A DNA stretch of 64,000 bases from Acidobacteriota bacterium (GTDB lineage: Bacteria > Acidobacteriota > Terriglobia > Terriglobales > Acidobacteriaceae). The stretch covers positions 1 to 64,000 of the forward strand of contig JABBOG010000005.1 of assembly GCA_019351975.1 (NCBI GenBank), written 5' to 3'. Of the stretch, positions 1-64,000 are shown in pieces (within the stretch, counting starts at the first letter, position 1; the number at the start of each line of letters is the position of its first letter). The notes under the pieces are model-generated. The model was not told the DNA's origin. It saw only the letters and a program-made list of their open reading frames with translations, and ran no database searches. Made by a program: the position numbers and the translations under genes.

Positions 1-819
1 CCCGCCCCCAGCTTCCTCTCCGCACCGCTCCCGCCAACGACACCCGCAGCACCATCGCAATCATCCAGCAGCGCAGCCTCCATCCAGCCGCCCACCCCCC
101 AAACCCCTGTAGCCCCGTCGTCGACCTCCCTTCCCACAGTGGCAGCCCTCTCACTGCCGTCCATTCATAACGCCAAATCTCACGCACCACATCCCGCCGT
201 CTACCATCCCCACATCACCGACGTCTCCCTCGCGATCTTCGCCAACCTGACGGCCACAGACGCCTCCACCACGACCTCCGGCAGCGGATCTTCCCTCATC
301 ACCCAAACGACCTCCCAGACAGCCTCACCCGCAGTCGGCGCGCTCGCATCCTTCCATCAGCAACTGCGTCCGTGGCTCGGGTATCGCATCACCGCCACCT
401 ACTTCCACCCAACCTTTGAATACACCGATAACACATCCACCTCCAACAGCATGTATGAGAGCGGGCTGGGCCTCGTCAACACACAGGTCTATGAGGTCGG
501 TGCAACGTACGTCGTGCAAGGCCCGCATCGCCACCGCCTCACCTCTACCGTCGAGGCCGGTGCCAGCATGCTCGACTTCGCTCCGAATGCAAACCAATCG
601 CAAACCACCTCCATTCGCCCCGCCGCCATCGTCGGCGTCGGCGCAGAGTACGCCCTCACTAAACGCCTCAGCCTGCGCGCCGGATACCGCGCCCAGATCT
701 ACAAAGGCCCAGCCTTCTCCGACACTTACATCGTAGGTGCCGACACCACCAACACCGTCTTCAGCAGCAATCCCATCCTCGGCTTTACCTACCGCCTCGG
801 CAGAGCCAACACGGACTAA
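1..819 (+). CDS. outer-membrane beta-barrel-like protein, 5'-partial (frame is open to the window edge)
   Basis: Frame 1 is open from base 1 through the listed ORF 139..819. Alternating-strand pattern (GVGAEYALTKRLSLRAGYRAQIYKGP) and shared motifs with the next gene. Confidence 0.65.
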   Translation, partial: PAPSFLSAPLPPTTPAAPSQSSSSAASIQPPTPQTPVAPSSTSLPTVAALSLPSIHNAKSHAPHPAVYHPHITDVSLAIFANLTATDASTTTSGSGSSLITQTTSQTASPAVGALASFHQQLRPWLGYRITATYFHPTFEYTDNTSTSNSMYESGLGLVNTQVYEVGATYVVQGPHRHRLTSTVEAGASMLDFAPNANQSQTTSIRPAAIVGVGAEYALTKRLSLRAGYRAQIYKGPAFSDTYIVGADTTNTVFSSNPILGFTYRLGRANTD

Positions 820-842
820 CCCGGCAAGACCCATCACGAGCC

Positions 843-1703
843 TTGCCCCTCACCCCGACGCAAACGCAGCATCACCGGAGACTGTCCTTGAAACCCTTCG
901 CATCACACAACCTTCGCAGCTCAGCTCTCGCGCTCTGCATAACCTCTGCGCTTCTCATCTCCCCCAGCTATGCGCAGACCTCACCACAGCCTACCCAATC
1001 CGCGATCACCTACTGTCCACCCGGCACAGCAAAACAACCCACGACCTCGCGGCCATCCAACCCGCCAGCGTGCGTAGCGAGACCCAAGAAGCCTGACACC
1101 TCCATCTCCCTCGGCGCATTCCCCCAACTCACCATCGACCGCACGCAAGACACCTTCGGCTTCTCGATGCAAGGCACCGCACCCTCTGTGGGCACGCTCG
1201 GCACCTTTCGCCAGACCTTCAGCACCTGGCTCGGCTACTCCGTCAATCTCGGCTACACCCGCGTCTCCGAGCAGTACCGAAACCCCGGTGCCTACTACAC
1301 CTACAGCACCGACGGCCTCTTCACGGTCCAGTCCAACATGTACGAGTCCACCATCGCCTACGTCGCCCACACCCCCATCAACAAGCGCTTCTCGCTCTTC
1401 GGTGACATCGGCCCCGGCCTGCTCACTTTCCTCCCCGTTCATCGCGGCGCTACCGCCATCGATTACACCCCATACCACCTCGCCATGGGCGTACCCGGAG
1501 TCCAATTCCGCCCCGCGGGCGTCGCCGGCTCTGGCTTCGATCTCACCCTCAGCCGCCGCTTCGCCCTGCGCGCCGAGTATCGCGGACTCCTCTACAAAAA
1601 CCCCGACTTCCAGACCGGCTACAACCTCTACTCCAAGCAGCTCACCCTCACCAGCGAACCCACCCTCAGCATCCTCTACCACTTCTACGCAACAAAACCC
1701 TAA
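843..1703 (+). CDS. outer-membrane beta-barrel-like protein, tandem paralogue of the preceding ORF
   Basis: ORF 286 aa with N-terminal hydrophobic signal (LCITSALLISPSYAQ); RRFALRAEYRGLLYKNPDF matches KRLSLRAGYRAQIYKGPAF of the upstream ORF; MYES motif shared. Confidence 0.65.
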   Translation: MPLTPTQTQHHRRLSLKPFASHNLRSSALALCITSALLISPSYAQTSPQPTQSAITYCPPGTAKQPTTSRPSNPPACVARPKKPDTSISLGAFPQLTIDRTQDTFGFSMQGTAPSVGTLGTFRQTFSTWLGYSVNLGYTRVSEQYRNPGAYYTYSTDGLFTVQSNMYESTIAYVAHTPINKRFSLFGDIGPGLLTFLPVHRGATAIDYTPYHLAMGVPGVQFRPAGVAGSGFDLTLSRRFALRAEYRGLLYKNPDFQTGYNLYSKQLTLTSEPTLSILYHFYATKP

Positions 1704-1741
1704 AGCGCGTGTCCGAACCTTGAACGAACGCAATTACCTCG

Positions 1742-2551
1742 ATGCACGATAGAGGAGGCCCGACCCAACCTATGCAGAACGCCAATCCCGCACCCATGGT
1801 CTATCCGCGCTACGTCAGCTCCTGGTGCATGTCCAGGAAAAAGCGCTGCTTCGATCTCGCCGCCAGCCTCTCCGCGCTCGCCCTGCTCTCCCCGCTCATG
1901 CTCCTCATCGCCTGCCTCATCAAGCTCACCTCGAAGGGCCCAGCCCTCTTCCGTCAGCAGCGAATCGGCCTGCACCAGCAGCCCTTCGTCATCCTCAAGT
2001 TCCGCACCATGAAGCACTTCACTTCAGCCACTTCCAGCGGCCCGTCCGTCACCCGCCACGGCGATCCACGCATCACCCCCCTCGGCAGCCTTCTTCGCCG
2101 CCTCAAGCTCGACGAACTCCCCCAACTCATCAACGTCGCACGCGGCGAGATGAGCTTCGTCGGCCCACGCCCCAAGCTCCCCCAGCATGAAAACCTCTGC
2201 ATGCTCTGCCGCCCCGGCATCACCGGCGCAGCCACCGCCCAGTTCTCCGACGAGGAGACCCGCCTCGCCTCCATCCCGCCCGAACTCACCGAGCACCACG
2301 TCACCTCCGTCCTCAACCCCCAGAAGTGCCGCATCGACGCCCACTACATCGAAACCGCACGCCTGCGCACCGACCTCAGCATCCTCGCCTCCACCCTCTT
2401 CAAGCTCAGCATCGAACCCGCACGCATCCCTCGCCTAGCCCGCACCACCCCGCGCGCAATCCACGCCGCCAGGTTCCGCCCCACCTCCGCTGCACGACGC
2501 ACCACACGGTCCAGCCCAAAGAAAAAGGCCCCGGCGCGCGCCGAAGCCTAA
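1742..2551 (+). CDS. bacterial sugar transferase (undecaprenyl-phosphate sugar-1-P transferase family, exopolysaccharide type)
   Basis: KRCFDLAASLSALALLSPLMLLIACLIKLTSKGPALFRQQRIG...FVILKFRTMK...LRRLKLDELPQLINVARGEMSFVGPRP are hallmark motifs. Confidence 0.92.
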   Translation: MHDRGGPTQPMQNANPAPMVYPRYVSSWCMSRKKRCFDLAASLSALALLSPLMLLIACLIKLTSKGPALFRQQRIGLHQQPFVILKFRTMKHFTSATSSGPSVTRHGDPRITPLGSLLRRLKLDELPQLINVARGEMSFVGPRPKLPQHENLCMLCRPGITGAATAQFSDEETRLASIPPELTEHHVTSVLNPQKCRIDAHYIETARLRTDLSILASTLFKLSIEPARIPRLARTTPRAIHAARFRPTSAARRTTRSSPKKKAPARAEA

Positions 2552-2583
2552 TCCCTAATCCCTAATCCCTAATCCCTAATCCC
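2549..2583. repeat. heptanucleotide tandem repeat (TAATCCC)x5
   Basis: Direct reading: taatccctaatccctaatccctaatccctaatccc; first unit supplies the stop codon of the sugar transferase. Confidence 0.97.
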
Positions 2584-2588
2584 TGCCT

Positions 2589-3356
2589 TTAAGCATGTCC
2601 CCGCTGCTCACGATGCACAAAGTGATACGGCGGCCACGGCCCCGAAAGCTGCATCGCGCAGTCCTTCAACTCTGCCGTCGCCGTGCTGTACTTGTTCTGG
2701 TACCGCTCCACCGTCTTCTTGTCCACCAGGTGCGCTATATCCAGCAGCATCTTCCCCGAGTCCATTCGTTTGCACGAAATCTCCTCCGCCACCGGCAAAA
2801 ACATCCTGTGCATCTGCAACGACAGCGCCCGCGCCCTTGCCTGCCGCTCTCTCTGCCGCGTCGCCGACTCCCTCAGGTGCGACAGATACTCCTGTCCCGC
2901 CGCCTGAAACGTATGCCCTACGCCCTTCGTCTCCGGGCAGATATCGTCCACCACGACCTTCAAGTGCATCTCCGCCATCCCCCGCAGACGCTCCACGTTC
3001 GCCATAAAATGCCTCTGGTTCGATCGCACCGACCGCCGCAGCGCATCATCATCCTCAAACGTCGTTCCAAACCGGAACGGCAACACCGTCGACTTCGCAA
3101 AGCACCCCGAAATCACCCTCGCATGGTCCCTCGCCGCCACCTGCGCCTCAGCCGTCTGTATCCGCTCCGCCTCGTCCCGCAGATGCTCCGACACCACCAC
3201 CGCCAGCTCCGCCGCAGGAAACAGGAACGTCTGGTTCCCAAACAGCCCCGTCACGCCCGTCAATGGCATCGGTCTCCGGTGCCGCCCTAACTCCTCAAAT
3301 GCGCTTCTCTCCGTAATGCAGTACGCGTACCAAGCCATGGCGTTTGAACTCCTCAA
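2589..3356 (-). CDS. GvpL/GvpF-family gas vesicle protein (orphan)
   Basis: MAWYAYCIT start, VLPFRFGTTF and C-terminal LSGPWPPYHF motif typical of GvpL/GvpF. Confidence 0.88.
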   Translation of the reverse strand: MRSSNAMAWYAYCITERSAFEELGRHRRPMPLTGVTGLFGNQTFLFPAAELAVVVSEHLRDEAERIQTAEAQVAARDHARVISGCFAKSTVLPFRFGTTFEDDDALRRSVRSNQRHFMANVERLRGMAEMHLKVVVDDICPETKGVGHTFQAAGQEYLSHLRESATRQRERQARARALSLQMHRMFLPVAEEISCKRMDSGKMLLDIAHLVDKKTVERYQNKYSTATAELKDCAMQLSGPWPPYHFVHREQRGHA

Positions 3357-3641
3357 AGATGTCTCTCGCCGCTGATTGGCTGCCGTCCTCGGCTGCCGTG
3401 CCCAATCATCCGGTTCCCTGCCATCGTTCCTTGCGCAGCCGCGATTTCACCGCAGCCCAGCCCAGCTAAGTCCTTCCAAACAAATATCTCTTATCCGAGC
3501 CGTGCCCGATACTATGCCCACTACAACACAATTGGCAACACCTATCTTTCACTGCCAAAAAGCACCTCGCTCCACCCGGCCATGCAGCGTCTCCAAACCC
3601 CAAACTCACCCACCCCGCCCTATCCCTGCTAAACTGAAACA

Positions 3642-4457
3642 ATGCTTGGGCGGTGGGCTCCGGCAACCATCTCGCAGCCTCAGAAGGACGGATCGTTCGT
3701 GGACAACGCAACCAATCGCAGCTTCAAAAAGCAGGACCAGTTTCTAGAGCTCACCAACACCGGCGCAAGCTGGGCCGAAGAGAACCGCCAGAAGGCCATC
3801 GTCACCGGCGTCATCGCCGTCGTTCTCATCCTCGTCCTGGTCGGCGGCTACACCTTGTTCCAGAGCCGCTCCAACGCCGCCGACACCGCCTTCGGTGCCG
3901 CCATGGAGACCTACCAGACCCCCCTCGCCAACGCCGCACAGCCCACGCCCCCCGGCATGAAGACCTTTCCCGACTCCAAAGCACGCGCCGCCGCCGCCAA
4001 CGCTGAGTTCAAGCAGGTCGCCGACAAGTACGGCTGGACCACCTCCGGCAAACTCGCCGAGTACTTCGTCGGCCTCACCTACACCGACGAAGGCCAGACC
4101 GGCCCCGCCCACGAAGCCCTTGAAAAGGTCGCCGGCAGCTGGAGCCGCGGCATCTCCGCCCTCGGCAAATCCGCCCTCGCCGCCCTCGACGCACAGTCCG
4201 GCCAGAACGCTCAGGCCGTCGACCTCTATGACCAGCTCGCCAAAGGCAACGCCACCACCGTCCCCCCGGCCCTCGCCCAGCTCCAGCTCGCCGAGCTCTA
4301 TCAGTCCGAAGGCAACACCGATAAAGCCCGCCAGATCTTCGCCGAAGTCAAAGACAAGGACAAGGACGCCAAAGGCAAGCCCGGCGCAGCCTCCGAGATC
4401 GCCAACGAAAAGCTCAACCCGCGCCCCACAAGCGCTCCCGGCCTCTCTCCGCAGTAG
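3642..4457 (+). CDS. single-pass membrane protein with tetratricopeptide-like repeats (YfgM-like architecture)
   Basis: One N-terminal TM (AIVTGVIAVVLILVLVGGYTLF) followed by helical repeats (AVDLYDQLAKGNATTVPPALAQLQLAELYQSEGNTDKARQIFAEV). A GTG at 3699 is an alternative start. Confidence 0.6.
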   Translation: MLGRWAPATISQPQKDGSFVDNATNRSFKKQDQFLELTNTGASWAEENRQKAIVTGVIAVVLILVLVGGYTLFQSRSNAADTAFGAAMETYQTPLANAAQPTPPGMKTFPDSKARAAAANAEFKQVADKYGWTTSGKLAEYFVGLTYTDEGQTGPAHEALEKVAGSWSRGISALGKSALAALDAQSGQNAQAVDLYDQLAKGNATTVPPALAQLQLAELYQSEGNTDKARQIFAEVKDKDKDAKGKPGAASEIANEKLNPRPTSAPGLSPQ

Positions 4458-4554
4458 CTCGCACCGCTACCGTCGCACCGACAACCAGCACCTCGCAAAC
4501 GCCGTCGCAGACAAAATCTCGTCACGCCAAGCTCAATCTGTCACGCTGGCTTGA

Positions 4555-4626
4555 CTCTGTCATCCTGAGCTGCGTTTGGCGCGGCTCCTCGCGCCAAACG
4601 CAGCCGAAGGACACCGAAGAACCCCA
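4555..4626. repeat. REP-like intergenic palindromic element
   Basis: gtcatcctgagCTGCGTTTGGCGCGgctcctCGCGCCAAACGCAGccgaaggacaccgaagaacccc: perfect 14-bp stem 4570-4583/4590-4603. Confidence 0.85.
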
Positions 4627-4756
4627 CCCCGCCACACCCGCCCGCCCCTTTCTCACAACAACCTCGACCGCTTCAAACCCTGACCCGAAGCGTTCCAGCA
4701 GCCACCCGCCATCAGCAGGCGTCCATTCCAGCCTTTCCCCCGTCTCACCTTTACGC

Positions 4757-5293
4757 ATGAAGATTCACGTCGCCGCAGCAGCGCTCTCTGTCTCCCTCGC
4801 TCTCCCCGCACAAACCCCCGCGCCCGCCACCATTCCTGCTTCGTCCGGCACCGCGCTCGACGGCCAAACCCTCACCATTCCCAGCGGCCTCACCGCCCCC
4901 GCCAACATCCTCATCCTCGGCTTCACGCGCAGCTCCTCCGACGCCACCACCGCCTGGGAGAAACCCACCCGCATCTCCCTCGCCTCCCCCACCATCCACT
5001 ACCTCGACATCGCCTTCATCCAGGACGCACCCTCCTTCATCCGCCCGCTCATCGTCCGCAGCCTGAAAAAAGTCGTTCCCGATCCCGTCAAACCGCAGTT
5101 CATCCCTCTCACCGCGCAAGAGTCAGCCTGGAAGCAGACCGTCGGCTTCTCCCCCCAAGATCCCGACGCCGCCTACGTCCTCCTCGTCGACCGCTCCGGC
5201 CACGTCCGCTGGCAGACCCACGAGTCCTTCTCCACCGACCGCTTCAATCAGCTCGCCGCCGCCGCCCGCCAACTCGCAGCCTCCGGAAAGTAG
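4757..5293 (+). CDS. secreted protein, possibly ATP10-like/thioredoxin-fold
   Basis: Signal-like N-terminus (VAAAALSVSLALPAQ); YVLLVDRSGHVRWQTHESF resembles the C-terminal motif of ATP10/peroxiredoxin-like domains. Confidence 0.45.
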   Translation: MKIHVAAAALSVSLALPAQTPAPATIPASSGTALDGQTLTIPSGLTAPANILILGFTRSSSDATTAWEKPTRISLASPTIHYLDIAFIQDAPSFIRPLIVRSLKKVVPDPVKPQFIPLTAQESAWKQTVGFSPQDPDAAYVLLVDRSGHVRWQTHESFSTDRFNQLAAAARQLAASGK

Positions 5294-5365
5294 CTCCCGA
5301 CCACGAAACCCCGCCGCAAGTCCACTAAGCCCGCGCGCATATCCCTCAGCGCACACCAAACGTGT

Positions 5366-6358
5366 CTATTTAATGTCCACCGGCGATCCACCAAGCTGCG
5401 CCATCGTCGTCCGCAGATACTTGTGCGGGTTCACTGCGATCCCGCGCACCTGAACCTCATAGTGCAGATGCGACCCTGTTACGCGCCCGCTATGTCCAAC
5501 GAACCCAATCACTTCGCCCTTCACTACCGTCTGACCTTCCACCACGTTATAGCCCTGCAGATGCCCATACAGCGTCTCGATCCCATTCCCATGGTCAATC
5601 TCGATCTCGCGCCCGTATCCATTGCCCATCCCCACCTTCACCACCCGCCCCCCAGCTGGTGCATGCACCGGCGTTCCATCCTTTCCGCCAATGTCCACAC
5701 CCTTGTGAAACTCCCCGTCCCCATTGCCTAAAACCGGATCTTCGCGCTCTCCAAACCCGCTATTGATCGGCCCCATAATCGGCCACATATCCGGCACATT
5801 CACGCCCGCCGCCATATCAAATGACGCAAAATCCCCCAGCGCGCTCCGCACCCCAAGGTTGGGATCCACTCGCTGCTGTAGCGCAAGTCCTTCATTTGCA
5901 GTAGCTTTCAGCGCATAGAACGTATCCAGAGACTTGTAGTAGCTTGCATCGGTCAGCCCAGCCGAATCGTCCTTCAGCGGCGCCTTCGCCGTCTCCACCG
6001 CCGCCGTCGCTCCCCTTCGCGATCCATGGATGTGCGTCAGCTTGCCGGCCGTAAGTCCATAAATTGCAGACACTTCGCTCGCCAGCGACCCCAGACTCGC
6101 CGCCTGCACATCCTTCTCGTGGACCTTTTTCTCCAGCCCCGCATAGTCCTTGCGCGTCATCGCCAGCTGGTCCCGCATACTGTTCACAGATTCAGCCTTC
6201 ACCAGCATCCGCGAGTACGACCCAGCCATACCCGCAAACGTGAACAGACCCATCACTGCGGCCGCCACAAACGCGTACGCATAGCCCATCGGTATCCCCG
6301 TGCGCTCGATCGCCCCGTTATCATCCTCAGTTACATAAACAATGTAGCGCTTGCGCAA
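5366..6358 (-). CDS. M23 family metallopeptidase (LytM/peptidoglycan endopeptidase) with N-terminal TM
   Basis: FHKGVDIGGKDGTPVHAPAGGRVV...YGHLQGYNVVEGQTVVKGEVIGFVGHSGRVTGSHLHYEV. Confidence 0.93.
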   Translation of the reverse strand: MRKRYIVYVTEDDNGAIERTGIPMGYAYAFVAAAVMGLFTFAGMAGSYSRMLVKAESVNSMRDQLAMTRKDYAGLEKKVHEKDVQAASLGSLASEVSAIYGLTAGKLTHIHGSRRGATAAVETAKAPLKDDSAGLTDASYYKSLDTFYALKATANEGLALQQRVDPNLGVRSALGDFASFDMAAGVNVPDMWPIMGPINSGFGEREDPVLGNGDGEFHKGVDIGGKDGTPVHAPAGGRVVKVGMGNGYGREIEIDHGNGIETLYGHLQGYNVVEGQTVVKGEVIGFVGHSGRVTGSHLHYEVQVRGIAVNPHKYLRTTMAQLGGSPVDIK

Positions 6359-6589
6359 ATCAAATCTCTCGTTTTCTCAACTGTTTGCTCGTACCAGCCC
6401 GCATCGAACAGGGCTTTCCCTAGAAAATGCCGACCTTCGACACGAGGTTGTATCGACTGCAGCGTTCATCCCGGGCCGGACGCGATCGGCGTCTCTCCAA
6501 CCCTGCCTCAATGTTAACGGACTGTGTTCCCCACAGCAAGCTTTTCCGCATCTATTCTTTGTCCGGCGCGGCAAGTTACTCTGGAATCT

Positions 6590-7618
6590 GTGCCTTCCCC
6601 CGCGCACCCTCGCACCCCACCAAAGCTCCTCGGCGAACGCCGCCTGATCGAGCTCATCCGCACCCGCGCCAGCAAAACCAGCTCCGCAGCCGTCCAACTC
6701 GGCATCGGCGACGACTGCGCCATCCTCAAGACTCTCCCCGGCCACGAACTCCTCGTCACCACCGACTTCTCCCTGGAAGGCCGCCACTTTCGCCGCGACT
6801 GGCACAGCTCCGCCTCCGTCGGCCATCGCACCCTCGCCCGTGGTCTCAGCGACCTCGCCGCCATGGGCGCAACCCCCATCGCCGCCTTCCTCTCCCTTGC
6901 GCTGCCTCGCTCTGCATCCCATAACTCCCACTGGATCAACAACTTTCTCGACGGCCTCCTGAGCCTCGCACGCACCTACAAACTCCCGCTCGCAGGCGGC
7001 GACACCTCCGAATCACCCTCCGAGCACATCCTCGCCGACATCCTCCTCCTCGGATCCGCACCCGCTGGCCGCGCTCTCCGTAGGTCCGGCTGCCAGCCCG
7101 GCGACCTCCTCTACTGCACCGGGTCTCTCGGCGGTGCCGCCGCCGAACTCTCCGCGCTCGCCGCCGCTCCGCTCCAGTTCCGTCGCGCGCAACCCACCGG
7201 CGACCACCCCCATCTCTTCCCGCAGCCGCGCCTCGCCGTCGGATCCGCACTCCTTCGCCGCCGCCTCGCAACCGCCTGCATCGACATCAGCGACGGCCTC
7301 TCCACCGATCTCTCCCACCTCTGCACCGCCTCCAGCGTCGCAGCCGAACTCGACACCGCCAGCCTCCCCATCCATCCGCTTGCCCAGCGCCTCACTCCCG
7401 ACGCCGCCCTTCGGGCAGCACTCCACGGCGGTGAAGACTACGAACTCCTCTTCACCGCACCCGCATCCATCAGGCTCCCACGCTCCATCGCAAACGTCCG
7501 CATCACACCGATCGGCCGCATTCTGCCCGCACGCAAATCTCGCCCGCAGATCACCCTTTTCGGCCCGGACGGCCATCGCTCCGCACTTGCGCCGCAAGGC
7601 TGGGAACACCTCGCATGA
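6590..7618 (+). CDS. thiL: thiamine-phosphate kinase
   Basis: LGERRLIELIRTR...LGIGDDCAIL...LLVTTDFSLEGRHFRRDW...VGHRTLARGLSDLAAMGATP; ORF listed from 6524, GTG at 6590 is a likely start. Confidence 0.92.
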   Translation: MPSPAHPRTPPKLLGERRLIELIRTRASKTSSAAVQLGIGDDCAILKTLPGHELLVTTDFSLEGRHFRRDWHSSASVGHRTLARGLSDLAAMGATPIAAFLSLALPRSASHNSHWINNFLDGLLSLARTYKLPLAGGDTSESPSEHILADILLLGSAPAGRALRRSGCQPGDLLYCTGSLGGAAAELSALAAAPLQFRRAQPTGDHPHLFPQPRLAVGSALLRRRLATACIDISDGLSTDLSHLCTASSVAAELDTASLPIHPLAQRLTPDAALRAALHGGEDYELLFTAPASIRLPRSIANVRITPIGRILPARKSRPQITLFGPDGHRSALAPQGWEHLA

Positions 7619-8208
7619 CCGCCACGCCCCCAACCCAGCAGTCCACCTTCCCGCAGACCTGGCGCGCGCGTATCCTCACCTCGCCGCCGCTCATCGCTCC
7701 CGCCCGCCAGTTCGTCTATCCGCTCTACGTCCCCGGCGAAGACGACGCCATGGGCCGCGGCGCTCTCCTGCTCGACATCAAACCCGCCAACGCCCCCAAC
7801 TTCCTGGCGACTTGCGCCCTCGGCTTCCGCGACCCCACCCTCCCCACCGGCATCTTCCCCTGCCCGCGCCCCGACGACATCCTCGCCGTCGCCGGCGGTT
7901 ACGCCTATCTCATCGACACCCTCGCGCCCGAGCGCTGCCTCCACCTGCCCGTCCGTCCTACCACGCAGGTCCTCTCCGCCCCATCCGCAGACGTCATCCT
8001 CCTCGCTGGCTTCCACAACGTCATCGCCATCGACGCCACCGGCCTGCGCTGGCAATCTGCCCGCCTCAGCTGGGAGGGTGTCACCCTGACCGAAGTCCGC
8101 GACGGCCATCTCCACGGCACCGGATGGGACCTCCACACCGACCGCGAACTCCCCTTCACTCTCGACGTCACCACCGGCCACCACACCGGTGGCGGCTTCC
8201 AGCTTTAG
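7615..8208 (+). CDS. hypothetical protein, translationally coupled to thiL
   Basis: ORF 197 aa; ATGA overlap with the thiL stop; beta-rich sequence. Confidence 0.6.
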   Translation: MTATPPTQQSTFPQTWRARILTSPPLIAPARQFVYPLYVPGEDDAMGRGALLLDIKPANAPNFLATCALGFRDPTLPTGIFPCPRPDDILAVAGGYAYLIDTLAPERCLHLPVRPTTQVLSAPSADVILLAGFHNVIAIDATGLRWQSARLSWEGVTLTEVRDGHLHGTGWDLHTDRELPFTLDVTTGHHTGGGFQL

Positions 8209-8780
8209 CCAGCATCCCCACCCTTCACCGCATAAAAGCTCAGCACCGCATCCCCCTGCTCCAGCACGCGCGTCCGCTCCAGCACCGAGTACCTCACCTC
8301 CAGCGGCTGCTTCCGCCCATGCTCCGCGACCACCACTGCCCCATCCGCGAGCACCGCAGCGTGGTTCCGCGCCAGAAACTTCAGCGTCGCCTCATACTCC
8401 TCTGCTTCGCTATACGGCGGGTCCAGAAACACAATCTCCGCCGCGCGCTGCTTCTCTGCCAGCGAGTTCAGCAGCTTCGCCACGCTGCGGTCCTCCAGCG
8501 CGAACCCGCCTGCAACCTTCAGCGCCGCAAGGTTCGCGCGGATCGCCGCCACCGCTGGCCGCGCACTCTCCGCAAACCACACAAACTCCGCTCCCCTGCT
8601 GATCGCCTCAATCCCCACCGCGCCCGAACCAGCATATAAGTCCACAAACCGCGCTCCCTCCACCCTCGGCCCGAGCACGTTGAACAGCGTCTCCCTCAGC
8701 CTGTCACTCGTCGGCCGCGTCGCATCCCCCCGCGGAGCCTGCAACAACCTCGACCGAAACTCCCCGCCAATCACTCGCAT
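8205..8780 (-). CDS. rsmD: 16S rRNA (guanine(966)-N(2))-methyltransferase
   Basis: MRVIGGEFRSRLLQAP...TRPTSDRLRETLFNVLGP...FVDLYAGSGAVGIEAISRGA...IVFLDPPY. Confidence 0.95.
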   Translation of the reverse strand: MRVIGGEFRSRLLQAPRGDATRPTSDRLRETLFNVLGPRVEGARFVDLYAGSGAVGIEAISRGAEFVWFAESARPAVAAIRANLAALKVAGGFALEDRSVAKLLNSLAEKQRAAEIVFLDPPYSEAEEYEATLKFLARNHAAVLADGAVVVAEHGRKQPLEVRYSVLERTRVLEQGDAVLSFYAVKGGDAG

Positions 8781-8878
8781 CGTTCAAGGATAACGTGCAA
8801 TGTATCGTGCTCATACGCAGTCCCTCCATTCGGCCACGTCCTTACTTTCGCCGTCCGCGCAGGACCTACAATAGACGC

Positions 8879-10012
8879 ATGCTTCGCTCGTCCATCTCCC
8901 TCGGCAGGTTCATGAACGTTGACCTCCGCGTCCACATCTCCTTCGTCCTGCTTCTCGCGCTCTCCATCGGCTTCTCCGTCGTCACCGACGGCGAGATCAC
9001 CCGCGGCGTCGCTCTCTGGCTCGCCATGTGCGCTGCCGTTCTCGTTCGCGAGATCGCCCGCGCCATCGCCGCCACCTACGTCGGCCTCCGCCTTCGCGCG
9101 CTCTTTCTGTTGCCAGTCGGCGGCCTCATGGCCTTTTCCACCACCGCAAAGGGGCCCACGCCCGACGCCAGCACCCGCCTGCTGATGCTCACCGGCCCCA
9201 TTGCAAACTTCGCCGTCGGCCTGCTTCTCCTCGGCACCAGCTACGCCCTGGTCCCGCAGGTCTCGCTCATCGCGCAGCCTTGGATCTCCACCACCCACAT
9301 CCTCCGCAGCATGGTCTGGATGCAGCTCATCCTCGGCATGGTCAGTCTTCTGCCAATGCCCGGCCTGCCCTCGCAGACCGTCACCTCCGACCCACCCGCA
9401 AGCGCCAAGCCTTCCAAATCCGGCCTCGGCAAGTTCATGCCAGTGCCCAGCTTCAGCATCGGCACGGCGCTCGCCATCGCCATGATCATCGCCGGCTTCG
9501 TCCTCATGAATCTCTGGCTGGTCGTCCTCGGCGGCTTCATGATGCTCGGCGCGCAGCTCTCCAGCGCCCACACCGTCTCCAGTTCCGACGCTGAAACCAT
9601 CCTCGTCCGCGAAGTCATGCTCACTGAGTACACCCTCCTCTCCAGCTCCGACACCCTGCAAGGCGCGCTCGACCGCTCCACGCACAGCGCGCAGGACGTC
9701 TTCCCCGTGGTCCGCGGCGACCGCCTCGTCGGCTCCATCGCCCGCCAGACCATCGCCCACCGCCTCCTCACCGACGGCGACAGCTACCTCCAGGGCATCA
9801 TGACCCGCAGCCTCCAGCTCGCCAGCCCCACCGACAAGCTCGTCCAGGCCCTCAGCCGCGCCGCCTCCCTCGGCGCCAGCGAGTTCATCCCCGTCGTCGA
9901 AGACGGCGCCATGATCGGTATCCTCACGCCCCAGAGCCTCTCCCGCGCCGTCCAGCAGATCAAACTCACCCGCCTCGCTCCCACCCAATCCCGCGAGTAC
10001 CCCCGTGACTGA
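8879..10012 (+). CDS. site-2 protease (M50)-like membrane protein with C-terminal CBS pair; predicted catalytically inactive
   Basis: M50 fold order: LVREIARAIAATYVGLRLRALFLLPVGGL...LTGPIANFAVGLLLL...LLPMPGLPSQ, then CBS repeats (REVMLTEYTLLSSSDTLQGALD...). Start ATG 8879 within ORF 8795..10012. Confidence 0.8.
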   Translation: MLRSSISLGRFMNVDLRVHISFVLLLALSIGFSVVTDGEITRGVALWLAMCAAVLVREIARAIAATYVGLRLRALFLLPVGGLMAFSTTAKGPTPDASTRLLMLTGPIANFAVGLLLLGTSYALVPQVSLIAQPWISTTHILRSMVWMQLILGMVSLLPMPGLPSQTVTSDPPASAKPSKSGLGKFMPVPSFSIGTALAIAMIIAGFVLMNLWLVVLGGFMMLGAQLSSAHTVSSSDAETILVREVMLTEYTLLSSSDTLQGALDRSTHSAQDVFPVVRGDRLVGSIARQTIAHRLLTDGDSYLQGIMTRSLQLASPTDKLVQALSRAASLGASEFIPVVEDGAMIGILTPQSLSRAVQQIKLTRLAPTQSREYPRD

Positions 10013-11171
10013 CGATCCATCCAACGCACAACCAGCACATCCGAACAGCCTGTCATCTCAACCGGAGCGCAGCGCAGTGGAGAGACCCGCAGCTCCCACC
10101 CCAGATGACCCCATCCACCCACTCGAAAAAGACTTCTCCACCGAAGAAGACTTCCTTCAGCCGGTCGTTGAGCCTCGTTTTGAAGGGGATCGGCTTCAGC
10201 CCATCCATCCCACCTACCCGGCAGCAGCGGCTTCAGCCCCGTTCGGAACCCGCTCCCACGACCGCCCGCTCGCTCCCGGCCTCTACCTCGTCGCCACACC
10301 CATCGGCAACCTCGAAGACATCACCCTCCGCGCCCTCCGCGTCCTCCGCTCCGTCGACCGCATCGCCTGCGAAGACACGCGCCAGACCTCCAAGCTCCTC
10401 GGCCACTTCGGCATCCGCACCCCCACCGTCAGCTATCACGCCCACAACGAGAACTCCCGCGCCAGCGAGCTGATCGACGCCCTCAAAGCCGGTGGCCGCA
10501 TCGCCGTCGTCTCCGACGCAGGCATGCCCGGCATCGCCGACCCCGGTGCCACCATCGCCGCCGAAGCCATCGCCGCCGGCGTCACCGTCTTTCCCATCCC
10601 CGGCGCAAACGCCGCCCTCAGCGCCCTCATCGCCAGCGGCCTCAACGCCGAACGCTTCACCTTCCACGGCTTCCTCCCCTCCAAAGAAGGCCAGCGCCGC
10701 TCCACCCTCGAAGCCCTCGCACAGGCACGCGCGGCCCATAGCTCGCCTCTGAGACATGCGATCGACGCCACTCCAACCACCCACATCTTCTACGAAACCC
10801 CGCACCGCATCCTCGACGCCCTCGCCGACATCGTCGCCACCTTCGGCCCGCACCATCGCATCGCCCTCGCCCGCGAACTCACCAAGCTCCACGAAGAGTT
10901 CCTCCGCGGCACCGCCGCCGATCTCCTCGCCAGCCTCCGCGCCCGCCCCTCCATTCGCGGCGAGATGGTCCTCCTCATCGACGACGCCCCCGCCATCGCC
11001 GCGTCCGACCCCAACACCAAACCCATCACCCTCGCCGAAGAGGTCGCCACTCTCATCCGCACCGAATCCCTCTCCGAAAAAGACGCCCTGAAACGCGTCG
11101 CCAAATCCCGCAGCATCAGCAAAAGCGAAGCCTACCGCGAACTCCAACGCTCCCCTTCCCACAAACGCTGA
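10005..11171 (+). CDS. rsmI: 16S rRNA (cytidine(1402)-2'-O)-methyltransferase with ~90-aa N-terminal extension
   Basis: PGLYLVATPIGNLEDITLRALRVLRSVDRIACEDTRQTSKLLGHFGI...VVSDAGMPGIADPGA; only start found is GTG 10005, overlapping the upstream stop. Confidence 0.92.
   Translation: MTDDPSNAQPAHPNSLSSQPERSAVERPAAPTPDDPIHPLEKDFSTEEDFLQPVVEPRFEGDRLQPIHPTYPAAAASAPFGTRSHDRPLAPGLYLVATPIGNLEDITLRALRVLRSVDRIACEDTRQTSKLLGHFGIRTPTVSYHAHNENSRASELIDALKAGGRIAVVSDAGMPGIADPGATIAAEAIAAGVTVFPIPGANAALSALIASGLNAERFTFHGFLPSKEGQRRSTLEALAQARAAHSSPLRHAIDATPTTHIFYETPHRILDALADIVATFGPHHRIALARELTKLHEEFLRGTAADLLASLRARPSIRGEMVLLIDDAPAIAASDPNTKPITLAEEVATLIRTESLSEKDALKRVAKSRSISKSEAYRELQRSPSHKR
10175..10258. repeat. REP-like element copy A, inside the rsmI 5' coding region
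   Basis: cgttttgaaggggatcggcttcagcccatccatcccacctacccggcagcagcggcttcagccccgttcggaacccgctccc; aligns with copy B at 11190-11297. Confidence 0.75.
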
Positions 11172-11189
11172 CCACGCCCCGCACCAATC

Positions 11190-11297
11190 CGTTTTGAAGG
11201 GTACGAGCTTCAGCTCGTACGTCCAATCGCTCAACATCGCAAGCGGCTTCAGCCGCGGAGGTAGCGCTCCCGTTCCGCACCCGCTCCGCATGACCAC
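11190..11297. repeat. REP-like element copy B, downstream of rsmI
   Basis: cgttttgaagGGTACGAGCTtcAGCTCGTACgtcc...aaGCGGCTtcAGCCGCggaggtagcgctcccgttccgcacccgctcc: two TTCA-apex hairpins in the same order as copy A. Confidence 0.85.
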
Positions 11298-11300
11298 TGG

Positions 11301-12386
11301 CTATCGGCACGTCCCATTCAGCAAATCCGCGTTCGACAGAATGACATTCTTCTGTCCGCCATTGATCAAGCGATCAATCTCGCCATCTGAGAGCCCTTCA
11401 ATTCGCCCAAGCATAAAGAGCGAAGGCATAGCATGTCCCAGCAAGCGCCACTGCCCCATCTCCACCAGCGACGCCAGCGCATTGCATCGCAGTTCCTCGA
11501 GCACCCTCGGACTACGAGCCTGGGTAATCTTCAGCAGCAGTAGGCTCGCCTTGTTCCGGTCTGTCCAAATGCCCGAATTCAGCATCGCAACAAACCCACC
11601 CACCGGAATCGAGGCCGCCACAGCCGGACTTGCGCTCGCAAGCACATACAACGCGCGCGTCGCATTGTTCCTTACCTCGGAGTCAGCATCCCTGGTCGCA
11701 TCGTCCAGCGCGGCAATCTGATCCTTCGTTCGAAGGCAATACCCCAGCAGCTCCACCGCCGCCTGACGCTGTTCTACTGACGCGGAACGCTTCGCAACCC
11801 GGCGAATCTCCGCCCCGTGCTCAATCGCATACTGTCGCATCTGTAGCGCAATCTCTCGCACCGTGGGGTCCGTCGGCAGGGCATATCCATGCGCATCATC
11901 TTCGCTGGCATTGCCTGCCTCTACCGCAGCCTTCAGCGCTTCACCAGATCGTCGATAAAGACTTACCACCTCCTTCGGTAGAGCATCATGCCCGATCGGC
12001 GTTGTGTTGTAGATCAGGTGCCCGACCGCCGCATCTCCCAGCCCGACGTAAAACGTCCAGCGTGACTTTGCATCGCAGCAGACGAAACCCACATCCGTCG
12101 GCGGATGACCATCAATCCTCGTAAGTGCCGAGCGCATCGACGCAATCGCAGGATCGACCTGTTCTTCCGTGAACGTATCGCCCGGATCCACCGGTAGCTT
12201 CGCACGCAAGGCTTGTAAATCGGCATTGCCCGTCCCGAAAAAATCAATCCACCCTACCGTAAACTTCTGCGGCGCAGGACTCTGGGCAAGACTCACCTCG
12301 CAGTTCACCAGCCCTGTCGCCACCACCACTACAGCAAGACGGCAAAAGGTGAGCGAAACCAGCGCCTTCCCTAACCGTAGCTTCAC
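11301..12386 (-). CDS. secreted HEAT-repeat-like hypothetical protein
   Basis: GTG start at 12386 preceded by AGGAG; signal peptide (LAVVVVATGLVNCEVSLAQ); alpha-helical repeats (VRNNATRALYVLASASPAVAAS). Confidence 0.6.
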   Translation of the reverse strand: MKLRLGKALVSLTFCRLAVVVVATGLVNCEVSLAQSPAPQKFTVGWIDFFGTGNADLQALRAKLPVDPGDTFTEEQVDPAIASMRSALTRIDGHPPTDVGFVCCDAKSRWTFYVGLGDAAVGHLIYNTTPIGHDALPKEVVSLYRRSGEALKAAVEAGNASEDDAHGYALPTDPTVREIALQMRQYAIEHGAEIRRVAKRSASVEQRQAAVELLGYCLRTKDQIAALDDATRDADSEVRNNATRALYVLASASPAVAASIPVGGFVAMLNSGIWTDRNKASLLLLKITQARSPRVLEELRCNALASLVEMGQWRLLGHAMPSLFMLGRIEGLSDGEIDRLINGGQKNVILSNADLLNGTCR

Positions 12387-12402
12387 CGTCTTGCTCTCCT
12401 CA

Positions 12403-14292
12403 TCAAAACCCCTTTGGCCGCTCCGCAGCAACGCCAAACGCCGCCTCCATCGCGATCCCAGCGCGCGCAATCACGCCCTCGCCAAACAGCGGCCCGACCA
12501 GCGACACGCCATGCGGCACCCTCCTCGGCGTCGCATACTTCATCGCCGGATGCTCCGGGTCCGGTGCCCAATCGCTGCGTGACTCGCTCACCTCCACAAA
12601 CCCCGCCCGCAGCGTCAGCGACGGCTGCCCCGTAAAGTTCGTAATCACCAGAAACTCATCCCGCAGGCTCGGCACCAGCAGCAGGTCCACGCTCGCCATC
12701 ACCCGCGCCATCTCCAACGCGACCATCCGCCGCAGCCGGTCTGCCTGCACCAAATCCACCGCGCTCAAAAACCGCGACTGCCGAAACGTATTCGGCCAAG
12801 CATCCGGCGTCTGCATCTTCAACTCGTCCACCTGGTGGCTCAACGTCAGCGCCTCAAACGCCGCCGCGCTCTCCGCAAACAAAATAATATTCAGCGAGTC
12901 ATACGGCCAATCCGGCAGGCTCACCGGTACCGGAACCATCCCCAGCTTCTTCACTGTCTGCAGCGCCGACCGGTCCACATCCGTCGCAGGAGCCGACTTC
13001 ATCCACTCCGGAAAGTACCCCACGCGCAGCCCCGCCACACTCTTCGTCGCGTCAAAATTCAGCCCCGCTGCAACGCACGATACGTCCTTCCCGTCCGGCC
13101 CCGCGATCGCCTCCAGCACCAGCATCGTGTCCTCCACCCCACGCGCCATCGGCCCCAGCTTGTCGCACGTCCAGCTCAGCGTCATCGCACCCGTCCGCGG
13201 AACGCGCCCATACGTCGGCCGCAGCCCCGTCACGCCGCAGCGCATACTCGGACTCACAATCGACCCCTGCGTCTCGCTCCCGATCGCAAACCCCACCAGC
13301 CCTGCCGCCACCGCCGCTCCGGGCCCAGCGCTGCTGCCAGACGCCCCCTCATCCAGATTCCACGGATTCTTCGTCTGCCCGCCGAACCACACATCATTCA
13401 GCGCCAGCGCACCCAGGCTCAGCTTCGCCAGAAGCACCGCCCCGGCATCGTTCAACCGCTTCGTCACCGTCGCGTCCTCCATAGGGATGCGCTTTTCATA
13501 CGGCTCCGCTCCCCACGTCGTCCGAATCCCCGCCGTATCCAGCAAATCCTTCGCACCCCACGGAATCCCATGCAGCGGCCCCCGATACTTCCCTGCCGCA
13601 ATCTCCGCGTCCGCCGCGCGCGCCTGCTCCAGCGCATGGTCTGCCGTCAGCGTGATCACGCAGTTCAGCACCTTCGTATGCTTCTCCAGCCGCGCCAGAT
13701 AAATCTTCGTCAGCCGCTCCGACGTAATCTGCCTCAATAAAATCCAGTCCGACAACTGCGTCACCGGCGCATAAGCAATGTCTTCGTCACTCCCAGGCAG
13801 AGGCTCAACCCCACGCGGACCCGGACCCACACTCCCCCGAAGAACTGTTCGATCGCTTGCCTCCGCCTTCGTTTCAACAGCCGTACCTTCCGCCCCCTGC
13901 GCAATCGGCATCATCGGATTCCACACCGTCGCGGGCGCAATCCCCTCTGGAATCGGCAGCTTCCTCGGCCCCACCCGCCGCTCGTATACCGCCGCCATTG
14001 ATTGCCGCCAGTTCCCCGCAGCCTCCGCCATATCCTTCGGCGACATCTCAACCTGCACCAGCTTCTCGGCCTCTTTGAACGTTCCCGCCGTTACCTCAGG
14101 CCCCGTCGCTGGTGCCGTCCCAAACGCCCCCGGAGCGCCCGGCACCGCCTGCGGTCCACCCATCATCTCCGGCGCCGCCTGCGCCTGCGTTCCAGTCGAA
14201 GCTTGCTCCGCTCCCGCCACCTTCGTCGCCACCATCGCCCCCACCATCCCCATCGATCCCTTCGCCAAAAACTCCCTCCGCGAACGCGCCAT
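12403..14292 (-). CDS. amidase signature family protein, Tat-exported
   Basis: MARSRREFLAKGSMGMVGAMVATKVAGA Tat signal; LHGIPWGAKDLLDTAGIRTTWGAEPY...LDEGASGSSAGPGAAVAAGLVGFAIGSETQGSIVSPSMRCGVTGLRPTYGRV (Ser-cisSer-Lys region). Confidence 0.95.
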   Translation of the reverse strand: MARSRREFLAKGSMGMVGAMVATKVAGAEQASTGTQAQAAPEMMGGPQAVPGAPGAFGTAPATGPEVTAGTFKEAEKLVQVEMSPKDMAEAAGNWRQSMAAVYERRVGPRKLPIPEGIAPATVWNPMMPIAQGAEGTAVETKAEASDRTVLRGSVGPGPRGVEPLPGSDEDIAYAPVTQLSDWILLRQITSERLTKIYLARLEKHTKVLNCVITLTADHALEQARAADAEIAAGKYRGPLHGIPWGAKDLLDTAGIRTTWGAEPYEKRIPMEDATVTKRLNDAGAVLLAKLSLGALALNDVWFGGQTKNPWNLDEGASGSSAGPGAAVAAGLVGFAIGSETQGSIVSPSMRCGVTGLRPTYGRVPRTGAMTLSWTCDKLGPMARGVEDTMLVLEAIAGPDGKDVSCVAAGLNFDATKSVAGLRVGYFPEWMKSAPATDVDRSALQTVKKLGMVPVPVSLPDWPYDSLNIILFAESAAAFEALTLSHQVDELKMQTPDAWPNTFRQSRFLSAVDLVQADRLRRMVALEMARVMASVDLLLVPSLRDEFLVITNFTGQPSLTLRAGFVEVSESRSDWAPDPEHPAMKYATPRRVPHGVSLVGPLFGEGVIARAGIAMEAAFGVAAERPKGF

Positions 14293-14397
14293 TCCCATCC
14301 TCCAGTACCTAATTTCAATCAAATCCAGTGCTGCTAGATATATCACCCCGCCCGTTTCCCACCAGCGCAACGAGTCAAAAACCACACAGCAGCCACA

Positions 14398-15432
14398 CTA
14401 CTGACGCCTTAACTGCCCCACCCGCTCCACAATCTTCGCCACCTGCGCGTCGTTGCTGTAACCGTCCCGCACCGCGCGCTCTCGCCCCGCGCGCGCAACC
14501 CGCTCCCGCGCCGCCTCATCCGGCAGATACTGCCGAATCTTCGCCGCGCACTCCTCAAACCCCGTAAAGAACACGGCCTCTTCGCCATCCACAAACCGCG
14601 CATCATGGCCTGCCGACCGCTCCGCCAGCAGAAATCCACCGCACGCTGCAATCTCAAAGCTTTTATGCACAAACTCATCCTGATTCGAGTGCGTGATAAA
14701 GCTCAGGTTAATCTTCGACCGCCAGATAGCCTCGCGATACTCCCGCCCATACAGCTCCGATCCCGTATACAGCGCCCTCGCCGCCTCCGCATCCAACCGC
14801 TCCTTCCACATCCGATCCCCAGAGATCACCACAGGAAACCCACATTCTCTCCACAGCCTCGTCAAAAACGCTGGCCGGTCGTCATACGACGTCCCGATGA
14901 ACGACACGCCCCGGTCTCTGTCGCGGTCGCTCCACGGCCCTTCGACCGGAAAATGGATCGTCGGCTCATACGCCGTCTGGATCTTGATCACATCCCGCGC
15001 ACCACGCTCCCTATAGTCTGCGATGTTCTTGTCCCGCTGCACCACATGCAGATCGAAGTGCGGAATGTCCTTCATATACAGCCGCCAGCCCGGATCACGC
15101 CTCGGCCCAAACGCGTTGTCGATCATATAACTCACCGACGCCACACCCATCACTCGCAGCCGATCCAGCGTCTCTGGCCACAGCCCCAGCAGCTTGTCCG
15201 CCCAGAAAACATCTGGCCGCTCACGCTCCGCCACCGCCAGAATATCCCGGTTCAGCCGCACCAACCACGGCCCCATCTGCGCCCGATGCACCACCTTCCG
15301 CAGCAGCGCGCTCTCCGGCTGATACTCCAGACAGTTCAGCCGCACAACCGTATGCCCCAGCCGCTCCAGCGCCCACGCCCTGTACTGCGCCGAATCGTTC
15401 GCCGACAGCTGCGACGCATACAAGATCTTCAA
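14398..15432 (-). CDS. CgeB-like glycosyltransferase family protein
   Basis: MKILYASQLSANDSAQYRAWALERLGHTV...; C-terminal KSFEIAACGGFLLAERSAGHDARFVDGEEAVFF typical of the CgeB/DUF3880 group. Confidence 0.75.
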   Translation of the reverse strand: MKILYASQLSANDSAQYRAWALERLGHTVVRLNCLEYQPESALLRKVVHRAQMGPWLVRLNRDILAVAERERPDVFWADKLLGLWPETLDRLRVMGVASVSYMIDNAFGPRRDPGWRLYMKDIPHFDLHVVQRDKNIADYRERGARDVIKIQTAYEPTIHFPVEGPWSDRDRDRGVSFIGTSYDDRPAFLTRLWRECGFPVVISGDRMWKERLDAEAARALYTGSELYGREYREAIWRSKINLSFITHSNQDEFVHKSFEIAACGGFLLAERSAGHDARFVDGEEAVFFTGFEECAAKIRQYLPDEAARERVARAGRERAVRDGYSNDAQVAKIVERVGQLRRQ

Positions 15433-15468
15433 CCCGCCACCCCGTTCGCCCTGCCCTCGGCGCGCACC

Positions 15469-16764
15469 TTACTTCTCCCGCAACTGCGCAATCACCTGCT
15501 CCGCGTGGATCGCCCCCGCAACCCGTCCGTGATGGTCCACCACCGGCAGCGACCGCAGGTTGTACTTGTCAAACAGCTCCGCCACATACTTGTCATCCGC
15601 ATCCAGCGAGCAGTGCACGTTATGCCCCTCCGACAGCGTCTCCAGCACCGTCGCCGGAGTCGCCAGAAGCAGCCTTGGCAGCATCACCACGCCAACCAGC
15701 TTCTCGTTCTCCCCCAGCAGATAAACCTCTGTAATCGTATCCGGATCGCCCTCAAAGCTTCGCAGCCGCTCCACAGCGTCGGCCACCGTTGCATCCTTCG
15801 GCGCGCTCACAAAATCCGTGGTCATCCGGCCAGCAGCGGAATCCGCCGAAAACTCCAGCAGCTCCTCCACATCCTGCCGCTCCTCCGGCTCCATCTCCTC
15901 CAGAATCGCCTCGGACTCCTCGTCCGTCATCTCCGACAGCACATCCGCCGCCGCGCCCGGGTCCATCTCCTCCAGAATGTCCGCCGCCCGCTCCGAGTCC
16001 AGCCCCTGCAGCAGCGCCTTCTGCATCTTCGGATCGACTTCCTCCAGCGTCTCCGCCGCCGTCTCCTCCGGCAGACTCGCAAACACCGCCTCGCGCTCAC
16101 CCGGAGCCAGATCCTCCAGAATGTCCGCAATGTCCGACGGGTGCAGCTTCGCCAACCGCTGCTGCCCAATCTTCAGCCTTACCCTGCGCGCCGGATCGCG
16201 CTCAATCAGGTCCACGCACGACCACGGAATCACATGCGATTTGAACCTCTCCGCCACACCATCCACAGCCATCACCGGCAGCCCCTTCAGCAGCCGCCGC
16301 AGCGCTCCACGATTTCCAACCTCAACTTCCACCACCCGCAGTCCCGCCGCGCCCACTTCTCCGTTCCCATTCCCCGACGCCTTCTCCCACGCCAGATTCA
16401 CGTCATTCACGCGCACCACCTTGCGCCCGTCCACGTCGATGATCTGCTGATCCATCAGGTCGTAATCCAGCAGCAGAAAATCGTTCTTCTCCGCATACAT
16501 GCGCGGCGCAGTCTTTGCCCGCAGCGCCTTGCCTCGCTCCTCCGGCCAAATCACCTCATGTACCGGAAGCATCGCCCTGTCCGCCTTCTTTCCACCCTTC
16601 GGACGCAACACCAGCGCCGCCACATGCGTCTGGTCCTTCGACACGTCCACTGCAAACTCCTGCACCCGCCCGCAGACCTTCCCGTCCGCGTCCAGAACGC
16701 TCCGCCCCACCAGCGCAGACACGCTCGTCTCCATCGTCACCGGCACTGTCAGCAATTCATTCAT
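15469..16764 (-). CDS. soluble PRC-barrel + MgtE N-terminal domain + CBS pair protein
   Basis: PRC-barrel-like N-terminus (LVGRSVLDADGKVCGRVQEFAVDVS), MgtE_N repeats (LHPSDIADILEDLAPGEREAVFASLPEETAAETLEEVDPKMQKALLQGLDSERAADILEEMDPGAAADVLSEM), CBS pair; no TM helices evident. Start ATG 16764. Confidence 0.85.
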   Translation of the reverse strand: MNELLTVPVTMETSVSALVGRSVLDADGKVCGRVQEFAVDVSKDQTHVAALVLRPKGGKKADRAMLPVHEVIWPEERGKALRAKTAPRMYAEKNDFLLLDYDLMDQQIIDVDGRKVVRVNDVNLAWEKASGNGNGEVGAAGLRVVEVEVGNRGALRRLLKGLPVMAVDGVAERFKSHVIPWSCVDLIERDPARRVRLKIGQQRLAKLHPSDIADILEDLAPGEREAVFASLPEETAAETLEEVDPKMQKALLQGLDSERAADILEEMDPGAAADVLSEMTDEESEAILEEMEPEERQDVEELLEFSADSAAGRMTTDFVSAPKDATVADAVERLRSFEGDPDTITEVYLLGENEKLVGVVMLPRLLLATPATVLETLSEGHNVHCSLDADDKYVAELFDKYNLRSLPVVDHHGRVAGAIHAEQVIAQLREK

Positions 16765-16887
16765 GGTTTCACTTACTAACCTAACCCATTCGATGCAGAT
16801 CCGCCCAAATCCATCTAGCCCACGCCAACATCGGTCCACCGCACCAGCAGCCCATCTCTCCCGCAGCGCCGTGCAGTTCCCAAGCCG

Positions 16888-18285
16888 CTAACTCCCCACC
16901 ACCCCCGGAACCACCGCCGCCACCTGATGCAGCTGCTGCCACATCATCACCACCGTCAACCCCACCACAATCACCGTCGTCGCATACGCCACCCAATTGA
17001 ACCAGTGCGAGTTCGTATGCGATCCCATCAGCGCCTTGTTATTCACCAGCCGCAGCATGAAGTACAGCACAAACGGCAGCAGCACTCCATTGAGCACCTG
17101 CGACAGAATCGTCATCGTCACCAGCGGAAAGTTCGGGATCAGCACCACCGCCGCTCCCGCCGCGATCAGCAGCGTATACAACCAGTAAAAAAACGGCGCC
17201 TGCTTGAACTTCTTGTCCACCCCACTCTCAAACCCCAACCCTTCGCACACGCTGTACGCCGTTGAGATCGGCAGCACCGACGCCGCAAAGAACGACGCAT
17301 TGAACAGCCCCGCCGCGAACAGAATGTACGCAAAATCCCCCGCCAGCGGCCGCATCGCCTGCGCCGCATCCGACGGCACCGCAATATTCCGCATCCCCGC
17401 CCGGTACAGCGTCGCAGCGCACGCCACAATAATGAACCACGCCACAATATCCGTAAAAAACGACCCCACAATCACATCCAGCCGCGACGCCGAATACTGC
17501 TTGACCGTAATCCCTTTTTCCACCACCGACGACTGCAGATAAAACTGCATCCACGGCGCAATCGTCGTCCCCACCACGCCCACCACCATGTACACATAAT
17601 CGTGGTCGCGCCACACGCGCCCGTCCGGCGGCCGCACCGTCTCCACCAGCGCCCTGTGCCAGTCCGGCTGCGCCATCACACCCGCAATGATGTAGCAAAC
17701 ATAAAACACGCTCGCCACAAGAAAGATCTTCTCCACACTCTTGTAGTCGCCCTTCACCACCAGCGCCCACACCGCCAGCGCGCACATCGGCACGCTCGCA
17801 TACTTACTCACATGAAATAGCTGCAGCGACCCCGCAATCCCCGAGAACTCCGCAATCACATTGCCGAAGTTCACCACCACCAGCAGCACCATCAGCACAA
17901 ACGTCATCCGCAGCCCGAACTCTTCGCGGATCAGATCGCTCAAGCCCTTGCCCGTCACCACGCCCATCCGCGCGCACATCTCCTGCACCACAATCAGCGC
18001 AATCGTGATCGGGATCATCGTCCACAGCAGCTTGTATCCAAACTGCGCGCCCGCCTGCGAATACGTCAGGATCCCGCCCGCGTCGTTATCGACGTTGGCC
18101 GTAATAAACCCCGGTCCCAGCACCGCAAAGAATAAAAAGAGGCTCGTCCTGTACCGCCGCCAGAAGCTCACACCCGCACCACCACACTCAGAATCGCCCC
18201 GTAACCCGCCGCGCTGCGTCCCATCGCCGCCCTCACACAAGCTCCGCGCTGGACCGGCATCTGCATCGTTTTCTCCTGGGCTCAA
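16888..18285 (-). CDS. Nramp-family divalent metal transporter (NRMT-like variant)
   Basis: VLGPGFITANVDNDAGGILTYSQAGAQFGYKLLW (TM1) and VVGVVGTTIAPWMQFYLQSSVVEKG (TM6) align to Nramp signature regions; ~11 hydrophobic segments. Start codon uncertain. Confidence 0.88.
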   Translation of the reverse strand: MSPGENDADAGPARSLCEGGDGTQRGGLRGDSECGGAGVSFWRRYRTSLFLFFAVLGPGFITANVDNDAGGILTYSQAGAQFGYKLLWTMIPITIALIVVQEMCARMGVVTGKGLSDLIREEFGLRMTFVLMVLLVVVNFGNVIAEFSGIAGSLQLFHVSKYASVPMCALAVWALVVKGDYKSVEKIFLVASVFYVCYIIAGVMAQPDWHRALVETVRPPDGRVWRDHDYVYMVVGVVGTTIAPWMQFYLQSSVVEKGITVKQYSASRLDVIVGSFFTDIVAWFIIVACAATLYRAGMRNIAVPSDAAQAMRPLAGDFAYILFAAGLFNASFFAASVLPISTAYSVCEGLGFESGVDKKFKQAPFFYWLYTLLIAAGAAVVLIPNFPLVTMTILSQVLNGVLLPFVLYFMLRLVNNKALMGSHTNSHWFNWVAYATTVIVVGLTVVMMWQQLHQVAAVVPGVVGS

Positions 18286-18378
18286 TCTAGACTAACCCGT
18301 CCGCGCCCATCCCGGGTTACACAACGATCATCTCTCGCTCCACTCCTGCAAAATTCTCGTCCCACTCACCCGCCAGCC

Positions 18379-20139
18379 TCAATCCAGCGCCACCAGCAGC
18401 CCCTCCCCTGCCTCCACCACGACACTCCCCTCCACCCTCGATCCTGCACCATCCAGCAGCGTCGTCAGCACCACCGTCCCTGCCCCGCACGCCACCGTCG
18501 CCACCTCCGTCCCAAGATTCAGCAGCACCTGGAAGTCCGAGCTCACACCATCCTCCAGCCCCACCCTCCTGTACCGCAGCACTGACCCCTCCGCGCGCAC
18601 CTCCGCAATCCCTCCCGCATGCAGCGTGTCATGCCTTCGCCGCAACGCCAGCAGCCTCCGGTACAGCATCAGCATCGACTTCGCATCCGCCGCCTCCGCC
18701 GCAGCATTCTTCGTCTCCCACCCTTCCATCAGCGGCAGCCACGGCACCGCCTCCGGCGTCGTAAACCCCGCATGGGGCGCTCCCACCCACAGCATCGGAG
18801 ACCTCTCCGGGTCTCGTCCGCGCCCCTTGCCCGGCTCATTCTTCTCCGCCGGGTCCCTCACCTGGTCCGGCGCAATCGCCACATCCACCATCCCCAACTC
18901 ATCCCCGTAGTACATCGTCGGCGTCCCCCTCAGCGTCAGCAGCAGCATCGCCGCCGCCCTCGCCTGCGGCACACCGATCCGCGTCGCCAGCCGCGACTGG
19001 TCATGGTTGCCCAGCACATAGTTCGGCCACGCGCCCCCCGGCAGTAGTCCTTCATACCGCGTGATCACATCGGCAATCGCGTCCGCCGCCCACCGCGTTA
19101 AAATCAGATGAAAATTGAACGGCAGGTTCGCCCCGCTCAACTGCGGCGACCCCGCACCGTAGTACCGCACCAGCTGCTCCAGCGGCAAATAAATCTCCCC
19201 AATCAGCACCCGCCCCGAGCCCTTTCCTTTCTGGCTCTCATTCCCCAGCGCAGCGAAGGAAGCTGCATCCCGGCCCGCCACGTCTCCACCCAGCGTATCC
19301 CCAAACTCCTCCATCACCGCACGCATCGCCGCCACAATCTCCATCGTCTCCGGTCGGTCCGCGTTGTACACCGGCAGTACCCGCGTCACATCATGCTGCG
19401 CCCCGTTGTACTCCGGATTCGTCGGATTGTTCCGAAACTGAGCATCCTTGATCAGCAGCCACAGCACATCCATCCGGAACCCATCCACCCCCTTCTCCAG
19501 CCAGAAACGCATCGCCGCATACATCGCCTCGCGCACCGCCGGATTCCGCCAGTTCAGGTCCGGCTGCTCCTTCAAAAACGAGTGCAGGTAGAACTGCTGC
19601 GTCCCCTCATCCCACGTCCACGCCGGCCCGCCAAAGTGCGACATCCAGTTATTCGGCACCCTCTCCCGCGCCGGCCTCCATCCACCCAGCCCACCCGCGG
19701 TGGCTGCCGCCTCTCCCGCCGCCGGTGCCGGATCGCGCCACAGATACCAGTCGCGCTTCGCATTCGTCCGCGACGACCGCGACTCCACGAACCACGGGTG
19801 CTGGTCCGAGCTGTGATTCGGAACAAAGTCCAGAATCACCCGCAGTCCCTTCGCATGCGCCGCCGCCAGCAACGCATCGAAATCCTCCATCGTCCCAAAC
19901 ACAGGATCGACCCCCACATAATCCGCCACGTCATACCCAAAGTCCGCCATTGGCGACGGGTAAATCGGCGATATCCACACAGCATCCACACCCAGACCCA
20001 CAAGATAATCCAGCCGCGCCGTGATCCCGCGCAAGTCGCCCACGCCGTCCCCATTCGTATCCTGAAAACTCCTCGGATACACCTGGTAGATCACCCCCGT
20101 CTGCCACCACTGCGTCGCTAAAAACTCACTATCCGCCAT
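18379..20139 (-). CDS. GH13 alpha-amylase family glycosidase (oligo-1,6-glucosidase/alpha-glucosidase-like)
   Basis: GVIYQVYPRSFQDTNGDGVGDLRGITARLDYLVGLGVDAVWISPIYPSPMADFGYDVADY...VDGFRMDVLW...VLIGEIYLP...NYVLGNHDQSR. Confidence 0.94.
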   Translation of the reverse strand: MADSEFLATQWWQTGVIYQVYPRSFQDTNGDGVGDLRGITARLDYLVGLGVDAVWISPIYPSPMADFGYDVADYVGVDPVFGTMEDFDALLAAAHAKGLRVILDFVPNHSSDQHPWFVESRSSRTNAKRDWYLWRDPAPAAGEAAATAGGLGGWRPARERVPNNWMSHFGGPAWTWDEGTQQFYLHSFLKEQPDLNWRNPAVREAMYAAMRFWLEKGVDGFRMDVLWLLIKDAQFRNNPTNPEYNGAQHDVTRVLPVYNADRPETMEIVAAMRAVMEEFGDTLGGDVAGRDAASFAALGNESQKGKGSGRVLIGEIYLPLEQLVRYYGAGSPQLSGANLPFNFHLILTRWAADAIADVITRYEGLLPGGAWPNYVLGNHDQSRLATRIGVPQARAAAMLLLTLRGTPTMYYGDELGMVDVAIAPDQVRDPAEKNEPGKGRGRDPERSPMLWVGAPHAGFTTPEAVPWLPLMEGWETKNAAAEAADAKSMLMLYRRLLALRRRHDTLHAGGIAEVRAEGSVLRYRRVGLEDGVSSDFQVLLNLGTEVATVACGAGTVVLTTLLDGAGSRVEGSVVVEAGEGLLVALD

Positions 20140-20163
20140 ACCCTTAGGATGCTCCAAATAGCA

Positions 20164-20269
20164 GGGATTAGGAAACGGGGATTAGGATTGAACTGGCAGC
20201 ACCCTTACCACACAGCAAGCTTCCTATGCTTTAGTCCCTAACCCTGACCCCTAACCCCTAATCCCTAAC
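20164..20269. repeat. degenerate GGGATTAG / CCCTAAY repeats in inverted arrangement in a divergent intergenic region
   Basis: gggattagg at 20164-20172 and ggggattagg at 20177-20186; tccctaaccctgacccctaacccctaatccctaac at 20235-20269. Confidence 0.8.
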
Positions 20270-20270
20270 A

Positions 20271-20921
20271 ATGACCCTCGACACCCTCCTCCACGAAGCC
20301 GAAGTCGCCCACGGCCACCTTTGCGCCGGCCAGGTTCTCGGCGTCCGCATGGCGATGCTCGCCCTCGATCGCCTCGGCATCTCCGATCCCCGATCCCGCT
20401 ATCTCAGCGACGAATCCCTCAACCCCGACCGCAAGCGCCTCGTAACCTTCGTCGAAATCGACCGCTGCGCCACCGACGCCATCGCCGTCGTCACCGGCTG
20501 CCGCGTCGGCAAGCGCGCCCTCAAGCTCCGCGACTTCGGCAAGATGGCCGCCACCTTCGTCGATCTCAACCAGCGCCTCGCCGGCACCGATGATGACAAA
20601 GCCCTTAGCCACGACTACAAGGCCCTTCGCATCGTCGCCCTCGAGACCTCCAAAGCCCTCGCCCGCTCCCTCTACCCCGAACTCGACAAAAACGCCCAGC
20701 AGATGCGCGCCTACCGAGAACTCCCCGACGCCGACCTGTTCACCGCCACGTGGGTTCGCGTCCCCCTCCCACCCAACGAATTTCCCGGCTACAAAGGCAC
20801 CCGCGCCACCTGCGACGCCTGCGGCGAAGGAATCAACTTCGACCGCTTCATTGACCGCGACGGCGTCCGCCTCTGCCTCGCCTGCGCCACCCCATCCCTC
20901 CGCTACTACCACCCCTTCTAA
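20271..20921 (+). CDS. FmdE-family protein with C-terminal zinc-finger-like CxxC...CxxC
   Basis: HGHLCAGQVLGVRMAMLALDRLG...VEIDRCATDAIAVVTGCRVGKRALKLRDFGKMAATFVD; TCDACGEGINFDRFIDRDGVRLCLACA. Confidence 0.85.
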   Translation: MTLDTLLHEAEVAHGHLCAGQVLGVRMAMLALDRLGISDPRSRYLSDESLNPDRKRLVTFVEIDRCATDAIAVVTGCRVGKRALKLRDFGKMAATFVDLNQRLAGTDDDKALSHDYKALRIVALETSKALARSLYPELDKNAQQMRAYRELPDADLFTATWVRVPLPPNEFPGYKGTRATCDACGEGINFDRFIDRDGVRLCLACATPSLRYYHPF

Positions 20922-20928
20922 CCCCAAC

Positions 20929-20957
20929 AAAAAGGCCGCCTTACCGGGCGGCCTTTT
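20929..20957. terminator. bidirectional Rho-independent terminator
   Basis: aaaaaggccgccttaccgggcggccttttt between convergent genes; A-tract on one side, T-tract on the other. Confidence 0.9.
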
Positions 20958-20960
20958 TGT

Positions 20961-21392
20961 TTACCGATGTTCGCGTCCTCCGCGGTCTCCACCCCGCCCC
21001 CATCCCCCGCGATCGTCCCCTCCCCAACCACGCCGATCATCTCCTCCCCAGCCGCGCCTGTCATCCCCTCCCCATCCGCCACGGTCGCGCCATCCATCGC
21101 TATCTCCCCACCGGTAGCCCTGCGCATACGCTCCATCATCGCCGCCATAGTACCCATATGCCGGCGCACCATAGCCGTAGCCGTACCCATTCCCATACAC
21201 CGCCACCGGTGCCGGTGCGTAGTACGCCGGTCCGCCAAGCTGCACTGCTATGCCAAAACGTTGCGCCTGCGCCGCAGGAGCCGCCGCGAACACCCCAACT
21301 GCCAGCGCGGCCGTTATCACCGCACCGATCTTCATCCCGCGCAACTTCGCCATTGCGGTAAGCTTCTTCGTGACTCCAGATAGCTTCTTCAT
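20961..21392 (-). CDS. secreted Gly/Tyr/Asp/Arg-rich low-complexity protein
   Basis: Signal peptide (VITAALAVGVFAAAPAAQAQ), GYGYGYGAPAYGYYGGDD, C-terminal GWGGDDRR repeats. Confidence 0.7.
   Translation of the reverse strand: MKKLSGVTKKLTAMAKLRGMKIGAVITAALAVGVFAAAPAAQAQRFGIAVQLGGPAYYAPAPVAVYGNGYGYGYGAPAYGYYGGDDGAYAQGYRWGDSDGWRDRGGWGGDDRRGWGGDDRRGWGGDDRGGWGRGGDRGGREHR
20997..21092. repeat. 24-bp in-frame tandem repeat (~4 units) encoding GWGGDDRR
   Basis: tccccaaccacgccgatcatctcc / tccccagccgcgcctgtcatcccc / flanking diverged units. Confidence 0.85.
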
Positions 21393-21484
21393 ATCGTGCC
21401 TCCTGCATTGCGCTTGCTGCCGCCCTGCACTCTATACAAACGCACTTCGCCGCACCGTGTTGCGCGCAACTTCCTGCCGCCGCC

Positions 21485-22930
21485 GTGTTCACAGCCGATG
21501 ATCCCTATACACCTCCGACACACCTTCGAGCTACCATAGAGCAGCGCCGCACTACGATCGGAGTCCGCTTGAACCGCAGACAGTTTCTACGCAATACCAG
21601 CGCCATCGCCACCGCCGCAGCCCTCAAGCATCCGCCGCTCGCCTGGGCACAAGCGCCGCCAACGCCCGCCGACCACACCATCCGCATCGCTCCGATCCAC
21701 CTCGAAATTGCCCCTGGCAAGATTGTCAAAACCACCGCCTTCAATGGCCGCGTCCCTGGCGAACTCATTCGCCTGCAGGAAGGCAAAGCTGTCACCATCG
21801 ACGTCATCAACGACACCAATGTTGCCGACATCATCCACTGGCATGGCCTCCACATCCCATCCAAAGAAGACGGTGCCACCGAAGAAGGCTCTCCCGCCAG
21901 CGCACCGCACGGCGGCTCCCAGCGCTTCAACTTCATCGCCAAACCCGCCGGCTTCCGCTGGTACCACTCCCACATCTACGCCGGCCACAACCTCAACCGC
22001 TCCCTCTACACCGGTGAGTTCGGCTTCCTTATGATCGACCCTGCCTCCAACCCCGCACGCTACGATCAGGAGCACTTCCTCGCTCTGCACGACTGGAACG
22101 GTTTCATCGTCCCCGGCGAGAGCTTCCAGGAGATCGCCTACAACCACTCCACCATCAACGACAAGATGCTTGGCTTCGGCGAGCCCATCCGCGTCACCCA
22201 GGGCCAACGCATCCTCCTCCACGTGCTCAACGCCAGCCCAACCCTCATGCACACGCTTGCTCTGCCCGGCCACAAGTTCCTCGTCACCGCGCTCGACGGC
22301 AATCCGGTTCCCAAGCCGACCCTCGTCAATACCCTCCGTCTAGGCCCGGCAGAGCGCGTCGACGCGATCGTCCTCATGGATCAGCCCGGCGTCTGGGTCC
22401 TCGGCGAGATCGACGACGACCTCCGCAAGGCCGGTATGGGCCTCGTCATCGAGTACGCCAACAAGACCGGCGCAGCCCAATGGTCCGCCCCCGCCAACGA
22501 CGATTTCCACTACGAAACCTTCTCCGCCCCTATCCCCTCCAACACGGCTCCACCCGCCGATGAAGTCCAGATTCCGCTCGTCTTCAGGCCTAAATTCAAT
22601 GGCCCCGGAGACTTTGACCACTGGACCATCAACGGTCTCTCCTGGCCCAAAGCCAAACCGATCAAGCTCACCGAAGGTACCCGCTACCGCCTCATCTTCG
22701 ACAACCAGAGCAACGACATCCACCCCGTCCACCTGCACCGCCACACCTTCGAGCTCAAATCCATCAACAACAATCCCGTACAAGGCGTCATGAAAGATGT
22801 CGTTCTTACCCCCACCAACGCCAAAACCGAAGTAGCCTTCACGGCCGATAATCCCGGCCTCACGCTCTTCCACTGCCACCAGCAGGAGCACATGGACTCC
22901 GGCTTCATGATGCTCTTCGACTACGCCTGA
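21485..22930 (+). CDS. multicopper oxidase (laccase-like), Tat-exported
   Basis: LNRRQFLRNTSAIATAAALKH Tat signal; HWHGLH, WYHSH, HPVHLHRH, HCHQQEHMDSGFM copper-ligand motifs. Confidence 0.96.
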   Translation: MFTADDPYTPPTHLRATIEQRRTTIGVRLNRRQFLRNTSAIATAAALKHPPLAWAQAPPTPADHTIRIAPIHLEIAPGKIVKTTAFNGRVPGELIRLQEGKAVTIDVINDTNVADIIHWHGLHIPSKEDGATEEGSPASAPHGGSQRFNFIAKPAGFRWYHSHIYAGHNLNRSLYTGEFGFLMIDPASNPARYDQEHFLALHDWNGFIVPGESFQEIAYNHSTINDKMLGFGEPIRVTQGQRILLHVLNASPTLMHTLALPGHKFLVTALDGNPVPKPTLVNTLRLGPAERVDAIVLMDQPGVWVLGEIDDDLRKAGMGLVIEYANKTGAAQWSAPANDDFHYETFSAPIPSNTAPPADEVQIPLVFRPKFNGPGDFDHWTINGLSWPKAKPIKLTEGTRYRLIFDNQSNDIHPVHLHRHTFELKSINNNPVQGVMKDVVLTPTNAKTEVAFTADNPGLTLFHCHQQEHMDSGFMMLFDYA

Positions 22931-23007
22931 CGCGCAAGGAGAGACGATAATCGAAGCCTGAACAAACCGTCATCTTGAGCAATCTGCCGAAACGCTATCC
23001 TGTATCC

Positions 23008-23895
23008 ATGACCAGAGCGGTTGTCGCGCGTACCCTTGCAGCACTCTGCCTCACACTCGGAGGCTTACTCTCCTGCACCCCAGCCGCCGCGCACGCGCAG
23101 GACAACTACGAGATCCAGGTCTACCCCTCCGTCACCATCCCGGCAAAGGTCCTCCTCACCGAACTCCATAGCAACTACACCGCCGAAGGCGGTACAACTG
23201 TCCAGAACGGCTTCCTCCCCACGCAGGGCCAGGAGCACGAGACCATCGAGCTCACCCAGGGCATAAAAGATTGGGCCGAAGTCGGCTTCTACATCTTCAC
23301 CGAAGAGGAAAATGGCACCGGCGTTCAATGGGTTGGCGACCATATCCGCCCCCGCGTCCGCGCCCCTGACCGCTGGAACCTACCCGTCGGCCTCAGCGTC
23401 TCCAACGAGATCGGCTACGCACGCGCGCCCTACTCGAACCCCACCTGGTCCTGGCAGATTATGCCCATCATCGATAAGTCCATCGGCAAATGGTACGGCT
23501 CCGTCAACACCACCATGGTCTGGGACATCCACTCTGTCCCTCCGCCAAACACCTACACACCCATTGAGCGCCAGGCCTATTACCGCGACGTCGCCCCTAA
23601 GGGCGTCACCTTCGGCCCCGCCGCCACCCTCACCTATCAGCCCAATAAGTACTACAACTTCGGCCTCGAATACTACGGCTACTACGGCGGTCTCAACCAC
23701 ATCGTTTCACTGCACAACCAGCAGCAGCAGTTCTTCCCCGCCATCAACCTCTTCGTCTCCCCCAGGTGGGAGATCAACGCAGGCGTTGGCTGGGGAGCAA
23801 CTGCCTCCACCGACCACCTCATCGTCAAGGTCATCCTGGGCCACTACTTCAACTGGGGTCTCCCCAAACATACCCCCCTCCCCCCATTCCTGTAG
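23008..23895 (+). CDS. secreted/outer-membrane beta-barrel-like hypothetical protein
   Basis: Signal peptide (LAALCLTLGGLLSCTPAAAHAQ) and aromatic amphipathic strands (YNFGLEYYGYYGGLNH). Confidence 0.6.
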   Translation: MTRAVVARTLAALCLTLGGLLSCTPAAAHAQDNYEIQVYPSVTIPAKVLLTELHSNYTAEGGTTVQNGFLPTQGQEHETIELTQGIKDWAEVGFYIFTEEENGTGVQWVGDHIRPRVRAPDRWNLPVGLSVSNEIGYARAPYSNPTWSWQIMPIIDKSIGKWYGSVNTTMVWDIHSVPPPNTYTPIERQAYYRDVAPKGVTFGPAATLTYQPNKYYNFGLEYYGYYGGLNHIVSLHNQQQQFFPAINLFVSPRWEINAGVGWGATASTDHLIVKVILGHYFNWGLPKHTPLPPFL

Positions 23896-23922
23896 ACCAC
23901 AGCATACGAATGCCTGCGTAAT

Positions 23923-25164
23923 CTACGGCTCGACTCGCCCGTCCATCGTCTCCCGCACCACACGGCCTGCGGCATTCAACCCCACCGTCCCCTCCAGCGC
24001 CGTCCGTCCCGCATCGTGCATCCACCCGCCCATAAACCGCGGGTCTCGGAACGTCACCACCTTCGCGACGTCTCCGCCTTCGCCAACGAATACGGCATCC
24101 GGGCGCACCACATCTACAATCGGCATCGGAGACCAGTCCAGATACACCCGCCCCAGCTTGCTCTCCTCGGCCGTCAAGACCGCCTTGCTCCGTCCCGGCT
24201 TCGCATACGTCGAATCCCCCATCGTCAACGTTCCTGAACCGCCCGTATCGATCTCTGCCAACTGATACATCGGCCCGAAGTCCATCACGCCCGCCCACCG
24301 AAACGGGCTTAAAGGATCAGGGCTCGCCAAGGCACGCTGCACCTGTAAATATCGCGGTACCGCCTCCCCCGCCAATAAGTCCGGTTGGCCAACGTCCGGA
24401 AGCGCTTTGTCCTGCTGTTCGCTGCTTGCTGCCTCCGTACCGCTGTCCGGTGCTGCTACACTCTGCGCCATCTCCATCCGGATCGCCTGCCCGTGTTCTA
24501 CCTCCCGCAGTCCCCACCAGCCCACCACCCCGAGCAACGCCGCAATCGCCCATCCCCGCGCCGGAAATGCCTGCCGCTTCGCTCCCACCTCCGATCCCAC
24601 CAGGCCAAACACCCACGGTAGCGTCAGCGCTCCCAGCAACATCGCAAACATGACCGGATCGAAGATGAACACAATCGACGCGGCGTACCACTTATCCACG
24701 AACGGGAAAAACGGCCGTAGACCATAGTTGTTCGTATAGTCCAGCAGCAGATGACTCAGCAGCGCAAGTATCGCCAACCCATACAGAACACCCCACCGAA
24801 CAGGTGCCGCATTCAAAGGCTTCTTAACTCGCCTTCGATCATCGAATCCTTGGGAATGTGTGGCGGATCTTTGGCCGCTGATCTCTTTTGCGTCAGCATT
24901 GCCCCTCTCCTGATACACACGCCATCGATGCCACGCATATACGCCTGCAACGATAAAGGCTGCCTCGAAAGGCAGCCCTAGAAACGTATGCGTAATCCCG
25001 CGGTGGTGCTGAAACCCGTCGATCGGCCCACGCAGGCTCCACAACGTGTCTATATCGGGGAACTCTGCTCCAACCACCATCGTCAGAGTCGCGTAAGCCG
25101 CCGTTCTGTTGAATCCGGTCCGCGCCAGACAGCCACCTGTTAACAGATGAGTAACGGGCTCCAT
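23923..25164 (-). CDS. membrane-bound metal-dependent hydrolase (YdjM/DUF457 family)
   Basis: MEPVTHLLTGGCLARTGF...GAEFPDIDTLW...FQHHRGITHTFLGLPFEAAFI...LLSHLLLDYTNNYGLRPFFPF. Confidence 0.88.
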   Translation of the reverse strand: MEPVTHLLTGGCLARTGFNRTAAYATLTMVVGAEFPDIDTLWSLRGPIDGFQHHRGITHTFLGLPFEAAFIVAGVYAWHRWRVYQERGNADAKEISGQRSATHSQGFDDRRRVKKPLNAAPVRWGVLYGLAILALLSHLLLDYTNNYGLRPFFPFVDKWYAASIVFIFDPVMFAMLLGALTLPWVFGLVGSEVGAKRQAFPARGWAIAALLGVVGWWGLREVEHGQAIRMEMAQSVAAPDSGTEAASSEQQDKALPDVGQPDLLAGEAVPRYLQVQRALASPDPLSPFRWAGVMDFGPMYQLAEIDTGGSGTLTMGDSTYAKPGRSKAVLTAEESKLGRVYLDWSPMPIVDVVRPDAVFVGEGGDVAKVVTFRDPRFMGGWMHDAGRTALEGTVGLNAAGRVVRETMDGRVEP

Positions 25165-25171
25165 CGCGCCG

Positions 25172-26164
25172 CTATCGGGGCATGGCGATTGAGTGATACG
25201 CGAGCGTCTGCTGCTTCGCCATCGCCGCCTCTGCCTCCCACGCCTCTGCTTCTTCTGAGACCTCACGTTCACGTGCGTCGTCACGCTCTTTGGCCCACTT
25301 CGAAGCCGCAGTTAGCACCGTCAGCTCCGCCGGCGCCAACATATCCGGCGTGAACCCTGCAATAGCGACAAATCCGGGCTCGTCACCCAACGCCTCCGAA
25401 ATCGCATTCCAAAGGAAATACGGCGACGTCGTCGGCAACAATACCATCTGCCGCTTAGGCTCCGGCATCGCAAAATACGTTCCCCAAACCAACAACGCGA
25501 CACACGAACCCATCGCGCTGACCGCGTAAACAGGCGAATAAAGAGATTGCGCCCCTGTTGAGGATATCCATGCGGACTCAATGAGTCCCACTACCGCAAA
25601 AACGCCAAGACCAAGACTGACCCCAAAAATATGGCTCCTGTAGGTAAGTCCAAGATATCTGGTCGAAAAACACACAAATAGCAAAAGACACAGGATCAAT
25701 ACATTGATTGCTTGTTGCATTTGTCCTGCCAGCATTGCTCCATAAAACGGGCCCACTGCATGAGGGCCCATTGCGAGAGCAATGGAGAGAGCAACTGCAA
25801 CGCCAGCGATCCAACGAAATACTATCTTACCTGCCCGGTGCAACCCTTCAAGCGGCTTCATCGCTTGCCGGAACACGCCGTAAATGACTAGTACAAGAAG
25901 TGTGCTCTCAACGAAGAAAAGAATCCAATGGGAATAAAAGTAGATATCGTAACCAAGAACCTTGGATATTCCAAGGTTCTTGCGGAAAAACAGTATCGGC
26001 GCGGAAATGACTTCCTCAAAACAGGTAATAGCTACAAAGCCTGCAAGAACCGAAAATTGACGAATCAATTTCTTCCGGGCCATGAGAATGAATAGGCATA
26101 CACCGATAAGGAGTTCACCGAACATCGCATACTCTAATAACAACTTCGTACCCACGGCTATCAC
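25172..26164 (-). CDS. multi-pass membrane protein of unknown function
   Basis: ORF 330 aa with at least six hydrophobic segments and a charged C-terminal tail. Confidence 0.65.
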   Translation of the reverse strand: MIAVGTKLLLEYAMFGELLIGVCLFILMARKKLIRQFSVLAGFVAITCFEEVISAPILFFRKNLGISKVLGYDIYFYSHWILFFVESTLLVLVIYGVFRQAMKPLEGLHRAGKIVFRWIAGVAVALSIALAMGPHAVGPFYGAMLAGQMQQAINVLILCLLLFVCFSTRYLGLTYRSHIFGVSLGLGVFAVVGLIESAWISSTGAQSLYSPVYAVSAMGSCVALLVWGTYFAMPEPKRQMVLLPTTSPYFLWNAISEALGDEPGFVAIAGFTPDMLAPAELTVLTAASKWAKERDDAREREVSEEAEAWEAEAAMAKQQTLAYHSIAMPR

Positions 26165-26241
26165 CTCCCTGCGCGTTCATACTATCCGAGCGTCCAGGGC
26201 GATGCAAGCAGTATCTTAGCACCGAGTACGATTCTGCAAGA

Positions 26242-26421
26242 TTAATCCAAACCGCAGGTGCTCCCGGGCATGCATACTGGCGCGGGCGTGCAAACCATGC
26301 CAGCTTTGGGAGCCATCACTTTAGCTTCGCCGCTCTTTGCCGTGGATGCGTAGATGGAGGAGGCGCTGAAACCGACGACGGCGAGGGCGAGGACGAGGCT
26401 GCGAACGATTGTGTTTCCCAT
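26242..26421 (-). CDS. small secreted Cys-containing protein (59 aa)
   Basis: ATG at 26421 preceded by AAGGAG; signal peptide MGNTIVRSLVLALAVVGFSASSIYAS; C-terminus CTPAPVCMPGSTCGLD. Confidence 0.65.
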   Translation of the reverse strand: MGNTIVRSLVLALAVVGFSASSIYASTAKSGEAKVMAPKAGMVCTPAPVCMPGSTCGLD

Positions 26422-26563
26422 TTTGGTATTTCTCCTTAGAAGGTGTAAAAAGATTTCAAAGATTTCTCTGGACAACCAGACATTTCCAACATAAGGTTGT
26501 AATTGTTGTAAGTCCATCCTTTTCAAATACATAACTAGTTACTATTTAGTTAATATTACTGAA

Positions 26564-26582
26564 GTACCGTACCAAAGTGAAA
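26564..26582. repeat. short repeat copy 1: GTACCGTACCAAAGTGAAA
   Basis: Matches copy 2 (29868-29890) except for a 4-nt GCGC insertion. Confidence 0.8.
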
Positions 26583-26702
26583 ACTTTTGTCTTGCTGAGG
26601 CAATCCGTTTGAGTAGCAACTGCGTACACGAATCCATCAGGCAAGTTCTGTGGCGACCCCGCTGACCTCCCCGCCTTCTGGCGCGTATGCTCGTCTTAGA
26701 CC

Positions 26703-29621
26703 ATGGCTCGGACACCTTATCCCCGCAGTGATCGTGACCTGCTCGCACGCATCTCTCGCTCCGCAGGCTCCAAAGCTGGCTATAAACAGCTCATTCGAGA
26801 GCTCGGCCTGGGCGGCGGCCGCGAACGTCGCCTCCTCCTCGAACAACTCACCTGCATGGTTGCTCGAAAGGAGCTCGTCCATCTGGGTGATGACGTATGG
26901 GCTATCCCATCATCCGATCCGGTCGCTCCGCGTACCCTCAGTTCAACTCGCGCGCGCGGTCTGTGGGATGGCATGGAGGCTGCTGCGCGCAGTGGGCGTG
27001 ACCGTCTGGTAAGCGGGCGTTTGGATCTGCATCGTGATGGTTTCGGCTTCGTGCGGCCGGACGGTGCGGTGCATCAGCCACGTTCGGACGGTGCATTCCG
27101 CAATTCCGAAAAATCCAGCAGCTTGCGCCGCCAAGCCCGGCGGGAGACGCCTCAAAACGCACCAGCGGTGAGCCCAGCGGAGCAGGACATCTTTATCCCT
27201 CCCAATGAGATAAACGGTGCGATGCAAGGCGATTTAGTCCTTGTACATGAAGCACTTCCGGGCCGCGATGGACGCCGCTCCGGGCGCATTGCACGCGTTC
27301 TCACGCGACGCAACCCTACCGTGGTTGGCATCTTTCATTACGCCCGCCACAGCCATCCTCATGATTCGCAATCACTTAGAGGCAATTATGTAACGCCTCT
27401 GGACGAGCGCATCGGTGGCCCTATCACGATCGCAGACGGCGACGAGATCGTACCTGATGCGCCTGATTCGCCACACCGCATGCTTGGCAATGAGGCTCGT
27501 CGCAGGCTGCAACCTATTGATTTGAAAGATGGTAGAGCCCCCTTGGAAGGTCTGGCGGTCGATGTCGAGATCATCAGTTTCCCGACCGCTGGGCGACCCG
27601 CGTGCGGTAGGGTGATCGAGGTTCTGGGGCCGCCGGATGCATTTGGTGTCGATGTTGAAATCATCATTCGTAAACATCACATTCCACACAGCTTCCCGGC
27701 GGCAGTGCTAGCAGAGGCAGCGGACCGTGCGACGGAGACTGTGGCAAGCCTGCCGACGGATGTCATTGAAAACAGGGAGGATTTTCGTGGTCTCCCCATC
27801 GTGACCATCGACGGGGAGACGGCGCGGGACTTTGACGATGCTGTGCTGGTGCGCAGTTTGCCCAATGGAAACAATGAGTTACAGGTGCATATTGCCGATG
27901 TGAGTTGGTATGTGCGGCCAGGGTCTGCGCTCGATACGGAGGCCAGGGTACGTGGGACGAGTGTGTACTTCCCTGACCGGGCTGTGCCGATGCTGCCGCA
28001 TGCGCTTTCGAGCGGGATGTGCAGTCTGCTGCCAAATGAAGACAGGCTTGTACTTAGCTGCATTATGGAGATCGATTCCGAGGGCGAAATCGTCGGTTTT
28101 CGCGTTGCTGAAGGGATCATTCGCAGCGTTCGGCGCATGACGTACACGAGCGTTCAGCATTGCATCGATGCAGCGAGCGCCGTAGCGAATAGGGGATATG
28201 CGGACGGAGTTAGTGGTTTATATGACGGCGTTAGTGGCTTTGAGGACGGGGAGGAGCGCGACCGCGTCGAAGCAGAGTGTCCGGGACTGCCCGCCGCCGT
28301 CGACGCGATGCTTGACCTCGCATTGCGGCTGAACGCGAAGCGTGTGCGTCGTGGGTCGATTGACTTTGACCTGCCGGAGCCTGTGGTGCAGTTTGATCCG
28401 GACGGCAATATGAAGGCCATCGTGCGTTCGGAGCGGGGGTGGTCGCACCGGTTGATTGAGGAGTTCATGCTGTCGGCTAACGAGTGCGTGGCGCACTGGC
28501 TGGAGTCGCAGGGAATTCCGTCGATCTACCGGATTCACGAGATGCCTGACCCGAAGCGGATTGTGGACTTCGAGGAGACAGCGGCGGGTTTTGGGCACTC
28601 GCTGGGGCTGGGGAACCTGCCGGTGCGGAAGTTGACGATGAAGGCGGATCGGCGCGACTCGAAGCAGCGGTCGGCGCGGGGGAGGGATTCGCGGACGGCG
28701 CAGCAGCACGAGGTGCCGGAGAGTATTCCGGTAACGCCGCAGATGTATCAGCGGCTGGTGCGGCGCATCAGCGGAACCCCGGAGGAGCGGATTCTTGCGT
28801 ATCTGATGCTGCGGTCGCTGAAGCAGGCACGGTATGCGGAGCAGAATGAGGGGCACTTCGCGCTGGCGTCGCCGTCGTACACGCACTTTACGTCGCCAAT
28901 ACGTCGGTACCCAGATCTGATGGTGCATCGGCTGGTGCGGGCGATGCTGCGCGAGGGCGCGGATCCAAGGGGCGGCGCGATTCGGTCGGATGATGCGCAG
29001 CCGTGGTCGACGGAGATGGAGCGAGCACGGGGAAGGTCGTCGCCAGGCCGCGTCTCCGATGCGAGACGTGGGGCAGCCGCATTTGGGGAGGGGCCGGTTG
29101 CGGCGGAGGAGTTGAACGATATTGCGGTGGAGAGCTCGCAGGCGGAGCGGCGCGCGGCGGATGCGGAGCGCGAGCTGATTGAGTGGAAGAAGATGAAGTT
29201 CATGGCGGACAAGGTGGGCGAGGACTTCCCTGCCGTCATTCTGTCGTGCACGAAGTACGGTTTCTTCGTGGAACTGGACGATATGTTTATCGAGGGGCTG
29301 GTGCCGCTCGCGTCGCTGGTGGGCGACTTCTACAGCTTTCGGGATACCGACCGAACGATTGTGGGAGCGCGCACCGGCCATGTGTTCTCGCTGGGACAGA
29401 AGGTGCATGTGCTGCTGGACCGGATCGACCGGCAGCAGCGGCGGTTGCAGTTTGCGCTGATGCCGGGAACGGAGCCGCAGGCGAATACGGGGGCGGTGGG
29501 GCGCGGTGGCAAGAGCGAGGCGAAGAAGGCCAAGGCGAAGGAGAAGAAGGTGAGCGGGAAAGCGAAGACTCGGCAGCGGAAGGACAAGGGCAAACGGCGC
29601 CAGGGCGGTATCGACAGATAG
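26703..29621 (+). CDS. rnr: ribonuclease R with several low-complexity insertions
   Basis: RNB motif NREDFRGLPIVTIDGETARDFDDAV; HIADVSWYVRPGSALD; YTHFTSPIRRYPDLMVHR; S1 domain; basic C-terminal tail. Confidence 0.96.
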   Translation: MARTPYPRSDRDLLARISRSAGSKAGYKQLIRELGLGGGRERRLLLEQLTCMVARKELVHLGDDVWAIPSSDPVAPRTLSSTRARGLWDGMEAAARSGRDRLVSGRLDLHRDGFGFVRPDGAVHQPRSDGAFRNSEKSSSLRRQARRETPQNAPAVSPAEQDIFIPPNEINGAMQGDLVLVHEALPGRDGRRSGRIARVLTRRNPTVVGIFHYARHSHPHDSQSLRGNYVTPLDERIGGPITIADGDEIVPDAPDSPHRMLGNEARRRLQPIDLKDGRAPLEGLAVDVEIISFPTAGRPACGRVIEVLGPPDAFGVDVEIIIRKHHIPHSFPAAVLAEAADRATETVASLPTDVIENREDFRGLPIVTIDGETARDFDDAVLVRSLPNGNNELQVHIADVSWYVRPGSALDTEARVRGTSVYFPDRAVPMLPHALSSGMCSLLPNEDRLVLSCIMEIDSEGEIVGFRVAEGIIRSVRRMTYTSVQHCIDAASAVANRGYADGVSGLYDGVSGFEDGEERDRVEAECPGLPAAVDAMLDLALRLNAKRVRRGSIDFDLPEPVVQFDPDGNMKAIVRSERGWSHRLIEEFMLSANECVAHWLESQGIPSIYRIHEMPDPKRIVDFEETAAGFGHSLGLGNLPVRKLTMKADRRDSKQRSARGRDSRTAQQHEVPESIPVTPQMYQRLVRRISGTPEERILAYLMLRSLKQARYAEQNEGHFALASPSYTHFTSPIRRYPDLMVHRLVRAMLREGADPRGGAIRSDDAQPWSTEMERARGRSSPGRVSDARRGAAAFGEGPVAAEELNDIAVESSQAERRAADAERELIEWKKMKFMADKVGEDFPAVILSCTKYGFFVELDDMFIEGLVPLASLVGDFYSFRDTDRTIVGARTGHVFSLGQKVHVLLDRIDRQQRRLQFALMPGTEPQANTGAVGRGGKSEAKKAKAKEKKVSGKAKTRQRKDKGKRRQGGIDR
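28203..28244. repeat. 21-bp in-frame tandem duplication in rnr
   Basis: gacggagttagtggtttatat / gacggcgttagtggctttgag -> DGVSGLY-DGVSGFE. Confidence 0.85.
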
Positions 29622-29624
29622 TCT

Positions 29625-29888
29625 TTGCAGCGGCGATGCGGTTCTGCAGGCGTTCCACACTGTAACACCGGCAGCGACGAGTATGTCCTGGTTCAGGGCA
29701 TCGTGAGAAAAGATCGGGACGGACACCTCAAGGGCTTCGAGTCCATCGAACATGCAACTCCACTAGATCCACAGGACGTAACCCTTCGGTTGGAGGAGCT
29801 TGGAAAGCTGCGAGATGGCTGGCTCGATGGTGCAGGTACCGCACCACACAAAGATTCCTTACCAAAGGTACCGTACGCGCCAAAGTGA
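29625..29888 (+). pseudogene. possible truncated gene remnant (VRKDRDGHLKGFESIEHATPLDPQDVTLRLEELGKLRDGWLDGAGTAP...)
   Basis: Protein-like central block then abrupt end inside the 23-bp repeat at 29868-29890. Confidence 0.4.
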
Positions 29889-29890
29889 AA
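29868..29890. repeat. short repeat copy 2: GTACCGTACGCGCCAAAGTGAAA
   Basis: See copy 1 at 26564-26582; same orientation. Confidence 0.8.
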
Positions 29891-29904
29891 GAACGCCTTA
29901 CACC

Positions 29905-29935
29905 ATAAAAAAGTAACGGCTCTTAGCAGCGAGCC
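29905..29935 (-). terminator. possible Rho-independent terminator for the minus-strand cluster
   Basis: Minus strand: GGCTCgctgctaaGAGCCgttactttttt. Confidence 0.45.
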
Positions 29936-29939
29936 ATTT

Positions 29940-30647
29940 TCAATGGGCAACAACTCCCGGCCGTCGCCGGAGTGGAGAGTATTCGTCGATTAATTCGGCC
30001 CAGCGCTTTTTGTGACGGTCGAGTTTGTCCTGCTGACAGGCCGTGCAGGCTGATCCGCATCTATATCCGGAGAGAATTACGCGGGTTCCTTTCGCCCTGC
30101 ATTTTGGGCAGTCGGCCATCGAATATAGGGGGACGACTCCACTGAGCGTGCCGGTACGATACTCCGGCCGTATAGAGGCCGCTAGCATGGCCAGATAGTT
30201 CAGCGGATAGAGACCGGGCGCAATCAAAACATTCTGCATTGCGGGCGAGGCAGAGAGTGGAAGCAAATCCCCATCTTCCGGGACGAGATTTGTTTGAATG
30301 GATTCCAGACGAGTCAGATTTCTCAACGGCGCAAACGAAGCGATACGGATGGTACGTCCCCACCCACTTGATGACAGGATGAGCGTTCGCAATTGGCTCA
30401 AATGGCCGACAGCCTGAATGGTGTGGAGGCGAAATGGCTCCAGAGTAAGATGGCGCAGATGTACCAGCTTACTGACCGCATCCAGCAACTCGATGCTGGT
30501 GTTTTCGATATCCAGACTGATGAGGTTCGGAAAGGTGGCAAGCAGATCGAGGCGCTTGGTCGACCGCGAGATTCGCAGCGCCTGCACGGAAGCTGGATTG
30601 AGTCCGTCCAGTGTGGTTGAAAGTTCCGGTATGGGCAGCCATCGCAT
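29940..30647 (-). CDS. leucine-rich-repeat-like protein with C-terminal CxxC zinc-ribbon-like region
   Basis: LRISRSTKRLDLLATFPNLISLDIENTSIELLDAVSKLVHLRHLTLEPF...; CPKCRAKGTRVILSGYRCGSACTACQQDK. Confidence 0.65.
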   Translation of the reverse strand: MRWLPIPELSTTLDGLNPASVQALRISRSTKRLDLLATFPNLISLDIENTSIELLDAVSKLVHLRHLTLEPFRLHTIQAVGHLSQLRTLILSSSGWGRTIRIASFAPLRNLTRLESIQTNLVPEDGDLLPLSASPAMQNVLIAPGLYPLNYLAMLAASIRPEYRTGTLSGVVPLYSMADCPKCRAKGTRVILSGYRCGSACTACQQDKLDRHKKRWAELIDEYSPLRRRPGVVAH

Positions 30648-30722
30648 ACAACGATCCCTTCATGATCTTTACTCAGCATCTTTACGTGAACACTAGCTTC
30701 ATCGGCTCCAACGCAAGGGGAT

Positions 30723-31334
30723 CTACTGTTCGGGCGAGTAAAACAGACCCTGTATGTTGCGGCGCTTCTCTTCCGCCGTCAAGAACGTTTTCGCTTCCTC
30801 GAATTCCTGTTGGGTAGGACGAGAATCCGTTGCGGTGTTGTAGCGAAGGACCGTTTGATATGCGTGAAAATATTCAGGATCGCCCAGCAATGTGCAAATT
30901 CCGCCCATCCCTTTCAAGAAGGCGTTCACTGCCATATCGTTCTTTGCGCAGGACTCCTCGAGGTTGGCTCTGTGCGTGTATTTCCAATCGGGTTGAAAGC
31001 CGTTGTCAATCTTTCGATGCCAGCAAGCGATGCGATCCAGAATGGTTTTGAGGGTTTCGGGATCGCTACATACCTTCTGGTTGATGACGGGCCCCATCTG
31101 TTCTGAAAGGGCGGAGAATGCGACAGCGGGACTGTCCATTTGATTGTCGGGCGGAAAGCAATCCATCTCCAGCTGGGCTCGGAATTTTGCGATGTAAAAC
31201 AGAAAGCCCGCACGACGAATGTTGCCCGATTGGAGCGCGGGGATGACCGCGATGAAGAGATCGCTGGCCGAACTGCGTTCTACATCGATCGTCAACGCGT
31301 CAGGGACGTGTTGGATTGTGTGATCCTGGTCCAT
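30723..31334 (-). CDS. hypothetical protein in SUKH/LRR cluster
   Basis: ORF from MDQDHTIQHV...; same strand and close spacing with neighbours. Confidence 0.55.
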   Translation of the reverse strand: MDQDHTIQHVPDALTIDVERSSASDLFIAVIPALQSGNIRRAGFLFYIAKFRAQLEMDCFPPDNQMDSPAVAFSALSEQMGPVINQKVCSDPETLKTILDRIACWHRKIDNGFQPDWKYTHRANLEESCAKNDMAVNAFLKGMGGICTLLGDPEYFHAYQTVLRYNTATDSRPTQQEFEEAKTFLTAEEKRRNIQGLFYSPEQ

Positions 31335-31356
31335 TGCGTTTTCCTTACAAATGAAG

Positions 31357-31917
31357 TCATTCAGCCGATTTTTTTGGCCTGCGTCCAACGGTAGCGCCGG
31401 GCGGAATCTTCAGATTGTGTTCCGCAGCGAAGTCCGCATCGATCCAGATACTGTGTACTTTGACGTTGGGAAGAGGCTCGCCTCTACAATCGATGAGCCT
31501 ATCGAGAAACTCGTCAATATTCTTTGCCAGGCGGGTATGGAGTTTGTCGCCTGCTTCGCTGCGTCCAATCAACTCCAGCTCATGGTCCCAATACCAAATG
31601 GAGCCGGACTTTGGCCGCATCAGTATGCGGTCTCCGCAAGGGCAATCCGCGATGGGTATGGAAGTTTTCATAATCCGGTCGTCCAGCATTTCCATGTGTC
31701 TCACAATGGAGTTGCTCCCGGGCAGAACCGTTAAGAACCGCTCTACAGAAATTCCCCTGCGGTCGCCGGGGAAGCGATTGTCGATGGGTCTGCCGTCACC
31801 GTATCGCAGCAGCATGCTGCAATATGCTGGCGGCAGTTGAATGCCAGTGGACTGTTCAAATGCGTCGATGTCGGCCTGCGTCGGAAGAACATTCGCGGGT
31901 TCTATTTCGATAGGCAT
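31357..31917 (-). CDS. SMI1/KNR4 (SUKH) family protein
   Basis: TQADIDAFEQSTGIQLPPAYCSMLLRYGDGRPIDNRF...ISVERFLTVLPGSNSIVRHMEMLDDRI...IPIADCPCGDRILMRPKSGSIWYWDHE. Confidence 0.85.
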   Translation of the reverse strand: MPIEIEPANVLPTQADIDAFEQSTGIQLPPAYCSMLLRYGDGRPIDNRFPGDRRGISVERFLTVLPGSNSIVRHMEMLDDRIMKTSIPIADCPCGDRILMRPKSGSIWYWDHELELIGRSEAGDKLHTRLAKNIDEFLDRLIDCRGEPLPNVKVHSIWIDADFAAEHNLKIPPGATVGRRPKKSAE

Positions 31918-32096
31918 ACTGCATCAGATTCCTTTCCGAGACGAGCGACCGCGCATACATGCTGAGACGGCAACGAAGGAGAACAATGCGTCAGCAGAAA
32001 ATTCACGCTCGAGGATAGACTAATCAACATGCAGTCCTTCCTGACCGTCCGGCCAGTTTTTATTTGTTCGGGAGCGACCAAAGTGGAAGGATCGTG

Positions 32097-32954
32097 ATGG
32101 ATACAAGTATGTCTCGCGGGCCTTCGCGGAATTTCGTTGCATTGATTTTGGGTATATTCGTCGCTCTCGGGTTGCTAAGTGGGTTGCTCGTGTCCAGACG
32201 CGCACAGATTGAGCGGCACGAACGAACGGCCCGCGCTTATGCGATGCTGCCTGCTCGAATGCTCTGGGTCTGGGAGCGGCCTGAGGACCTACGCAGCGTG
32301 GATCCGTCAACCGTTGGGGTTGCCGTACTTATGGAAACGATCTACCTCGGCGTTGGACAACGTAGGACGGGCATAGCAGTTCAGCCGCGTATGCAATCGT
32401 TGCAGCTGCCGAACGGCATAGCGCGGGTCGACGTCGTTCGAATGGAAACTGTAGACGGTTATCATTTGGAGGCCAGCCAGTCGGCGCTGCTTGCCGCGAC
32501 CGCATCGCAACTGGTCCGCAACGCACGCACGCCGGGGATTGCCGCGCTGCAGATCGACTTCGACGCGAAAAAGTCTGAGCGAGGATTTTACCGTGCACTG
32601 CTGCAACACGTCCGGGCAGAGATGCCTCCCACCCTTCCATTAACCATCACTGCGCTGGCATCCTGGTGTTCGACGGACGACTGGATTGCGCAGCTGCCGG
32701 TAGATCAGGCCGTCCCTATGTTCTTCCGTATGGAGCCGGATCGGCGGCGCATGATGGCAACGGAAGCGAAGTATCGCGTGACGGAACCGCTTTGCATGGC
32801 CAATATCGGCGTTTCCACCCACGAGCCCTGGCCGCCTGACATTGCTGGCAAACGTGTTTACATCTTTTCCGACAAAGGCTGGGAAAGCGACCTTGCGGTG
32901 CTGCGTGGCTTGCCAAATGTGCGTCAACAAACCAATTCGGAAGTGGGTCGATGA
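32097..32954 (+). CDS. DUF3142-like protein with N-terminal TM
   Basis: MLWVWERPEDLRSVDPSTVGVAVLMETIYL...GIAALQIDFDAKKSERGFYRALLQHVRAEMPPTLPLTITALASWC; ATG 32097 preferred. Confidence 0.75.
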   Translation: MDTSMSRGPSRNFVALILGIFVALGLLSGLLVSRRAQIERHERTARAYAMLPARMLWVWERPEDLRSVDPSTVGVAVLMETIYLGVGQRRTGIAVQPRMQSLQLPNGIARVDVVRMETVDGYHLEASQSALLAATASQLVRNARTPGIAALQIDFDAKKSERGFYRALLQHVRAEMPPTLPLTITALASWCSTDDWIAQLPVDQAVPMFFRMEPDRRRMMATEAKYRVTEPLCMANIGVSTHEPWPPDIAGKRVYIFSDKGWESDLAVLRGLPNVRQQTNSEVGR

Positions 32955-35323
32955 AAACTTTGCGTCCTGGCAGGCAATTCAGACTGGCACTGTGCTTACT
33001 ACTCCCTCTAACTGCCGCGTTGGCCTGTGGGCCAGACTTTTCCCCGGACGTATTTGTACGAAAGAACAGGCCGGACGTGCCTGCGGAGTACGTGGCTGGA
33101 AAGCTCGGCCTGCTGCAGCCGAGCTTCGCGCGCGCGGACCTCATCGTGGCCTATCGGTATCTGACCGGCGGGACGCTCGATCCGGCAGAGCAGAAGGGCT
33201 GGTCACCCACCTATTCAGCGCAGGAGTCGCTGTGGAGTCCCGACCCATCCTTTTTAGCAGAGGATTCGAACACTGCCGTAGATCAGTGGATGGCCGCGCG
33301 CCGACAGTACCCAGGAGCGCCGAAAGATACTATCCAGCAAGAGAAGGTAACGAGCACCCCTTCCGCCGATGGAGGAGTGGACCAAAGCTATTTCACCAAC
33401 TGTCAGGACGATGCTTTCACCACGGCTGTCGCAACTCTGAAGTCGCGCGAGGCGGCATGGGGCAAAGCCAGCGCTAACCTGAAGAACTGGCTGCAAGCGC
33501 AGGACATGGTCTTCGCAAATTGCGCCGGCGGCCCTGTTACTCCGGCAGCCGCTCCGCCCGGCAGCCCCGCCTTGCTCGTCAGCGATCGCGCCTACCAGAT
33601 TGCCGCTGCGCATTTTTATGAGATGTACCTGAATCGTGCGCACCGAGAATTTGTAGCGATCAGCAAAGACAAGAGTTCTCCCTGGCAGCCGATCGCCGGC
33701 TATCTGGCGGCACGCACACTTGTCCGGCAGGCATGTTTCACGGGCGCGGCAATCGGTGCGCCGTCCGGCTACAATCCGGATTTGATGGTCGCCGCCGCGG
33801 AAGAGTTGAAGGCATACCTGGCCGCAAGTCCACCGCCGGGCATGCAGCAAGCGGCAGAGGCTGAACTGGCACTCATCGACATTCGCACCTATCCAACCCA
33901 GCGAGCGGGACAATTGAGCTCGCTGCTCACCGGTCCGCAAAACGATCCGGACTACGGCCAGGATTTGAAAGACCTGCTTTGGTTCATCTCTAAAAACACG
34001 CCGGACGGCCTTCGTGCGCAGCCGGATGATGAGGGCAATCCAAGTGACCCCAAGTCAATCGAGGAAGCGGATGCAGCGAGGGTTAAAGCGTATAACGCGA
34101 CGAAGTCGATCCGGCAAATTTCGCCGCTCATCGACTGGACGCTGACCTACGAGTCGCTTGATCCGGCGGCGGCAAACCATGCGCTGAACATGTGGCAGAA
34201 AACGAAGACCATGCCGTGGCTCGTCGCGGCGCTGGCGCTGATGCCGGACAATGCGACCCCGGCGCCGGCGTTGATGGCTGCCGCTGCCGACGTGCCGATG
34301 GCGTCCCCTGCCTGGACCACCGTCAGCTTCCATCGGATTCGTTTGCTTCTGGCGATCGGGCAGACGGCACAGGCGCGTGTAGCGTTGTCGAAGGCTGTGC
34401 CGTATGTTGTGGGGCAGACCTACCCGTCGTCGATCAATGCATTTCATGGGTTGGCGATGCGCAGCGCAGAAACTCTGGACCAGTTTCTCGTTTACGCTCC
34501 GCGGACGATGCTGCTCAACGATTCACAGGCATGGTATGCCGACGATCAGTGCCGTAGCATCATGAAGCAAAACAAGAAGCGTCATTACAACTGCGTCGCC
34601 GTTGATCCACAGCAGATCGATGAAGATACAGCGAAGCTCTTCAATTACCAGTTTCCGCTGTCTGTGTGGCTGGTCGCGGCTAGGTCCCCTTCGCTGTCCG
34701 CGCATGTGCGTCAGGCAATTGCAATGGATGGATGGACGCGCGCTGTCTTGCTGGGCGACAAGGAGTATGAAGCGGCCTTCCTGCTCTTGCTGCCCTCGGA
34801 CCTGCAGACGCAGGCACACAACGGGTCCGGCGTAGCACCGCTGCTTGCGCTCGTTGGCAATCCCGGACTTAGTCCCTATCTGAACGGAGGGACGCAACGC
34901 AATTACTCGTACGATTTTGTTGAGAGCTATAGCGATAACTGGTGCTACGACGCGAAAGCAAGCGCACGCGGAATTGGACCCACATTTCTCGATGCGACAG
35001 AGATGAAACATGGAAAAGAAGAAGCCGCTGCGCTAGCACCGATCCACGAAAGCACGCTGGGCCGAAGGGTGCTGGACTATGTTGCCGCAAACCCAAAGGA
35101 CCCCCGCGCAGCAGAAGCACTCTACCTGATTTTGCGGATGGTGAGATACGGCTGTGCTAGTCCGATTTCACCCAAGGATGCCCAGGACATTTCCTGGGAG
35201 ACACAATCGCAAAGAGGCGAAGCGGTCAAGCTCTTTGAGTTGCGCAAAGAGGCGTCAAAATTGCTTCGGGAAAGATACGCCTCTTCTCCTTGGACCAAGA
35301 AGGCAGGGCCAATCGCCGGTTAG
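32951..35323 (+). CDS. large secreted/lipoprotein-like hypothetical protein with helical repeats, coupled to the DUF3142-like gene
   Basis: ATGA overlap with upstream ORF; signal RLALCLLLPLTAALACGPDFSPDVF; 790-aa uninterrupted ORF. Confidence 0.75.
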   Translation: MKTLRPGRQFRLALCLLLPLTAALACGPDFSPDVFVRKNRPDVPAEYVAGKLGLLQPSFARADLIVAYRYLTGGTLDPAEQKGWSPTYSAQESLWSPDPSFLAEDSNTAVDQWMAARRQYPGAPKDTIQQEKVTSTPSADGGVDQSYFTNCQDDAFTTAVATLKSREAAWGKASANLKNWLQAQDMVFANCAGGPVTPAAAPPGSPALLVSDRAYQIAAAHFYEMYLNRAHREFVAISKDKSSPWQPIAGYLAARTLVRQACFTGAAIGAPSGYNPDLMVAAAEELKAYLAASPPPGMQQAAEAELALIDIRTYPTQRAGQLSSLLTGPQNDPDYGQDLKDLLWFISKNTPDGLRAQPDDEGNPSDPKSIEEADAARVKAYNATKSIRQISPLIDWTLTYESLDPAAANHALNMWQKTKTMPWLVAALALMPDNATPAPALMAAAADVPMASPAWTTVSFHRIRLLLAIGQTAQARVALSKAVPYVVGQTYPSSINAFHGLAMRSAETLDQFLVYAPRTMLLNDSQAWYADDQCRSIMKQNKKRHYNCVAVDPQQIDEDTAKLFNYQFPLSVWLVAARSPSLSAHVRQAIAMDGWTRAVLLGDKEYEAAFLLLLPSDLQTQAHNGSGVAPLLALVGNPGLSPYLNGGTQRNYSYDFVESYSDNWCYDAKASARGIGPTFLDATEMKHGKEEAAALAPIHESTLGRRVLDYVAANPKDPRAAEALYLILRMVRYGCASPISPKDAQDISWETQSQRGEAVKLFELRKEASKLLRERYASSPWTKKAGPIAG

Positions 35324-35631
35324 GATCCTTCGCCAGGAGGCCAGAGGGACTGCCTGACCATGCCTTACATTCAGCCACACCGAAAGGCGATTGTTACTCG
35401 TCCAGATACTTGTATTTCTCAGACGGGTTCATGCCAGGCATTTTTCGTGAGAGGAATGATTCTTGATGGTTGAGCTCGATAACGCGAGGTGGAAGAGCCT
35501 GACGCCTGCGTATGGCGGCGCGGGAAATATCCCTCCTCTATTGCTCAGCTTTGGGATCGTTGGGAATTCCTTCGCGGTGAGACGCTGAACCCATGCCACA
35601 TGAGAACGCAGCCCGGGTCTTTGCGGTCGGA

Positions 35632-38600
35632 TCACTCATCGTCGTCGTCCTTCTTCTTCGGATGCTTCACCAGCAACATTGCCGGAGGCGGCTTTGATCC
35701 CATCGCGTCCTCCCACAGAATCAGGTTGAGTTTGTCAGAGTCCGCCCTGTCCGCATGGCTGAAGTCCATCTTCAGCGCTGCCGCCGCACCCGGAGCCGTC
35801 GCCTTGTTCGCTGTATAGATCAGCCCGTTCCCACGATTCGACACATCCGCCGTAAACGCCGGCTGGTCGCCAGGCCCCGTAAACAGAGTCGAAATCATCG
35901 ACGCGAACACATCATTGTTGTTCATCGGAGGCACGCCCAGCAGCGTCTCCATCGTCCTTAGCACGCTCACCGTCGAGTAGAACCGGCTGTCCACAAACGC
36001 CGGCTGCCCAGTCTTCGCGTGCGGCGCATACCTGCTCACCACAATCGCCAGCGAGCGGTGCGCATCCACATGGTCCGCACCGTTCTGCGCATCGTCTTCC
36101 AGAATAAAGAACGCCGTATCGCTCCAGTACGCAGAGTGCGAGATCGCCTCCACCGCGCGTCCAATCGCCAGATCATTGTCTGCCACCGACGACTTCGGTG
36201 ACGGCCCACCAGGCCTGGTCCCCGCCGTATGGTCGTTGGGCAGCCGAAGTTGGATGAAGTTCGGCATCGTGTCGTTACCAGCCGCTCGGTCTCTCTCCCA
36301 CTGCGCCAGATGCCGCAGGAAGATGTTCACGCGAATCTGGTCCGGCACCAGCAGGTTGAAATCAGGCGACTCGGGCGCGAAGTGCCCCACCAGCTCCGGC
36401 TTGGTCGCCACGTTATACGCCAGCCGAGGAATCGCCCACGGCCACAGATTCTTCCCGCCACCCCACTCCTCCGGCAGGGTCTCACCCGGTGCAATCGTCG
36501 ATGTCGTGCATACCGTCACACCGCCCGACATCGCTCCCTGCTTTGGATCGATCTCGATCTTCTTCGCAGCCTTGTCCCCGCAGAAGGTCGACGAGATGTA
36601 CTCCGCAAAGTGATAGATCGTCTTCCCGTGGGCGGCCAGATCGGTCCAAATGTATCCACTCTGCGGCTCGACGACATCCGGAATATGTTGTAGCAGCGGG
36701 TATCCGTCCGCTACCATCCCCTCATAGTCGTATGTTCGTTGACGACCACGATAGTTCTGCTGCCATGTGTCCTCCAGGTAGTCCGTCCCGATGGCCGCAT
36801 TCGACCACACATGGCCGTCGCCCGACACCTCGGCGGAGTCGTAGAAGTTATCCAGCACACCAAACTGCAGCGCAAGCTTATGCTGATTCGGCGTCACCGC
36901 CTCGCCATACATCGTCAGCGCCGGATCGCCGTTGCCGACCTGTTTGCCGTCCTTGGACAGGTCGCCCAGCACTTGATCGTACGTGCGGTTCTCCTTGATG
37001 ATGTAAATCACATGCTTGATCGGACTGACTCCGCCGGTTGCAAACCGGATCGTCTCCTTCGCCGCCTTCATGCGGTTGGACTCTAGCACCGTCTCCGTCG
37101 AAGCCCTCAGTCCTGCTTCCATCGCACTCTCATTGATCGCTGCCAGTGAACCGTACAGCAGCGTCGGGAGATACGTCGAACTTCCGCCGCGCACCCTTCC
37201 GCCCATGGTGTCGACTGGTGTCCGCTGTGGGAAGTTGTTCGGTCCTGTTCCCTTACCTTTGTCGGTCGCGATATATAACTTGCCGCCGCTCTCTACCAGC
37301 GCCAGCGGCATCCACTCCGTCGGCACAAATCCCACCGGTTCCGCCATCCCCTTGGCCTTCGCCATGCTGCGCAGCTTGTGCGGATCGAGCACGGCAACAG
37401 CATCCGATCCCATATTCGCCGCGTATACGCGTGTGCCATGGGCGTTCATTGCCAGCGAAACGGGCTCTGCTCCAAAATAGCTTTGCCCCGGCAGTCGTGT
37501 ATCGAAGTACCCGCGCACCGCAAGCTGCGGTGCCCCCGTCTTGCCAATCGCCACAGCCGCAACCGCATCGCGGTTCGACAACGCCACGTATAGCACGCCC
37601 GCGCGTTCATCCAGCAGCAGCGCGCAAGGATGCGTTCCTGGAGCAATATCCGACTTCGGCTTCAGCAGCGCTACGCGCCGGAGAATCGTTCCATTCACGA
37701 GGTCCAACTCCACCACGTCGCTCGCGTTCCACAGCGCCACAAACGCGCGCCGCCCATCTTTCGTCACCGCAACAGCAATCGGATAGGTCGACGGAACATC
37801 TACACTCTCGCTCACATCGAAGCTACGCTCAATTGTCCCCGTCTTCGCGTCTATCAGTACAACCGTGTCCGAGAGGTTTTCCGCAACCAGCAGCCTCTCT
37901 TTCGTTCCGGGCACCACCGCAATTGCTGCCGGATACGAGATCCCTGTCGTACCATCGATCGTTCCGAGGTACGCCGTATGGCGCCCGCCTGTCAGGTTCA
38001 CCAGCGGCAGCTTCAAGAAGTCCAGGGGTGTCAGCACCCCGTTCGCGAATCCATACACTACGATCCCGTTGCCAGTCTTCTTTCCTCCATCGCCCACCGG
38101 GTCGGTCGACGATGCAAGGCTTGCGTACACCTTCGAACCGTCCGCGCTGAATGCCAGCCCTGAGAAGAACGTCTGCGTCGCGCCTGCCGCTACGCGTGCA
38201 TCCGGAAAGTCGCGAACCCTACCGCTCTCTGTGTCCATCACGGCAAGTGACTGCGCATACTTGGACTCGAACGTCCCATAGCCCGCATTGAGGCTCACTA
38301 CCCAACGCCCATCCGGCGACACCGCAAGCGACATCGGCAAGCTGTTCAACCGCTGTGGATCACCTGGCGCCGGCAGCAGCAACTGCTTGCTCGTCGGTAG
38401 ATTCACCACAGTAGACGCAGGCTGTTGCGCACGTATACAGCAACCCACGCACGCCACAAATCCTATCGCAAATACCGCCACTGTCTTTATCGTCGCCAAT
38501 GCCTTCGTGCCTCCATCCAGAGCCTGCCCACCTTCGCGGCCTTTGTTCTCGACTGTTTCTCTGTACGATGTCGCCGTCACAACAGCCCGATACAAGCCAC

Positions 38601-38667
38601 ATTCATACAGCGAATTATCGTCAGGAATAGCAGTGAACCCGGTGCAACCAAGATAGAGCCACAACAT
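35632..38667 (-). CDS. bifunctional YncE/YVTN beta-propeller and phosphoesterase (alkaline phosphatase superfamily) protein
   Basis: Propeller repeats (VSPDGRWVVSLNAGYG, AVTKDGRRAFVALWNASDVVELDL) and phosphoesterase motifs (IKHVIYIIKENRTYDQVLGDL, SAYWSDTAFFILEDDAQNGADHVDAHRS). True start probably downstream of 38667. Confidence 0.9.
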   Translation of the reverse strand: MLWLYLGCTGFTAIPDDNSLYECGLYRAVVTATSYRETVENKGREGGQALDGGTKALATIKTVAVFAIGFVACVGCCIRAQQPASTVVNLPTSKQLLLPAPGDPQRLNSLPMSLAVSPDGRWVVSLNAGYGTFESKYAQSLAVMDTESGRVRDFPDARVAAGATQTFFSGLAFSADGSKVYASLASSTDPVGDGGKKTGNGIVVYGFANGVLTPLDFLKLPLVNLTGGRHTAYLGTIDGTTGISYPAAIAVVPGTKERLLVAENLSDTVVLIDAKTGTIERSFDVSESVDVPSTYPIAVAVTKDGRRAFVALWNASDVVELDLVNGTILRRVALLKPKSDIAPGTHPCALLLDERAGVLYVALSNRDAVAAVAIGKTGAPQLAVRGYFDTRLPGQSYFGAEPVSLAMNAHGTRVYAANMGSDAVAVLDPHKLRSMAKAKGMAEPVGFVPTEWMPLALVESGGKLYIATDKGKGTGPNNFPQRTPVDTMGGRVRGGSSTYLPTLLYGSLAAINESAMEAGLRASTETVLESNRMKAAKETIRFATGGVSPIKHVIYIIKENRTYDQVLGDLSKDGKQVGNGDPALTMYGEAVTPNQHKLALQFGVLDNFYDSAEVSGDGHVWSNAAIGTDYLEDTWQQNYRGRQRTYDYEGMVADGYPLLQHIPDVVEPQSGYIWTDLAAHGKTIYHFAEYISSTFCGDKAAKKIEIDPKQGAMSGGVTVCTTSTIAPGETLPEEWGGGKNLWPWAIPRLAYNVATKPELVGHFAPESPDFNLLVPDQIRVNIFLRHLAQWERDRAAGNDTMPNFIQLRLPNDHTAGTRPGGPSPKSSVADNDLAIGRAVEAISHSAYWSDTAFFILEDDAQNGADHVDAHRSLAIVVSRYAPHAKTGQPAFVDSRFYSTVSVLRTMETLLGVPPMNNNDVFASMISTLFTGPGDQPAFTADVSNRGNGLIYTANKATAPGAAAALKMDFSHADRADSDKLNLILWEDAMGSKPPPAMLLVKHPKKKDDDDE

Positions 38668-39062
38668 GAATACAATATTTCACGGATTTCACGATAGACC
38701 CGCGACAGCCCACAACGCGGTTTGGGGTGCAGACCCTGTTCGCGGTTGACCGCTGGATGTGGACAACCTTGAGACGCGGGTCCGCAACAATCTGAACCAT
38801 TCCAATGAAGCTGGAGGCGCCGGAATTCGGCGTTGTCCCTGAAGGGAAGCGCCGCTTGCTCCTCCGACGGATCGCTTCGCTGCATACGCGAATCATCTCG
38901 GATCAACGCTTGAACCACAAGCATTTCATGCGATCAACACCACGAGCGATTACGACGCCTTTGATCTTCTATTCACCTTGCTGACGTACGTTGGCAGTCA
39001 TCATCCAGCAGGTAAAGGCACCTCTGATTTCAATCTCACTCACGCAAAGGTGAATATCACAC

Positions 39063-42000
39063 ATGAAACACCGTCTTCTCGCACCTCTGTTGCTCTTCAC
39101 GGCCAGTATCATCGCACCTGCTCTCCTCCCGCTCTCTTCGACCGCCTTGTATGCCCAAGTCACCCTCGGAACGCTCAACGGCACAGTCACCGACTCCACC
39201 GGCGCGCTGGTCAAAGGCGCAACGATCACCGCCATCGACAACCAGACCGGAGCGACCCGCTCTGCCAAGGCAAATTCCAGCGGAGCCTACACGCTGAACG
39301 ATCTGGCAGTCGGCACCTACGACCTAACGATCGAGGCCTCAGGCTTCAACACGGCAAAGATCGCGGGTGTCCGAATCCAGGCCGACCGCACGGCGACCCA
39401 GACCATCAAGCTGAAGCCCGGTGCAGTCTCAACCGTCACGGAAGTCCAGGCCACGCCGCAGCTCGACGCCACCGACATCACCAACGGCTATGTCCTGGAT
39501 GCGTCCACCATCGAGGCCATACCGCTCGGCACCGGCAGCTTCACGCAGCTCGCCACTCTCTCGCCCGGCGTCCAAGCCGACCCGCTCGCCGACACCGGCA
39601 CCAACACCGGCCTCGGCAACCAGAACATCTACGCCAACGGCCAGCGCCTCTCCTCCAACACCTTCACCATGAACTCGGTCGTCTCGAACAACCTCTTCAA
39701 CGGTGCCAGCTCCTCACAGGTCGCCGAGAGCCGCGCCGTACTGAACACCGGTGAGTCCTTCCAGACCAACGGGACCATCCGCACCAACACCTCTATCTTC
39801 GACGCCATCGGCCAGGCGCTGCCCTCGCCACCGCAGCAGACCATCGGCGAAGAGCGCGTCAACACCTCGATGTTCGACGCGAGCCAGGGTGCCACCGCCG
39901 GCGCTCACATTGACGTCTCCACCAAGACCGGCTCGAACCAGTACCACGGCTCGGTCTATGGCAACTTCGAGACCTCCGCGCTCAACGCGAACCCCTTCTT
40001 CAACAAGCAGATCGGTCTGCCCACCCCAGACCTCCACCGCTATGTCATCGGCACCGAACTCGGCGGCCCCATCAAGAAGGACAAGCTCTTCTTCTACGCC
40101 AGCTACCAGCTCACCCGCGCCCGCGACCAGCTCAACTCCAGCACCTCCTACTTCGTTCCTACCGGCCTGACAGACGACCGCAGCCCAGCCGGTCTGCAGG
40201 CGGTCGTCACCGCTGCTGGCCTGCCGCCGGGCACCGCCATCGACCCCGTCGCTCTCGCCTTCTTCCAGGCCAAGCTGCCCAGCGGCCAATACCTCATCCG
40301 CTCGCCCCAGGTGCAGGATTCGCCCGTCGTCTTCAACGGTGCCTCCTCGAAGTTCGACGCCACCCAGGTCAACGGCAACCTGACCTACGTCGTCAGCAGC
40401 AAGGACACGCTCAACGGCCGCTACTACTTCCAGCATGACCCCACCGAGAGCCCCTTCTCCTCCACCTCGCTCGAAGGCTTCCCACAGAAGTTCAACGCCG
40501 GCAGCCAGGTCTCCTCAATCGAAAACACGACCATCCTCTCGCCGCACCTAAGCTGGGACCAGAAGATCGGCCTGCTCCGTATGACAGTGCAGTCCGACAC
40601 CGGCCAGCCCTTCGGCCCGTCGGCGGTCGGCATCAACCTCTTCGGCAGCAACCTGCTGCCGGGCATCACGCTCAACAGCGTCGACTCAGCCGGCAACGCC
40701 CTTAGCATCGGACCAACCTCCAACTTCTCCAACACAGGCTTCGCCCAGAACACGATTGAAGGCACCACGTCGGTCACCTACATCCTCGGCAAGCACTCAC
40801 TTTCGGCCGGCGGCAACTACGACTTCACCCAGCTCAACATCCTCAACCGCGCCAACCAGGTCGCTTCGCTGCAATACAACAGTGCTGCTGACTTCATCAC
40901 CGGCGGCCCGCTCTACACCCAGGGCGGAAACTCCGTCTACTTCGAAGGCGCCAGCAACCGCTACTACCGTTCGCCGCAGGTCGGTGCCTACGCACAGGAC
41001 CAGTGGAAGGCGACACCAGCCCTCACCGTCACCGCAGGCATCCGCTTCGACTACGATGGCGGCCTCTACGAAAAGTACGGCAACCTGGTTAACTTCGACC
41101 CCTCGAAATACAACTACGATCTGACCTCTGACACCATCACCAACTCCGGCCTCGTCATCGCAGGCAACAACCCGAACTACGCCACACCGGGCGCCTCAAA
41201 GTCCACCCTGACCGAGCGTCAGTGGGGCATTGCGCCGCGCATCGGCCTCGCCTACAGCGTCAACCCCAAGCTCGTCGTTCGCACTGGCTTCGGTATCTAC
41301 TATGACCGCGGGGAGTTCTTCACCGAGTTCTCGCCCTCGGCCGGCGGCGGCTTCAACGGCCCCTTCGGCGTCACCCTGCAGCCACCCTTCGTGCAGCCTG
41401 TCTACGCGACCTCATCCAGCACCTCCGAGAATCCCTTCGGCACCACCCTGCCGACCGTCGATACCAATCCCAACACCTTCATCCAGAACCTACCCAACCA
41501 GGCCGCACTCATCAACGGAACCAGCCCGTACCTCTTCGGCTCCTACGCCGCAAACAACAAGCTGCCCTACACCGAGAACTGGTCGCTCGATGTCCAGTAC
41601 CAGCTCCTCAAGAACACCGTAGCCACCGTCGGCTACACCGGCAACCACGGCGTGCACCAGACCGTACCGCTGCCCTTCAACCAGCCGCAGGTGGCAACTC
41701 CTTCGCACCCGGTCAACGGCCAGATATACAGCTATGGCTACAACGCAACGGACGCCAACGGCAACACGCTGCTCTCTGAGCCCTACAACACCTCGACCGG
41801 CGGTAACACCGACCTCCGCGTTCCCTACATCGGCTACAGCCCCAACTCGGTCGAGTGGTCCGCCATTGGCTGGTCCAACTTCGATGCGCTCGAGGTCTCC
41901 GTGCACCAGAACACCTGGCACGGTCTCGAGTATCAACTCTCCTACACATGGTCGCACTCTCTCGATACCTCGAGCGGCTTCGGCATCTTCTATAACGGCA

Positions 42001-42785
42001 ACAACGCGCAGAACCTCCGCTCAGGCTATGCGTCGTCAGACTACGACCGCACCCACGTCACGAGCCTCAGCTTCAACTACCAGGCTCCTGGCTACACCGC
42101 CGGGTCGACCTTCGAGCGCGCGGCGACCAAGGGCTGGGGTCTCAGTGGCATCACCACCCTTGAAAGCGGCCAGCCGTACAACGTCTACGACTTCTCCGGC
42201 ACCGTCGGGAGCATCTTCTTCTCTTCGAACGACTACCTCACGAACCCGGTGCTTCCGCTCGCTCCCGGCGTAACGCCCAAGCAGGCGCTCACAGGGCACA
42301 GCGGCGCGTTCGTCAACCCCAACAACCCGAATGGCTCACCCAACTACGCCGACGCGGCCTTCAAACCGACCGCCTTCGCCTATCCCTTGTTGGCTCCTGG
42401 CCAGAGTGGTGTACCGGCCTGCGGCCCGACCACAGCTGGCACCACAGCTTGCGATACGGTCGAGTCAACCTTCGCCAGCGGCGGACGCAATATCTTCCGC
42501 GGCGCATTCCAGAAGCGGGCCGATCTGTCTCTCTACAAAGAGACCGAGCTGCCGCGCAATCTGCGCCTACGCATCTCGATGGAGGTCTTCAACGTCACCA
42601 ACACCGGCAGCTTTGATACACCTGGCAATAACTTCACCGGGTCAAACTTCAACAACCCACCCACCTTCCTGCCGCTTGGTCCAGGTGCCGATCCTAACAC
42701 CTTCGCCAGCCAGGGAGTTGGTGCCGTCACCAACCCCATCGGCAGCCCCCGCCAGATACAGTTCTACGGCATCTTGAACTTCTAA
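39063..42785 (+). CDS. TonB-dependent receptor, carboxypeptidase-regulatory-like N-terminal domain (Oar-like)
   Basis: LGTLNGTVTDSTGALVKGATITAIDNQTGATRSAKANSSGAYTLNDLAVGTYDLTIEASGF; long Asn/Thr/aromatic-rich beta barrel; 1240 aa. Confidence 0.95.
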   Translation: MKHRLLAPLLLFTASIIAPALLPLSSTALYAQVTLGTLNGTVTDSTGALVKGATITAIDNQTGATRSAKANSSGAYTLNDLAVGTYDLTIEASGFNTAKIAGVRIQADRTATQTIKLKPGAVSTVTEVQATPQLDATDITNGYVLDASTIEAIPLGTGSFTQLATLSPGVQADPLADTGTNTGLGNQNIYANGQRLSSNTFTMNSVVSNNLFNGASSSQVAESRAVLNTGESFQTNGTIRTNTSIFDAIGQALPSPPQQTIGEERVNTSMFDASQGATAGAHIDVSTKTGSNQYHGSVYGNFETSALNANPFFNKQIGLPTPDLHRYVIGTELGGPIKKDKLFFYASYQLTRARDQLNSSTSYFVPTGLTDDRSPAGLQAVVTAAGLPPGTAIDPVALAFFQAKLPSGQYLIRSPQVQDSPVVFNGASSKFDATQVNGNLTYVVSSKDTLNGRYYFQHDPTESPFSSTSLEGFPQKFNAGSQVSSIENTTILSPHLSWDQKIGLLRMTVQSDTGQPFGPSAVGINLFGSNLLPGITLNSVDSAGNALSIGPTSNFSNTGFAQNTIEGTTSVTYILGKHSLSAGGNYDFTQLNILNRANQVASLQYNSAADFITGGPLYTQGGNSVYFEGASNRYYRSPQVGAYAQDQWKATPALTVTAGIRFDYDGGLYEKYGNLVNFDPSKYNYDLTSDTITNSGLVIAGNNPNYATPGASKSTLTERQWGIAPRIGLAYSVNPKLVVRTGFGIYYDRGEFFTEFSPSAGGGFNGPFGVTLQPPFVQPVYATSSSTSENPFGTTLPTVDTNPNTFIQNLPNQAALINGTSPYLFGSYAANNKLPYTENWSLDVQYQLLKNTVATVGYTGNHGVHQTVPLPFNQPQVATPSHPVNGQIYSYGYNATDANGNTLLSEPYNTSTGGNTDLRVPYIGYSPNSVEWSAIGWSNFDALEVSVHQNTWHGLEYQLSYTWSHSLDTSSGFGIFYNGNNAQNLRSGYASSDYDRTHVTSLSFNYQAPGYTAGSTFERAATKGWGLSGITTLESGQPYNVYDFSGTVGSIFFSSNDYLTNPVLPLAPGVTPKQALTGHSGAFVNPNNPNGSPNYADAAFKPTAFAYPLLAPGQSGVPACGPTTAGTTACDTVESTFASGGRNIFRGAFQKRADLSLYKETELPRNLRLRISMEVFNVTNTGSFDTPGNNFTGSNFNNPPTFLPLGPGADPNTFASQGVGAVTNPIGSPRQIQFYGILNF

Positions 42786-42828
42786 CTAAGGTCTTCTCAC
42801 TGAAGCCCTCATCCAACCGCTGCAAACA

Positions 42829-42868
42829 AGACGCCTCACTCCGCAAACCAGCGAAGTGGGGCGTCTTC
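42829..42868. terminator. hairpin between convergent genes
   Basis: AAGACGCCTCACTCCGC-aaacca-GCGAAGTGGGGCGTCTT, 17-bp near-perfect stem. Confidence 0.7.
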
Positions 42869-42988
42869 GTGAATGCAACAGAATGATCCATCTCCGCAAT
42901 GCCGTCCGGCGGTGAGTTGTAGCTCCCTTTGGTCGCGGGGCTCACGGAACGATTAAGTATTAGCAGGACAAATGCGGCTGGTGGTGAG

Positions 42989-43441
42989 TCAGATGACGAA
43001 GTCGGGGGTGTAGTCGGCGAAGAGGCCGCTGGCGGGCTGGATGATGCGGACGGGACGGTCGGTGTCGTGGGGATGCATGCGGACCCAGTGCCATGCGTGG
43101 GTGAGCTCGTCGGAGCGGTAGTAGCGGGCTTCGGCCTGCAGGCCGCCAGCGGTGACGACGGCCATCTCGGCGGCCTCTTCCCACTGCTCGTCGCAGACGA
43201 TGGCGAGGCGCGCGATGGAGGCGGTGTGTTCACGGAGGAAGTGCATCTCGTCCCAGCGTGCGAGCCAGGTTGCGCCGTGCATGTCGGTGAGGTCGGCGAG
43301 GACGCCCATGGGCTTGTTGCCGTTTGCGGCGGTGGCGCGGTCGAGTTCGAGTGTGAGTGCAGCGATGTCGTCTGCGGTGAGCTTGCCGACGACTTTGAAG
43401 CCGAATGCGGGGCCGTTACTTTCTTTCAGTGCTTCGATCAT
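42989..43441 (-). CDS. SpoIIAA-like (STAS/SEC14-type) protein
   Basis: MIEALKESNGPAFGFKVVGKLTADDIAALTLELDRA...MGVLADLTDMHGATWLARWDEMHFLREHTASIARLAIVCDEQWE. Confidence 0.8.
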   Translation of the reverse strand: MIEALKESNGPAFGFKVVGKLTADDIAALTLELDRATAANGNKPMGVLADLTDMHGATWLARWDEMHFLREHTASIARLAIVCDEQWEEAAEMAVVTAGGLQAEARYYRSDELTHAWHWVRMHPHDTDRPVRIIQPASGLFADYTPDFVI

Positions 43442-43575
43442 GTGGTGAAAACCCTCCGTTCTATTTGACCATTGAATCGGAGGGTTGTGTAGGTTGAGGG
43501 TGTCAAAGCGACTCTCCTCATTGAACTGGCGTGCAGCGTCGAACAAGCAGATGTTGAGGTGCTTCTCGATAATCT

Positions 43576-45261
43576 CTAGAACTTTTGGAATTTTACATCG
43601 ATGTACAAATTTGAACTGACGGGGTTTCCCGCCAACGTCGCAGGTTTGAATCTGTACTGCTTCACGGCTTCGAGAGCACTTTGATCGAAATCAGAGCCAA
43701 GACTCTTCTTGACGGAGACGTTGGTCGGTAGGCCATCTGTGTTGACCGTCAGTGCAACTACGACGGTGCCGTCGAAAGCCCCCTTGTTCTTCTCAGCGGG
43801 TGGAAAGATCGGACCCGTACCTTGATGGATTAAGGCCGGGCGAGTTGCGCCTGACGCGGACTGGCCAACTCCAGGGGATGCATGATCTGGAGCGGCTGAA
43901 CCGTTAGTGTCCAGTGAGAAGTTCACCGTGATTGTGGTGTCGACCTCGGTGGGTTGGCCGTTGTGCATGAACGGGGCATAGGTCCACTGCTTGACCGCTG
44001 CCCATGCTGCCTTGGTCAGTTCTGGTGGACCGGACAGCACCTTCAGGCTTGCGATCTGGCCGTCTTTGCCGATGGTTGCGCTAAGCACCACCTTACCCTG
44101 GATACCGGCGGCCTTCGCTTCTTTTGGATAGATGGGCTGAACAAAACTCAGGCGTGTGCCAGCAATGACTTTTGCTGATACGTATTGAGCCGAGTCAACC
44201 TGCGCTGACGTTGATTCCTGACTCAGCGAGTCTGACGGCGCCACGTTCATGTGCAGGGCGAGGGCGGAGGCGCAGGTTCCGCAGGCGATGGCGAGGCACG
44301 CAGCGAGGGTGGCAAGGCGGCGTGCGAGGCGTGGCTGGGTGGGATTCTGTGTGAGGTTCATGACTCTCCTCTCGAAGATGTTGGCATCGAAGATACCGAT
44401 GGCGTGGAGGGTTTTATCGGGCGGGCGCTGCGCGAAGATGGCTGCCAGACGAAGGAGTGAGCGGGCGAAGCGGTGGGAACCGTCGAGCGCGTCGGCGGCC
44501 ATGGTGTCGCAAACCATCTCGCGGGATTGTTCGAGGCGGGAGCGGGTGAGCCAGAGGAGCGGATGATAGGCGATGGGGAGCGTAAGCGCGGCGTAGGCGA
44601 GGTTCTTTGCGAAGTCGTTGCGATGCATGTGGGCGCACTCGTGGGCGAGCGCGGCGTTGAGGTCTTCGGCGAGGAGTTCCGACGGCAGAGCGACGGGGAG
44701 CAGCAGCAGGCGGTGGCGAATGCCGATGGTTACAGGAGATGCGGTGTGCAGCGATGCGGCAACGCGGACGTTGCACAGGTGGAAGTGGTTGCAGCAGCGG
44801 GCCCAGGTGATGGCGGCAGCGCCGGTGAGGTGGAAAGGTGCTGCGTTGCGCTGCATGGCGCGGGTTCGAGTGAGACTCCAGAGCAGGCGCGCGGCGAAGT
44901 ATGCGGTGGCGAAGAGATAGACGGCGGCGACGGCCGATAGGAGATGCGGCGAAACGTGCGAAGATCTGGACGCGAAGCCCGGGCCTGCGAGGATGGTAAT
45001 GTGGGCGTCTGCGCGCGCCGCGCCGGAGAGGAGGTTCCATGGCAGGCAGCGAAGGAGGGTGTCGATGGCGGCGCGAGAGGGTGTGGGACGGGCGGGAAGG
45101 AGGGTTTCGGCGAGGAGAGCGGCGACCCAGATGCTGTGCTCGACCGCAGGGCCGCTGCTGCGGGCGATACGGGACGCAAGCCATGCGGCGGCGAAGACCA
45201 GCGGCACCTGCCAGAGAGAGTTGAGGAGATAGGTGAGGATGAGGGCCTGTGCGGTATTCAT
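43576..45261 (-). CDS. M56 (BlaR1-like) membrane metallopeptidase fused to two TonB C-terminal-like domains
   Basis: HECAHMHRNDFAKNLAY...LEQSREMVCDTMAAD; TonB_C-like repeats PIYPKEAKAAGIQGKVVLSATIGKDGQIASLKVLSGPPELTKAAWAAVKQWTYAPF and IFPPAEKNKGAFDGTVVVALTVNTDGLPTNVSVKKSLGSDFDQSALEAVKQYRFKPA. Confidence 0.9.
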   Translation of the reverse strand: MNTAQALILTYLLNSLWQVPLVFAAAWLASRIARSSGPAVEHSIWVAALLAETLLPARPTPSRAAIDTLLRCLPWNLLSGAARADAHITILAGPGFASRSSHVSPHLLSAVAAVYLFATAYFAARLLWSLTRTRAMQRNAAPFHLTGAAAITWARCCNHFHLCNVRVAASLHTASPVTIGIRHRLLLLPVALPSELLAEDLNAALAHECAHMHRNDFAKNLAYAALTLPIAYHPLLWLTRSRLEQSREMVCDTMAADALDGSHRFARSLLRLAAIFAQRPPDKTLHAIGIFDANIFERRVMNLTQNPTQPRLARRLATLAACLAIACGTCASALALHMNVAPSDSLSQESTSAQVDSAQYVSAKVIAGTRLSFVQPIYPKEAKAAGIQGKVVLSATIGKDGQIASLKVLSGPPELTKAAWAAVKQWTYAPFMHNGQPTEVDTTITVNFSLDTNGSAAPDHASPGVGQSASGATRPALIHQGTGPIFPPAEKNKGAFDGTVVVALTVNTDGLPTNVSVKKSLGSDFDQSALEAVKQYRFKPATLAGNPVSSNLYIDVKFQKF

Positions 45262-45638
45262 GCGTCGCGCTCCTCTTCTTTGAGGCGTTTGCTGAGTTTG
45301 GCGAGCCTTTTGGGGTCGATCTGGCGGCTTTTGACGAGGCTCATGACGAGGTCTTCGGCAGAGCCGCCGAACATGCGGTCGATGAGGTCGCGGAGGGCGT
45401 GGCTGCTGGCTTTGGCCTCGGTGACGGCGGCGGCGTACTGGAAGGCGCGGCCGTGGCGAGCGCGGGTGAGCTTTCCTTTGCGGACGAGGATGTTGAGCAT
45501 GGTCTGGACGGTGGTGTAGGCGAGCTGCTGCTCCAGACCGGTTTGGACGTCGGTGACGCTGCTGGATTCGCGCTTCCAGACGACCTGCATGATCTGGAGT
45601 TCGAGCTTGGTGAGGGTGGATTTTTCGGGCTTTGGCAA
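45258..45638 (-). CDS. BlaI/MecI/CopY family transcriptional repressor
   Basis: LTKLELQIMQVVWKRESSSVTDVQTGLEQQLAYTTVQTMLNILVRKGKLTRARHGRAFQYAAAV; probable TTG start with AGGAG RBS; overlaps the M56 ORF. Confidence 0.93.
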   Translation of the reverse strand: MPKPEKSTLTKLELQIMQVVWKRESSSVTDVQTGLEQQLAYTTVQTMLNILVRKGKLTRARHGRAFQYAAAVTEAKASSHALRDLIDRMFGGSAEDLVMSLVKSRQIDPKRLAKLSKRLKEEERDA

Positions 45639-45663
45639 GGGGCGAACTCCTATTTGATTAGGA

Positions 45664-45692
45664 CGATAGACGGGGATGGCTTGGGTGTCAAC
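45664..45692 (-). promoter_or_regulatory. sigma70-type promoter of the BlaI-like gene
   Basis: Minus strand TTGACA (45692-45687), 17-nt spacer, TATCGT (45669-45664). Confidence 0.6.
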
Positions 45693-45752
45693 TAAATTCT
45701 TAGGAGTCTGGTTTATGGGCTTTGGGTAGCGGGTATGCAGGCCGTCGAAAGA

Positions 45753-45782
45753 TTGTTGAAAAAAGTTTGTTCGCTCTACAAT
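45753..45782 (+). promoter_or_regulatory. possible promoter of the ECF sigma gene
   Basis: TTGTTG - 18 nt - TACAAT on the plus strand upstream of 45827. Confidence 0.4.
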
Positions 45783-45826
45783 ATCCGGCCTTGCGGAACG
45801 CTAACCCCTGTAGATAACGGGCTCCG

Positions 45827-46426
45827 GTGATGCATGCAGGACAAGGAGCGATGGGCAGAATGCCAGGTCCGCAGTGGACAGTGAGCGAGCAGAACGAGTT
45901 CATCGCGGAGGCGATGGAGCGGGATGGGTCGCGCTTACGGAGGTTTATCCGCAGGCGGGTGCTGGATACGGGCGACGCTGAGGATGTGCTGCAGGACGTG
46001 TTTTATGAACTGATTGAGGCGTACCGCCTGATGAAGCCAGCGGAGCAGATGACGGCGTGGCTGTATCGTGTGGCGCGCAACCGGATTACGGATCTGTTTC
46101 GGAGGCAGAAGGCAGCGTCACTGCAGGAGACGGTTTCGGGCGAAGAAGATGCGGCGACGCTGGAGGACCTGCTGCCGTCTTTGGAGGCAGGGCCAGATGC
46201 GGTGTTTGCAAGGAACGTGATGCTGGACGAGTTGGACGAGGCGTTAGAGGATCTGCCGGCAGAGCAGCGCGAGGTGTTTGTCGCCCACGAGATTGTGGGG
46301 CGCAGCTTCAAGGAGTTGGCAGAGGAGACGGGCGTGAGTGTGAATACGCTGCTGTCGCGGAAGAGATATGCGGTATTAGCCCTGCGGAGGCGTTTGCAGG
46401 AGATTCATGAAGATTTAGGAAGATGA
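45827..46426 (+). CDS. ECF-type RNA polymerase sigma factor
   Basis: DAEDVLQDVFYELIEAYRLMKPAEQMTAWLYRVARNRITDLFRRQK...ALEDLPAEQREVFVAHEIVGRSFKELAEETGVSVNTLLSRKRYAVLALR. Start uncertain. Confidence 0.93.
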   Translation: MMHAGQGAMGRMPGPQWTVSEQNEFIAEAMERDGSRLRRFIRRRVLDTGDAEDVLQDVFYELIEAYRLMKPAEQMTAWLYRVARNRITDLFRRQKAASLQETVSGEEDAATLEDLLPSLEAGPDAVFARNVMLDELDEALEDLPAEQREVFVAHEIVGRSFKELAEETGVSVNTLLSRKRYAVLALRRRLQEIHEDLGR

Positions 46427-46791
46427 GGAGAGCGATGAGGAACTTTCGTGTTCTGAAGGCGTTAAAGGTTGTCGTGATCGTCGCGCTGGCGCTGCTGGTG
46501 TTCGGGTTGGTGACAATGCGGCTGTGGAATTGGCTGATGCCGTCGATCTTTGACCTGACGAGGATCACGTTTGCACAGGCGCTGGGCCTGGTGGTGCTGA
46601 GCAAGATTTTATTTGGCGGATTTCATCGCCATGGCGGAGGCGGCGGAAGGGAGTGGAGGCGGCGGATGGAGCAGCGCTGGGCGGAGATGAGTCCGGAGGA
46701 GCGCGAGCGGCTGCGTGGAGGGATGCGCGGGCGCTGGGGATGCAAACCATCAGCGTGCGTTAAGCCGGGCGAAGAGCAAGGATCGATCTAG
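46423..46791 (+). CDS. small membrane protein coupled to the ECF sigma factor
   Basis: ATGA overlap with sigma stop; two hydrophobic stretches, then HRHGGGGGREWRRRMEQRWAEMSPEERERLRGGMRGRW. Confidence 0.7.
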   Translation: MRRAMRNFRVLKALKVVVIVALALLVFGLVTMRLWNWLMPSIFDLTRITFAQALGLVVLSKILFGGFHRHGGGGGREWRRRMEQRWAEMSPEERERLRGGMRGRWGCKPSACVKPGEEQGSI

Positions 46792-46820
46792 CGGAGGGCG
46801 GCGTGCGAGAGGAAAGAAAT

Positions 46821-47039
46821 ATGGGGACGGAGTTCAAGTTTGGGCCGGATGCTGCCGATGATGCAAATAGAGGTACCCGAGGTGAGACATTGCTTCCAAC
46901 TTTGCGTGACAGTACAGCATCAGATCGATTATTCGTACGAATAAGTAACTGTGCAGAAGAGCTTGCAGCGATGTCGCTGCCGCATTTGCTGTACTACGTG
47001 CTGATGGGAGAGGGAGGGTTTACCGATGAGACTGCGTAA
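46821..47039 (+). CDS. short hypothetical ORF downstream of sigma module
   Basis: ATG 46821 with AGGAAAG upstream; 72 aa. Confidence 0.35.
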   Translation: MGTEFKFGPDAADDANRGTRGETLLPTLRDSTASDRLFVRISNCAEELAAMSLPHLLYYVLMGEGGFTDETA

Positions 47040-47118
47040 TCAAACAGCGGACATGCGTCTTGATTGGGGCCATTGGGTCGTGATTTCCCTGGTGGGTCTT
47101 GCGTTTCTGCTGACATAG
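47026..47118 (+). CDS. putative 30-aa small membrane protein (MRLRNQTADMRLDWGHWVVISLVGLAFLLT), not in the ORF track
   Basis: Direct translation; single hydrophobic segment; overlaps end of the preceding ORF. Confidence 0.3.
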   Translation: MRLRNQTADMRLDWGHWVVISLVGLAFLLT

Positions 47119-47175
47119 CTGCGGGATGTACGGGCGGATGCGGCGATGCCCTGACGTTTGCGGGCTGCGCGGACG

Positions 47176-48597
47176 CTACTGCAATTTGGAGATGACGAGA
47201 AGCTGCTCGATCTTGCCATCGGGCTTGAGGTAGACGTCGACGGCGAGACGTGTGCCGTTGGAGAAGCCCACTTTGTAGAGGCCGAAGGTCATGCCGCCGC
47301 GCAGGCTGGTGTGGACAGGCGTAATGGTGGTGATGGCGCCGAGCGGAGCGAGGGTGGATTGGAAGTCAGCGAGGGTGTCGGCGTCGAAGTAGGCGTTGGT
47401 ATCGGCGGTGAAGAGCGAGCGGTCGATCTGGCTGCGCTGGAGGCCGGTGAGGATTGTTTTGAGCTGGGGCGCGAAGGCTGCAATGGTGGCGTCGGCCGTG
47501 GAGGCTCCGGCAGGTACGGGAGGAAAGAGTAGCGGCTCGATGGCGGCGGCAATCTCGGACGCAGCTTCGCTGGCGACCTCGTTGGTGAGGACGACGACTG
47601 CTGCGTGATCGTCGGGATAGACGACGTTCTCTGAGACGTAGCCGCCGACTTCGCCGGAGTGCTCGAATTTAAGCCGGCCGTCCTCGTGGGTGATGAAGAT
47701 CCCCAGGCCATAGTGCGAGTCTTTGCCGTCGGCGAGGATGAAGGGCGTTTCGAACTGCTTGTAACTTTCGGCGGAGAGCAGCGAGTGGTTGATGATACCG
47801 AGGTCCCACTTGAGCAGCGTTGTGGCGGGCATGGCGAGGTCGCCGTCGGCAAAGTACCAGCCGGTGGCTTCGAGCGGGAGAACGCGGGGTGGCGCGAGCG
47901 CGTGCGAGACGTAGCCGGTGACTTCTAGCTTTTCGCGTTGCGTGTAGGTGTTGAAGACGTCGTCGAGGTGCAGCGGAGCGAGGACGCGCTCGTGGATGAA
48001 CTTGTCGAGTGGCTCGCCGGCGACCTTCTGCACGATGAGGCCGAGCAGAACGTAGTTGGTGTTCGAGTACTGCCACTTGGTGCCGGGATCGAAGTCGAGC
48101 GGCTTTTCGGCCCAGATGTTGATGTTGTCGAGCGGGGCGATGGGGTGATACCAGGCTGGGATGAGGTAGTCCTGCGGAGCGAAGTCCTCGTAGCCGGAGG
48201 TCATGGTCATGAGGTTGCGGAGGGTGACCTGGTTGGCGCGAGTGAGTTCGGGAAAGTATTTGGCGACGTGGTCGTCGAGGGAGAGCTTGCCCTGCTGCTG
48301 GAGGAGAAGCGCGGCCTGCGCGGTGAACTGCTTGGAGATCGAGCCGATGGGGTAAGCCATGGAAGCGGTGGCGGGCTTTGGCGGCGTGATGGTGGCGAGT
48401 CCGAAGGCTTGCGCGTAGACGATCTGGCCGTGCTGCACGATGCCGACCGATGCAGAGGGTACGCCGGTGTCGTGGAGGATCTTGTTCGCGAGGGCTGCGA
48501 CTTTGGCGGCGGTTTCTGGCGCGAGCGAAGGTGAGACCTGCTGCGCTGATGCGAAGGTTGCGGCGGCGAGTGTGGCGGCGATGACGATGGTGCGCAT
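47176..48597 (-). CDS. serine hydrolase (class C beta-lactamase/penicillin-binding-protein-like)
   Basis: SISK, YSN and HSG motifs; signal peptide MRTIVIAATLAAATFASAQQ. Confidence 0.93.
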   Translation of the reverse strand: MRTIVIAATLAAATFASAQQVSPSLAPETAAKVAALANKILHDTGVPSASVGIVQHGQIVYAQAFGLATITPPKPATASMAYPIGSISKQFTAQAALLLQQQGKLSLDDHVAKYFPELTRANQVTLRNLMTMTSGYEDFAPQDYLIPAWYHPIAPLDNINIWAEKPLDFDPGTKWQYSNTNYVLLGLIVQKVAGEPLDKFIHERVLAPLHLDDVFNTYTQREKLEVTGYVSHALAPPRVLPLEATGWYFADGDLAMPATTLLKWDLGIINHSLLSAESYKQFETPFILADGKDSHYGLGIFITHEDGRLKFEHSGEVGGYVSENVVYPDDHAAVVVLTNEVASEAASEIAAAIEPLLFPPVPAGASTADATIAAFAPQLKTILTGLQRSQIDRSLFTADTNAYFDADTLADFQSTLAPLGAITTITPVHTSLRGGMTFGLYKVGFSNGTRLAVDVYLKPDGKIEQLLVISKLQ

Positions 48598-48693
48598 GTT
48601 GCGAAAGGATAGCATCTGCAGCATCCCGGGCGTGCGGAAGACAGCCGCGCGCTGGTTGCGCTAGGATGGTCGCATCTATTGTTGGGGTGGCAA

Positions 48694-49935
48694 ATGAAAT
48701 TTGCAGCGGTGATGTGTTTCGGGTTGATGTCGAGCTACTGTGTTGCGCAGAGTATGGGTGCGGGCGGTGATTCCGGGCATTGGGTAGGGACGTGGGCTAC
48801 GTCGCAGCAGGCGGTCGATCCGCCGAATCAGCCGGGCGTCGCGGATGCGTTGCTGACGGACACGACCGTGCGACAGGTGGTACATGTGTCGCTGGGCGGA
48901 GATGAACTGCGCCTGGAGATTTCGAATACGTTCGGAAGCAAGCCGCTGACTCTGGATGCGGTGCATCTGGCGCTGCCTGCGGGCGGCGCTCCGAACAGCG
49001 CGATTGATCCTGCAACGGACCACGCTGTCACGTTCGCGGGCGAAAACTCGGTCACGATACCCGCCGGAGCGGTGTACTTCTCCGATCCTGTGGCGATGAG
49101 CGTACCCGCCGTGGGGAATGTGACGATCAGCTTCCATATGCCGGAGGCACCGGTTGGGCAGACCGCGCACCCGGGGTCGCGAACGAACTCCTGGCTACTC
49201 CATGGAGAGCACTCCGGCGAGGCTGATCTGAAGGGAGCCACCAAGATTGAACGCTGGTTCCAGATTGCGTCGATCGATGTGGCTGCACCGAAGAAGGCGC
49301 GTGCTGTGGTCGCGTTTGGCGATTCGATTACGGATGGTCACGCGTCCACCACGGACGGGAATGACCGCTGGCCGGATGTGCTGGCGCGCAGGCTGCACGA
49401 TGCGAAGATGCCAGTGGGTGTGCTCAACGAGGGCATCGGCGGAAATCATCTGCTAACCGATGGGTTGGGGGAGAATGCGCTGGCGCGCATGGATCGCGAT
49501 GTACTGGCGCAGAACGGTGTGAAGTACGTGATGCTGTTTGAGGGCATCAACGATGTGGGGATGCTGGCGCGTAGAAAGACCGGAACACCGGAGCAACACA
49601 AAGCGCTGGTGGCGAAGATGATCGCAGCAGATGAGCAGATCGTCTTCCGGGCACACGCGCACGGGCTGAAGGTGATCGGATGCACCATCACCCCGTTCGT
49701 GGGGTCGGACTACTATGCACCTACGGCCGCAGATGAAGCCGTCAGGGTTGCGGTGAATGACTGGATCCGCGAGCCGGGTCACTTCGATGCTGTTGTGGAC
49801 TTCGACAAAGTCGTGCGCAATCCGGCGGACCCCTCGCGACTGCTGCCGGCGGATGACAGCGGCGATCACCTCCATCCTGGGCCAAAGGGCTACGAAGCGA
49901 TGGGCGACGCGATTCCGCTGGCCTTGTTTCGGTGA
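48694..49935 (+). CDS. SGNH/GDSL family hydrolase
   Basis: VVAFGDSITDGHASTTDGNDRWPDVLARRL...LNEGIGGNHLL...MLFEGINDVG...DHLHPGPKGYEAMGDAI. Confidence 0.93.
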   Translation: MKFAAVMCFGLMSSYCVAQSMGAGGDSGHWVGTWATSQQAVDPPNQPGVADALLTDTTVRQVVHVSLGGDELRLEISNTFGSKPLTLDAVHLALPAGGAPNSAIDPATDHAVTFAGENSVTIPAGAVYFSDPVAMSVPAVGNVTISFHMPEAPVGQTAHPGSRTNSWLLHGEHSGEADLKGATKIERWFQIASIDVAAPKKARAVVAFGDSITDGHASTTDGNDRWPDVLARRLHDAKMPVGVLNEGIGGNHLLTDGLGENALARMDRDVLAQNGVKYVMLFEGINDVGMLARRKTGTPEQHKALVAKMIAADEQIVFRAHAHGLKVIGCTITPFVGSDYYAPTAADEAVRVAVNDWIREPGHFDAVVDFDKVVRNPADPSRLLPADDSGDHLHPGPKGYEAMGDAIPLALFR

Positions 49936-49949
49936 GGTAATTCTTGTGG

Positions 49950-49988
49950 CAAACGAAATGGCCGCCAAACTGGCGGCCATTTCGTTTG
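49950..49988. terminator. perfect 18-bp inverted repeat, bidirectional terminator
   Basis: CAAACGAAATGGCCGCCA-aac-TGGCGGCCATTTCGTTTG between convergent SGNH hydrolase gene and infB. Confidence 0.85.
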
Positions 49989-50002
49989 GAAGGATGGATC
50001 GG

Positions 50003-53000
50003 TTATACGCTGGCGGCCTCTGCTTCGTTTTTGGCAGTATCGGCTGCGGCGCGGGCCACTTCGTTTTCACGGTCCTTGGCTTCCTTGAGAGCAGCGACAT
50101 CGCGCTCTTTTTTGGCCTCGGCTGAGTTGCGGCCGAGTTCATCGGCCATCTTCTCCGTTGTGAAGGCTTCGATGACATCGCCTGCTTTGATGTCCTTGAA
50201 GCCGGCGAGGTCGATACCGCACTCGACACCCTGACGGACTTCGCTGACGTCGTCCTTGAAGCGCTTGAGTGAGGCGATCTTGCCCTTCCAGACCTCGACG
50301 CCGTCGCGCGTGACGCGCACCTGATTCTCGCGCTTGATAAGTCCGTCGAGCACCTGGCAACCGGCGATCTGGCCGACCTTGGTGATCTTGAAGACGTTGA
50401 GCACGGTGGCGCGACCAGCGTAGTTCTCCTTGAAGACCGGCTCGAGAAGGCCGTACATGGCCTTCGTGATCTGGTCCTGGAGCTCGTAGATGATCGAGTG
50501 GAGACGGATCTCGACGTTTTCGCGCTCGGAGACCTCGGTGGCTTTGCGGTCGGGCCGAACGTTGAAGCCGATGACGACTGCGTTCGATGCGGATGCAAGG
50601 AGGATGTCGGACTCGGTTATGGCACCGACGCCGGAGTGGAGCACCTTGACGCGAACCTTCTCGGTAGACATGCGCTGGAGCGAGTCGGCGAGAACTTCGA
50701 CCGATCCCTGCACGTCGCCCTTGAGGATGAGGTTGAGGTCTTTGACGCCAGCCTGCTTGATCTGCTCGGCGAGGCCTTCGAGCGAGACGCGCGAGGACTT
50801 GGCGAGCTGGGCTTCGCGCTCCTTCATCTTGCGATACTGCGCGATGCCCTTGGCCTTGTCGCGGTCGGCCATGACGAGGAAGGTGTCGCCAGCGTCGGGG
50901 ATCGATTCGAGGCCAAGAATCTCGACGGGTGTCGAGGGACCGGCTTCCTTGATCTCCTGTCCGCGATCGTTGAACATGGCGCGGACTTTACCGAAGGTGT
51001 TGCCGACGATGTAGCTGTCACCGGTGCGGAGGGTTCCGTTCTGCACCAGGATGCTGGCGACAGCGCCGCGACCGCGGTCGAGCTTGGCTTCGATGACCGT
51101 ACCGACTGCGGGACGCTCGGGCGTAGCCTTCTGCTCATTGACGTCTGCGACGAGGCAGATCATCTCCTCGAGCTGGTCGAGGTTGAGGCGCTTCTTGGCT
51201 GAGACTTCGACGAACTCGGTGTCTCCGCCCATCGATGTAGCCTGTACGCCGCGCGCGGCGAGCTGGTTCATGACACGGCTGGGATCGGCCTCGGGCTTGT
51301 CGATCTTGTTGACGGCAACGATGATGGGAACCTTCGCTGCGCGGGCGTGATCGATGGCTTCGAGGGTCTGCGGCATGACGCCGTCGTCGGCTGCAACAAC
51401 GATGACAACAATGTCGGTGATCTTCGCACCGCGAGCACGCATGCGGGTGAAGGCCTCGTGACCGGGGGTGTCGAGGAAGACGATCTCGCGACCGAACGCG
51501 GGAGAATCTGGCTTAGTGACGTGCACTTTGTACGCACCGATGTGCTGGGTGATGCCGCCGGCTTCGCCACCTGCGACGTCGGTGGAACGGATGGCGTCGA
51601 GCAGCGATGTTTTACCGTGATCGACGTGCCCCATGATGGTGACGACGGGAGCGCGGACGACTTCGACGAGACCCGTGGTGTCTTCGAGAAGACCTTCGAT
51701 GGCCTCGTTTTCAAGCTGCTCTTCGACCGAGATGACGGTTGCATCGGCGCCGAACTGGCGGGCGACGTCCTTGACGAGTTCACCGTCGAGCGACTGGTTG
51801 ACGGTGACCATGACGCCGCGCATGAGGAGGGTGGCGATGAGATCTTTACCGCGGACATCCAGCTTCTCGGCGAGGTCCTTTACCGAGATACCTTCAGTGA
51901 CGGTGATCGACTTGGTGATGGGGACCTCACCCATCGGAATCTGAGCGGCACCGGCGCGGGGTGTGTAGCCTTTGAGGGCTACTTCCTTGTTCTTCTCATA
52001 ACGCGGTGCACCGCGGCCGCGCTGTCCTGGGCGAGCCGGACGCGCTGGGGCAGCGGCTTCGGTTGGCGGCAGGAGACCGCCGCCTGGGGAGGCGGGTCCT
52101 GGACGCGCGCCAAAGCCGGGGCGACCTGCTCCGAAGCCGGGACGTGGAGCGAAACCGGGTGCGCCGGGACCGCCTGTGCCTGTCGGGAAGGTGCGCGTCG
52201 GGTGCATGGGGCGTCGTGCACCTGGTGGAAGCGGGCGGGATCCGGGACCGCTGGGAGCATTGCCACCGGGGCCGCCGGGACCGCCCTGATAGCCGGGACG
52301 CGGACGCTGAAAGATGGGTGTGCGAGGGCTGCCCGGAGGCGGTGGGGGAGCCACATACGAAGGCCGGGGGCCGGTTTGCGGCATGACGACGCGCCGCGGT
52401 GGTGTAACCGGCGCCGAAGGAGCCGGTGGCGCAGCCGCAACGGGCTGGGATGCTGGCTGTTCGGGCTCCGGCGTTGGCGGCGGTGCAGAAACTGCAACCG
52501 GAGTTGGCGCTGTGGCGGCCGGAGGCGCGGGAAGGTTCGCGGGATTTACGGCGACGGGTGCTTGCGGCGGGGTCGATGCAACGGCAGGCGCAGGGGCGAC
52601 GACTGGTGGACGCGTCCCTACAGGAGCTGCAGCAGGCCGAGGCGTGTTGACGGGGGAGACGATATACGTGGACGCAGCTGGACGCGGGATGGGAACGATG
52701 CGTCGTGGCGCTGGCGCTGCGGGAGCAGGAACGGGGCTGCTCGGCGAGGGCGCGGCCGGCGCGGTTGCCACGACGTGCGGAGGTGCAGACACGCTGGGTG
52801 CCTGTAGACTCGGCGTCGCGGGCCGCACAGCCACAGGAGGTCTGTTGGCCGGAGGTGCGACGGTAACGGCAGGCCGTGGCGGCGGAGCGGAACGAGCTGC
52901 ATTCTCTGCTTGTTTCCGCTCCAGAATAGCCTTGAGCGCATCTCCGGGCTTGGAGACGTGCGAGAGATCGAACTTAGGCCTGATCTCCGTCGATCCAGAG

Positions 53001-53182
53001 CGGGGCGCGGCGCTGCGGACGCCGCGATTGAAGTAGCCGCGCACCTTCTCCGCTTCATCCTCTTCGATGGAGCTGGAGTGCGTCTTTTTCTCGGTGACGC
53101 CGACCGCTGTCAAGGCGTCCAGGATGGACCTGCTCTTGACTTCCAACTCACGTGCAAGATCGTTGATGCGAACTTTGCTCAT
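50003..53182 (-). CDS. infB: translation initiation factor IF-2
   Basis: [66 protein letters not shown]; long Pro/Ala-rich linker. Confidence 0.98.
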
Positions 53183-53364
53183 CAAATCCTTTTCAATCGC
53201 TGGTTATCAGGGCCAGCCCCTTGTTCAATCCACTGCGTACTTAGCTGTTCATATCAGCCTCAATCGAAGTAGGAGTTCGTTCAAAGGTATTATCCTCTGA
53301 AACTGTTAAGTTTTCAGCCGATTGGCTGGGATTTCTCGATACACTGCTGCAAAACTGATGCAGA

Positions 53365-55002
53365 TCAACCACGATCTGACCTGTCGCTGTCGATACCTTC
53401 GTCAGAAAATTCCTGGGCCTGATCGACAAGTTCGTCGACGGTGTCGTTATCGAGTTCGATCCCGGCCTCGCGAGCGTCGTTGGCGTCGTTGGCATCGCTG
53501 TCGGAAAGTGCGTCTTCGGCGGCGGCGATGTCTTCGGTTGAAAATTCGCTGATCTCTTCGGCGGAGCCGGCATCTGCAGCCTGATTTGCCAGGATTTCTT
53601 CGGGCGTGTTTGTCATGGAATGCACCTCATCTCCAGCAACATCGGATGCAGCCGCAGCGGCGATGGCTTCTTCACCCTTGAGCAAAACCGGTTCGGTGGG
53701 CGCGGAGGCGGGGCGAGCTTCGCCTTCTTCGTACTGGCCGAAGTAATGGCGGACGGCGACGGCGATCTTCTCGACGGTTTTTTCGCCGATGCCTGGAATC
53801 TCGCTGAGCTCCTCGGCAGTCATGTCGGCGAGCGACTCGACGGTGGTGATGCCAGCGGCGATGAGCTTCTCCATGACAGCGTCGCCGAGCTCGACAACCT
53901 GCTCGATGGGGGTGGAGGGTCCGCCGCCCATGGCCTGCATCTGCTGCTCGACCTCCTGGCGCTTCTCCTCTTCGCTCTTGATGTCAATCTTCCACTGAAG
54001 GAGCTTGGCTGCCAGGCGAACGTTCTGGCCTTTCTTGCCGATGGCAAGCGATAGCTGGGTGTCGTCGACGATGACTTCGAGCTGCTTTTCGGCGAGATCT
54101 GTGATGCTGACACGGGAGACCTTGGCGGGCTGCAGGGCTTTCTCGGCGAAGGTGGTGATCTCGTCGGAGTACTCGATGATGTCGATCTTTTCGCCGCGCA
54201 GCTCGCGGATGATGGACTGCACGCGCATGCCCTTCATACCGACGCAGGCGCCGACGGGATCGACGTCCTTGTCGCGGCTCATGACGGCGATCTTGCTGCG
54301 CTCGCCGGCTTCGCGGGCGATGGCGCGGATGGTGACGGTGCCGTCGTAGATCTCGGGAACTTCGGACTGGAAGAGCGACTGGACCAGCGCGGGAGCGGCG
54401 CGGGAGACGATCACCTGCGGGCCCTTGGCGGCGCGGTCGACGCGCAGCAGCACCACGCGAATGCGCTCGCCGACGGCAAACTGCTCCAGGCGGGACTGCT
54501 CGCGCTTGGGCATGCGAGCTTCGGTCTTGCCGAGGTCGAAGATGACGTCCATGGGCTCCAGGCGCTTGACGGTCGCGGTGAGGATTTCGCCGGCGCGGGT
54601 GCCGTACTCGTTGAAGACCGTGTCGCGCTCGGCCTCGCGGACCTTCTGGAAGATAACCTGCTTGGCCATCTGGGCGGCGATGCGTCCGAGCGGCGTGGTG
54701 TCTTTGTAGAAGCGCAGTTCGCCGCCGACTTCAACCTCGGGGGCGAGTTCGCGGGCCTGCTCCAGGGTGAGCTGGTTGTCGGGGTCTTCGATAAGTTCAG
54801 GCGTCTCGACGACAGTTTTGTAGACATAGGCGCGTATCTCGCCGGTCTCACGGTCCATCTCGCCGCGCATATTTTCGACTGTCTTGTAGTACTTGCGGGT
54901 CGCGAGGGCGATTGCGTCTTCGACGGCACTCACAACGATCTGTGGATCAATGCCCTTCTCGCGGCCCAAAATCTCAATCGACTGATACAGGGGACTTGCC
55001 AT
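53365..55002 (-). CDS. nusA: transcription termination/antitermination protein NusA
   Basis: S1/KH motifs (DPVGACVGMKGMRVQSIIRELRGEKIDIIEYS), IGKKGQNVRLAAKLL, HhH region, acidic C-terminal tail. Confidence 0.97.
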   Translation of the reverse strand: MASPLYQSIEILGREKGIDPQIVVSAVEDAIALATRKYYKTVENMRGEMDRETGEIRAYVYKTVVETPELIEDPDNQLTLEQARELAPEVEVGGELRFYKDTTPLGRIAAQMAKQVIFQKVREAERDTVFNEYGTRAGEILTATVKRLEPMDVIFDLGKTEARMPKREQSRLEQFAVGERIRVVLLRVDRAAKGPQVIVSRAAPALVQSLFQSEVPEIYDGTVTIRAIAREAGERSKIAVMSRDKDVDPVGACVGMKGMRVQSIIRELRGEKIDIIEYSDEITTFAEKALQPAKVSRVSITDLAEKQLEVIVDDTQLSLAIGKKGQNVRLAAKLLQWKIDIKSEEEKRQEVEQQMQAMGGGPSTPIEQVVELGDAVMEKLIAAGITTVESLADMTAEELSEIPGIGEKTVEKIAVAVRHYFGQYEEGEARPASAPTEPVLLKGEEAIAAAAASDVAGDEVHSMTNTPEEILANQAADAGSAEEISEFSTEDIAAAEDALSDSDANDANDAREAGIELDNDTVDELVDQAQEFSDEGIDSDRSDRG

Positions 55003-55086
55003 CTCGTCTCACTCTTTTCAACCGGCGATGTTCGGCGCCAGTGGTTCTCATGCTGTTGCGTATGAATCTTTCTGATGCGGTGTGGG

Positions 55087-55668
55087 CTAAATTTCTGCCA
55101 CAAGACTTGCTTTTTCGACGTTCTCCAGCGGAATTGCGACGGTTTGCACGGAGAGCGTCTTTTTTGCCTTTCCCTTCTGCTTTACGGCAGAGAGATCCAG
55201 CGTGATGGTCTTACCATCAAAGGACGCCAGTCTTCCGGTGAAGTGGCGATTGCTCTCGATGGCCGTAAATGTCTGAATTTTGGCCAGACTGCCTTTGAAA
55301 CGCTCGTAATCGGACGGCTTGAGCAGCTTGCGTTCGAGCCCTGGCGAGCTAACCTCCAGCGTGTACTCCGCGCCGGGGATCAGATCTTCGACGTCCAGCA
55401 CGGTGCCGAAGTCGCTGGCGAAGATGGCGCAATCTTCGTGGGTAACACCCGAGAGCGTCTCGACGGGGACGCCTTTGGGGAGTCCAGCTGCTTCATTGGA
55501 TGCAGCGTCGGCGGCGAGTTGAGCGCGTGCCGCCGCATCCTTTTCGAGGAAGACGCGGAGGATGCGGTGTTTTGCACCGCCTGTGAACTCGAGATCGACG
55601 ACATCGAGGTGGTGCGAGGCCGCGACGCGGTCGGCTGTAGCGCGGATTGTCTCGATCTGTAGGGCCAT
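55087..55668 (-). CDS. rimP: ribosome maturation factor RimP
   Basis: MALQIETIRATADRVAASHHLDVVDLEF...LRVFLEKD...LIPGAEYTLEVSSPGLERKLLKPSDYERFKG; adjacent to nusA. Confidence 0.92.
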   Translation of the reverse strand: MALQIETIRATADRVAASHHLDVVDLEFTGGAKHRILRVFLEKDAAARAQLAADAASNEAAGLPKGVPVETLSGVTHEDCAIFASDFGTVLDVEDLIPGAEYTLEVSSPGLERKLLKPSDYERFKGSLAKIQTFTAIESNRHFTGRLASFDGKTITLDLSAVKQKGKAKKTLSVQTVAIPLENVEKASLVAEI

Positions 55669-55934
55669 AGCAAAAAACATGAAACAAAGGCTGAATGAGG
55701 CGGGCATATGGGATCGCCGCTCAAACGGTATTTGAAGCAAACAAAAAGTGGGCTCTCGCCCACTCCTCTCTTCCGCCACTGCCGGTATGCGCACGGCGAC
55801 TGACCGTTTGCGAAACGGCTGCGTTCAGCGGCAGAACAAATTCGTCTGCTTGAACGATGTTAGGCCAACTGGAACGAAAGTTCAACCCTGCGGTGGGGTT
55901 GCAATCGGCGCAGGCGGTGCAACAATAGAGAAGT

Positions 55935-57455
55935 ATGATTCAAACTGAGATTCCCGAAGCGCTCACGTTCGACGACGTGCTGCTAGTTCCCGCGTACTCT
56001 GAGGTTGTTCCGGCACAGGTAAGCACGGCTGTGCGGCTGACCAAGAAGATTACGCTGGCGACCCCCTTGATGTCCGCTGCGATGGATACCGTGACGGAGT
56101 CGCGGCTGGCGATTGCGATGGCGCAGCAGGGCGGCCTTGGCGTCGTGCACCGCAACCTGACGATCGACCAGCAGGCTGGAGAGATCGACAAGGTGAAGCG
56201 ATCCGAGAGCGGAATGATCGTGGATCCGGTGACGATTGAGCCGGAGCGCCCGATCTCTGACGCGCTGGAGGTGATGCGGCGGTTCAAGATCTCGGGCGTG
56301 CCGGTGACGAAGAAGGGCAAGCTGGTTGGGATTCTGACGAACCGCGACCTGCGCTTCGTTTCGCGCACGGATATCCCCATCGGGGACGTAATGACGAAGA
56401 CCAACCTGATCACGGTGCCGGTGGGGACTACGCTCGAGCAGGCGGAGCAGATCCTGCATCAGCATCGCGTGGAAAAGCTGCTGGTGGTCAACGACGAGTA
56501 TGAGCTGAAAGGGCTGATTACCGTCAAGGACATTCAGAAGAAGCTGAAGTATCCAAATGCAAGCAAGGACGAGCAGGGCCGGCTGCGGGTGGCGGGTGCT
56601 ATCGGGGCAACGGGCGATTTTCTGGAGCGGGCCGCCGAGCTGGTGAAGTATCGCGTGGATGCGCTTGCGATTGACTCAGCACATGGACATTCGTCGCGCG
56701 TGCTGGAGGCGGTCGCAGAGGTGAAAAAGGCATTTCCGGAGGTTGCGCTGCTGGCTGGAAATGTGGCGACGTATGAGGGGACGCTGGCCCTGATTGAAGC
56801 TGGTGCGGATGCGGTAAAGGTAGGCATTGGGCCGGGTTCGATTTGCACGACGCGCATGGTGACGGGCGCGGGTATGCCGCAGATCACGGCCATCTCGGAG
56901 GCATACCGCGCGGGTAAGGAGCGCGGCGTCGCAATTATTGCAGACGGTGGCATCAAGTACTCGGGCGACATCACGAAAGCCATTGCGGCGGGTGCGAGCG
57001 TGTGCATGATGGGTTCGCTGTTTGCGGGTGTGGATGAAAGCCCGGGTGAGACGATTCTGTATCAGGGCCGCAGCTTCAAAACGTATCGCGGTATGGGCAG
57101 CCTGAGCGCGATGGCGCAGGGCTCCGGCGAGCGGTACTTCCAAGGCAAGGATGACATGGATGGGGAGCAGGGACGAACGTCCATCACGGCGCGCGAAGGC
57201 AGCGGAAACCGGCTGGCTAAGTTTGTGCCGGAGGGCATTGAAGGGCGCGTCCCCCACCGCGGACCGCTGGAGGCGATGGTGTATCAGTTGGTCGGCGGTC
57301 TGAAGTCGGGGATGGGATATCTGGGCTGCGGCACGATCGAGGAGCTGCAGGAGAATGCGCGCTTCATCCGCATCTCCGGCGCTGGACTACGCGAGAGCCA
57401 TGTGCACGATGTGGTGATTACGCGCGAGGCTCCGAACTACCACGTGGAAGAGTAG
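55935..57455 (+). CDS. guaB: IMP dehydrogenase
   Basis: [22 protein letters not shown] pair; [40 protein letters not shown]. Confidence 0.98.
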
Positions 57456-57503
57456 CGGAGCGATTGAGGCGCAAGAGCACGAGGCGAAAGGTGGCGGGCT
57501 GAG

Positions 57504-59519
57504 ATGAAGATCATGCGTTGGATGGGGCGTTCTCGTGCGGCATGCACGGGGATTGCGGCGATTGCAGGTTTGATGGTGCTTCTGGCCGTAAGCGCGGAGA
57601 GGAAGGTTGTGTTTGCAAAACAGCAAGCGGCGGCCGCCACGCTGCAGACGACGCGCGCTCAGATCGTGGGGCACCTGAATGCGGTGATCCAGTTCTACCG
57701 CTGGAGCACAGAGCCGATTCAGAAGGCCGGAGAGCCGAACGATGTTGTGTATCGCGACCAGGCAAAGGCGCTGGCCGGGCAGGTTGCGGGGTTTGCATTT
57801 CAATCGGCCAAGGCGCAGGCAGCGTTGATTGCCGGCGATCGCGTGAAGTCACCGGCAGAGGACGATGATGGGGACGGTGATCAGGAGCAGCGGATTCAGG
57901 CAGCCATCAAGACAAACGAACAGCAGGTTCAGGAACTGAAGATTCGGGAGTCTGCGCTGGATGCGCAGATGGAGCGGGCGAATTCAAGGGATATTGCAGC
58001 GCTCGAGGCAGAGAAGAAGCAACTGGAGGAGTCTCTCACGCTTGCAACATCCATCCGAGAGGCGCTGCAAAAGATCATTAGTATTACGGGAGCCGCAGGC
58101 AGCACGGGTTTGGAGGCGGACGTAGAACGGCTTCGAAGTTCGGTGCCAGAATTGGACAGCAACAACAAGATCGCTTCTTCCCTTCTGGTGACAATCGATT
58201 CCGCGCAGTCAGCGGGTGTCACAACGCAGGGATCGGTTTTGATCGACTTGCTGGGAACGCGCCGCTCGCTGGACAATCTGCTGCGCGAGAACACGCGACT
58301 GCAAGCGCAAGTGACGAATCTGCGCCTGCCGCTGCTGACAGTTTTGCGGAGCCTTGTTCAACAGGGACAGCAGATCTCGCAGCAGGAGATCGCTGCTGTG
58401 CCTGCACCCGCTGCACCGGTTGCGGTACAGATCAAAGGGAAGAAAGTGCTCGCATCAAAGCCAGCTTCGGCGGGGGCAACGCCAGCCGCAGCGACTCCAA
58501 CGGCTCCCCCTCCTCCGAACATTGAAGCGATTACGTTACGGTTTAAAGCCCTCTCCGCAACTACGGTGCCGCTGAGTCAGGAGATCATCGTTCTGGAGCA
58601 GAGCCGGGCGAATCTGCTCGCGTGGCAGGCGTCGGTCGACCAGGAGTATGACAGCATTCTTCACACACTGCTGTGGCGGCTGATCGTTATTATTGTTGCG
58701 CTGGCGTTGATCTTTGGCGGGGGCGAAGTGTGGCGTCATGCGACCAGCAAGTACGTTGCCGATATCCGCCGGCGGCGTCAATTGCTCATCGTGCGCAGAG
58801 TTGTCGTTGGATTTCTGTCTGTGATTGTGGTGCTCTTCGGGTTTGTGACGCAGTTCAACTCGCTCGCAACCTTCGCCGGGTTTATCACGGCTGGCATCGC
58901 TGTTGGCCTGCAGACAATTCTGCTCTCTGTCGCGGCGTACTTCTTCATTATCGGAAGATACGGAATTAAAGTTGGGGATCGCATCACCATCGCAACCGTA
59001 ACGGGCGATGTGATCGACGTGGGTCTGGTTCGCTTTTACATGATGGAGCTGGCCGGGCTTGGCACCGAACTCAATCCGACGGGCAGGGTCGCGGTGTTTT
59101 CAAATGCTGTGCTGTTTCAGGCGGGAACGCCGCTGTACAAGCAGATTCCAGGTACGGAGTATGCGTGGCGAGAGCTGATTGTGAAGCTCGCCGACAACGC
59201 GAACTACAAGCTCATTACCGACGCGGTGATGCATGAAGTCACGGTAGCGTACGAATCGCATCGCGTGGAGATCGAGGCACAGCATCGCAGCGTTGAGCAG
59301 AAGATGCAGATTCCCATCAATCTGCCGGGCGTGGAGTCGCGTGTGCAATACAGCGGAGGAGCGTTTCAGCTCTGGGCGCGCTTCCCTGTGATGATCACAA
59401 GGGCGGCCGAGATGGAAGAACAACTGACCGAGGCGCTCGTGACACTGCTGGAGAATAACCCCGAGGTGAAGAGCGGCGTTGCTGCCACGCCGGTGATACA
59501 GGCATCTGTAAAGGGTTAG
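57504..59519 (+). CDS. MscS-like mechanosensitive channel domain protein
   Basis: C-terminal LATFAGFITAGIAVGLQTILLSVAAYFFIIGRYGIKVGDRITIATVTGDVIDVGLVRFYMMEL; N-terminal coiled-coil region. Confidence 0.85.
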   Translation: MKIMRWMGRSRAACTGIAAIAGLMVLLAVSAERKVVFAKQQAAAATLQTTRAQIVGHLNAVIQFYRWSTEPIQKAGEPNDVVYRDQAKALAGQVAGFAFQSAKAQAALIAGDRVKSPAEDDDGDGDQEQRIQAAIKTNEQQVQELKIRESALDAQMERANSRDIAALEAEKKQLEESLTLATSIREALQKIISITGAAGSTGLEADVERLRSSVPELDSNNKIASSLLVTIDSAQSAGVTTQGSVLIDLLGTRRSLDNLLRENTRLQAQVTNLRLPLLTVLRSLVQQGQQISQQEIAAVPAPAAPVAVQIKGKKVLASKPASAGATPAAATPTAPPPPNIEAITLRFKALSATTVPLSQEIIVLEQSRANLLAWQASVDQEYDSILHTLLWRLIVIIVALALIFGGGEVWRHATSKYVADIRRRRQLLIVRRVVVGFLSVIVVLFGFVTQFNSLATFAGFITAGIAVGLQTILLSVAAYFFIIGRYGIKVGDRITIATVTGDVIDVGLVRFYMMELAGLGTELNPTGRVAVFSNAVLFQAGTPLYKQIPGTEYAWRELIVKLADNANYKLITDAVMHEVTVAYESHRVEIEAQHRSVEQKMQIPINLPGVESRVQYSGGAFQLWARFPVMITRAAEMEEQLTEALVTLLENNPEVKSGVAATPVIQASVKG

Positions 59520-59526
59520 AAAAGGT

Positions 59527-60543
59527 TTAGACAGAGTTGCGGAAAGCGTCCCAGACTTTGGCCTCGAAGCGATGCAGTAGCGTGAAGCCGTTGCGTTCGT
59601 AGAGCTGTAGTGCAGCGAGGTTTGCCTCGGTTACGGTCAACGAAAGATAGTGTATCTTGCGCTCCAGGCTCTCTTTGGCGCAGTGGGCCAATAGAGATTG
59701 GCCGAGACCATGACCCTGCAACGATGGGCTAACGCATAGTTGCGTGATGTGATTCACGTCGGACCGAACGCGCGAACATAGCAGGATGGCCTCCGTGTTA
59801 AGGGTGTGCGGATCGCGCAGTACCCATGAGTTTTCCGCGTCGAAGACACCGCAGCCCGGGAAGCGGATGATGTTGTGCAGGAAGCGCTGAGCGCCGTGCA
59901 GCGTGCGGTACTGATCGTTGATGTCAGCGTCCGTGTGGCCGGAGTAGCAGCGATGAATGAGAGCGGCTGCGGACTCATAAAATTCAGGCTGCCAAGACTG
60001 CAGCAGCATACCAGGCGCCGAGGATGGGCGCCGATGCCATGGCTGGACGCCACCGCAAAGGTCCGATGAAGGGTTAAGGTTGCGCATCATGAACAGCCGG
60101 GAGAAACTTCGGAAATCGCCTGCACGAAACGGGCCGCACAGTGCGCCGGGAGGAAACATGAGCAACTGCGATTCAATCCGGTCGATGCCAGGGGTGGCGT
60201 GCAAGAGTTCGAGAAGATGATGGAGCAGCGTATCGCAGATGGGGTTCGACGTAGCCTCAGTTTCGCCGTACGCGTAGATGTCGCCGATAACAGCCTTCGC
60301 GCCCTCGAAGACGCAGAAGGCATAGCCGACGATATGGCCCGCTTGAAGGGCGACATACCCGGGAAGGATGCGGCTATCGAGGTAGTCCAGGAGCATGTTG
60401 GAGGCGCGCGTGTAGTCCCAGTGCAGGCGAAGCTGCCACCTCGCAGCTTCATCGCGGAGCAGGGGGCGAAGCTGTGCACCGGAGAAGTGGCGGATATCCA
60501 GTATCTCCAACGGTGGTGCTGCGATCTGAGGGGTGTAACTCAA
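59527..60543 (-). CDS. GNAT family N-acetyltransferase
   Basis: ITQLCVSPSLQGHGLGQSLLAHCAKESLERKIHYLSLTVTEANLAALQLYERNGFTLLHRF. Confidence 0.9.
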   Translation of the reverse strand: MSYTPQIAAPPLEILDIRHFSGAQLRPLLRDEAARWQLRLHWDYTRASNMLLDYLDSRILPGYVALQAGHIVGYAFCVFEGAKAVIGDIYAYGETEATSNPICDTLLHHLLELLHATPGIDRIESQLLMFPPGALCGPFRAGDFRSFSRLFMMRNLNPSSDLCGGVQPWHRRPSSAPGMLLQSWQPEFYESAAALIHRCYSGHTDADINDQYRTLHGAQRFLHNIIRFPGCGVFDAENSWVLRDPHTLNTEAILLCSRVRSDVNHITQLCVSPSLQGHGLGQSLLAHCAKESLERKIHYLSLTVTEANLAALQLYERNGFTLLHRFEAKVWDAFRNSV

Positions 60544-60558
60544 CGTTAGGCTCGTCCT

Positions 60559-62427
60559 TCAGTTGCGTGGATAAACCTTATACACGGAGAGACCCTGCGC
60601 TGGATAGAGGAAGAGTTGCTGCGCCACCCGACCATGGAGCCACTGGTTGAGCTTCTCAGCGTCGCGGGTTGGGACGACAACGAGGTGCGCTTGATTCGGC
60701 ACACCGTCGTCTGCGTAGTTGAGAATCTTCTGGTCGCGATAAAAAGCTAAACCGTACACGAGGTCGCGACGCACGTCGAGTTCCGCGACGGTCTTCGCGC
60801 CGGGGTCGAGGTTCTGGATCTCGCGCGCAAGCGGACGCGCTGAGTAGTTGAGATCCAGCAATCTCCCATTGAGACCAAGAAGAAAGTAGAGCAGACACAC
60901 CAGAGGAATCAGCGTGACCAACCGGATGCGGCGCACACCAAAGCGCCGAACCACGCCGATGACCAGAGCAGCGGCTGCGAGACCAAGCAGCACCGCCCAG
61001 AGGAAGATGCGAGGCGCGGGAATGATGCGCTGATACCGCATGTACTGCGGGCAGAGGATGAGCACGAACGTGAGCAGCCCGGTCAACGCAGCATGCGCGT
61101 ACAGCAGCCAATGGGGTATTCCCGAACGACGGATGCGGAAAAGATAGTCGCCGGTAAGGATCGCAAGCGGTGGAATCGAGGGGAGGATGTAGCCGGGAAG
61201 CTTGGAGCCTGAGAACGAGAAGAAGATGATGGGGAAGAGTGCCCAGAGAACAAGAAACTCGGGAAAGGCGTCGCCCGCGCGGGTGTGGCCGACATAACGC
61301 TGTGGCTTGAACCGGACCTTCCACTCGGCGATGGAGGTTTGCAGGCCATCCACCAAGGCGCGGAAGGAGAGTGCCGTCCATGGCATGAGACCGAGGATGA
61401 GAACAATCAGGTAATAGTAAAACGGCTGATGGTGCTTGTAGAGATTCGAGGTGTAACGCTCAAGATTGTGCTGCCAGAAAAACTCGTGAAAGAAGGTGGG
61501 ATTGCGGCGCTGGACGGCGATGTACCAGGGTAGAACCATGACGAGATAGAGCAGAACGCCTGGAATCCAGATTGTGCGCCTAAGTGCGGACCACTCGCGG
61601 CGCAGCCCAAGAAAGAGGCAGATGATGAACAGCGCCATGAAGGGCGCGACAGGGCCCTTCGCAAGCGTCGCTGCGGCGCCGAAGAAGTACAGATCAAAGA
61701 GCCAGAACTTTTTGCCCGTCTCATACCACGCATACCAGCCCAGCATGCCGATGCAGAATGGCGCTGCAAGCTGCATGTCGGTGGATGCGCCGCGGGAGAA
61801 CGCGAACATGGCTGCGGCGGACACCATGATGAGCGCAGCGTCGAGATGGCCCCCGGGACGGAACCGCTTGAGGTGCAAAAATGCGAGAATGATGAGCGCG
61901 AGCGCACCTGTGGCTGAGGCCAGCCGCGCGGTCCAGTCGTAGACGCCTAGTTCTTTGTAATAGCCCATGGCGCGCCAGTAAAACAAGGCTGGCTTTTCGA
62001 GCCATGGCTTCCCGTACAGAATCGGCGTAACAGTGCCGCCCATGAGACATACGGCGGAGGCGTGCAAATCGGCTAGATGAAGGCTGTGCGGAACAATGCG
62101 CGCATGCATCTGGTGGCAGATGTCTGAGTGCTCCGCCAGCATCTCGCGTGCAATCTGCGAGTAGCGCGGCTCATCGGCGCCAACCAGGCCAAGCTGATCG
62201 CCTCCGAAGATGGGCACCAGACCATAGAAGAGGAAGTAGCAGGAGAAGACGAGCAGCACGGTGAATTCGGAGACCGAGCATCCGAGTTGATCGAAGCGCA
62301 GCCAACGGAGCAACCGCGCAACAGGTGAAGAAGGCTTGGCAAGTCCGCCGACTGGCGCAGCATGTGCTGGCACGGATTGTTGAGGTTCCGTCAAAGGTGT
62401 CACAGATAAATCTACACGTTGTGGCAC
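60559..62427 (-). CDS. glycosyltransferase family 39 (ArnT-like) membrane protein
   Basis: LVGADEPRYSQIAREML...VTPILYGKPWLEKPALFYWRAMGYYKELGVYDWTARLASA; multiple TM segments. Confidence 0.9.
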   Translation of the reverse strand: MPQRVDLSVTPLTEPQQSVPAHAAPVGGLAKPSSPVARLLRWLRFDQLGCSVSEFTVLLVFSCYFLFYGLVPIFGGDQLGLVGADEPRYSQIAREMLAEHSDICHQMHARIVPHSLHLADLHASAVCLMGGTVTPILYGKPWLEKPALFYWRAMGYYKELGVYDWTARLASATGALALIILAFLHLKRFRPGGHLDAALIMVSAAAMFAFSRGASTDMQLAAPFCIGMLGWYAWYETGKKFWLFDLYFFGAAATLAKGPVAPFMALFIICLFLGLRREWSALRRTIWIPGVLLYLVMVLPWYIAVQRRNPTFFHEFFWQHNLERYTSNLYKHHQPFYYYLIVLILGLMPWTALSFRALVDGLQTSIAEWKVRFKPQRYVGHTRAGDAFPEFLVLWALFPIIFFSFSGSKLPGYILPSIPPLAILTGDYLFRIRRSGIPHWLLYAHAALTGLLTFVLILCPQYMRYQRIIPAPRIFLWAVLLGLAAAALVIGVVRRFGVRRIRLVTLIPLVCLLYFLLGLNGRLLDLNYSARPLAREIQNLDPGAKTVAELDVRRDLVYGLAFYRDQKILNYADDGVPNQAHLVVVPTRDAEKLNQWLHGRVAQQLFLYPAQGLSVYKVYPRN

Positions 62428-62506
62428 GGGAGCTAAAGCCGCGCAGCGCGATCCTCTCTCGATCCCTTTGCTGATATTTGATAGCGCGAAACTTAGGCTA
62501 ACAGAC

Positions 62507-63511
62507 TCAGCGGCTGTATTGGAGCTTCGGAGCCGTCGGGTTCATGCGTTGGCAAGCGGATCGCAGCTCCTCCACGATGTCTTTGGTGACCTTTGCCAGC
62601 GTTCCATCCATGGTGCATCCGCTGGCGCTCTGATGACCACCACCGCCAAAGTGCTCTGCGATTTTGGAGACATCGAGTGCGCCACGGCTGCGCAGGCTCA
62701 AGCGAAACTGTGTTTTTCCCGGCAATTCGCGGAGAAAGGCCGCGCCTTCGATCCCTGCGATGCCAATCAGGTGATTGGCGACGCCTTCGCAGTCCTCGAC
62801 GCTGGCACCAACGCTCTCCATCTCCGCCAAGGTCACGTAGCTCCAGGAGACTGGGCCTTCGATCTGCAAGTTACTGAGTGCAATACCGAGAAGCCGCACC
62901 TTGCTGGCCGGGTTGCAGAAGTAAATGGCGCGCGCCAGCCGGTTCGCGTTCGCTCCGCTGTGGATCAGATGCTCCGCCATGGCGAAGGTGGAGGCGACGG
63001 TGCCGGGATAGTTGAACGAGCCCGTATCGGTGAGAATCGCTGCGTAGAGACACTCGGCCATGTCCGCCGTGACCTTGATTCCGGCAGCGATTGCGAGGTC
63101 ATACACCATCGTTCCGACGGCGGCAGCCTCAGCGTCGATCCAGTTGAAGTCGGCGAATGGGCGACCGCTGCGGTGATGGTCGATGTTGATAATGAGCGCG
63201 GGTCTGTGTGCGTCGAACTCCGAACGGTCGATGCTGCTGCGCTCGATGCTGTCACACTCCAGAAGAATCAGTGCCTCAGCCTCAGGAAAGTGCCTGGAGA
63301 TGCGGTCTGCGCCTGACAGAAAGTGGAAGTTTGGCGGAATGGAATCGACGAAGACTACAGTTGCCTGCTTGCCTAGCGCTTCGAGCAGGTGCATCATTCC
63401 GAGTGCAGAGCCGATGGCATCTCCGTCCGGGCGGACATGCGAACTGATCGCGAAGACGTCGTGTATCCGGATGAGATTGAGCAAAGCTACGATAGAGTCT
63501 GAATTGTTCAT
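62507..63511 (-). CDS. nrnA: DHH-family bifunctional oligoribonuclease/PAP phosphatase
   Basis: ISSHVRPDGDAIGSALGMMHLLEALGK...LIINIDHHRSGRPFADFNWID...FGGGGHQSASGCTM. Confidence 0.93.
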   Translation of the reverse strand: MNNSDSIVALLNLIRIHDVFAISSHVRPDGDAIGSALGMMHLLEALGKQATVVFVDSIPPNFHFLSGADRISRHFPEAEALILLECDSIERSSIDRSEFDAHRPALIINIDHHRSGRPFADFNWIDAEAAAVGTMVYDLAIAAGIKVTADMAECLYAAILTDTGSFNYPGTVASTFAMAEHLIHSGANANRLARAIYFCNPASKVRLLGIALSNLQIEGPVSWSYVTLAEMESVGASVEDCEGVANHLIGIAGIEGAAFLRELPGKTQFRLSLRSRGALDVSKIAEHFGGGGHQSASGCTMDGTLAKVTKDIVEELRSACQRMNPTAPKLQYSR

Positions 63512-63533
63512 GATGGCGGGGCTTCGAGCGGAG

Positions 63534-63953
63534 CTATTGGGTCGGCTCTGAGGTCACGGGTCTCTCCTTAGCTGCCTTATCGGCAAGTTTGCTCCGTCTC
63601 TTCTCCATGCGTCCAAGCAGTTCATCCATGCGGGAGTTAATCTTCTCGGAACGATCAATCGCGAAGGTGATCTCAGGCACGTGGCGGACGTTCATCCGAT
63701 AGCGGATCTCCGTGCGAATAAAGCCGCGGGCTGTCATCAGACCTTCCAGCGTCTCTTCTTCTTCCTTGGGCGTTCCTGTGACTGCGATGAAGACGCGGCA
63801 CGACTTACCACCGGGCGCGAGTACGACCTCTGTGACATGACACGGAGCGATGCGTGGATCCGAGAGCTCGCCTTCAAGCATGGCGGTGATCTCTTCGGCG
63901 AAGGTGTTGACGACGCGTCCACGGTGGTACGTTCTGGCTCGTTGTTCGGGCAT
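63534..63953 (-). CDS. rbfA: 30S ribosome-binding factor RbfA
   Basis: YHRGRVVNTFAEEITAMLEGELSDPRIAPCHVTEVVLAPGGKSCRVFIAV...IRTEIRYRMNVRHVPEITFAIDRSEKINSRMDELL. Confidence 0.95.
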   Translation of the reverse strand: MPEQRARTYHRGRVVNTFAEEITAMLEGELSDPRIAPCHVTEVVLAPGGKSCRVFIAVTGTPKEEEETLEGLMTARGFIRTEIRYRMNVRHVPEITFAIDRSEKINSRMDELLGRMEKRRSKLADKAAKERPVTSEPTQ

Positions 63954-64000
63954 AACTGACTCTTTAGGGTAGCACTTCGCGGTGTATTACGTTGAATGTC

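Follow-up and report, generated by a model that had tools for sequence, protein, structure and literature searches.

The window analysed here, a stretch of 64,000 nucleotides, comes from a soil bacterium of the family Acidobacteriaceae; within the genome collection, Granulicella and other members of this family are its closest relatives. A sequence-only reading had proposed a two-gene Mg2+ module, namely an Nramp-like transporter next to a soluble MgtE-like protein, and both open reading frames were found on the minus strand where it had placed them. The features are:

16888..18171, minus strand: NRMT (Nramp-related Mg2+/Mn2+ transporter), about 427 aa (Pfam Nramp, EleNRMT match, tree)
18073..18084, minus strand: TM1 metal motif D-A-G-G (DxxG; canonical Nramp: DPGN) (sequence, alignment)
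17557..17568, minus strand: TM6 metal motif T-T-I-A (TxxA) (sequence, alignment)
15469..16764, minus strand: soluble partner, 431 aa, with PRC barrel region, MgtE_N and two CBS domains (Pfam, model, Foldseek)
16561..16725, minus strand: PRC barrel of the partner, PF05239 (Pfam E=2.6e-6; a beta-rich stretch of the AlphaFold2 model)
15844..16146, minus strand: MgtE_N domain (PF03448) of the partner (Pfam, residue alignment to TtMgtE)
15475..15825, minus strand: CBS pair of the partner (Pfam, residue alignment, Foldseek)
14398..15432, minus strand: glycosyltransferase-like gene (PF13524), context without a shown role (Pfam)

The transporter frame spans 16888-18285 and matches the Pfam Nramp family (E=9.8e-101). 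Notwithstanding the open frame up to 18285, comparison of sequences makes the GTG at 18171 the most likely start, because the orthologous frame in locus L004 opens with GTG at the same residue. The partner frame (15469-16839) lies downstream on the same strand, and its likely start is the ATG at 16764, giving 431 aa. Elsewhere in the window (20271-20921) an FmdE domain is fused to a DksA/TraR-type zinc finger. The window and 16 related loci were searched against Rfam at the gathering threshold without finding an M-box, and no other Rfam element came up near the pair; riboswitch control of the pair was rejected for want of an Rfam riboswitch match. A scan for sigma-70 promoters and terminators around the pair gave nothing above shuffled sequences, a result that carries no information in this GC-rich genome.

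Transporter family and metal site

The TM1 motif of the transporter reads, in its wider context, DNDAGG and the TM6 motif GTTIAPWM. When aligned with EleNRMT and DraNramp, the alanine of TTIAPWM falls on the canonical methionine ligand and the glycine of DAGG on the canonical asparagine, so that the loss of the soft methionine and the replacement of asparagine by glycine, both read from the sequence before, were borne out. APWM indeed lies at 17548-17559; NDAGG is present too, but spans 18073-18087 instead of ending at 18090. According to the EleNRMT study (PMC8806188), DxxG-TxxA/T is the signature of NRMTs and DxxN-A/CxxM that of canonical Nramps, and EleNRMT moves Mg2+ and Mn2+ without H+. 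The window transporter, with DAGG and TTIA, carries the former signature. Its best match in the PDB is EleNRMT at 373 bits, compared to 91 bits for the best canonical chain, DraNramp, and identities are 46.8% over 404 aa and 24.7%, respectively. In a maximum-likelihood tree of 43 proteins, canonical Nramps and all NRMTs were split with support of 100/100, and the window protein grouped with EleNRMT, as against a second deep NRMT clade, at 85/88. It thus stands with characterised NRMTs outside the canonical Nramps and shows neither the DPGN and MPH site nor a placement in clades A, B or C, which rules out canonical MntH on motifs and tree. Judged by these sequence criteria the transporter is an NRMT, a member of the Nramp-related Mg2+ transporter class.

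Divergent forms were seen as well. NRMTs of about 60% identity in L016 and L099 (G. mallensis and a genome of the window's genus) read GATVAPWQ, with the threonine of TxxA changed to alanine, yet their partners are still about 66% identical. A contig labelled Verrucomicrobia (L018) encodes an NRMT nested within the Acidobacteriaceae and is probably a mislabelled or mixed MAG.

The partner protein and its MgtE-derived residues

Pfam confirmed the same-strand neighbour as an MgtE_N (E=4e-27) and CBS (E=3e-12) protein with a PRC barrel, that is, the cytosolic domain set of MgtE. The membrane channel was sought by profile and gave no PF01769 match, the protein has no membrane part, and the sequence stops about five residues past the CBS pair so that the plug helix is missing. 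The AlphaFold2 model (mean pLDDT 85.6) shows the MgtE_N helical repeat and the CBS pair along with two segments rich in beta structure, and the ten top PDB matches from Foldseek were without exception MgtE structures or soluble portions thereof (E down to 5.5e-19). Whole-domain TM-scores against MgtE reached only about 0.5 of the target, which indicates that the relative placement of the domains in the model differs from MgtE. A search of the paper collection for the PRC barrel together with MgtE or Nramp found no paper.

In MgtE of T. thermophilus (TtMgtE) the cytosolic Mg2+ sites include D91/D247 (Mg4), D226/D250 (Mg5), D95 (Mg6) and E59 (Mg7), with E258/D259 on the plug helix as Mg2/Mg3 ligands (PMC5882242), and the ATP site is formed by Y170, R187, D188, N203 and F227 (PMC5529423). 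Among the Mg2-Mg7 and ATP-site residues tested, E59 and D95 are the sole survivors in the window partner. The Mg4 ligand D91 is a glycine, D247 is replaced, the CBS pair carries D226N, D250A, Y170E, R187P, D188R and F227L, and E258 and D259 are absent altogether. The same pattern runs through the Acidobacteriaceae-type partners (82 rows), in all of which position 95 is D, position 59 is E or D, 226 is N and 227 is L, while 91 is G, S, A or E, 247 mostly Q or H and 250 mostly A or S. Genome G184, which we take to be Acidobacterium capsulatum, shares YNL residues at the 226/227 positions with the window partner; its NRMT and partner are 69% and 54% identical to those of the window, and the NRMT motifs are DNDPNGI in TM1 and GTTIAPWMQF in TM6. 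In other Acidobacteriota families D247 is retained by most partners, D91 also by most of those in the first NRMT clade, and Y170/R187 by several, but all of these partners terminate before or inside the plug helix; true MgtE genes included as controls retained the plug residues. Judging from this survey inside and outside the Acidobacteriaceae, loss of Mg4 is largely restricted to the family and loss of the plug is general. That the Acidobacteriaceae partner has been stripped of most MgtE Mg2+ sites and of the ATP site is new, and it makes the notion of an MgtE sensor simply carried over too simple.

Transporter inventories and gene linkage

NRMT orthologs were defined as scoring at least 454 bits, a clear gap from the next scores down at 302, and were found in 36 of 149 Acidobacteriota genomes and in nearly all sampled Acidobacteriaceae. 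The source genome of the window (3.9 Mb, 132 contigs, 95% complete) has three Nramp-family genes: the window NRMT, a canonical MntH with DPGN/MPH at a separate locus (L001), and a divergent NRMT-like paralog. The latter (L003, contig C61, 1-1194, at the contig edge) reads NDAGA/GTTIAPWQ, is 35% identical to the window NRMT, and its relatives in the Acidobacteriaceae have no MgtE_N neighbour. Searches of this 95% complete genome found neither CorA nor an MgtE channel, and the best MgtA match scored 211 bits, none exceeding the NCBIfam cut-off of 610.75. CNNM-type genes are present and were excluded from the importer count. The absence of CorA, MgtE and any MgtA over the cut-off alongside a separate canonical MntH favours a Mg2+ role for the NRMT, a point not made before. 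Of the 149 genomes, 5 of the 36 with NRMT encode an MgtE channel, compared with 82 of the remaining 113 (p=5e-10); when each family is represented by a single genome, the median p is 9e-6 and the 95th percentile 2.7e-4, the families themselves being related. Both CorA and MgtE are absent from 15 of the 36 versus 5 of the 113, and 11 of these 15, the source genome included, also have no MgtA over the cut-off; CorA is present too in six same-family relatives with NRMT. That NRMT and the MgtE channel seldom co-occur is likewise new, and together with the frequent absence of CorA and MgtE it suggests that NRMT takes the place of MgtE as Mg2+ importer. In five genomes (G133, G125, G141, G030 and G088) the open frames with MgtE channel domains measure just 350-380 aa or so, which leaves no room for the channel together with its usual N-terminal sensor domains; such frames occur in genomes with NRMT-type genes and in others.

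The NRMT might instead be, physiologically, a Mn2+ importer that leaks Mg2+, with a partner answering to Mn2+ or to something else. When Acp2977 of A. capsulatum was assayed with and without Acp2976 in a Mg2+-transport-deficient B. subtilis, Mn2+ uptake was restored in full and Mg2+ uptake recovered only with Mg2+ in the low millimolar range (PMC4072509), and the lack of a Mg2+ riboswitch at the window pair points the same way. Heterologous rescue is a poor guide to the physiological substrate, however, and the A. capsulatum TM1 is DPNG and not DAGG, whereas EleNRMT, with an identical site, carries Mg2+ (PMC8806188). The source genome moreover already has a canonical MntH and nothing else recognisable as a dedicated Mg2+ importer, and the rarity with which NRMT and the MgtE channel share a genome also speaks against a Mn2+ importer. 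We consider this reading possible but rather unlikely. On the added evidence, Mg2+ is the favoured physiological substrate in the source genome; as main substrate it is plausible rather than proven, in view of the rescue behaviour of the A. capsulatum ortholog (PMC4072509). Of the earlier proposal, the NRMT-type metal site and the place in the NRMT clade are supported.

The proposed association of the transporter with a channel-less MgtE_N/CBS gene held in a survey of the 36 NRMT-bearing Acidobacteriota genomes, which is new, and in other phyla. An MgtE_N gene is present in every one of the 36, and in 26 of them it lies on the same strand, no more than 6 kb from NRMT; the partner is upstream in 25 of these 26 linked pairs, the window alone having it downstream. 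In the second deep NRMT clade the MgtE_N gene follows directly downstream in 9 of 9 genomes. Family membership and site residues, like the conserved linkage, can be read directly from the genes. In the 80 partner relatives surveyed, the partner usually comes first, followed by a glycosyltransferase-like gene and then NRMT, all on a single strand; some partners adjoin NRMT directly, and for some no NRMT lies within the DNA examined. The window order across 14398-18171 (NRMT, partner, glycosyltransferase) is unlike that of the relatives and reflects a local rearrangement. Apparent NRMT-partner fusions were dismissed, since long frames such as one of 1147 aa in G129 are overlapping open frames and both genes exist separately in that genome. 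Full-length partner homologs borne on plasmids of Bacillota, Pseudomonadota and Actinomycetota adjoined an Nramp gene with NRMT-type or close motifs in all five cases inspected. Three such pairs (L153, Citrobacter; L155, Cellulomonas; L156, Arthrobacter) have ArsR/SmtB regulators nearby and two of the three adjoin heavy-metal P-type ATPases, which may point to a connection with metal stress.

The partner could also act independently of NRMT, for example as an envelope-linked adaptor or sensor through the glycosyltransferase, or by buffering or chaperoning metal in the cytosol. In most close relatives the glycosyltransferase gene comes straight after the partner gene and NRMT only after that, partner and NRMT are unlinked in 10 of the 36 genomes, the plug helix and most MgtE Mg2+ sites are gone, and a chaperone role was raised by Shin et al. 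as well (PMC4072509). Across phyla, however, NRMT and not the glycosyltransferase is the constant neighbour, and every surveyed NRMT genome has an MgtE_N gene, so that we regard independence as unlikely. A chance neighbourhood of canonical MntH and degraded MgtE, for which only the unusual NRMT-first order among same-clade pairs examined would speak, is extremely improbable and is ruled out by the tree placement, the intact and conserved partner family and the linkage across genomes and phyla.

Proposed function and comparison with known systems

With slightly better than even confidence we favour the joint reading that NRMT is the main Mg2+ importer here and its neighbour a dedicated accessory that modulates it, and we infer both Mg2+ as physiological substrate and a physical or regulatory interaction of the two proteins. 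As an NRMT, the transporter is a LeuT-fold SLC11-related carrier, and its enlarged DxxG/TxxA site would take Mn2+ and also Mg2+ in largely hydrated form, with no coupling to H+; it is probably the main Mg2+ importer of the source genome, with canonical MntH handling Mn2+. The PRC-MgtE_N-CBS protein would most likely be a dedicated cytosolic accessory modulating NRMT, perhaps via feedback on divalent metal.

The further proposal that the MgtE sensor was re-used to gate the transporter in trans fared less well. The domains are of MgtE type, but the partner lacks the plug helix, the ATP site and the majority of the Mg2+ sites, which argues against a simple carry-over of the sensing mechanism, and co-expression of Acp2976 gave no further gain in rescue (PMC4072509). 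Since that assay scored improved rescue and a feedback inhibitor would give none, trans-gating is neither shown nor excluded by it; it covered only rescue at low Mg2+, and the effect of a feedback inhibitor is expected at high Mg2+. A bolder and doubtful interpretation is that the Acidobacteriaceae rebuilt the MgtE sensor as a detachable trans regulator of a LeuT-fold Mg2+ carrier, responding to a signal unlike that of MgtE, with plug helix, Mg4/Mg5 and ATP site lost and the Mg6/Mg7 N-domain residues and PRC front end kept. If true, a gating module would have passed from one transporter fold to an unrelated one, and this would be a new kind of modular regulation. The Acidobacteriaceae are a family in which NRMT looks like the main Mg2+ importer, and with the kept and lost sensor residues named, the role of the partner can be addressed with defined mutants.

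The pairing of NRMT with an MgtE fragment is genuine, but it was known before: Shin et al. reported in 2014 that MgtE-fragment genes adjoin most NrmT genes and proposed feedback regulation in trans, besides the chaperone role, for the fragment (PMC4072509). The window pair, adjacent and on the same strand, is an ordinary member of this known pairing, and the trans-gating idea of the sequence-only reading is the published hypothesis, recovered from sequence alone. Closest is the A. capsulatum ACP2976/ACP2977 pair, with orthologous transporter and partner on a single strand and the same trans-feedback idea; it differs in that the window has the transporter first and DAGG instead of DPNG in TM1. 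The M-box, which only a subset of such pairs carries, is absent from both and present in Clostridium NrmT pairs. Compared with MgtE (2YVY, 2ZY9, 5X9G), the partner shares MgtE_N and the CBS pair but has no channel or plug helix, has lost the Mg4, Mg5 and ATP residues and has an additional PRC region. EleNRMT of Eggerthella lenta (PDB 7QIA/7QIC/7QJI/7QJJ), for which an accessory protein is not among the subjects of the text portions searched (PMC8806188), is identical to the window transporter in both NDAGG and GTTIAPWM.
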